DNA of 32,383 nt from Synergistaceae bacterium (GTDB lineage Bacteria; Synergistota; Synergistia; Synergistales; Aminobacteriaceae): the NCBI GenBank assembly GCA_017405525.1, contig JAFRAH010000018.1, positions 1 to 32,383 of the forward strand, given 5' to 3'. Numbering within the stretch: the stretch's first letter is position 1; each line of letters starts with the position of its first letter. The notes under the pieces were generated by a model. It saw only the letters and a program-made list of their open reading frames with translations. It was not told the origin of the DNA and ran no database searches. Of this stretch, positions 1 to 32,383 are shown piece after piece. The position numbers and the translations under genes are program-made.

Positions 1-538
1 CAAGCTCAAGGACAAGTTCATTGTGGGACATGCCGGGCGTTTCATGCGCCAGAAGAATCACGGCTTCCTGATCGACATATTCGCGGAGATACACAGGCGG
101 CGTGATGATGCTGTGCTGCTCCTTGCGGGGGATGGCGAGCTTATGGACGAGGTTACGGACAAGGTCATGCGTCTGGGGCTGAATGAGTGCGTTGTGTTCC
201 TGGGGAACGTCCACGACATGGAGAGATACTATCAGGCAATGGACGTGTTCATACTGCCGAGCCTGTACGAAGGTCTGCCGGTTGTAGGGAGTGAAGTTCA
301 GGTGTCAGAGCTTCCGTTCCTCTGTGCTGACACCGTTACGCCTGAGACGAAATTCTGCGACAACATGCGCTTCATGTCCTTGCGTGAGAATGCGAGGGAC
401 TGGGCACGTGAGGCTCTCCGAATCTCGAACGGCCATATTCGCCGGGACATGAGCCAGCCTGCACGTGATGCCGGGTTCGACATCAAGGCTCAAGGTGCGA
501 GAATGTCCGAATGGTACTGTCAGTTGCTGGGGATATAG
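1..538 (+). CDS. Glycosyltransferase family 4-type, C-terminal part (5' truncated by window)
   Basis: The reading frame is open from base 2, so the N-terminal acceptor-binding domain lies outside the window. What remains is the C-terminal GT-B donor-binding domain. It begins with the GHAGRF.RQKNHGFLIDIF segment typical of EpsF-like glycosyltransferases, then LLLAGDGELMDEV, VVFLGNVHDMERYYQAMDVF, and the sugar-nucleotide site LPSLYEGLPVVGSEVQ with its two conserved glutamates. Members move a sugar from a nucleotide donor onto polysaccharide or glycan intermediates at the cytoplasmic face of the membrane. The substrate cannot be told. The stop at 536-538 lies inside the 3' end of the convergent citG gene. 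The family is clear; the exact role is not. Confidence 0.85.
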   Translation, partial: KLKDKFIVGHAGRFMRQKNHGFLIDIFAEIHRRRDDAVLLLAGDGELMDEVTDKVMRLGLNECVVFLGNVHDMERYYQAMDVFILPSLYEGLPVVGSEVQVSELPFLCADTVTPETKFCDNMRFMSLRENARDWAREALRISNGHIRRDMSQPARDAGFDIKAQGARMSEWYCQLLGI

Positions 539-1370
539 AGTAGAGGAAGTACGTTACTGCTAGGAGATCCCCGGAGCCTCCCGGAGAAATCCACCGTGAA
601 ATGAACTCGTCATCAAGCCGCCGGATGTCCTCAAGACCGAAGCCTGAACTCACCATCTCATGAGCCGTCCTCATGACCTCTTGGGCTGTCTTCATGTCGT
701 GGCGGGATATTATGTTCGTGTCGTGTGCATGTGCCATAATGTGGATCAGCGTCATCGCAAGAGCGTCATTCATGCTCAGGCCGTCAGCAAGGTAGCGTTT
801 CAGTGCAGGAAGTGATGCCTCCCTCACCGAAGGATAGCCCGCCTCAGCCTCGCCGCGTATTCCTGTGATGCCATGTTCGAGGTAGACACGCTCCCCTTTC
901 GTGAGCATGGCCGGGGATTTTTCCCGAACCCCCGCAAAGTCAGCACTGCATATCCCCCTGCACATATCAGCCGCAAGAGTCATAGTCCCTTCAGCCGTAA
1001 GTTCACGCCCTGAACCCGAAAGATACCCCGCGCATGAAGCCAGAAGTCCCAGCGAGAATATTTCCCCCTTGTGAGTGTTTATGCCGCCGGTTGCACGGAA
1101 CATTCTGCGTTCGGCCTCAATCCCAATCTTGCGGATGCCCGGAAAAATTGAAGCAGGAGGAACGCCCACAGCTCCCCCTGCAAATCCTGCCTCCGTGAAC
1201 TCACTGAATGACCCTCCCAATGATGCCGCGCTCTTCATGAACGTGAAGAAGTCCATATCCCTGTGAGCTCCTGAGTTGTTGCGATCAACGAGTCCGGGCT
1301 TTGGGGTTGCCGACACTTCAAGGAGCATTGCCTCAAGTGCCAGCCTTCCGACTGCCTCACTCGTCATCAT
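483..1370 (-). CDS. citG: Triphosphoribosyl-dephospho-CoA synthase (CitG family)
   Basis: CitG makes 2'-(5''-triphosphoribosyl)-3'-dephospho-CoA from ATP and dephospho-CoA. This is the precursor of the prosthetic group of citrate lyase (or of malonate decarboxylase, via MdcB). The family signature is visible: EVSATPKPGLVDRNNSGAH near residues 18-36, DMDFF, GGINTHKGEIFSLGLL near 95-110, HAHDTNI, and the closing ISPGGSGDLLAVTYFL. About 295 residues matches the family length. Three in-frame ATGs at 1379, 1370 and 1367 compete, and no strong ribosome site precedes any of them; 1370 is chosen. The start overlaps the end of the RND gene by 14 bases, which suggests translational coupling. The 3' end overlaps the glycosyltransferase by 56 bases. 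No citrate lyase subunit genes are in the window. Confidence 0.85.
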   Translation of the reverse strand: MMTSEAVGRLALEAMLLEVSATPKPGLVDRNNSGAHRDMDFFTFMKSAASLGGSFSEFTEAGFAGGAVGVPPASIFPGIRKIGIEAERRMFRATGGINTHKGEIFSLGLLASCAGYLSGSGRELTAEGTMTLAADMCRGICSADFAGVREKSPAMLTKGERVYLEHGITGIRGEAEAGYPSVREASLPALKRYLADGLSMNDALAMTLIHIMAHAHDTNIISRHDMKTAQEVMRTAHEMVSSGFGLEDIRRLDDEFISRWISPGGSGDLLAVTYFLYSISPATDSTIRTFSHLEP

Positions 1371-4300
1371 CGTCTTCATCGTCGTATTCGTCCGAGTCAT
1401 CGTCAGTGTCAGTTTCGCCGTATTCCCTGCCACGTATCCTGTCCCAGAAGAGCCAGAGCCTCCACACGCATTTATACGCCGCAGGTATCGAGAGCATGGC
1501 CAGCATTCCGCCCGCAATCAGGCCGCCAATCGCAACGACAGCAATCGGCCTCTTCATCTCCGAGCCTCTTCCTGTTGAGAGCAATGGGAGCAGTGAGACG
1601 ACCGACGTAACCACAGCCATCAATAGCGACTTGAACCTGACGTGGCAAGCCTCTTCAACCGCCTCATAAGGGTGAGTTCCCTTGAGCCTCAGAACTTCCG
1701 CGTAATCGACAACAACGATTGCATTATTGACGACCATACCGACAAGCATAATCATTCCTATCAGTGCGAATATTGAGATGTTGACCTCAGAGATGAGCAT
1801 TGCCGGGACTACACCGATTGCTGCCATTGGGACTGTGGCAAGAATAACAATGCTGTAAATCCACGACTCAAGAATTGCCGCAACAACCAAGTACGTAACG
1901 ACGATAGCAATAACCAGTGTCCTTATGAGTTCCGTGAAGTTCTCGGCCATGTCTTCCTGTTCACCGCCGAAATTCACCGTTACGCCTTCGGGAAGAGTCA
2001 TGCCCTCGACAACCTCACGCATTCTTGCATTGCCCTCACCTGAAGTGATGTAGCGGACATTCCCCGTAACGACGACTGCCCTCTGACGCTCAACCCTCCG
2101 TATCTCGGTAGGTGAGTCGCTCCAAGCAACGTCAGCCATCTCATCGAGTGGAACAAGCCCGTAGCTCGTCATTATTGGGAGTTCGTGGGCGTTGAAGATG
2201 TCGCTGGCCTTGTCCCGTTCAATCCTCGCCTTTATGTCGTACTCATAGCCTCCCTGCCTGAACTTCCCTGCGTCCCTGCCGATAAGATAGCCCCTCACTA
2301 TTCCCGCAAGGTCTGAGATGTTTATTCCCAGTGGTGAGAGCCTCCAGCGTATTGGCTTGACCTGAAGCTCAGGTTTTCCCATCTCCATCTCAATGGTGAG
2401 GTCTCTTATTCCCGGAATTTTGCGGCCTCTTGCGCGTATCTCCTCCGCAAGATTGTAGAGCTGGTTCAAGTCCTCGCCCTTTATCTGTATCTCTATGGGG
2501 TTGCCAAAACCTGAACGTGTCGCGGCTATGGCTATCTGTACTCCCGGCAAGTTCGAGAGATAGGGACGTATCTTGTCGGCCAAGTCTTGGGTTGATGGCC
2601 TGTCGGGGTCTTCAGTCATGTAGAGTGCTACTTGTGCCTCACTGATTGAGTTGCTCCTCATTGAGCTGGCTACTGTCGAGACTACGTTCTTGATGTATTT
2701 CCGTTCGGGCAGGGTGTTGATGTAGTCCTCAACGTGATAGATCAGGTCAGCCGTCCGGTATATGGATGAGTTGTTGTCGAGCGTCAGAGTAATCCTCACA
2801 GTACCGTCATCCATTGAGGGGGTGAACTGCGTGCCGATGAAGCCGCCCAACTTCAACGAGCCGTAAGTGGCAAGAACGGTGAACAGAACCGTAAGCATTG
2901 GGAACCTCATAGCCACATGAAGGATGATGAAGAAGAGATCCCTGAAGCCGTCAAATATCCAGTTCCACCAGCCGGTTAATATCTTGCCGATTAGTGGGAG
3001 CTCGCCATTGTCGTTTTTGTCCTTCTTCATTCTTGCGGCCAAACAGGGAGTTACTGCCATTGTTACCCAGAGTGAGAAGGCTGTAGCATAGACGATAGTA
3101 ACAGCGTAGGGTTTCAGGAACTGCCCCGCAATCGTGCTCATCAGTGCGACGGGCATAAACACTCCCAAGTTCGTCAACACTCCCGCAAGAACGGACATTG
3201 AGATTTCTACCGTGCCTTCTTCTGCGGCCTCGAAAGGCTCATATCCCATGTCCCTGAAGCGGTAGATGTTCTGGATGATGAGTATTGCGTTCATGACGAG
3301 CGTACCCATCGAGAGCGCAAGGCCGAGCGTGCTCATGAGGTTTAGGGTGTAGCCGTGAATCTGAAGGGGAACGAACGTTGCGGCAAAAGCTACGGGCATC
3401 GAGAAAGCAACAATGAACGTAGCTCCGAACCTCCCCAAGAAGAGATATATCACGAGTGCGGTCAAGGCTATACCGATTGCAGTATCACGGATGATGTTCT
3501 TGACTGCGGACTCGACAAACCCCGTGTCATCGTAGGTGTACTCAAACGTAAAATCCGGGTAGTCCCTCATTGTGCGTGTCATGAGGCGTTTTATCTGCCT
3601 TCCTGCCTCGACAACGTCAGCATTTGAGCGCGGGCTTATCCTGAGCTGAACTACAGGGTGCCCGTCTGCCCGTGCCATGCTCCTCTGGTCTTCCTCGCCG
3701 TCCACAACCTCGCCTAGCATCGAGAGCCTCACAGGCTGGCCGTTGGGTGTGGGTATGAGGATGTCCTCCAGCTGCTCCACCTCGTTGAACTCGCCCATGA
3801 GACGCAACGATACTTCATCTTTCCGCTGGGTGATGTAGCCTGAAGGTGTCGTCTGGTTGTTCGCCGCAACGACATTGCACACCTGCATGTAGTTGATGCC
3901 GTAATCGCTCAGTGCCGCAGGGTCAAGGTTAATGTGTATCTCCCTGTCCCTTCCGCCCGTAACGTCAACTCGTCCCACTCCCTCAACTCGTGCAACAACC
4001 GGCTGAATCCTGTCCTCAATAATCTTCTTGGCTGTCTTTTCCGGCATTGATGAGCTGAACGAGATAATCAGGAATGGCTGGGCTGATATGTCGAACTTGC
4101 TCGAAACTGGCTCGTCGGCATCATCAGGAAGATCCGGGACGTTTGCCTTCACCTTGTTGTTCACGTCGACAAGTGCAAGGTCAGGGTTAGTTCCTGCTTC
4201 CATCTCAACCGCTACCATTGAGATGCCTTCAATTGAGTATGTTGTTATGGACTTGAGATTTTCGAGGTCGGCTAATGCGTCTTCGAGGGGCTTGCTGATG

Positions 4301-4488
4301 AGCTGTTCGATTTCGTTCGGGCCTGCTCCTGTGTAGGTAGTTCGGACAAGGACAAAGGGGAGCTCAACATCAGGGTAAAGAGTAACGCCTAACGTGAAGT
4401 AGCTTGAGATGCCTAACAGTATCCATATGACAACAGAACACCCGGTAAAGACCGGGTGCGTAATGCAGAACTTTATGAATCCTCTCAT
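1357..4488 (-). CDS. RND-family efflux pump, inner-membrane permease (AcrB/SwrC-like)
   Basis: This 1043-residue protein has the full RND layout: TM1 (about 12-34), a large periplasmic porter loop (about 35-330), TMs 2-6 (about 335-485), a second porter loop (about 550-850) and TMs 8-12 (about 855-1010). Segments such as LYPDVELPFV, TYTGAGPNEIEQLISKPLEDAL and GMVVNNAIVVVDYAE (916-930) are typical of the HAE-1/SwrC branch. Such pumps export hydrophobic compounds using the proton gradient, working with a periplasmic adaptor and an outer-membrane channel. The adaptor gene lies 6 bases upstream; no TolC-like gene is in view. At TM4, where AcrB has Asp407-Asp408 and SwrC-type pumps have Asp-Asn, this protein reads GTLVMNAILIIQN, with Met399-Asn400. 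The C-terminus is a run of Asp and Glu. The substrate is unknown. Confidence 0.93.
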   Translation of the reverse strand: MRGFIKFCITHPVFTGCSVVIWILLGISSYFTLGVTLYPDVELPFVLVRTTYTGAGPNEIEQLISKPLEDALADLENLKSITTYSIEGISMVAVEMEAGTNPDLALVDVNNKVKANVPDLPDDADEPVSSKFDISAQPFLIISFSSSMPEKTAKKIIEDRIQPVVARVEGVGRVDVTGGRDREIHINLDPAALSDYGINYMQVCNVVAANNQTTPSGYITQRKDEVSLRLMGEFNEVEQLEDILIPTPNGQPVRLSMLGEVVDGEEDQRSMARADGHPVVQLRISPRSNADVVEAGRQIKRLMTRTMRDYPDFTFEYTYDDTGFVESAVKNIIRDTAIGIALTALVIYLFLGRFGATFIVAFSMPVAFAATFVPLQIHGYTLNLMSTLGLALSMGTLVMNAILIIQNIYRFRDMGYEPFEAAEEGTVEISMSVLAGVLTNLGVFMPVALMSTIAGQFLKPYAVTIVYATAFSLWVTMAVTPCLAARMKKDKNDNGELPLIGKILTGWWNWIFDGFRDLFFIILHVAMRFPMLTVLFTVLATYGSLKLGGFIGTQFTPSMDDGTVRITLTLDNNSSIYRTADLIYHVEDYINTLPERKYIKNVVSTVASSMRSNSISEAQVALYMTEDPDRPSTQDLADKIRPYLSNLPGVQIAIAATRSGFGNPIEIQIKGEDLNQLYNLAEEIRARGRKIPGIRDLTIEMEMGKPELQVKPIRWRLSPLGINISDLAGIVRGYLIGRDAGKFRQGGYEYDIKARIERDKASDIFNAHELPIMTSYGLVPLDEMADVAWSDSPTEIRRVERQRAVVVTGNVRYITSGEGNARMREVVEGMTLPEGVTVNFGGEQEDMAENFTELIRTLVIAIVVTYLVVAAILESWIYSIVILATVPMAAIGVVPAMLISEVNISIFALIGMIMLVGMVVNNAIVVVDYAEVLRLKGTHPYEAVEEACHVRFKSLLMAVVTSVVSLLPLLSTGRGSEMKRPIAVVAIGGLIAGGMLAMLSIPAAYKCVWRLWLFWDRIRGREYGETDTDDDSDEYDDEDDDDE

Positions 4489-4494
4489 GAATGG

Positions 4495-5604
4495 TTATCC
4501 CTCGTTAGCTTCGTCTGCAGTGCTTCTCCCAGCGACTGACGCATTCCTGATGATCTCGGCACCGTCATAAAGTACCCTGTTGCCGCTGGTGATTAGTGCA
4601 TCTCCGGGCTTGAGCCCTGACGTTACTACCACTCTTCCTTCGCGTCCCTCGCCTGTTGTTATGGCTGTGAGCTTGGCCTTGCCCCCGTCCGCAACATAGA
4701 CCGACTGAGTATTGCCGCGATAGATTACGACGTTCGAGGGGATGACTACAACGTTCTGCTGACTGCTGACCTTGAACCTTCCCTCAACGTAAGTTCCCGG
4801 AAGAATCCCGGAGTTCTCCGGCAGTCCAACTATTACGGGGTAGAGACCTGAGCCTGGCTGAGCTTCGGGGCTTATGCGTTTTACCCAGCCGTTATGTGTC
4901 TGGCCATCAACGCGAATCTCAACCGTAGTGCCTGCATTGATCTTCATGATGTCCTTCTTCGAGACCATGAGCTGAGCCTCCATAGTCTTGGGGTCAACGA
5001 TTGAGAGCAATACCGCCCCAGCCTCTGCAATTTCTCCGGGCTCAACGTTACGCGCCGCTACTATTCCGTTGATGCTGGCCTTGAGGCTCGTTCTCTGGAG
5101 TGATGACTGCGTGGACTTCAGGGCTGCCTCTGCCGTCTTCATGCGTGAATATGCTGCGTCAACCTCGGACTTCGAGATGCCTCCCTTTGCGTTGAGCTGC
5201 TTGAGCCTGTTGTAGTTCAGCACTGCCTCATCGTATGCTGTCTTCCCTGACTGTACCTGTGCTCCCCTCGCCGCAACCTGAAGGGTTATGAGTGTCTGGC
5301 CTGCCTTTACGGGGCTTCCTACGTCAACGTTCACGCTCCTGACTATCTCGCGCTCGTAGGTTGTTATGTTCTGTGTATGTGCGCTTTTTGCCTGGCCGTA
5401 ATAGCTCCTCCAAGTCTCCCAGTTTGTCGTCTTCAGTATCTCTGTCTCAACGGGGTAAACTGTTTCTGTCTGTGTTTCGAGCGAACGAAGATTAGCCGCG
5501 GCCTGTGCAAGTTTAGCCCTGACCTGAGTACTCACGAGGAAGCCCACACCGACAAGTGCCAATACCCACAATAATATTCTTATGCGTGTAAAAAATTTCA
5601 GCAT
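4495..5604 (-). CDS. RND pump periplasmic adaptor (membrane fusion protein, HlyD/AcrA type)
   Basis: The protein is about 369 residues. An N-terminal membrane anchor or uncleaved signal (FFTRIRILLWVLALVGVGFLV) is followed by a lipoyl half with VNVDVGSPVKAGQTLITLQ. A short alpha-helical hairpin follows (LNYNRLKQLNAKGGISKSEVDAAY to about SSLQRTSL), then the second lipoyl half (ASINGIVAARNVEPGEIAEAG), a beta-barrel and a membrane-proximal domain (VYVADGGKAKLTAITTG). It would link the adjacent pump to an outer-membrane channel. The start is ATG at 5604, with GGTGAT 8 bases upstream; an in-frame TTG at 5610 is also possible, with GAGG 6 bases upstream. The pump gene starts 6 bases after its stop, so the two are one operon. 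Confidence 0.9.
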   Translation of the reverse strand: MLKFFTRIRILLWVLALVGVGFLVSTQVRAKLAQAAANLRSLETQTETVYPVETEILKTTNWETWRSYYGQAKSAHTQNITTYEREIVRSVNVDVGSPVKAGQTLITLQVAARGAQVQSGKTAYDEAVLNYNRLKQLNAKGGISKSEVDAAYSRMKTAEAALKSTQSSLQRTSLKASINGIVAARNVEPGEIAEAGAVLLSIVDPKTMEAQLMVSKKDIMKINAGTTVEIRVDGQTHNGWVKRISPEAQPGSGLYPVIVGLPENSGILPGTYVEGRFKVSSQQNVVVIPSNVVIYRGNTQSVYVADGGKAKLTAITTGEGREGRVVVTSGLKPGDALITSGNRVLYDGAEIIRNASVAGRSTADEANEG

Positions 5605-5659
5605 AAACAAACATCACCTCGTATATAAATTTTTGTGTGAATGTATCTTGTGAAACCGC

Positions 5660-5668
5660 ATTATAGCA
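5660..5668 (-). promoter_or_regulatory. Extended -10 promoter for the efflux operon
   Basis: On the minus strand the sequence reads TGCTATAAT, a perfect extended -10 element. It lies about 55 bases upstream of the adaptor start and gives a predicted transcript start near 5653. No convincing -35 sits 16-18 bases upstream, which is usual for extended -10 promoters. It separates the pump operon from hydE. Confidence 0.55.
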
Positions 5669-5731
5669 TAGTGAAACACAGCAACATGAATAAAATGTGA
5701 AGTGAAAGAGTGAAGAAGGGAGGCCTTGAGG

Positions 5732-6787
5732 TTATAGTGCCCTCTTGAAGTCCCCCCTGTCAACAACAACCTCATAGCCTATTGAGCGCATCCGATTGCT
5801 GAGGCATTCCCTGCACTGCGCTGACTCCTCGCCCGTGCATATCTTGTTGTCGTAGAGCTCGTACTTCCTCCGAACGTTCACAGGCGACAAGTTCGGCATG
5901 ACCACATTAGCACCCGACATTATGCCCTTCTCCCGTCCCAACGGGTCAATAGTCCCCAGTGCTGTAGTCGCTGGCAGTAGGACAGGCGGGTGAACCAGAC
6001 GTATCACCGACAGCAAGTAGCACGTCAGCTCAAGCGTCCCGGCTGGCTCGTCCCTGAACGGCGTATCCTTGTGGGGAATGAACGGCCCAATCCCGCACAT
6101 CTCAGGCCGGAACGTCTCAATGAACTTCAGGTCTTCCGCAAGTATTCTTGTTGTCTGGTACGGACTGCCCACCATGAAGCCGCAACCAACCTGATAGCCC
6201 AGTTCCCGGAGTTCACGAAGGCAATTCATTCGGTTATCCCACGACATGGCCGGGGGGTGAAGCCTCGCGTAATGCTCAGGGTCAGCCGTCTCATGCCTCA
6301 GCAAATACCTGTCAGCCCCGCAAGCTCTCAGGTGCTCGTAGCTTGAACGTGAACGCTCGCCCATCGAGAGAGTTACGGCACAATCAGGATGGCTAGCCTT
6401 GATGCTCCTGACTATTCCCCCCAAGACCTCATCAGTGAAGTATGAGTCTTCCCCGCCCTGAAGAACGAACGTCCGAAATCCCAAGCTGTAGCCCTCATCA
6501 GCACACGCAGTAATCTCGTCGGGGTTAAGCCTGTAGCGTTCACAGTGAGGGTTGCTGCGTCTGATGCCACAATATAGACAGTCATTGCGGCAAATGTTCG
6601 AGACCTCAATTAGACCGCGAACATAGACGTGATTCCCGTAGATCCTCCGGCGTTCCTTCACGGCCAAATCACGCAAGAGCCTCGCGGATTCCTCGTTGCG
6701 CCCGGCTATCAGGCGTTCGTACTCCTCAATGCTCAGTGAGTGACTCTCTGACAGCTTACGGATTAGCGGGGAAATGTCTTCGGCCAT
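5732..6787 (-). CDS. hydE: [FeFe]-hydrogenase H-cluster maturase HydE (radical SAM)
   Basis: HydE is a radical-SAM enzyme needed, with HydG and HydF, to build the 2Fe subcluster of [FeFe] hydrogenase in the cytoplasm. The radical-SAM motif CX3CX2C is C66-C70-C73 in NICRNDCLYCGIRRSN. Family-specific stretches include GYSLGFRTFVLQGGED, HETADPEHYARLHP, GCGFMVGSPYQTT, GIGPFIPHKDTPF and GANVVMPNLSPVNVRRKYELYD. A C-terminal CX7CX2C (C317, C325, C328) matches the accessory cluster site found in many HydE proteins. Its 351 residues are the normal length. The start ATG lies 4 bases after the stop of the TM1266-type gene. No hydF, hydG or hydrogenase gene is in the window. Confidence 0.95.
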   Translation of the reverse strand: MAEDISPLIRKLSESHSLSIEEYERLIAGRNEESARLLRDLAVKERRRIYGNHVYVRGLIEVSNICRNDCLYCGIRRSNPHCERYRLNPDEITACADEGYSLGFRTFVLQGGEDSYFTDEVLGGIVRSIKASHPDCAVTLSMGERSRSSYEHLRACGADRYLLRHETADPEHYARLHPPAMSWDNRMNCLRELRELGYQVGCGFMVGSPYQTTRILAEDLKFIETFRPEMCGIGPFIPHKDTPFRDEPAGTLELTCYLLSVIRLVHPPVLLPATTALGTIDPLGREKGIMSGANVVMPNLSPVNVRRKYELYDNKICTGEESAQCRECLSNRMRSIGYEVVVDRGDFKRAL

Positions 6788-6791
6788 GAAG

Positions 6792-7034
6792 CTACTTCGA
6801 GAATGCTATAGTTACGCTCACACCCTCAAGTTTCCCGATGCGTCCCGAAAGTGCCGAGATAACGTCCTGCGGTGCGTCAAGTGCTATGCTGATGATGTTG
6901 ATGTTCTTCTGGTGGTAGGGCAGTCCCATTCGTCCGATGATGTAGTTCCTGTACTCGTGAAGCGTGGCGTTAAGGGTCTCGATTGAGTTCGTGTTCTCCA
7001 CTATGATGCTCATTACTGCTACTCTCGTTTCCAT
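6792..7034 (-). CDS. TM1266-type iron-only hydrogenase system regulator (ACT-like)
   Basis: This 80-residue protein matches the small family named 'putative iron-only hydrogenase system regulator' (TM1266 type). It begins ETRVAVMSIIVENTNSIETL, has the central HEYRNYIIGRMGLPY, then NINIISIALDAPQDVISALS, and ends GKLEGVSVTIAFSK. The beta-alpha-beta pattern resembles an ACT or NikR C-terminal ligand-binding fold, with no DNA-binding domain. It usually sits beside hydrogenase maturation genes, as here 4 bases before hydE. An AGGAGG ribosome site lies 10 bases before the ATG. The family name is a label only; I know of no defined biochemical role. Confidence 0.85.
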   Translation of the reverse strand: METRVAVMSIIVENTNSIETLNATLHEYRNYIIGRMGLPYHQKNINIISIALDAPQDVISALSGRIGKLEGVSVTIAFSK

Positions 7035-7051
7035 GTGGGTAAATCCTCCTG

Positions 7052-7738
7052 TTATCTGTAGTCCGGGTAAAGCTCTTTTGCCCGCCCGTCTGAAACCTCA
7101 AAGTGCTGGTAGTCCTTCACGGTCTTCCAGTCTCCTCCCCACTCAAAGCCCCTCTCAGTGAAGAGCCTGAAGCACAAATCCCCGCGCTCAATCTTGTAGG
7201 GGAATGTCCTTGTCCTGTCGGTGTAGTTTCCTGCTGTTGAGGGCTCTACTGTGAGTTTACCGTCTACTGTCTTGATGTAGGGATTATACAGCGTGTTTAT
7301 GTCGACCGCCAAACCTAAGCCGTGCTTTGAGATTCTTGTTGTGTGGGAGATAAAGCGGAAGTTGAAGCATGAAGAATTGTTGTCCCTCATTGATGCCTCA
7401 TCGTCAGCATCGTACTCATCTACCAGCCTCACCCGCTCAATGGGATAGCCTGCCTCATAGAGTGCCCTGAAGATGTCGAGAACGTCAGAAGCTATGTGAA
7501 CGTTGCAGACGAGTTCGCCTTCATGGGTGATGCCGTTGATGTCCTTGTGGAGAATGTGAAGGTGTCTCAGGTCTTCGAGGGGAATGGGGCAGTTGTCCTT
7601 GTAGGATTTTCCCTTAATCCGTGCGAAAGTATCAGCATCAATTTCTGAGATAGTGAAGTCCCCTAAGTCTTCCCCCCAAAAAACGGAAGCCTGAAAAACC
7701 AACCACAGAACCGCCACAACTAACATAAATTTTCTCAT
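7052..7738 (-). CDS. Secreted M15-family metallopeptidase (D-Ala-D-Ala carboxypeptidase-like)
   Basis: This is a 228-residue exported protein with an N-terminal signal-like helix (MRKFMLVVAVLWLVFQASVF). The M15 zinc-site pattern is present: SKHGLGLAVDIN supplies His139 and Asp146, and DYQHFEV supplies His212, preceded by GFEWGGDWK. The family includes VanY-like carboxypeptidases and endolysin-type L,D-peptidases that cut peptidoglycan stem peptides in the periplasm. The start is ATG 7738, because the signal peptide begins there and GAGAGG precedes it; an upstream in-frame start would add an unlikely cysteine-rich leader. The next gene on this strand (TM1266 type) begins 17 bases after its stop. 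The exact bond cleaved cannot be told. Confidence 0.85.
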   Translation of the reverse strand: MRKFMLVVAVLWLVFQASVFWGEDLGDFTISEIDADTFARIKGKSYKDNCPIPLEDLRHLHILHKDINGITHEGELVCNVHIASDVLDIFRALYEAGYPIERVRLVDEYDADDEASMRDNNSSCFNFRFISHTTRISKHGLGLAVDINTLYNPYIKTVDGKLTVEPSTAGNYTDRTRTFPYKIERGDLCFRLFTERGFEWGGDWKTVKDYQHFEVSDGRAKELYPDYR

Positions 7739-7776
7739 GAGTAAGTAACCTCTCTGCAATGCAAAATTGTATACTC

Positions 7777-7791
7777 TGCTACAATATAGCA
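7777..7791. promoter_or_regulatory. Overlapping divergent extended -10 elements within a palindrome
   Basis: The 15 bases read TGCTA-CAATA-TAGCA, a perfect 5-bp inverted repeat. On the plus strand they give TGC-TACAAT (7777-7785), 34 bases upstream of the small-protein ATG at 7819. On the minus strand they give TGC-TATATT (7791-7783), 45 bases upstream of the M15 peptidase ATG at 7738. The two -10 hexamers share three bases. The assignment is by motif only. Confidence 0.4.
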
Positions 7792-7818
7792 TATCCACAC
7801 AAAGGAGGCGCATTACAC

Positions 7819-8082
7819 ATGATCAACCTGAAGAGCTTTGACACTCTCGGCAAGAACGGCCTCGCAATGATGCAGACAGGTCTCAATTCCGCCAACGCAG
7901 CAAGTGCCAAGGTCATGGAGAGCGGGGCTGACCCCATGAGCATAGCTGAAGCCTCAATGGACATGAGCGCGGCAAAGGTCCAGATGGCAGTAGGGGCATG
8001 GCTCGTGAAGTCTCAGAACGAACTCATGGAGAGCTCACTGCAGATTTTCGGCATCGGTCAGAAACACAGCGGGCTCTACTAG
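7819..8082 (+). CDS. Small helical protein, possibly YjfB-type putative motility protein
   Basis: An 87-residue protein starts at ATG 7819 behind AAAGGAGG, about 10 bases upstream. The frame stays open upstream, but no ribosome site supports the longer version. The sequence is rich in Ala, Ser and Met and looks all-helical: a first segment (GKNGLAMMQTGLNSANAASA), then SIAEASMDMSAAKVQMAVGAWLVKSQNELMESSLQIF. There is no signal peptide, membrane segment or cysteine. The second segment loosely resembles the YjfB 'putative motility protein' family. That is a weak match by memory, so treat the function as unknown. It appears to be a stand-alone gene with its own promoter and a hairpin after the stop. 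Confidence 0.7.
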   Translation: MINLKSFDTLGKNGLAMMQTGLNSANAASAKVMESGADPMSIAEASMDMSAAKVQMAVGAWLVKSQNELMESSLQIFGIGQKHSGLY

Positions 8083-8096
8083 ACCTGCACAAAGCG

Positions 8097-8122
8097 GCCT
8101 GCCTTGAGTTCACCGGGCAGGC
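8097..8122 (+). terminator. Possible weak terminator hairpin after the small protein
   Basis: GCCTGCC (8097-8103) pairs with GGCAGGC (8116-8122) across a 12-base loop, starting 15 bases after the stop codon. The following bases (TGTATTCT) are only partly T-rich, so termination may be incomplete and the amidohydrolase gene may be read through. Confidence 0.4.
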
Positions 8123-8159
8123 TGTATTCTCACACTAAAAGGGGGGCTTGGCTTAATAC

Positions 8160-9491
8160 ATGGAGCCGACAAAAACCCAGGACGAAAAACTTTCACTCAT
8201 TAACGGACGCATTCACACGCAATCAGGAACAGCCTCGAACATCACATTTGAACATGGCCGCATCGCCTCAGTTGATGACGAGATAAGCAGCCTCGACGGG
8301 AAAATAATAGACCTTCACGGGAGGACGGTACTGCCGGGATTTTGTGATTCAAGCCTCGATTTCCTCGCATGGTCAGAGAACCAGGAACGCCTCAACTTGG
8401 GCGGTGTTCACTCAGTTCGGGAGATGTCCGAAGCAATAGAGACGTATTCACACGCAAACCCCAAGCCATTACGCGGCTGGTATGTGGCCTATAACCTCCC
8501 TGAAGAGGTCATAATCTCCCGCGATGATCTGGACTCGGTCATCCCTGCACTTCCCTGCGCAGTGATTGACGCGAAGAACAGCCATGCAGTGCTCAACACC
8601 CCGGCCATGAACGAGTTCAACATGCCGCAGGACAACGTAGAGCTTGACGAGTTCACACAGCACCTCCCGGAACTCAGCGACGAGGACATAATCCACCTAG
8701 TGAAGACGTACACCCCCAAAGTCAGCGCAATGGGCATCACTGAGATATGGGGGGACTTTTCGGGTTATGGGGACGCAAAAAGACTGTGGGATATATTGTT
8801 CGATGATGCCTATGAACTCTTCACCTTCAGGATGAGGTGCAACTTAGGGTTTGGTGATGTCAACTCGCTCAATGAGTTTCTCTCTTCAGGATTGAGGACA
8901 GGGGACGGCCTTCCGTTCTGCAAGCTGGGGGGAATACTCTTAGATGGCAACCTAGAGCAGCAGGAACAGAAGAACATGATAGTATCGGCTCATCTTTCAG
9001 GCTGTCAGATAATCAGCGACAACAACAAATCCTGCCTTAACGCCCTCGAACGCGTCATCAAGAAATCCCGGAAGAACTCCCGCCACGTAGTCAAGGACAT
9101 CACAGGCAGCCTCATAGAGAGGATGAGACTGCTGGGGCTTGGGGGCATTGTGTTTCCTGGACAGGAAGATGACTTCATTCACGAGGCATTCCAGAACGGA
9201 TTAGTGATTTCGGCAGGAAGCGGCCAGTCTCTCACATCACCCGTAAAGTCGATAAGCAGCCTGGTATCTCATGGCCTTAGTGTCGCCGAAGCACTGAGCA
9301 TATACACATGGTCAGCGTCATGGAACAGCATGAACGAGTCCCGTCGTGGCGAGCTTGCTGTGGGGAATGATGCGGACATAGTGATACTTGAGCAGGATCC
9401 GTTCCTAGTGAGGCCGGAAGAGATCGCTGGAATTGACGTAGCTATGACGTTCTGCGCCGGTTGTGCAGTATATGACTCCGGGGCAATATGA
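8160..9491 (+). CDS. Degenerate amidohydrolase-fold protein (YtcJ-like), predicted metal-free
   Basis: This 443-residue protein follows the amidohydrolase family 3 (YtcJ/NfdA-like) plan. An N-terminal beta-sandwich (LINGRIHTQSG, IASVDDE, IIDLHGRTVLPGF) is followed by a TIM-barrel region. The C-terminus is typical: SVAEALSIYTWSASWN and then RGELAVGNDADIVILEQDP. The catalytic residues appear lost. The usual LPGFxDSHxH reads LPGFCDSSLD (58-67), so both histidines are replaced. No HxIGD or IEH stretch is found in the barrel. The late GSD aspartate is Gly355. It is also shorter than the roughly 530 residues usual for YtcJ proteins. There is no frameshift, so it is probably a maintained protein with a changed role. 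malQ starts 22 bases downstream and is probably co-transcribed. Confidence 0.75.
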   Translation: MEPTKTQDEKLSLINGRIHTQSGTASNITFEHGRIASVDDEISSLDGKIIDLHGRTVLPGFCDSSLDFLAWSENQERLNLGGVHSVREMSEAIETYSHANPKPLRGWYVAYNLPEEVIISRDDLDSVIPALPCAVIDAKNSHAVLNTPAMNEFNMPQDNVELDEFTQHLPELSDEDIIHLVKTYTPKVSAMGITEIWGDFSGYGDAKRLWDILFDDAYELFTFRMRCNLGFGDVNSLNEFLSSGLRTGDGLPFCKLGGILLDGNLEQQEQKNMIVSAHLSGCQIISDNNKSCLNALERVIKKSRKNSRHVVKDITGSLIERMRLLGLGGIVFPGQEDDFIHEAFQNGLVISAGSGQSLTSPVKSISSLVSHGLSVAEALSIYTWSASWNSMNESRRGELAVGNDADIVILEQDPFLVRPEEIAGIDVAMTFCAGCAVYDSGAI

Positions 9492-9513
9492 TTTATCAGG
9501 AGGAAAAATTTTC

Positions 9514-11028
9514 ATGAGTACCAGCAAGACAAAACGCAGCGCGGGAATATTACTGCCGGTTACATCACTTCCCTCAAAGTACGGCATAGGAGATTTCGGG
9601 CCAGAGGCGTTGAAGTTCGGGAAGTTCCTTCATGACGCGGGGCAGAAGATATGGCAGGTTCTCCCGATGACGACGATAGACCCCGGATGCGGGAACTCAC
9701 CCTACAGCCCAACGTCAGCATTCGCGGGGAATCACCTTCTTGTCAGTCCTGAACTCCTCATTGATGACGGCCTCCTTACCCCCGAAGAACTGAAGAAGTC
9801 TGCGGCAAAATACGACTTCACGAAGAACCCCGGACGTGTGGACTATGAGTCAGCGCGCGAGTTCAAGACCGAGATACTGAACGCTGCCTACAAGCACATG
9901 ATGAAGGGGAATAACTCAGCATTCAGGACGTTCACGGCAGGGACAGAGTGGCTTGAAGGTTTCGCTATGTTCAGCGTCATCAAGCAGGTACAGGGTGGTG
10001 CTCCATGGTATGAGTGGCCTGACGAACTGAAGCACCGGGACACTGAAGCCTTGAGGAAATTCCGGGCTGAATACTCTGAGGAGATTTCACGGCAGGAGTT
10101 CTACCAGTATATATTCTTCCGTCAGGTCAAGGCTCTTCACTCGTACCTGAATGAGCTTGAGATTGAGATTGTCGGGGATATGCCGCTATATGTTACGATG
10201 GACTGCGCGGATGTCTGGCAGAATCCGGGACAGTTTGACCTTGACGAAGACTTGACCCCCGTAACAGTTGCGGGAGTTCCGCCGGATTACTTCAGCGCGA
10301 CGGGGCAATTATGGGGCAACCCCACCTACAAGTGGAACGTAATGGAGAAAGACGGCTTTGACTGGTGGATTAGGCGGCTCAGGAACTTACTGGCCATGTT
10401 CGACAAGGTGAGGATAGATCACTTCCGTGGGCTTGCGGCTTACTGGGCAGTACCTTACGGCGAGGAGACCGCGAAAAATGGCGAGTGGGTAGATGTCCCT
10501 GATGGTTTCTTTGCGGCACTGAAGGAGAATTTCCCGGATATGCCATTCTGGGCTGAGAACTTAGGGATAATCACTCCTGACGTTGAGGAGCTCAGGAAGG
10601 ACTACGGACTGCCGGGAATGCTGGTGCTTCACTTTGCGTTCGGGAATCCTGCCGACAACCCCTATGCTCCCCACAACCACACGAGGGACTCGGTCGTCTA
10701 CACCGGCACTCACGACAACAACACCTCAAGGGGTTGGTTCGAGAATGACGCGACTGAGGACGAGATCAAGAACTTTGCGTCATACATTGGGCGTGATGTC
10801 ATGGACGGCTATATATTCACGTCAGAGGTTACGAGGCTTGCTGTGAGCTCAGTGGCTGACACCGCGATTATACCCATGCAGGATTACTTGAGGCTTGGGG
10901 CTGAGGCGAGGATTAACGTACCGTCAACGCCTTCGGGCAACTGGTCATGGAGGATGCAGGAGGACGCTATACCTGACGGATTGGCTGACAGGATACGTGC
11001 GGCCTGCAAGCTCTACGGGAGGGTGTAA
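9514..11028 (+). CDS. malQ: 4-alpha-glucanotransferase (amylomaltase, GH77)
   Basis: MalQ moves alpha-1,4-glucan segments between maltodextrins in the cytoplasm, releasing glucose. The 504-residue protein opens with AGILLPVTSLPSKYGIGDFG and carries the GH77 blocks GDMPLYVTMDCADVW, AGVPPDYFSATGQLWGNPTY and KVRIDHFRGLAAYW. By family alignment Asp302 is the nucleophile, Glu348 (PFWAENLG) the acid/base and Asp401 (YTGTHDNNT) the stabiliser. Start ATG 9514 has AGGAGG 10 bases upstream; an earlier in-frame ATG at 9463 lies inside the preceding gene and has no such site. The next gene starts 1 base after the stop. No other maltodextrin genes are in the window. Confidence 0.96.
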   Translation: MSTSKTKRSAGILLPVTSLPSKYGIGDFGPEALKFGKFLHDAGQKIWQVLPMTTIDPGCGNSPYSPTSAFAGNHLLVSPELLIDDGLLTPEELKKSAAKYDFTKNPGRVDYESAREFKTEILNAAYKHMMKGNNSAFRTFTAGTEWLEGFAMFSVIKQVQGGAPWYEWPDELKHRDTEALRKFRAEYSEEISRQEFYQYIFFRQVKALHSYLNELEIEIVGDMPLYVTMDCADVWQNPGQFDLDEDLTPVTVAGVPPDYFSATGQLWGNPTYKWNVMEKDGFDWWIRRLRNLLAMFDKVRIDHFRGLAAYWAVPYGEETAKNGEWVDVPDGFFAALKENFPDMPFWAENLGIITPDVEELRKDYGLPGMLVLHFAFGNPADNPYAPHNHTRDSVVYTGTHDNNTSRGWFENDATEDEIKNFASYIGRDVMDGYIFTSEVTRLAVSSVADTAIIPMQDYLRLGAEARINVPSTPSGNWSWRMQEDAIPDGLADRIRAACKLYGRV

Positions 11029-11029
11029 C

Positions 11030-11494
11030 GTGTCAGCAAGATACTACATCTCCTACGGGAGCAACATGAACGTGGAGAAGATGAAGGTACGTACACCTGA
11101 CGCGGTCATACTGGGCAAAAGTGTGCTCAAGGGCTGGCGTTTGCAGTTCAGGTACGGGGCTAACATCATCGAGGCTTCAGGGGCAGAGACACCCGCCGTA
11201 ATCTGGAGCATCTCAGAGCAGGACGAGCGAAACCTTGACGACTACGAGGGCTTTCCTGACTTCTACATCAAGAGGGACATGAATATTCCTGTTACGTCCC
11301 TTGATGGCGGGGACTTGGGTGAGTTCACTGCAATGGTCTACATAATGACTGACGAGGCCGTGAAAGCCAAGAGCGTTAATCCTGTTCCTCCTGACTACTA
11401 TTATTCGGTGATTGATGAGGCTTATGGGACATTCGGTTTCGACAAGGGCATTCTCATTGAGGCATTGGAGGAGGCAAAGAGCCTGAAACGTTGA
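11030..11494 (+). CDS. Gamma-glutamylcyclotransferase-like (AIG2/GGCT fold) protein
   Basis: A 154-residue protein starts at GTG 11030, one base after the malQ stop, with GGGAGGG about 5 bases upstream. The GGCT-fold signature YISYGSNM opens the protein. The conserved catalytic-type glutamate is in LDDYEGFPDFY, followed by the beta strands EFTAMVYIMTD and the C-terminal PPDYYYSVIDEAYGTFGFD. Family members cyclise gamma-glutamyl or related amine-linked glutamyl groups to 5-oxoproline (BtrG is one example), but many are uncharacterised. The substrate here is unknown, and coupling with malQ gives no obvious metabolic link. The family call is good; the reaction is only inferred. Confidence 0.82.
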   Translation: MSARYYISYGSNMNVEKMKVRTPDAVILGKSVLKGWRLQFRYGANIIEASGAETPAVIWSISEQDERNLDDYEGFPDFYIKRDMNIPVTSLDGGDLGEFTAMVYIMTDEAVKAKSVNPVPPDYYYSVIDEAYGTFGFDKGILIEALEEAKSLKR

Positions 11495-11572
11495 GCGTTG
11501 AACTTCCGGGCATGTATTCCGTGCGATTATGTGCCCCTGTTTCTCCCGTCATGTCAGGAAGCCGGAGCGCAC

Positions 11573-11601
11573 AAAAAAACCCGCCATCTTGCAGCGGATT
11601 T
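11573..11601 (-). terminator. Rho-independent terminator of the tRNA transcript
   Basis: Read on the minus strand, AAATCCGC (11601-11594) pairs with GCGGGTTT (11584-11577), including one G-U pair, around a 9-base loop. It continues into a run of seven Ts (11579-11573). It lies 32 bases beyond the CCA end of the tRNA. The plus-strand downstream side is also fairly T-rich, so it may serve the cyclotransferase gene as well. Confidence 0.75.
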
Positions 11602-11632
11602 CGTTATCTTTTCGTTATCTTCTAGTGTAACT

Positions 11633-11709
11633 TGGTGGGCCCACCTGGACTCGAACCAGGAACCTTCCGGTTATGAGCCGGTGGCTCTAACCACTTGAGC
11701 TATGGGCCC
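11633..11709 (-). tRNA. tRNA with CAT anticodon (elongator Met, or Ile2), CCA encoded
   Basis: Read on the minus strand, the 77 bases fold as a cloverleaf. The acceptor is GGGCCCA with TGGGCCC, then discriminator A and an encoded CCA. The D-stem is GCTC/GAGC. The anticodon loop is CTCATAA with CAT at 11675-11673. The T-arm is CCTGG-TTCGAGT-CCAGG. The anticodon stem has four GC pairs with an A-A mismatch at its outer end. The paired G1-C72 end argues against initiator tRNA, which in bacteria has a mismatch there. Elongator Met and Ile2 (with lysidine at C34) cannot be separated by eye; the CGGCTCATAACCG stem-loop is similar to Ile2 of Bacillus. Confidence 0.95.
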
Positions 11710-11726
11710 GGCTCGAACAAGGCAAG

Positions 11727-11755
11727 ATTTTACACGTCCTGTTGTTTTGCGTCAA
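11727..11755 (-). promoter_or_regulatory. Sigma-70-type promoter of the tRNA gene
   Basis: On the minus strand, TTGACG (11755-11750) and TAAAAT (11732-11727) are separated by exactly 17 bases. The predicted start is about 10 bases upstream of the mature tRNA 5' end. Confidence 0.8.
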
Positions 11756-11794
11756 GCCTGAAATTTTTTCCCCGCCAAATATCGAAACATGTAT

Positions 11795-11800
11795 TATAAT
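11795..11800 (+). promoter_or_regulatory. Probable -10 element for ptsH-ptsI
   Basis: A perfect TATAAT lies about 77 bases upstream of the HPr start. No good -35 is visible at 16-18 bases, so activator dependence or another -10 is possible. The leader from about 11807 to 11876 shows no recognisable riboswitch or attenuator hairpin. Confidence 0.45.
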
Positions 11801-11876
11801 CTGAGACTAACAACAATCCATTACCTTTTGGACAACTTAATATCTCACATTCAGCACAGAAAGGATGCAGACAGTC

Positions 11877-12134
11877 ATGAAAGAATTTACGTACGTCATC
11901 ACCGACCCCGTAGGTATCCACGCACGTCCCGCCGGTCTTCTCGTCAAGGAGGCCAAGAACTTCAAGAGCACCGCAACGTTCATCAAGGGCGAGAAGTCAG
12001 CAAAGGCAACCGCACTCATGAAGCTGATGGGAATGGGCATCAAGCAGGGTGATGAGGTTCTTATCCGCGTTGAGGGCGAGGACGAGGAAGCCTGCGCCGC
12101 CGCTCTGGAGAAGTTCATGAAGGAGAATTTCTAG
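11877..12134 (+). CDS. ptsH: PTS phosphocarrier protein HPr
   Basis: HPr relays phosphate from enzyme I to sugar-specific EIIA domains. The 85-residue protein carries His15 in DPVGIHARPAG at the canonical position. The region that normally holds regulatory Ser46 (the KSIMG motif) reads AKATALMKLMGMGIKQGDEV, so residue 46 is Ala with Thr45 beside it. Control by HPr kinase/phosphorylase at Ser46 is therefore not expected. ATG 11877 is chosen because the AAAGG ribosome site directly abuts the other in-frame ATG at 11865, leaving no spacing for it, whereas it is 12 bases from 11877. The ptsI start follows 3 bases after the stop. Confidence 0.95.
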   Translation: MKEFTYVITDPVGIHARPAGLLVKEAKNFKSTATFIKGEKSAKATALMKLMGMGIKQGDEVLIRVEGEDEEACAAALEKFMKENF

Positions 12135-12137
12135 GCT

Positions 12138-13850
12138 ATGCAGACCTTCAAGGGTACGAAGATCGTAAACGGAATAGCCATCGGTAAGATCAAGGTCTAC
12201 AAGGCACCCGTCTACGAGATCAGCGAAGAACTCGTAAGCGACATAGCCGCCGAGCTTGAACGCTACGAAGCCGCCCGCCTGAAAGTCCAGGAAGACCAGA
12301 ACGCCCTCTACGACAAGGAGATGAAGGCCGGGCACAAGGACACCGCCGGAATATTCGAGGCTCACGCACTGATGCTTGACGACGACGACACACTCAATGA
12401 CCCCTGCAAGGAGATCATGGCTGAGGGACATACGGCAGAATATGCGGTGCGTCAGGCATTCGACGAGGCAGCCCAGCAGTTCAGCGAGATGGAGGACGAA
12501 TACTTCAGGGCAAGGAGCGCGGACGTTATCGACCTGAAGAACTCAATGCTTGATGTACTTTTCGGCGCAGACACTTCAAGCCTTCAGGGTACAGAGCCCG
12601 CAATACTCGTTGCTGAGGACTTGGCACCCTCTGAGACAGTGAAGCTCGACAAGTCATTACTTCTCGGCCTCGTTACTCGTCAGGGCAGCTCAAACAGCCA
12701 CACCGCAATATTAGCTCGAAGCATGAACTGGCCGACGCTTATTCAGTGCCACGACGTAGCTGACGACTGGGACGGGAAATTTGCCATCCTCGACGGCTAC
12801 AACTCATGCATCTACATTGAGCCGGAACAGGATATCATCGACAAGCTCACGGCAAAGCAGAAGGAAGACCGCGAGAAAGAAGCCAAGCTGCAGGAACTCA
12901 AGGGACAGCCCAGCGTAACGAAGGACGGCCAGAAGGTAAGGCTTTACGCGAACATCGGCGGCCCGAAGGACATCAAGGCAGTCCTTGAGAATGACGCAGA
13001 AGGTGTAGGCTTGTTCCGTTCTGAGTTCGTCTACCTCAACAGCAAGGAAGACCCATCGGAAGAAGCACAGTTCCAGGCTTACAAGCAGGTGCTCGAAGGA
13101 TTAGCCCCACGTCTCGTAGTCATCAGGACATGCGACATTGGTGCCGACAAGACGATTGACTACATGCACCTCGACAAGGAGGAAAACCCCGCGCTTGGTT
13201 TCAGGGCTGTGCGTATATGCCTTTCACGCCCGGACTTCTTCAAGCGTCAGTTGAGGGCACTTCTCAGGGCATCAGCATTCGGGAATCTCGGTATCATGTT
13301 CCCGATGATAATCAGCCGCTGGGAAGTCCAGGAGTGCAAGAAGATTCTTGAGGAGTGCAAGAAGGAGCTCGAGGCAGAAGGCCAGAAGGTCGGGAAGTAC
13401 GAGATCGGCATAATGATTGAGACACCGGCCGCCGCATTGTGTGCAGATGAACTAGCTGAGGAAGTCGACTTCTTCTCACTGGGCACTAACGACCTCACGC
13501 AGTATACGTGCGCAATTGACCGTCAGAGCGCAAACCTTGAGAGGTTCTCTGACACACACCACCCTGCGTTGCTGAGGCTCATACGCGAGACAATCGAGGC
13601 AGGACACAGGCATAACACATGGGTAGGCATCTGCGGTGAGCTCGGTGCAGACCCGACACTCTCTGAAGAGTTCCTGAAGTGGGGAGTTGATGAGCTCTCA
13701 GTGAACCCGAAGAGCATTCTTCCTCTCCGCGAAAGAGTCAGGAATATGGATCTGTCGAAATACAAGACTGAAGCCCCCAAAGCTGAAGCCAAGCCTGAAA
13801 TTAAGGCCGCAGAGAAGCCGAAGGGGTTATTTGGGAGGTTATTCGGATAA
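12138..13850 (+). CDS. ptsI: PTS enzyme I (phosphoenolpyruvate-protein phosphotransferase)
   Basis: Enzyme I takes phosphate from PEP and passes it to HPr in the cytoplasm. In the 570 residues the phospho-histidine domain shows QGSSNSHTAILARS with His188. The PEP-binding TIM barrel shows GVGLFRSEFVYL, RTCDIGADKT, ENPALGFRAVRI, GIMIETPAAA and FSLGTNDLTQY, and Cys499 in GICGELGADP. Enzyme I normally ends near residue 540. Here about 30 more residues follow, an Ala-Lys-Glu-Pro-rich linker and then KPKGLFGRLFG. AGGAGA lies 11 bases before the ATG, and the gene is coupled to ptsH. No EII components are nearby. Confidence 0.96.
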   Translation: MQTFKGTKIVNGIAIGKIKVYKAPVYEISEELVSDIAAELERYEAARLKVQEDQNALYDKEMKAGHKDTAGIFEAHALMLDDDDTLNDPCKEIMAEGHTAEYAVRQAFDEAAQQFSEMEDEYFRARSADVIDLKNSMLDVLFGADTSSLQGTEPAILVAEDLAPSETVKLDKSLLLGLVTRQGSSNSHTAILARSMNWPTLIQCHDVADDWDGKFAILDGYNSCIYIEPEQDIIDKLTAKQKEDREKEAKLQELKGQPSVTKDGQKVRLYANIGGPKDIKAVLENDAEGVGLFRSEFVYLNSKEDPSEEAQFQAYKQVLEGLAPRLVVIRTCDIGADKTIDYMHLDKEENPALGFRAVRICLSRPDFFKRQLRALLRASAFGNLGIMFPMIISRWEVQECKKILEECKKELEAEGQKVGKYEIGIMIETPAAALCADELAEEVDFFSLGTNDLTQYTCAIDRQSANLERFSDTHHPALLRLIRETIEAGHRHNTWVGICGELGADPTLSEEFLKWGVDELSVNPKSILPLRERVRNMDLSKYKTEAPKAEAKPEIKAAEKPKGLFGRLFG

Positions 13851-13851
13851 G

Positions 13852-14754
13852 ATGTTATACGGAGCACTAGAAGCCGGCGGGACTAAGATGGTCTGTGCAG
13901 TCGGCAATGAGAACGGCCAGATTCTGGATCAGCTTTCTATCCCCACAACAACGCCTGAAGAGACAATGCCGAAGGTAATCGAGTACTTCAAGGCGAAAAT
14001 CTCACCTGAACTGCCCGAAGACGAGAGGATTACCGCACTCGGTATAGCCTGTTTCGGGCCCGTTGATGTCCGCAAGAACTCGAAGACTTACGGAAACATA
14101 CTCAACACCCCTAAAATCCCGTGGCGAAATTACCCGATGGTCAAGGCCATGAAGGACGCTCTTGATATTCCCGTAGGCTTTGACACGGACGTGAACGGCT
14201 CACTTCTGGGCGAGGCTACATGGGGAACAGCAAAAGGTCTCACTGACGCGGTGTACTTCACGATCGGAACAGGCATAGGAATGGGCGCAATGTCCGGTGG
14301 AAATCTCATTCACGGAATGCTGCACCCGGAGGCAGGACACCTCATCATGTCGAGAGTTCCCGGCGATGAGTACAAGGGTCATTGCCCTTCACACGGAGCA
14401 TGTTTCGAGGGTATGGCGGCAGGCCCGGCAATCGAGGAACGCTGGGGGAAGCCCGGTAAAGACCTCGCCGACATGCCGGAAGTCTGGGAGCTTGAGGCAA
14501 AGTACATAGCTCAGGCAATCGTGGATATTACCATGACGTTAAGCCCGCAGAAAATCATTCTTGGCGGCGGCGTGATGGGACAGTCGCAGTTGTTCCCGCT
14601 GATAAGGAAGTATGTTACTGAGTACATCAACGACTACATCAGCACGAAGGAACTCCGCAACATCAACGCCTATATTACCCCGGCGGCTCTGAATGGAAAT
14701 CAGGGCATAATGGGAGCAATAAGGCTTGCTGAGATGGCGGCAGAAGAAGAATAG
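13852..14754 (+). CDS. ROK-family sugar kinase, probable fructokinase
   Basis: This 300-residue protein starts at ATG 13852, one base after the ptsI stop, with GGGAGG inside the end of ptsI. It has the ROK/ASKHA ATP-binding signature YGALEAGGTKMVCAVG, the second phosphate region FTIGTGIGMGAM, the sugar-binding part HPEAGHLIM and the zinc-binding cluster GHCPSHGACFEG. The last is characteristic of the bacterial fructokinase branch (YdhR/ScrK-like). It would phosphorylate a free hexose, probably fructose, at the expense of ATP. Position behind ptsH-ptsI suggests shared control with sugar uptake. A hairpin terminator follows. Mannokinase or another hexose kinase activity cannot be excluded. Confidence 0.88.
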   Translation: MLYGALEAGGTKMVCAVGNENGQILDQLSIPTTTPEETMPKVIEYFKAKISPELPEDERITALGIACFGPVDVRKNSKTYGNILNTPKIPWRNYPMVKAMKDALDIPVGFDTDVNGSLLGEATWGTAKGLTDAVYFTIGTGIGMGAMSGGNLIHGMLHPEAGHLIMSRVPGDEYKGHCPSHGACFEGMAAGPAIEERWGKPGKDLADMPEVWELEAKYIAQAIVDITMTLSPQKIILGGGVMGQSQLFPLIRKYVTEYINDYISTKELRNINAYITPAALNGNQGIMGAIRLAEMAAEEE

Positions 14755-14770
14755 AACACGCTCTTAATCG

Positions 14771-14807
14771 CCCTGCCCTGTGTAGAAAATTATGCGGGGC
14801 GGGGTTT
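14771..14807 (+). terminator. Terminator hairpin after the ROK kinase
   Basis: CCCTGCCC (14771-14778) pairs with GGGCGGGG (14797-14804), eight pairs including one U-G, across an 18-base loop. It is followed by TTTGTTGTGT. The T run is imperfect but the stem is very GC-rich. Confidence 0.65.
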
Positions 14808-14813
14808 GTTGTG

Positions 14814-14819
14814 TATAAT
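14814..14819 (+). promoter_or_regulatory. Probable -10 element for cheW
   Basis: TATAAT lies just after the terminator, about 38 bases before the cheW ATG. The -35 would fall within the hairpin stem and is not a recognisable TTGACA. This would start a fresh transcript for cheW and the downstream genes. Confidence 0.4.
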
Positions 14820-14856
14820 ACGACGAAATAACAGTGAAAAAGAGGCAGAAACTTTT

Positions 14857-15387
14857 ATGGCTGACGTTCAGAAATTAGACCCCACCAAGAAAGAAGTAAA
14901 TCAGGATTTCAGAGATATTGACATGGAGTCTCTCGGTGAAGAGCATATCAACCTCGTGTTCACTCTAGGACGCGAGAATTTCGGCGTTGATGTCAACCTT
15001 GTGCGCGAGATCGTCCGTGTTCCCTCATTCATCACGAGAGTCCCCAATGCCCCGGCATACATCAGGGGGGTAATCAACCTTCGCGGAACTATAGTGCCGG
15101 TGTTCGACATGCACCTCAAGATCGGAATGGCAGGAAAGCCCCTCACTGACGAGGCAAGAATCGTAGTTATCGCCATCAATGAAGTAACGTTCGGAATGAT
15201 CGTGAACTCGGTGCGTGAAGTCCTGACTATCTATGATGCACAGCTTGAGGTAGCCACGAAACTATCATCATCGATTGACCGGCGTTATGTTCTCTGGGTA
15301 GCTAAGCCCGCAGATGACAGGCTGATACTTCTACTTGACGTGTCCAACCTGTTCGAGCTTGACCAGATTTTAGAGGACAGCGAGTAG
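14857..15387 (+). CDS. cheW: Chemotaxis coupling protein CheW
   Basis: CheW links the histidine kinase CheA to chemoreceptors at the inner face of the membrane. The 176-residue protein has a short acidic N-terminal extension and then the CheW fold: VFTLGRENFGVDVNLVREIV, SFITRVPNAPAYIRGVINLR, GTIVPVFDMHLKIGM, RIVVIAINEVTFGMIVNSVR and LILLLDVSNLFE. ATG 14857 is preceded by AGAGG at about 12 bases; the upstream in-frame ATG at 14806 overlaps the terminator and promoter. No CheA, receptor or other che gene is in the window. The amidase gene starts 7 bases after the stop. Confidence 0.95.
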   Translation: MADVQKLDPTKKEVNQDFRDIDMESLGEEHINLVFTLGRENFGVDVNLVREIVRVPSFITRVPNAPAYIRGVINLRGTIVPVFDMHLKIGMAGKPLTDEARIVVIAINEVTFGMIVNSVREVLTIYDAQLEVATKLSSSIDRRYVLWVAKPADDRLILLLDVSNLFELDQILEDSE

Positions 15388-15394
15388 GCTCTTT

Positions 15395-17347
15395 ATGCGC
15401 AAGTTTTTTTTTAGCGTTCTAATCCTCCTGAGTCTTTGTGCATGTGCTTTTGCTGATGCAGTACTCTACAGGGGCTCAGGCAACATTGGGGCAGTACAGA
15501 CCGTAGAGAGCAATTCAGCCCTTTGCGTACCCGTTGACGACACAGGAAGGCTTCTCGGATTCACGGCTTCACGTTCAGGTGAGGAGCTTCTGCTTTCTCG
15601 GGGCAATGTTCAGGTTCGTGTAGTTGCTGGTTCGGCGGCGGCATGGCATGGAATGTCGATTATCCCGCTGACTTCTGCACCGTTCGAGAGGGACGGCAGG
15701 TTGTGGCTCGATACTAGGAGCGCGGTATCACTCTTCCAGAATTTCGCAGGCTCTGGGGCAGGCAACAGGCTACGCTTCAGCAGGATACAGGGCGGCACAG
15801 TAACGGCGGCAAGTGCACGGGCTGATACTGAGTTCGGGAGCTTCGAGGAGTCCAAACCGGCAGTTGACCTCCCAGCCATCATGAGCAGGACTTCAAGGCC
15901 ATCACCCGCACCTGCAACACAGCAACCAGCCCCGGCAGTATTGGCGGCATCACCAGTTCAGGATACTCCGGCGGCACGAAAGCCTGCAAGTTCACCGGCA
16001 CAATCCACACCGTCAAAGCCTCAACCCAAGCATGAGACGTTCAAGCCCAACGATCGGAAGACAGAGAAGGGTGAATACTACAGCGGGACAATTCAGGGCA
16101 TAAGGTGGACATCACAGGAAGGAAAAACCAAGAAGATACGTGCCGTTGTCATGGCCGATGATGGAGCTGACCCGCAGGTCTACATGAACGGAGGGGAACT
16201 TCACGCGCTTTTCTCCTCAAGCCTCGAAAACCAGAACAGCATAGCTTCACCATTCTCAAACGTAAAGGCTGAACTCAGGAGCACATCATCAGGAATTGAT
16301 TTAGTGTTCACTCCCAAAGGCATAACCAAGGCTGAAAAATTCGTCCTCAATGACCCCAAAAGAATAGCATTTGATTTCTTCTTTCCAGAGAGCGCGAACA
16401 TAATCGGCACAGCACCCGCAACCACTACCCAGCCCGTACAGCTCCCCGGCCAAGTCTCACAGCAGGCGATACCATTAACGCCCGGCAATCCCCCGTCATC
16501 AGCTCAGAGGCCAGACAGGGCAATAACCCAAGCACCTCCCCCGGTAATCACGAACATACCTGACACCGAACGAAGGAGCAGCGTCCCGGCAACTATGAGG
16601 CTTCCGAGCACTATAACCATTCCGACAAGCCAGCAGGCCGCCGACAGGTTAGGTACAACAATACGGAACAACGGCCACAAAACCGTAGTCATTGACCCCG
16701 GACATGGAGGCAAAGACCCCGGAGCTTCAGCCAACGGAGTAACCGAGAAGAACGTAAACCTCGCTATTGGCCTTGAGCTTGAACGCGTGCTCACTGCAAG
16801 AGGCTACAACGTCATAATGACCCGGAGGACTGACGTTTACCTGAAACTTCAGGAACGTACAGACATCGCTAATGACGCAAACGCCGACCTTTTCGTCAGC
16901 ATTCACGTGAACGCCTTACCGTCAAAGAAATCAATGACCGGTTTCGAGATCTACATCATGGCTTTACCCACTGACAAGGACGCAATGAACCTCGCCAAAA
17001 TCGAAAACAGGGAGTACGTCGAAGGCAGAGGCATGGACACGGAGAACGTTGACCGAAGAACTGAAATGCTCCTGAGAATACTAGGCGACATGCAGCAGAA
17101 CAACAAGATTTCCGAGAGCACTGATTTTGCGGCGGCACTCTACAACGCAGGAGTGAGGAGCGGCCTCCCAATGAGAAGGGTTGCTCAGGCACCTTTCTTT
17201 GTCCTCAGAGGTGCAGGAATGCCCGCGGTCTTGATTGAAACAGGGTTCGTAACCAACGCAACGGAAGCACAGACACTGACAACTCCGGCATACCAGCAGA
17301 AAATAGCTCAGGCAATGTCTGAAGGCATCATAAACTATCTCAGGTAA
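15395..17347 (+). CDS. Secreted N-acetylmuramoyl-L-alanine amidase (Amidase_3) with AMIN-type domain
   Basis: This 650-residue exported enzyme should cut the amide bond between MurNAc and L-alanine in peptidoglycan, for example during daughter-cell separation. A signal peptide (MRKFFFSVLILLSLCACAFA) is followed by a beta-rich N-terminal domain (about 21-130), a Pro/Ala/Ser linker (about 155-225) and an AMIN-like domain (about 230-330). A second Pro-rich linker leads to the catalytic Amidase_3 domain (about 430-650). Zinc and catalytic residues are His437 (VIDPGHGGKDPG), Glu451 (VTEKNVNL), His504 (FVSIHVNA) and Glu615 (AVLIETGFV). An insertion near 540-585 probably holds the blocking helix seen in AmiB/C. 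It lies 7 bases after cheW and 19 before the GerMN gene. Confidence 0.93.
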   Translation: MRKFFFSVLILLSLCACAFADAVLYRGSGNIGAVQTVESNSALCVPVDDTGRLLGFTASRSGEELLLSRGNVQVRVVAGSAAAWHGMSIIPLTSAPFERDGRLWLDTRSAVSLFQNFAGSGAGNRLRFSRIQGGTVTAASARADTEFGSFEESKPAVDLPAIMSRTSRPSPAPATQQPAPAVLAASPVQDTPAARKPASSPAQSTPSKPQPKHETFKPNDRKTEKGEYYSGTIQGIRWTSQEGKTKKIRAVVMADDGADPQVYMNGGELHALFSSSLENQNSIASPFSNVKAELRSTSSGIDLVFTPKGITKAEKFVLNDPKRIAFDFFFPESANIIGTAPATTTQPVQLPGQVSQQAIPLTPGNPPSSAQRPDRAITQAPPPVITNIPDTERRSSVPATMRLPSTITIPTSQQAADRLGTTIRNNGHKTVVIDPGHGGKDPGASANGVTEKNVNLAIGLELERVLTARGYNVIMTRRTDVYLKLQERTDIANDANADLFVSIHVNALPSKKSMTGFEIYIMALPTDKDAMNLAKIENREYVEGRGMDTENVDRRTEMLLRILGDMQQNNKISESTDFAAALYNAGVRSGLPMRRVAQAPFFVLRGAGMPAVLIETGFVTNATEAQTLTTPAYQQKIAQAMSEGIINYLR

Positions 17348-17366
17348 CACGAAAGGTGGAAGAGAA

Positions 17367-18134
17367 TTGCCCCCCATAAGACGCACACCCAGCAATGACG
17401 GCACTAACCCCAAACCAGTCCGAAGAAGACGGCAGCAGGTACAGCAGGAATTAGCTGCCCAGAGAAGGCAGGCACAGCACCAAAAAACCAAGACCTCCAC
17501 GCCGGATTATGACGAGAACAAACCAACTCCCTTAATGCTCCGGGTTTTGCTCTGGCTCGGAATAATTCTGCTCTGTTTCGTACTCGGCTACCTCGGCACG
17601 TCATTGGCTGTAGACTTCCTTAACCGTAAACTTTTCCTCAAGCCCGAAAACAGAATAGAGAACCAGGAGGACTTATCCCACTTCAACGAGGCCGAAAATG
17701 AACGGAACGCAAGGAACTCCCTGAACTCAGCTTCAGATGTCCAGCAGGTCATGTTGATTTTGTGCCACGTTAAGGATGACTCACTTGTTGAGACACGCAG
17801 GAACTTCATCTTACGCCCGCAGGAAGACATAATCAGGGATGCAGTTCACGAAATTCTGGCAATGAGCGGAGTTCCTAATGCCGGGAAAATAAGACTGCTC
17901 CACGTCTTCAGGAATGATGATACTGCATTTCTGGACATGCCGGGGCAGTTCTCCTCAGCCTTGAGCTCAATGGGAAAACAAAAGAGCCTCCTCCTCATTA
18001 CCGGGATTGTGAGGACAATGCAGGAAAACTTCTCGCCGATCTCACAGGTCAGGTTTCTCATAGACTCGAAAACGCCACAATCAGGAGGAACAGTAGACCT
18101 CTCATCAGTCTGGAAGCTGCCAAAGAAAAGCTGA
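17367..18134 (+). CDS. Membrane-anchored GerMN-domain protein
   Basis: This 255-residue protein starts at TTG 17367, with AAAGGTGG about 8 bases upstream; the next ATG would remove the whole cytoplasmic part. The first 55 residues are hydrophilic and basic (PVRRRRQQVQQELAAQRR). One transmembrane helix follows (about 58-82, LLWLGIILLCFVLGYLGTSL), then an extracytoplasmic GerMN-like domain (about 125-245) with QVMLILCHVKDDSLVETRRN, VHEILAMSG and LLHVFRNDDTAFLDMP. GerMN domains occur in spore-germination GerM and in many non-sporulating bacteria, often near cell-wall amidases as here. The function is not settled; an envelope role is inferred from the topology and the amidase neighbour. Confidence 0.75.
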   Translation: MPPIRRTPSNDGTNPKPVRRRRQQVQQELAAQRRQAQHQKTKTSTPDYDENKPTPLMLRVLLWLGIILLCFVLGYLGTSLAVDFLNRKLFLKPENRIENQEDLSHFNEAENERNARNSLNSASDVQQVMLILCHVKDDSLVETRRNFILRPQEDIIRDAVHEILAMSGVPNAGKIRLLHVFRNDDTAFLDMPGQFSSALSSMGKQKSLLLITGIVRTMQENFSPISQVRFLIDSKTPQSGGTVDLSSVWKLPKKS

Positions 18135-18157
18135 AAATTTCACGGGAGGCGTTAAGG

Positions 18158-18745
18158 ATGTTCAGCAAGCTGGTAATAGCTACAGGTAATGAAGGAAAGT
18201 ACAAAGAGTTCACGGAGATAATCAAGCACATAGCAGGCGGTGATTTTGCCGGGGAAATAGTTTTTGCCCCCGACACCGCAAAGTTCGCAGTTGAAGAGAC
18301 TGGGAAGACCTACGCGGAAAATGCCATGCTCAAGGCCAAAGCATGGGCGGAGAAAACAGGGCTTCCCTGCCTCTCTGATGACAGCGGTCTTGAGGTTATG
18401 GCACTCGGCGGAGCTCCTGGGCTTTTTTCGGCGCGTATAGTCTACGGAAGGGAGATCGACAAAGTTGCGTGGCTCCTCTCCAAGATGAAGGGGGTATCCT
18501 ACAGGCGCGCAAGGTTCTCGGCGGCATTGTGCCTTTGCGTTCCGTGCGAGTACACGCTGATCACTGAGGGCTACTGCATGGGAAACATAGCAGACTTCCC
18601 GGCGGGCTCTAACGGTTTCGGCTATGACCCCGTATTTATCCCGGACGGACATGAACTCACCTTCGCAGAACTTCCCACAAGCCTAAAGAACGACATATCA
18701 CACAGGGCAAACGCATTCAGGAAAATGGTCTACCTCCTGAAATGA
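18158..18745 (+). CDS. rdgB: XTP/dITP pyrophosphatase (RdgB/HAM1 family)
   Basis: RdgB hydrolyses XTP, dITP and ITP to monophosphates, keeping deaminated purines out of nucleic acids. The 195-residue protein shows all family blocks: VIATGNEGKYKEF, EETGKTYAENAMLKAKA, LSDDSGLEV with Asp74 and Asp75, GLFSARIV, AGSNGFGYDPVFIP and ISHRANAF. GGGAGG lies 9 bases before the ATG. The stop overlaps the following methyltransferase start by four bases (ATGA). Confidence 0.95.
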   Translation: MFSKLVIATGNEGKYKEFTEIIKHIAGGDFAGEIVFAPDTAKFAVEETGKTYAENAMLKAKAWAEKTGLPCLSDDSGLEVMALGGAPGLFSARIVYGREIDKVAWLLSKMKGVSYRRARFSAALCLCVPCEYTLITEGYCMGNIADFPAGSNGFGYDPVFIPDGHELTFAELPTSLKNDISHRANAFRKMVYLLK

Positions 18746-19467
18746 CGTGCGATGATGTTCTGTTCGGCCGCCTGAAAATCCTCCAGCCCCAAAACGGCCC
18801 GCGCGTCAACATGGACACTATACTTCTCTCGTCATGGGTCAGGGTACGTTCAGGGACACACGAGGTTCTTGAGGCAGGCTGTGCTTCGGGGGCAGTGTCC
18901 CTCATTCTGGCCATGAAGTACGGGAGCATTCACGTTACAGGCATCGACATTCAGGAAGAGCTAGTCAGGCTTGCGGAACTCAACGCCACAAACAACGGAC
19001 TGAACGACCGGGCAAAATTCATTGCCGGGGACATTAGGGACAAGGACATATTGCCGCGCGAACACTTTGACGTTCTCGTGGTCAACCCTCCGTACTCGTC
19101 GCTGAGCTCGGGACGTGAGAGCCCTGACATTTCCCGGACTACTGCGAGGCTTGAGGCTTCATGCACACCTGATGACGTGGCTGAACTTGCCTTCAGGACG
19201 CTGAAATGCAGGGGGAGGCTCTTTGCGGTCTTCGCGAGCGGTAGGCTTGATGTCTTCATGGCCGCAATGATGAGACACAGGATTACACCCAAGAGATTAC
19301 GTTTCGTTTACCCCAATGAAGGCACCAACTCAGGAATATTCTTGTCCGAGTTCGTGAAACTTGGCGGCGAGGGGTTGAGCATACTTCCGCCGCTTTATGT
19401 GGGGGACAAGGAAGGCAACTATACCCCCGAACTCCTGAAAGCCTATGAGCCCGACGGAAATATATAG
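18742..19467 (+). CDS. Class I methyltransferase, TrmN6-like (tRNA1(Val) A37 N6-methyltransferase type)
   Basis: This 241-residue SAM-dependent methyltransferase overlaps the end of rdgB by four bases, so it is translationally coupled. SAM-binding motif I is EAGCASGAVSLILA, followed by VTGIDIQEELVRLAELNA. The catalytic motif IV is LVVNPPYSS, typical of N6-adenine methyltransferases. The TrmN6-like N-terminus appears as FGRLKILQPQNGPRVNMDTILL. E. coli YfiC/TrmN6 modifies A37 of tRNA1(Val); the same substrate is likely but not proven here. Confidence 0.88.
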   Translation: MTCDDVLFGRLKILQPQNGPRVNMDTILLSSWVRVRSGTHEVLEAGCASGAVSLILAMKYGSIHVTGIDIQEELVRLAELNATNNGLNDRAKFIAGDIRDKDILPREHFDVLVVNPPYSSLSSGRESPDISRTTARLEASCTPDDVAELAFRTLKCRGRLFAVFASGRLDVFMAAMMRHRITPKRLRFVYPNEGTNSGIFLSEFVKLGGEGLSILPPLYVGDKEGNYTPELLKAYEPDGNI

Positions 19468-19486
19468 AGAAACGAGGAGATAAAAT

Positions 19487-20554
19487 TTGTATCAGGCACT
19501 ATCACTTTGCGCATTGCTTTTCATTTCCAGGAAACTAAAGGAGGCAGGAATACCCAGCACAATCCTTAACGTGTCAATGATTCTTTATGTCTTATGGGAA
19601 ATATTAGGCTTTGTTGTGGCCTATGACATAGCGAGGGCTGAAGTCGATATTTTCCCGCTGCATTTTGCCGAGATAATCCGTTCCGTTGATGTTACGGTGA
19701 TCATCATAATCTTGCTGGGGTTCTTTGCGTTCTTTGGCGTTGACTTGATTACGGGCTTCAGGGGCTACACGAAACAAAAGGCACTCCTTGCGCTGTTCCT
19801 TCTTGCCTGCGTTACCATCTACGGAATGGGGGAGGCTTATTTTGTCCGCAGGAGAGACATAACGATACCCACAACAAAACTTCCTGAAGGACTCGACAGA
19901 TTACGCGTTGTCTTCCTCTCTGACGTTCACATAGGCGGACTGTCTACCTTGATGCATCTTGAGCGGGTCATCAAGATTGTGGAGGAGGCCGGGCCCGATA
20001 TATTGCTTCTTGGCGGCGACACACTCGACGGCGACATGAGCTACAGGGCTGAAGAACTGGCACTCCTGAAATCGGCGGCAGGCAAGGCACGTTACGGGGC
20101 TTTTGCGGTGAATGGTAATCATGAACACTACTGGCTTCTTGACGTTGACGTTGAGGGCATCATCAGGGAATGCGGCTATCACCTCCTCATTGATGAGCGG
20201 GTGGAGACGGCGGGAATAACCATCATCGGAATGGAGGACATAAAGAAAGGCTGGCTAAAGGTATTCCTGAAATCTGAAGACGCAAGCAGGTTCGTTCTTG
20301 TCCTGAAACACCGGCCGGGTCTTCCGTTTGACGCTGAAGGACGCTTTGACCTCCAGCTTTCGGGACATACTCACGGCGGGCAGTTCTGGCCATTGGGCTA
20401 CTTCAAGAACATGGTGGCAGGGAGCACTCAGGGATTATCCCGCAAGGCAGGGGGCTGGGTATACGTCAGCAACGGCTCAGGCTTCAACCACGCAATGATG
20501 AGGCTCTTTGTTCCTCCTGAAGTTACGGTTATCGACATAGTCAGGGAGAAATGA
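19487..20554 (+). CDS. Membrane-bound calcineurin-like phosphoesterase (YkuE/YaeI type)
   Basis: This 355-residue protein starts at TTG 19487, with GAGGAGA about 6 bases upstream. Roughly the first 120 residues hold about four hydrophobic helices (near 3-15, 25-47, 68-88 and 98-116). The phosphoesterase domain follows. Metal-site motifs are FLSDVHIGG (Asp146, His148), LLGGDTLDG (Asp178), NGNHEHYW (Asn211, His212) and SGHTHGGQF near 268-276. Related proteins act on phosphorylated lipids or are of unknown substrate. Its stop directly abuts the rsmI start. Confidence 0.9.
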   Translation: MYQALSLCALLFISRKLKEAGIPSTILNVSMILYVLWEILGFVVAYDIARAEVDIFPLHFAEIIRSVDVTVIIIILLGFFAFFGVDLITGFRGYTKQKALLALFLLACVTIYGMGEAYFVRRRDITIPTTKLPEGLDRLRVVFLSDVHIGGLSTLMHLERVIKIVEEAGPDILLLGGDTLDGDMSYRAEELALLKSAAGKARYGAFAVNGNHEHYWLLDVDVEGIIRECGYHLLIDERVETAGITIIGMEDIKKGWLKVFLKSEDASRFVLVLKHRPGLPFDAEGRFDLQLSGHTHGGQFWPLGYFKNMVAGSTQGLSRKAGGWVYVSNGSGFNHAMMRLFVPPEVTVIDIVREK

Positions 20555-21373
20555 ATGCCCCTCTCAATCGTACCGACACCAATCGGAAACCTTGAAGACA
20601 TTACGCTTAGGGCACTCCGGGTTCTCCGTGAGGCTGACATTATCGCCTGCGAGGACACAAGGACTTCAAGCATACTTCTGAGGCACTACGACATTCACAG
20701 GCCGCTAGTCTCGTTCCACGTCCACAATGAGAACGACAGGATGCCCTTCCTCATGGCTAGGCTCAGGGAAGGCTTGAGGGTTGCAGTAATCTCTGACGCT
20801 GGAACTCCGGGAATCTCAGACCCCGGCTGGATACTCCTCAAGCACGCAATGGATGAGGGGCTTGAAGTTGACGTTCTCCCCGGGCCGTCCGCAGTAATCC
20901 CGGCAGTTCTCTTGTCGGGATTGAGCCCTCAGCCTTTCGCGTTCCTAGGCTTCCCCCCGGAGAAACATGGCGACCGCGTGAAGTTCCTAGATGGCATGAA
21001 GGATATTCCGTTCACGTTGTGCTTCTACGTTTCGCCCCACAAGGCAGGAAGGCAGATTGCAGACATGGTTGACGTTCTCGGCGACAGGGAGGCGGCACTA
21101 GTCCGTGAGATCAGCAAGGTCTATCAGGAAGTCATCAGGGGGACTCTCAGCATCATACTTGGGCGCGTCAATGAAGGCATCAAGGGTGAGCTCGTCCTTA
21201 TCGTCTCAGGAAGAAGTGAGGCAGTCAGTGAGGCAGTCAATGGGGAATGGAGGGAGGAGGCTTCGGCCATGCTGAGGGCTGGAATGAGCATCAGGGACAT
21301 AGCCGCGGAGGTTGCCGGGAAATTCAGCGTTCCCAAAAATGACGTTAAGAGGTACGTCATAAGCCTTCAGTGA
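20555..21373 (+). CDS. rsmI: 16S rRNA (cytidine1402-2'-O)-methyltransferase
   Basis: RsmI methylates the 2'-hydroxyl of C1402 in the decoding centre of 16S rRNA. The 272-residue protein shows the tetrapyrrole-methylase fold with the RsmI blocks SIVPTPIGNLEDITLRAL, IACEDTRTS, VISDAGTPGISDPG, DVLPGPSAVIPA, FLGFPPEK and VREISKVYQEV. Its ATG follows immediately after the phosphoesterase stop. The 3' end overlaps the convergent ABC ATPase gene by 7 bases. Confidence 0.96.
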   Translation: MPLSIVPTPIGNLEDITLRALRVLREADIIACEDTRTSSILLRHYDIHRPLVSFHVHNENDRMPFLMARLREGLRVAVISDAGTPGISDPGWILLKHAMDEGLEVDVLPGPSAVIPAVLLSGLSPQPFAFLGFPPEKHGDRVKFLDGMKDIPFTLCFYVSPHKAGRQIADMVDVLGDREAALVREISKVYQEVIRGTLSIILGRVNEGIKGELVLIVSGRSEAVSEAVNGEWREEASAMLRAGMSIRDIAAEVAGKFSVPKNDVKRYVISLQ

Positions 21374-22407
21374 TTTTCGTCAAACACCAGGTACTCGTCA
21401 AAGTCAAGCCAAACTTCCCCGCCAATACTAAACTTCCCGTAGGTGTTCCCCGGTGCTATAACCCTCAGAATTTCCCCGCCAATATCAACCCGGCAGTCAT
21501 TCACATCACCCAAATAGTATTGCTGAAGGATTTTCCCGCGCAATACCCCGCCGTCCTGCCTCATCGTGATATTTTCGGGACGCACGCCAACAACTACAGC
21601 CCCGGTTTTCCCGCCCGTGTAAGTCATTTTCTGGCCTCCCGGAAATTCCACCTGACCCCCCGAAGAAACGCCGCCAATGAAGTTTATCTTCCCGACGAAA
21701 TCCGCAACAAACTGATTTTCAGGCCGCCGGTAAATATTCATCGGGGTATCAGACTGCTGGACTTCACCGCGGTCAAGAACTATAACCCTGTCGCTCATTG
21801 CCATTGCTTCAGTCTGGTCATGTGTTACGTAGACAACAGTTATTCCGAAACGTCCCTGAACTTCCTTGATCTCGAAACGCATTGATTCCCTCAACTTAGC
21901 GTCAAGGTTGCTCAGCGGCTCATCAAGCAAGAGTACTTTCGGGTTCGACACAAGAGCCCGGCCAAGTGCCACACGCTGCTGCTGCCCCCCGGAAAGTTCA
22001 GCCGGCATTCTCTGGACATATGGCGACAGGTGGACAGCCTCAAGAATATTCATGACCCTTTCAGTTATTTCGGGACGAGGAACGTGCTTCATCTTCAGGG
22101 GATAAGCGACGTTGTCAAAAACATTCATGTGAGGCCACACAGCATAGGACTGAAAGACCATCCCTATATTCCTGAGATTTGGAGGGACGAAATTACCGGC
22201 ACTGCTCACCACAACATCATCAATCATGATTTCACCGGCTGTAGGTCTCTCGAAGCCCGCTATCATACGGAGGATTGTAGTTTTCCCACAGCCTGAAGGC
22301 CCTAAGAGCGTGATAAATTCGTGGTCATTGAACTTTTCGCTGAAATCCCGGATGACCTGGACACTGCCATAATTCTTTGTGATATTGGTCAAAGTAATGG
22401 AAGACAT
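21367..22407 (-). CDS. ABC importer ATPase, ferric-iron/polyamine (FbpC/PotA) type
   Basis: This 346-residue ATPase powers the adjacent permease. Visible motifs are Walker A GPSGCGKTT (near 36-44), Q-loop GMVFQSYAVWPHM, signature LSGGQQQRVALGRAL, Walker B VLLLDEPLSNLD and H-loop VTHDQTEAMAMSDR. A C-terminal TOBE-like regulatory domain follows (VVVGVRPENITMR, GEILRVIAPG). AGGAG precedes the ATG. It is third in the operon after the binding protein and the permease. Whether the cargo is iron, a polyamine, a phosphonate or a phosphosugar cannot be told from the ATPase. Confidence 0.93.
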   Translation of the reverse strand: MSSITLTNITKNYGSVQVIRDFSEKFNDHEFITLLGPSGCGKTTILRMIAGFERPTAGEIMIDDVVVSSAGNFVPPNLRNIGMVFQSYAVWPHMNVFDNVAYPLKMKHVPRPEITERVMNILEAVHLSPYVQRMPAELSGGQQQRVALGRALVSNPKVLLLDEPLSNLDAKLRESMRFEIKEVQGRFGITVVYVTHDQTEAMAMSDRVIVLDRGEVQQSDTPMNIYRRPENQFVADFVGKINFIGGVSSGGQVEFPGGQKMTYTGGKTGAVVVGVRPENITMRQDGGVLRGKILQQYYLGDVNDCRVDIGGEILRVIAPGNTYGKFSIGGEVWLDFDEYLVFDENH

Positions 22408-22424
22408 GTTAAATCACTCCTGCA

Positions 22425-24098
22425 TCATATGGAAAATTCGCCCTTGGTCAGCTTGTTCAAGAGCCAGTTCACAGAAACAACCATTACGAGAATACCTGTT
22501 GCTATTGCTGAGGCTGTCTGTTGGCTGTGATAGGTCTGGTACGTGAAGAGCTCGTAGCCTATTGTCTTTGTGTCAGTCGAGTATAGGAGCGTCGACATAG
22601 TAAGCTCGTAAAAGCTCGGCATGAAAATCAGGAACCACCCCGCCACAACTGAAGGAGCTATCAAGGGCAATGTTACGTCCCTGAAACTCTGCTGCCATTT
22701 CGCCCCGGAGATCAGTGAAGCCTCTTCAAGCGATGGGTGAATCTGGCTCATTGCCGACACAATCGTACGCATCCCCATCATCAGATACTTCACAGTGTAA
22801 GCAACGACCATAATCGTGAGTGTGTTATAGATGTTTATCCCGAAACGTCCCGACATTGTCATGATGAGTGCGAGAGCAATAACTACACTCGGTGTACCGC
22901 TCCCAAGTGTGATGAGGAAATCGGGGATATGCCGGGCTTTGGCCTTTGTCCGGGTCAGGAGCCAGGCCATGACGCAGGATATGAACGTTCCGACAGTTGC
23001 CGCCGCTGATGCTGATATGAGGCTGTTCTTTGCCGTGTCGAGAATGCCTTTGCGGGTGAGGAGAATGTTCCAGTAACGCATAGTGAAGTTCGAGCCTGAA
23101 AGTGGCTTGCCGAGATTTTTCGTGAATGATGTCATTGCGACTGTGGCGAATGGAATTACCACCACCACAACCGCGAAAATGGCAACCAAAATTGTTATTG
23201 GCAGCCTCCATTTACCGAGCTCTATGATGTTGGGACGGGTTGATTTTCCCGAAACCGTTATGTACTGTCTCTTTCCACAAACGAAAGTCGAAACGTAAAG
23301 GACAATGTTAGCCGTTACCATGAGGGACACAGCCAATGCCGTAGCGTCAGTAAGTCCTTCCTTAGAGCCGACATAAACATAGTCGATGATTCTTGTCGTT
23401 ACCGTGTCGATTTTCCCCGGTGCACCAATTATTGAGGGTATCCCGTAGCATGAGGCCGCCGACACAAAAACCAAGAGCCCCGCCGCAACAACTGAAGGCA
23501 GCATAACCGGGAATGTTATAGTCATCAGGGTCTTCATTGGGGACGCGCCGGAAATCTTCGAGGCTTCCTCAAGTGAAGGGTCCATTTTCTCCATTGCCCT
23601 CGAAATCGTAATGAATGCATAGGGATAATAGAACGTCGTAAGAACCCAAACAAGCCCACCTATGCTGTAGATGTTGAAGGGATTTTCAGGGAGTCCGAAA
23701 AGACCGGCAATGAAAACGTTCAGCGTCCCAACACGAGGATTCAGCAACCTCAACCACGCCATAGCACCGACATACGGGGGCACCATGTAGGTCATCACGA
23801 AAAGCGTCCTGAAGAACCGCCGCCCGTACATATCCGTGCGACCGACAAGCCAAGCCAGCGGGAAGGCAATCATCACTCCGAAGACCATAGAGAGCCCCGC
23901 AGTGATGAGAGTATTCCGCAGGGCGTTCCAGTTCAGGGGGTAGGTGTAAATTCTCCTGAAAGCCTCCAGAGTGAAGCCGTTTTCGACGCAAAAAGAACGG
24001 AACACCAAATAACACATAGGGAAGACGTTGAACACAAGAAGGAACAATACAATCGCCGAAATCAACGCCGCCTTTACGTCAAAACGAGACTTCCCCAT
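22425..24098 (-). CDS. ABC importer permease with two fused transmembrane halves (FbpB-like)
   Basis: This 557-residue protein contains two binding-protein-dependent transport permease domains in one chain. The first half ends with the ATPase-contacting loop EEASKISGASPMKTLMTITF and the second with EEASLISGAKWQQSFRDVTL, the two 'EAA' motifs. About twelve hydrophobic helices are visible. Fused permeases of this kind are usual in ferric-iron (FbpB), thiamine and some phosphonate or hexose-phosphate importers. The gene starts 8 bases after the binding-protein stop and ends 17 bases before the ATPase gene. Confidence 0.92.
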   Translation of the reverse strand: MGKSRFDVKAALISAIVLFLLVFNVFPMCYLVFRSFCVENGFTLEAFRRIYTYPLNWNALRNTLITAGLSMVFGVMIAFPLAWLVGRTDMYGRRFFRTLFVMTYMVPPYVGAMAWLRLLNPRVGTLNVFIAGLFGLPENPFNIYSIGGLVWVLTTFYYPYAFITISRAMEKMDPSLEEASKISGASPMKTLMTITFPVMLPSVVAAGLLVFVSAASCYGIPSIIGAPGKIDTVTTRIIDYVYVGSKEGLTDATALAVSLMVTANIVLYVSTFVCGKRQYITVSGKSTRPNIIELGKWRLPITILVAIFAVVVVVIPFATVAMTSFTKNLGKPLSGSNFTMRYWNILLTRKGILDTAKNSLISASAAATVGTFISCVMAWLLTRTKAKARHIPDFLITLGSGTPSVVIALALIMTMSGRFGINIYNTLTIMVVAYTVKYLMMGMRTIVSAMSQIHPSLEEASLISGAKWQQSFRDVTLPLIAPSVVAGWFLIFMPSFYELTMSTLLYSTDTKTIGYELFTYQTYHSQQTASAIATGILVMVVSVNWLLNKLTKGEFSI

Positions 24099-24106
24099 TT
24101 TTCCGG

Positions 24107-25111
24107 CTACCTTGACTTTACGCGTTCCTCAAAGTTCGTGCGCAGCTCTGTGCGTTCATTCAGGCAGTGCTCCCAGTCAACCGGCATTGCCCGCGTGAAT
24201 ATCTCAGCGGTCGATATTGAGTCATATGGTACTGCCGGAGGAGTCTTCAGAACCGAATGCATCCATCCCTTCACGATATAGCTCTGTCCTTCCGGGGAAA
24301 GGAACCAGTCCGTGAGCTCCTCGCAGATTTTGGCTTGGCCGTGCGCGCTCCACTTGTCCGTTATAGTCATGATTGGGGACGGAACGCAGATTACACCGTC
24401 GGAAGGGTAGATCACTGAAAGCTCGCTGTCTTCTTCCTCGCGTTTCTTGAGCACTGACTCCTCAAGTATCATTATGACCTTACACTCGCCGGTCTCAAGT
24501 TTTGTCAGTGCCACTGAGCCCGACTCAACCATGACGTGATTTTCCCTGAGCTTGTCGAAATACTCATAGCCGTACTTGTCCTTGAGTGCCGAGATTGCGA
24601 CAAGGGCTGTCCCTGCGGTCAACGGGTTGGGCATTGAGATAGCACCGTTTAAGCTCGCGTCATAGGCGAAATCCCTGAAGGACTGGGGAAGTTCCTCCCT
24701 CCTGAACTTTTCCGGGTTGAAGGCAAGAATCATGTTGAGGTTACGGACGGGATACCAGTAGCCTTCCGGGTCATACTCTAGGGCAATGTTACCGGCCTCC
24801 CTTGAGACGTAGGGATGAAGGAGACCCTGAGCCTTGAGCTCAAGTGCATATGACGGGTCGGCAACCATGAGCATATCACAGCCGAGCTTTCCTGTGTCTC
24901 TTTCGGCGGCAATCTTGGCCTGAAGTGTCCCAGTTCCACCGTAGAAGAACTCGATGTCATAGGCCGGGAATTTTTCGCGGAGTACCTCAGTCATTGCCTC
25001 GATGATGTCTTCATACATTGATGTGTAGATTGTTACCTTTGGTTTTTCTGCGGCCCATGCTCCCGGTGAGAGAAGAGCAAGCGCAACAAGAAGAGCAGTA
25101 AATTTTTTCAT
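24107..25111 (-). CDS. Periplasmic solute-binding protein of an FbpA-like ABC importer
   Basis: This 334-residue exported protein has a clear signal peptide (MKKFTALLVALALLSPGAWA). The mature part begins KPKVTIYTSMYEDIIEAMTE and continues with FFYGGTGTLQAKIAAERDTG, CDMLMVADPSYALELKAQG and YPVRNLNMILAFNP. This is the layout of class-F/D binding proteins in the ferric-iron family; AfuA-type members of that family bind sugar phosphates instead. The C-terminal half includes SPEGQSYIVKGWMHSV. AGGAGG lies 9 bases before the ATG. The ligand is not predicted. Confidence 0.9.
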   Translation of the reverse strand: MKKFTALLVALALLSPGAWAAEKPKVTIYTSMYEDIIEAMTEVLREKFPAYDIEFFYGGTGTLQAKIAAERDTGKLGCDMLMVADPSYALELKAQGLLHPYVSREAGNIALEYDPEGYWYPVRNLNMILAFNPEKFRREELPQSFRDFAYDASLNGAISMPNPLTAGTALVAISALKDKYGYEYFDKLRENHVMVESGSVALTKLETGECKVIMILEESVLKKREEEDSELSVIYPSDGVICVPSPIMTITDKWSAHGQAKICEELTDWFLSPEGQSYIVKGWMHSVLKTPPAVPYDSISTAEIFTRAMPVDWEHCLNERTELRTNFEERVKSR

Positions 25112-25141
25112 TGCCTGAAACCTCCTGTGAGTTTTCCAGAA

Positions 25142-25147
25142 ATTATA
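25142..25147 (-). promoter_or_regulatory. Probable -10 element for the ABC importer operon
   Basis: On the minus strand the bases read TATAAT, 30 bases upstream of the binding-protein ATG. No good -35 is visible. No convincing Fur-type palindrome was recognised around it. Confidence 0.45.
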
Positions 25148-25199
25148 GCCCTAAAACAAAAGTTCCGAAGATTTTATTTTTTTGTGTCTATGAGTAAAA

Positions 25200-25205
25200 T
25201 ATACT
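25200..25205 (+). promoter_or_regulatory. Possible -10 element for pnp-dut
   Basis: TATACT, with a T-run at about -35 spacing (25178-25183, 16-base spacer). The predicted start near 25212 would coincide with the upstream ATG at 25212, which favours the downstream start of pnp. Confidence 0.35.
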
Positions 25206-25218
25206 GCATTGATGAAAC

Positions 25219-25224
25219 AGGAGG
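25219..25224 (+). promoter_or_regulatory. Ribosome-binding site that sets the pnp start
   Basis: A perfect AGGAGG lies downstream of the in-frame TTG/ATG at 25209/25212 and 11 bases upstream of TTG 25236. It cannot serve the earlier codons, so it points to 25236 as the start. Confidence 0.55.
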
Positions 25225-25235
25225 AATTGAAGATT

Positions 25236-27584
25236 TTGGATCAGGAAAGAATATACTCCGTGAGAGTGGGAGAAGAAGAATTAGTGTTCAGGACAGGACA
25301 CACCGCAAAACAGGCTAACGGATCAGTGATTGCCTCACATGGCGACACAGTCATGCTCTCAACGGCCTGCATGTCGGACGAAGTGAGGACAGGAATAGAC
25401 TTTTTCCCGCTTGTTGTGGACTATGAGGAGAGATATTACGCGGCAGGGAAGATCCCCGGAGGATTCATCAAGAGGGAAGGCAAGCCGGGAGACAGTGCAA
25501 TACTTGGTTCAAGGGTAGTAGACAGGTCGATACGTTCACTCTTTAGCGATGACATGCGCAATGATGTCCAGATAGTGAACACCGTCCTAGCGATGGATCA
25601 GGTATTCCCCCCGAACATTCTCGGCATTAACGCGGCAAGTGCGGCACTCTCAATCTCAGGAATCCCTTGGGGCGGCCCGGTTGGTGCTGTGAGGATTGGG
25701 CTCATTGGCGGTAATCTCGTGGTCAACCCCACAGAGAAACAGATGAACAGCTCAATGCTCAACCTAATAGTTGCCGGCCATGATGACGGAATAACGATGG
25801 TCGAGTCAGGCTCATATGAGGTCTCGGAAGAACTACTAGTTGATGCGCTTGAGCTTGCACATTCGGAGATACAGAAGATAATAGCGTTGTTCCGAAGAAT
25901 GAAGGACGAAGTAGGGAAGCCTGAACTTGAGGTGCCAGCCCCTGAGAGTTTCCCTGACGTTGACGACTGGATACGGGAAAATCTCGACGGTGAAGTAGAT
26001 TCAGCAGTGAGGATACAGGAAAAGAAACCCAGAGAAAAGAAGATAAACGAGATAAAGGCCACAGCAAAAGAACATTTCAGCGAACTCATCAGTGAAGACC
26101 CCACCAAAGACGAATACATCAGCGCATACATAGACAGCCGCGTGAAAGCCATAATGCGCGGAATAATCATCAACGAGCACATCAGGGTAGACGGCCGCAA
26201 GATGGATCAGATACGCCCGATAACCTGCGAGATAGGAATACTCCCGAAAGTTCACGGCTCAGCACTATTCACACGCGGTGAAACACAATCACTAGCTACG
26301 ACAACGCTCGGAATGGTCGGCGAGGATGACCAGATTCAGGACGGCATAAAGCTCAACGAACCGGCAAAACGATTCATCCTGCACTACAACTTCCCGCCCT
26401 ACTCAGTCGGTGAGGTCAGGGCAATACGAGGTCCCGGCCGCCGCGAGATTGGGCACGGCGCATTGGCTGAACGTGCACTGCTCCCGGTTATACCCAGTGA
26501 GGAGGAGTTCCCGTATGTTATCCGGGTGGTGTCGGACATTCTGGAGTCCAACGGCTCAAGCTCACAGGCCAGCATTTGCGGAGGCTCACTCTCGATGATG
26601 CACGCGGGAGTTCCCATAAGATGCCACGTTGCAGGTATTGCGATGGGTCTCATCAAGGAAGGCGAGAAAGTCCAGATACTCACGGACATCCAAGGACTCG
26701 AAGACCACTATGGTGATATGGACTTCAAGGTTGCAGGGACAAGGGCAGGAGTTACGGCTCTGCAGATGGACAACAAGGCCGGAGGAATTACCCGCGAGAT
26801 TCTCGAACGTGCACTAGGTCAGGCAAGGCGTGCAAGGCTGAAGATACTTGAGGAGATGGAGGCAGTAATCCCAGTACCGAACAAGATCTCACCTGATGCA
26901 CCCAGAATAATATCGTTCGAGATTGACCCCGACAAGATACGCGACGTTATAGGCTCAGGCGGCAAGGTAGTCCGCAGCATAACCCAGCGCACGGGCGTGA
27001 AGATGAACATTGAGGACAACGGGATAATCACGATTTCCGGGCCGACGATGGCACAGGTTGAGGATGCACACGCTATAGTCCTCTCACTGACACGGGAGCT
27101 TGCGGCTGGTGAAGTCTACTATGGCACCGTAACGCGCCTCCTGAACTTCGGGGTATTCGTCGAGTGCCTTCCGGGTAAAGAAGGCTTGCTCCATATAAGC
27201 GAGGTCAGCACTGCCAGAGTTCCGAGGGTTGAGGATGTCTTCAAGCCCGGCGACAGGGTTCTGGTGATGGTGAAGGAGATTGACGAACAGGGACGCGCTA
27301 ACCTCACGCGCCGCAGGATTATGGCCAATGAGGAGAAAATCAGGGCGGCAGGACTTGCCCACGCACTCCCGGACGAAAGGGAACGCGACAACCTCATAGC
27401 CACGCTTGCATCACGTGAACGCGGTTACTCGAACTTCTCGATGCGCGACAGGGTAGGAGGCTCAGCGGCAGGCAGCATGAAGTACCTTGAGCGTGGATAC
27501 TCGTCAAACCGCTCAACGAGGAATGACTACGATTATGGACGCGAAGGAAGAGGCAGGCGCAATGACAGAAGGAGGGATTACTGA
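25236..27584 (+). CDS. pnp: Polyribonucleotide nucleotidyltransferase (PNPase)
   Basis: PNPase degrades RNA 3'-to-5' using phosphate. From TTG 25236 the protein has 782 residues and starts at the usual family point (DQERIYSVRVGEEELVFRTG); ATG 25212 would add eight. The domain order is RNase PH-like 1, a helical linker, RNase PH-like 2, a KH domain with GXXG in DVIGSGGKVV (569-578) and an S1 domain (from about 625, GTVTRLLNFGVFVE). In the active-site loop, AGTRAGVTALQMDNK keeps Asp512 and Lys514, but Ala504 stands where E. coli has Asp486. After S1 comes an Arg/Gly/Tyr/Asn-rich tail (about 715-782) with two copies of ERGYS. The stop overlaps the dut start by one base. Confidence 0.96.
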   Translation: MDQERIYSVRVGEEELVFRTGHTAKQANGSVIASHGDTVMLSTACMSDEVRTGIDFFPLVVDYEERYYAAGKIPGGFIKREGKPGDSAILGSRVVDRSIRSLFSDDMRNDVQIVNTVLAMDQVFPPNILGINAASAALSISGIPWGGPVGAVRIGLIGGNLVVNPTEKQMNSSMLNLIVAGHDDGITMVESGSYEVSEELLVDALELAHSEIQKIIALFRRMKDEVGKPELEVPAPESFPDVDDWIRENLDGEVDSAVRIQEKKPREKKINEIKATAKEHFSELISEDPTKDEYISAYIDSRVKAIMRGIIINEHIRVDGRKMDQIRPITCEIGILPKVHGSALFTRGETQSLATTTLGMVGEDDQIQDGIKLNEPAKRFILHYNFPPYSVGEVRAIRGPGRREIGHGALAERALLPVIPSEEEFPYVIRVVSDILESNGSSSQASICGGSLSMMHAGVPIRCHVAGIAMGLIKEGEKVQILTDIQGLEDHYGDMDFKVAGTRAGVTALQMDNKAGGITREILERALGQARRARLKILEEMEAVIPVPNKISPDAPRIISFEIDPDKIRDVIGSGGKVVRSITQRTGVKMNIEDNGIITISGPTMAQVEDAHAIVLSLTRELAAGEVYYGTVTRLLNFGVFVECLPGKEGLLHISEVSTARVPRVEDVFKPGDRVLVMVKEIDEQGRANLTRRRIMANEEKIRAAGLAHALPDERERDNLIATLASRERGYSNFSMRDRVGGSAAGSMKYLERGYSSNRSTRNDYDYGREGRGRRNDRRRDY

Positions 27585-28027
27585 TGCCCGGCGAAATAGT
27601 GGTGAAGATAAAGCGTGAGGCCAACACCATAGCGATACCTGAATACGCAACACCGGGAAGTGCAGGCGTTGATTTGTGCTCGATGAAGTACTGCATGATC
27701 AAGCCCAACGAGATGGCGTTAATCTCAACGGGAATATACCTCGAAATCCCGGAAGGCTACGAGGGACAAATCAGACCCAGAAGCGGCCTCGCAATGGACA
27801 GCCGTATAATCATCCCGAACAGTCCCGGAACTATCGACTCGGACTACAGGGGGGAGATCCGGGTTCTCCTCCTGAACATGGGAGATGAGCCGTTCACCCT
27901 GAGATTTGGCGACAGGATAGCTCAGCTCGTCTTCATGCCAATAGCGCGGGCTAAGTTCACTGAGGTTAAGGAGCTTACACCCACAAAGAGAGGCACAGGA
28001 GGCTTCGGAAGTACAGGAATGAGATAA
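27584..28027 (+). CDS. dut: dUTP diphosphatase (trimeric dUTPase)
   Basis: Dut hydrolyses dUTP to dUMP, keeping uracil out of DNA and feeding dTMP synthesis. All five dUTPase motifs are present in 147 residues: SAGVDL, RPRSGLA, GTIDSDYRGEI with the catalytic Asp85, DRIAQLVF, and the P-loop-like RGTGGFGSTG at the C-terminus. The start shares one base with the pnp stop (TGATG), and GGAGG lies 8 bases upstream, so the two genes are coupled. A strong terminator follows. Confidence 0.97.
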   Translation: MPGEIVVKIKREANTIAIPEYATPGSAGVDLCSMKYCMIKPNEMALISTGIYLEIPEGYEGQIRPRSGLAMDSRIIIPNSPGTIDSDYRGEIRVLLLNMGDEPFTLRFGDRIAQLVFMPIARAKFTEVKELTPTKRGTGGFGSTGMR

Positions 28028-28047
28028 CTCACACAACGACAAGAATT

Positions 28048-28083
28048 TTCCCCTTCATGAACGCGTGAGGGGGAATTTTTTTT
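28048..28083 (+). terminator. Rho-independent terminator of pnp-dut
   Basis: TTCCCCTTCA (28048-28057) pairs with TGAGGGGGAA (28066-28075), ten pairs with one U-G, around an 8-base loop. Eight Ts follow (28076-28083). Confidence 0.9.
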
Positions 28084-28087
28084 GTCC

Positions 28088-28093
28088 TATAAT
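28088..28093 (+). promoter_or_regulatory. Probable -10 element for the 5'-nucleotidase gene
   Basis: TATAAT lies 5 bases after the pnp-dut terminator T-run. It predicts a start near 28100, only about 14 bases before the ATG and just ahead of the GAGGTGAT ribosome site. No consensus -35 is seen. Confidence 0.5.
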
Positions 28094-28113
28094 ATGCCGC
28101 GAGGTGATATTGT

Positions 28114-29724
28114 ATGAAAAAAGTTTTAGCGTTAGTTTTTCTGTTCGCACTCTTCTGCGTGCCTTCATGGGCTGCAGTGCCGGACAAGGACATCATCATA
28201 CTCTACACGAACGACGTACATTGCGGGGTTGATGACAACCTGGGATATGCCGGGTTCGTGTGGTGCGTGAACGAGGCCAGAAAGCTCACACCCTACGTTA
28301 CGCTTGTTGACGTTGGCGACTGGGCACAGGGCGCAACAATCGGGGCAATCTCTCAGGGCCGCTACATCCTCGAAATCATGAACGCAATCGGCTACGACAT
28401 CGCTGTTCCGGGAAACCATGAGTTCGACTACAACTGGGGACAGTTCGAGAGCTTCGCGCGTAACCTGAAGTGCGGCTTCCTCTCCTGCAACATCAGGGAT
28501 CTCAAGACAGGTCAGCTCATCTTCAAGCCCTACAGGATACTCACTTACGGGGACGTTAAGGTTGCGTTTGTCGGAGCTACAACTCCTGAATCAATCGTGA
28601 AGACAACTCCCTATTACTTCATGGACGAGGAAGGGAATTACCTTTACGGCTTTGACGGCGACAAGACAGGCGAGAAACTCATAGCCTCGATACAGAAGGC
28701 CGTTGACGACGCAAGAGCAGAAGGTGCTGACTATGTCGTTGTAGTGGGACATTTGGGCGAGTATGAGGACGTTACGGAAGTCTGGAGCACTCCCTACATT
28801 GCGCCGAGAACTAGGGGAATTGACGTGTTCATTGACGGGCATTCACACGAGGTTACTCCGGCCATGATCGTGAAGAACTCTGAGGGAAAGGACGTAATCA
28901 TCACCCAGACAGGGACGAAGCTCAAGAACGTGGGCAGGCTCACTATAGGCACGGACGGGGCAGTGAAGACCGAACTGCTGAGCAATTTTGACGGCAGGGA
29001 TGAGGCCACAATCAAGATAGTGAACGACATCAAGGCACGCTTTGAGGACACACTTAATGCACACCTGAGCTATTCGAGCTTTGACCTTCTTGCGATGGAC
29101 GAAAATACTGACTGGCTCGTGAGGAACGGCGAAACCAACCTCTGCAACATAGTAGCTGATGCATTCCTTGCCTCAGCACGTGAGACCAATACAGGCACGG
29201 CAGATATAGCCATCATTAACGCCGGAGGGTTACGCAGCAACATCAAGGCCGGTGAAGTCAGGTTCAGTGATGCCCTGAGTGTCCTTCCGTTCAACAACAC
29301 CGTGTGCATCTGTGAGATTCCGGGGCAGTCTATACTTGACGAGCTGGAGATGGGGGCGCGCCTTCTGCCTCACAACAGCGGGGGGTTCCTCCATGTTGCA
29401 GGAATGACATACACGGTTGACGCAACGATACCGACTCCCGTGATCCTTGACGACAAGAATATGCTGGTTGCGATTTCAGGAGACCGCAGGGTTAAGGACG
29501 CAATGGTGAACGGTGAGCCCCTTGACCCGGAGAAGAGCTACAAGGTTGCCTCGATAAGCTACATTCTCTACCAGAAAGGAGACGGCCACCAATTCAGGGG
29601 AGCAAAAGTAATTGAGCCTGACTACATGGCCGCAGACAATGCATTTGCGCACTACTTGAGGGATTTCGAGAGATTGCCTGAGAGATACAAGGAAGCTCAG
29701 GGAAGAATCACAATCATAAAGTAG
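28114..29724 (+). CDS. Secreted 5'-nucleotidase / metallophosphoesterase (UshA-like)
   Basis: This 536-residue exported enzyme has the signal peptide MKKVLALVFLFALFCVPSWA. The N-terminal metallophosphoesterase domain shows ILYTNDVHCG, VDVGDWAQG, VPGNHEFDYNW, VVVVGHLGE and FIDGHSHEVTP. The C-terminal substrate-binding domain shows ETNLCNIVADAFL, IINAGGLRSNIKAGEV and FSDALSVLPFNNTV, which bind the nucleoside base and sugar in UshA. It would strip phosphate from nucleotides outside the cytoplasm; 2',3'-cyclic nucleotide or UDP-sugar activity is equally possible in the family. It has its own promoter and terminator, so it is a single-gene unit. Confidence 0.93.
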   Translation: MKKVLALVFLFALFCVPSWAAVPDKDIIILYTNDVHCGVDDNLGYAGFVWCVNEARKLTPYVTLVDVGDWAQGATIGAISQGRYILEIMNAIGYDIAVPGNHEFDYNWGQFESFARNLKCGFLSCNIRDLKTGQLIFKPYRILTYGDVKVAFVGATTPESIVKTTPYYFMDEEGNYLYGFDGDKTGEKLIASIQKAVDDARAEGADYVVVVGHLGEYEDVTEVWSTPYIAPRTRGIDVFIDGHSHEVTPAMIVKNSEGKDVIITQTGTKLKNVGRLTIGTDGAVKTELLSNFDGRDEATIKIVNDIKARFEDTLNAHLSYSSFDLLAMDENTDWLVRNGETNLCNIVADAFLASARETNTGTADIAIINAGGLRSNIKAGEVRFSDALSVLPFNNTVCICEIPGQSILDELEMGARLLPHNSGGFLHVAGMTYTVDATIPTPVILDDKNMLVAISGDRRVKDAMVNGEPLDPEKSYKVASISYILYQKGDGHQFRGAKVIEPDYMAADNAFAHYLRDFERLPERYKEAQGRITIIK

Positions 29725-29735
29725 CAGTGAATGAG

Positions 29736-29763
29736 CCGGGGAAAATCACAATCCCCGGTTTTT
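29736..29763 (+). terminator. Rho-independent terminator of the 5'-nucleotidase gene
   Basis: CCGGGGA (29736-29742) pairs with TCCCCGG (29752-29758) around a 9-base loop, followed by TTTTTGTTT. It sits between the two convergent genes; on the minus strand no T-run follows, so it serves only the plus strand. Confidence 0.88.
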
Positions 29764-29766
29764 GTT

Positions 29767-30453
29767 TCACTTCAGGTAACCTCCCAGTAACTCAGCCCAC
29801 TTCATGACACCCTCGCCGTTCATGTGAAGACCGTCAACCGTATACTTCAGAGGCAGCTCGTCATCACTCCCCACAAAATACGAATACAGATCCAGCAGCT
29901 CACAGCCCGTTTCTCCGGCAATCGTCTTTATTTCGGCGTTGATGGCGTGCATCTTATCTTTGGGTCTTCGTGGGTCGAGCCCTGAATTTGTTGGCAGCAA
30001 TGTCTCAAGGTATATCTTCGTTGACGCTGAGCCTTCCTGTATCCTCCTGATGATTTCGCGAATGTTCGAGGCTATTTGCTCTGTGGTCATGCCGTATACT
30101 ATGTCGTTCGTGCCAATGAGGAGGAATAATTTTGCGGGCTTGAGGCTGATTACCTCATCAAGCCGTGAAAGAACCCCCAATGTGTTGTCGCCTGCTATTC
30201 CTCGGTTGTGTGTTTGGAGCTCAGGGAATATTTCGTTGAACTTCACGTAGTCCGTAATGCTGTCCCCTAAGAACACAATACCCCCTTCATGTCTCGGCAT
30301 CCTCTCGTAGATGCTGGCGTGTATCCTGTAGTAGGCATTGCTCATTATGCTTTCAGGTGCTCTTTCCTGCGGTCTGGTGATGTAGCAGTAAGTTCCGAAC
30401 GACGACAACAGCGCAACAATCACTAACAATGCAAGCAACTTCAATTTCTTCAC
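29767..30453 (-). CDS. Exported SGNH/GDSL-family hydrolase
   Basis: This 228-residue protein starts at GTG 30453, with AGGAGG 10 bases upstream. An N-terminal hydrophobic segment (LKLLALLVIVALLSSFGTYC) is a signal anchor or, given the cysteine at its end, perhaps lipoprotein-like. The four SGNH blocks are present: IVFLGDSITDY with Ser65, HNRGIAGDN, LLIGTNDIVYG, and the catalytic Asp/His in YTVDGLHMNGEG. The family comprises esterases and O-acetyl hydrolases acting on lipids, glycans or peptidoglycan. An envelope carbohydrate esterase role is inferred only from export. Confidence 0.88.
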   Translation of the reverse strand: MKKLKLLALLVIVALLSSFGTYCYITRPQERAPESIMSNAYYRIHASIYERMPRHEGGIVFLGDSITDYVKFNEIFPELQTHNRGIAGDNTLGVLSRLDEVISLKPAKLFLLIGTNDIVYGMTTEQIASNIREIIRRIQEGSASTKIYLETLLPTNSGLDPRRPKDKMHAINAEIKTIAGETGCELLDLYSYFVGSDDELPLKYTVDGLHMNGEGVMKWAELLGGYLK

Positions 30454-30488
30454 GGTAAAACTTCCTCCTTTGAGTGTGATATTCAGGG

Positions 30489-30517
30489 TTTATAGTGCAG
30501 GCTCGGTTTCCTGTCAA
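30489..30517 (-). promoter_or_regulatory. Sigma-70-type promoter of the SGNH hydrolase gene
   Basis: On the minus strand, TTGACA (30517-30512) and TATAAA (30494-30489) are 17 bases apart, near consensus. The predicted start is near 30482, about 29 bases before the GTG. Confidence 0.8.
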
Positions 30518-30558
30518 CTTCAAGGACGAGTAAACTTTTGTTCAGTTTTCAGCGGGGT

Positions 30559-30587
30559 TTGACGCAAATTTTATTCACGGATATAAT
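30559..30587 (+). promoter_or_regulatory. Sigma-70-type promoter of argC-argB
   Basis: TTGACG (30559-30564) and TATAAT (30582-30587) are separated by 17 bases. The predicted start is near 30594, about 31 bases before the argC ATG. The 41 bases between this -35 and the divergent one hold AT-rich sequence without a recognisable ARG box. Confidence 0.82.
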
Positions 30588-30624
30588 ACCCTCCAACAAA
30601 ATTTTACGGAGAAAAAAATTTACC

Positions 30625-31560
30625 ATGAAGAAAGTTTTTATTGACGGAAGCGCAGGAACGACCGGCCTGAAGATCTATGAGCGTCTGAGTTCACGCAAGG
30701 ACATCGAGCTAATCACACTGTCAGACGAAATCCGCAAGGACATAAACGCCCGCAAGGATGCCCTGAACTCGGCAGATATAGCGTTCTTGTGCCTCCCTGA
30801 TGATGCCGCACGTGAATCCGTCTCACTCACTGACAACCCCAACACCGCCATAATCGACACGTCAACAGCCCACAGGACAGCCCCCGGATGGGTCTACGGC
30901 CTCCCGGAGCTCACAGAACAGCGCGAAAAGGTCAGAGCCTCGAAACGTGTCGCCAATCCAGGATGCCACGCTACAGGGTTCATTGCCCTCGTTGCACCGT
31001 TGGTTGAGGCAGGGATTGTAGCACGTGATGCCCGGCTGTCGTGCTTCTCGCTTACGGGCTACTCAGGCGGCGGCAAGAAGATGATTGCACAGTACGAGGC
31101 CGAAGGAAGGGACAAGCTACTTGATGCCCCACGTCAGTACGGAGTTGCACAGAAACACAAGCACCTCCCGGAAATGTCGAAGGTCTGCGGGCTTGAGGTC
31201 GCGCCGGTATTCTGCCCTATAGTCGCGCCGTATTTCGCGGGAATGGAGGTTACTGTTACTCTCCACTCTCAGGACATCAACGGGGACATTGAGGCACTCA
31301 AGGACTGCTACAGGAACTACTACAAGGACGGCGTGATCTACTTCACGGATGGCGATGATTTCGCTGAAGGAGGGTTCTTGTCGGCGGGGGCATTCGCAGG
31401 ACGTGATGACCTCGAAATCACAATACAGGGCAATGATGAGCGTATATTGCTGGTCTCACGTTTCGACAACTTAGGCAAGGGCGCATCAGGAGCGGCAATA
31501 CAGAACATGAATATCATTCTCGGCCTCGACGAAACAACAGGGCTGAACGTAAGGAGCTGA
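30625..31560 (+). CDS. argC: N-acetyl-gamma-glutamyl-phosphate reductase, short (type 2) form
   Basis: ArgC reduces N-acetylglutamyl phosphate to the semialdehyde with NADPH, the third step from glutamate to ornithine. The 311-residue protein shows the nucleotide-binding start KKVFIDGSAGTTGLKIYERL, IIDTSTAHRT, catalytic Cys114 in VANPGCHATG, FSLTGYSGGGKKMI and the C-terminal DNLGKGASGAAIQNMN. About 311 residues is the short ArgC type rather than the roughly 345-residue type. ATG 30625 is chosen because the promoter lies between it and the upstream in-frame start. GGAGA lies about 12 bases upstream. argB follows 6 bases after the stop. Confidence 0.95.
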   Translation: MKKVFIDGSAGTTGLKIYERLSSRKDIELITLSDEIRKDINARKDALNSADIAFLCLPDDAARESVSLTDNPNTAIIDTSTAHRTAPGWVYGLPELTEQREKVRASKRVANPGCHATGFIALVAPLVEAGIVARDARLSCFSLTGYSGGGKKMIAQYEAEGRDKLLDAPRQYGVAQKHKHLPEMSKVCGLEVAPVFCPIVAPYFAGMEVTVTLHSQDINGDIEALKDCYRNYYKDGVIYFTDGDDFAEGGFLSAGAFAGRDDLEITIQGNDERILLVSRFDNLGKGASGAAIQNMNIILGLDETTGLNVRS

Positions 31561-31566
31561 TTACCC

Positions 31567-32383
31567 ATGAAACCGACAGAACGCGCGGAAATACTAGTAC
31601 AGGCACTGCCATACATCAGGAAATACACGGGAAAAATCGTAGTCATCAAGTACGGCGGCAATGCAATGACGAGCGAGACACTCAAGCAGCAGGTCATGGA
31701 GGATATAGTGTTGTTGCGTCTCGTAGGGGTTAATGTCGTCCTCGTTCACGGGGGAGGCCCGGAGATTAACGCACTCATGGACAGGCTGGGGAAAAAGCCC
31801 GAATTTGTCGACGGCCTAAGAGTTACGGATCAGGAGACGATTGACGTTGTCCAGATGGTTCTTGCCGGGAAGGTCAACAAGTCCCTCGTGAATCTCATCG
31901 GCACTAAGGGCGGGCGGGCTGTCGGACTATCAGGGATTGACGACAAACTCATTCAGGCGAAATTCAAGGACGAGCGGCTCGGTCTTGTGGGCGAAATCAC
32001 CGGGATTAACCCCGAATGCGTCTATGACCTCCTCGCGAAAAGCTACATCCCCGTAATCTCAACCATAGCGAGCGGCGAGAACGGCGAAATCTTCAACATC
32101 AACGGAGACACCGCGGCGGCCTATATCGCGGGGGCATTGCACGCTGAACGCCTAATCATGATGACCGACATAGCCGGGATTCTGCGCGATCCCAAAGACC
32201 CGTCAACCCTCATCCCTGAAATCACAGTGTCAGAAGCACAAGAGCTGAAACGTTCCGGGGTAATCACGGGCGGAATGATTCCGAAGGCTGACTGCTGCAT
32301 CAAGGCAATCACAGAGGGCGTGAACAAAGTTATAATTATGGACGGAAGAGTCCCTCACTCGATATTGATTGAGCTGTTGACGG
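31567..32383 (+). CDS. argB: Acetylglutamate kinase (3' truncated by window)
   Basis: ArgB phosphorylates N-acetylglutamate, the step just before ArgC. The frame is open from ATG 31567 to the window edge (272 codons) with no stop, so only the last few residues are missing. It opens with KPTERAEILVQALPYIRKY, then the lysine loop KIVVIKYGGNAM, the glycine-rich VVLVHGGGPEINALM, FVDGLRVTD, the substrate region FNINGDTAAAYIAGAL and GVITGGMIPKADCCI. AGGAG at the end of argC acts as the ribosome site, so the two genes are coupled. An N-terminal helix (residues 3-18) of the kind seen in arginine-inhibited ArgB proteins may be present. Confidence 0.96.
   Translation, partial: MKPTERAEILVQALPYIRKYTGKIVVIKYGGNAMTSETLKQQVMEDIVLLRLVGVNVVLVHGGGPEINALMDRLGKKPEFVDGLRVTDQETIDVVQMVLAGKVNKSLVNLIGTKGGRAVGLSGIDDKLIQAKFKDERLGLVGEITGINPECVYDLLAKSYIPVISTIASGENGEIFNINGDTAAAYIAGALHAERLIMMTDIAGILRDPKDPSTLIPEITVSEAQELKRSGVITGGMIPKADCCIKAITEGVNKVIIMDGRVPHSILIELLT

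Follow-up and report, generated by a model that had tools for sequence, protein, structure and literature searches.

An AcrB-family permease of rumen Synergistaceae without a carboxylate in its proton-relay core

Introduction

AcrB-like RND pumps typically carry a GX3DX6E motif, and for MexB a loss of activity is reported with D407N and D408N (PMC5719797). For AcrB itself, PMC4359379 describes the D407N, D408N, K940A and R971A variants as inactive in both proton transport and efflux, and D407N as biasing the T protomer in the direction of the O state. The central acid is likewise described, on the basis of its substitution, as essential in the RND proteins studied in PMC8277102. In the AcrB-type pumps investigated to date, a change of the central acid on the fourth transmembrane helix (TM4) kills the pump (PMC4359379, PMC8277102). 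Exceptions at Asp407/Asp408 are already in print, since four Burkholderia HAE-1 sequences lacking these residues are noted in PMC2891726.

Here we describe a permease gene from a Synergistaceae genome, carried on a 32,383-nucleotide stretch of DNA (the window), together with its relatives in the phylum Synergistota. Positions such as 407 and 979 are given in AcrB numbering throughout.

Results

The window carries on its reverse strand (1357..4488) an open reading frame for an RND permease of the AcrB family, 1043 residues long and devoid of any carboxylate in the proton-relay core. The protein matches the Pfam ACR_tran profile (PF00873) over residues 4-1007, scoring 700.7 bits where the cut-off is 28; none of the curated cut-offs of the NCBIfam RND permease subfamilies was reached, the best being NF033617 with 623 bits versus 1250. 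Its AlphaFold2 model (mean pLDDT 83.6, pTM 0.74) finds its top structural matches in AcrD (TM-score 0.89) and MdtF (Z 52.1; 991 aligned residues at an rmsd of 3.4), and the predicted structure shows that an AcrB-type fold is retained. At its C-terminal end, residues 1024-1043 (1360-1419, reverse strand) form a tail rich in Asp and Glu that was modelled with very low confidence. Assignment to the CusA/CzcA heavy-metal pumps was considered and is not supported: TIGR00914 gave 366.9 bits versus 701.45, and only one of what we take to be the nine CusA Met sites is Met here.

The relay residues were read from an alignment that had E. coli K-12 AcrB as its reference and included 94 distinct Synergistota proteins, MdtB, MdtC and CusA. 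Both the translation and this alignment agree with the earlier note on this DNA, which had placed Met-Asn at codons 399-400 where AcrB has Asp407-Asp408 (Met399-Asn400; 3289..3294, reverse strand). The surrounding GX3DX6E stretch, GTLVMNAILIIQ (3271..3306, reverse strand), has both of its acids swapped, Met399 standing for Asp407 and Gln406 for Glu414, so that the translation departs from the motif at the TM4 Asp and from AcrB at Asp408 as well. TM10 reads Asn921-Asn922 (1723..1728, reverse strand) where AcrB has Lys940-Asn941 and, as had also been proposed, offers no compensating charge. On TM11, the stretch from Arg951 to Ala958-Val959 (1612..1638, reverse strand) corresponds to Arg971 through Thr978-Ser979; the Arg is kept and the Thr is gone. 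Arg971 is thus the sole other relay residue retained, Lys940 and Thr978 being replaced by Asn921 and Ala958.

A search of the TM4, TM10 and TM11 core for another acid found none in the window protein, nor in the 18 rows of its Met-bearing clade that were counted. In these core stretches, proteins of the Asp407 and Asp979 groups that were counted have 1.00-1.03 Asp plus Glu on average; the figure is 0.00 in the Met clade, in a group with Asn407 and Ile979, and in a more distant group with Ser/Thr/Ala-Asn. The earlier note had allowed for a buried Asp or Glu elsewhere; in this core there is none, but two conserved acids remain within the helix ranges, both periplasm-ward. They are Asp335, which with Arg334 lies in the periplasmic part of TM2 (3484..3489, reverse strand), and Glu853, where TM8 begins on the periplasmic side (1930..1932, reverse strand), each a candidate carboxylate site picked out by the alignment and a column scan. 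Relay changes extend beyond the window clade: with five exceptions, the position of Lys940 is Asn throughout the 98 aligned rows. The exceptions are CusA, which has Glu, and L002 and the three HAE-1 pumps of E. coli, which have Lys. A second Synergistota RND family (L130, L146, L152, L153, L154 and L157), about 28-30% identical, has Ser/Thr/Ala-Asn at 407-408 and also lacks Arg971 and Thr978, so that its relay loss is even fuller.

The Met-Asn state is fixed in its clade and under strong purifying selection. Forty loci were found at genus level, two of which stop short of TM4, and GTLVMNA is present in all 38 that cover it. Among 52 distinct full-length Met pumps, which span 64-100% identity, codon 399 is always ATG and codon 400 always Asn, while the codons flanking 399 vary synonymously. 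TM4 is the clade's most conserved helix (mean identity 0.98 versus 0.72 for the whole protein; 18 rows). For pairs at least 86% identical to the window pump, median dN/dS was 0.046 over the whole gene and 0.030 over the membrane helices, values that come from 13 and 18 of 25 sampled pairs, respectively, and from a dS near saturation (median 1.9). A private mutation or read error, under which close relatives would all have carried Asp, is thereby ruled out by the 38 loci and 52 members, and gene decay, already thought unlikely in the earlier note, by the low dN/dS.

Related loci in named genomes come from assemblies of Synergistaceae, Synergistales or Fretibacterium, many of which have rumen or reticulum as the sample source in their titles, and a scan of genome contigs with the window protein, a query whose reach is limited to close relatives, returned Synergistota only. 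Some match was found in all 43 genomes of the same genus. One of them, G039, has only fragments of the Met pump, and in two others (G012 and G019, 93% and 95% complete) the distant second pump is the sole match, so that the Met pump may not be essential.

The gene context is that of an export system. Directly upstream of the permease lies a gene for a membrane-fusion (adaptor) protein (4495..5610, reverse strand; TTG start as listed; RND_mfp TIGR01730, 170.6 bits versus 94.9), and 56 of the 60 loci examined have an adaptor gene close to the permease, several flanks ending at contig ends. The window protein is the permease component of an RND export system, linked to an adaptor, in rumen Synergistaceae. 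With the same proviso on flanks, no second RND gene was seen in any of the 60 loci, nor does one adjoin the window permease. Outer-membrane channel genes adjoin many Asp979 pumps and three pumps of an Asp407 sister group, but just one (L107) of the 18 Met loci that were inspected. Two such genes occur in the window genome, both on other contigs; an arrangement with an adaptor gene beside the permease and channel genes elsewhere in the genome is that of an HAE-1 system, the pairing being a candidate one. One channel gene adjoins an ABC-type exporter (L191), and a lone outer-membrane efflux protein gene stands by a lytic transglycosylase gene (L190:3872-5281, forward strand; genome G000, contig C35). 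The L190 channel is 39-54% identical to the channels adjoining L097, L101, L102 and L107, and this similarity to relatives' linked channels makes it a probable partner for the Met pump. At 99.4% completeness, the window genome encodes a single further full-length RND, which lies on a different contig, is 22-23% identical and has Asp407. Around the pump and adaptor genes, the next gene upstream of the adaptor encodes HydE, an [FeFe]-hydrogenase maturase (5732-6787, reverse strand), and an ORF for a CitG-type triphosphoribosyl-dephospho-CoA synthase (483-1517, reverse strand), in its listed extent, runs into the 3' end of the pump gene; since the synthase family is matched only from residue 55 on, the ORF's true start probably lies further in.

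Relatives of the window clade do carry another Asp near the relay site. In 33 Synergistota rows (about 40% identity) Asn407 goes with Asp at position 979 on TM11, beside the Thr978 position, where the window protein has Val959. The earlier note's alternative, that a different Asp occupies the relay position, is therefore wrong for the window protein and right for these relatives. Eight rows have Asn407 with Ile979, and the Met407 pumps (18 rows after thinning, 52 before) have Val or Ile979. None of 33 Asp407 rows, three of them from E. coli, has Asp979; in the remaining rows of the 102-row set, position 407 is Ser, Thr, Ala or Asn and Asp979 is absent. This set includes 18 of the 52 Met pumps, excludes L002 and has two rows without a readable position 979. 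Single cases are L109, with Asp408 together with Asp979, and L129, with Asn407 and Asn979. In 13 further Asn407 pumps Asp979 was found in 13 of the 13 with data, but these were chosen by similarity, so that the pattern is repeated and not independently tested. The exclusion between 407 and 979 is moreover a count over related sequences with only three independent contrasts, and a test of mutual exclusion is accordingly without power. Outside the phylum, the five plasmid-borne relatives that were read, out of at least 5000 matching records, all have Asp407 and none has Asp979.

Three trees were compared: one built without the trait columns from 88 of the 102 rows (the other 14 were ten near-duplicates and four partial rows), a second of 38 rows, also without trait columns, under a mixture model, and a third that kept the trait columns. 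All three concur in placing the Asn407/Asp979 pumps in the background, with an Asp407 group (L125-L128, L176-L178) and a crown clade each emerging from among them. Within the crown, a further Asp407 group (L097, L099, L101 and L102) is sister to the Met clade, and the Asn407/Ile979 group lies outside both. AU tests on 46 rows reject a single grouping of all Asp979 rows (p 5e-8), of all Asp407 rows together with L179 (p 3e-43) and of the acid-less crown rows (p 6e-4), although such tests presuppose groups named in advance and ours were defined by residues seen first. L179, from genome G102, is an Ala407 paralogue in the otherwise Asp407 group L125-L128; G102 also has a Met pump.

The outgroup and E. 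coli pumps have Asp407, and with the direction of change taken from the outgroups the simplest history has three changes per site. Under this history Asp407 would have been lost and Asp979 gained, after which Asp979 would have been lost and Asp407 regained twice, once in L125-L128 and once in the crown. These alignments and trees show the window clade to descend from pumps in which the core Asp had already shifted from TM4 (407) to TM11 (979). A step from Asn (AAC) to Asp (GAC) takes one base, and one from Asn to Met two.

The model of one Asn407/Asp979 relative, L114, has a mean pLDDT of 81.5 and a pTM of 0.72. In AcrB, according to PMC4359379, Thr978 forms a hydrogen bond with Asp407 and Arg971 is close to Glu414/Asn415. 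The same paper describes a second proton wire, entered at Glu346, between TM2-TM4 and TM11. Together these features make TM11 a plausible site for a carrier. We infer that the Asn407/Asp979 relatives are putative proton pumps with a relocated carrier.

Discussion

With no acid at the relay site, the known proton relay cannot operate in the window pump, which presumably cannot run the AcrB-type cycle of TM4 Asp protonation. Our first choice, a tentative one at somewhat less than an even chance, is that the window pump is a putative facilitated exporter driven by the substrate's own gradient and not a proton antiporter. Met399 and Asn400 would act as a permanently neutral, protonated-like relay, so that the membrane repeats would not be drawn together or apart by proton binding. 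The trimer would still cycle, driven by substrate entry, and the substrate would leave down its own gradient through the adaptor and an outer-membrane channel. Consistent with such export are the Met-Asn pair in all 52 clade members and the absence of core Asp/Glu from the 18 Met rows, the signs of kept function in the low dN/dS and the TM4 identity of 0.98, the AcrB fold with its adjoining adaptor and a lone channel gene resembling those of relatives, and the history drawn from three trees and the AU tests. However, the strong conservation of TM4, TM5, TM6 and TM10 argues for a specific role of the core beyond that of a passive hinge, Arg951 is retained, and the periplasmic-edge acids Asp335 and Glu853 could still bind protons.

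These edge acids are central to our second choice, an unlikely one, in which the protein remains a proton pump by means of a carboxylate outside the core, Asp335 and/or Glu853, with Arg951 and the Asn residues ordering water. PMC4359379 puts Glu346 of TM2 at the entrance of the second AcrB proton wire, and Asp335 corresponds to AcrB 343, one turn away, where it is present in all 52 Met and all eight Asn407/Ile979 pumps. An acid at AcrB 872 is found in 50 of 52 Met and eight of eight Asn407/Ile979 pumps, versus three of 20 Asp979 and none of eight Asp407 family members, and the separate acid-less family of L130, L146, L152, L153, L154 and L157 has Glu at 875 in six of six. Yet Asp335 is about equally common in most groups that retain Asp407, which weakens it as a specific replacement, and acids in the first part of TM8 (871-890) also occur in four of 13 and three of five Asp407 outgroup rows while being absent from the acid-less L129 and L179. 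Both residues were chosen after columns had been scanned, and both sit at the periplasmic edge; the TM8 acid, picked from a scan of all columns, is put forward as a lead only.

Coupling of the core to an ion other than H+ we regard as improbable. Removal of the Asp with retention of Arg951 leaves a positive, Asn-lined core, which might hold an anion near Arg951/Lys953, or else a cation on Asn or other polar groups; the bacteria live in the rumen, as sample titles indicate, and the rumen is rich in organic anions. Against this, we know of no tested precedent in the AcrB family for coupling to a non-H+ ion, and the CusA-type metal sites are absent. A shade less probable again is that the membrane domain is a non-transporting remnant retained for assembly or sensing. 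The replacement of relay residues essential in AcrB would fit a remnant, but dN/dS is lower in the helices than over the entire gene and the adaptor linkage is retained; the regain of Asp407 in the sister group, which implies a membrane domain able to use Asp, also counts against it. Least probable of all is a mixed trimer in which an acid-bearing RND partner supplies the proton coupling. MdtB and MdtC probably make up one pump, and acid-bearing relatives do co-occur: six of eight genomes with a full-length Asn407/Ile979 pump have an Asp979 relative among the fetched loci, and six of the seven genomes that combine a Met pump with a non-Met relative from its family have an Asp407 one. No second RND gene stands beside any of the 60 loci, which rejects a mixed trimer with a neighbouring permease, and the one other full-length RND of the window genome is remote in both location and sequence. 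In the window genus and several other genera, moreover, the Met pump was found and no acid-bearing member of the same family.

A broader proposal, which we consider doubtful, is that the RND proton carrier would be portable and dispensable. In Synergistota it would have passed from TM4 to TM11, been lost and come back to TM4 in one branch, and the window clade would have a working AcrB-fold exporter without any membrane-core carboxylate, the first in the AcrB family to be something other than a proton antiporter. Whichever mechanism applies, the natural Met clade with its moved-acid and regained-acid relatives provides a homologue series for testing the carboxylate's role, one that bears on how many protons are needed and on whether the conformational cycle runs without them. 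It also urges caution, as the label 'proton-driven drug efflux' is unsafe from homology alone. Among the papers listed by searches of the open-access literature, none dealt with these pumps or with a TM11 carrier.

To conclude, the window pump shares with AcrB and the HAE-1 pumps (E. coli AcrB, MdtB; PF00873) the 12-helix fold, the length, the porter domain, the adaptor gene and Arg971, whereas Asp407, Asp408, Glu414, Lys940 and Thr978 have become Met, Asn, Gln, Asn and Ala. MdtBC-type systems have a second permease gene in the operon, unlike the window and the 60 loci with their one RND gene each. CusA/CzcA have the RND fold and general arrangement in common with the window pump, but CusA retains the TM4 Asp and its Met relay sites, of which the window pump lacks the former and has one of the latter. 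The Asn407/Asp979 pumps (for example L114, from genome G072), the parent group of the window clade and about 41% identical, have the same Asn at 408, 940 and 941 and Ala at 978; they retain one core acid, on TM11 at 979, where the window clade has Val or Ile. The Asp407 sister group (L097, L099, L101, L102), 51-54% identical and in the same crown clade, shares Asn at 408 and 940 and differs in having Asp back at 407, Gly at 978 and the TM2 Asp (AcrB 343) lost.
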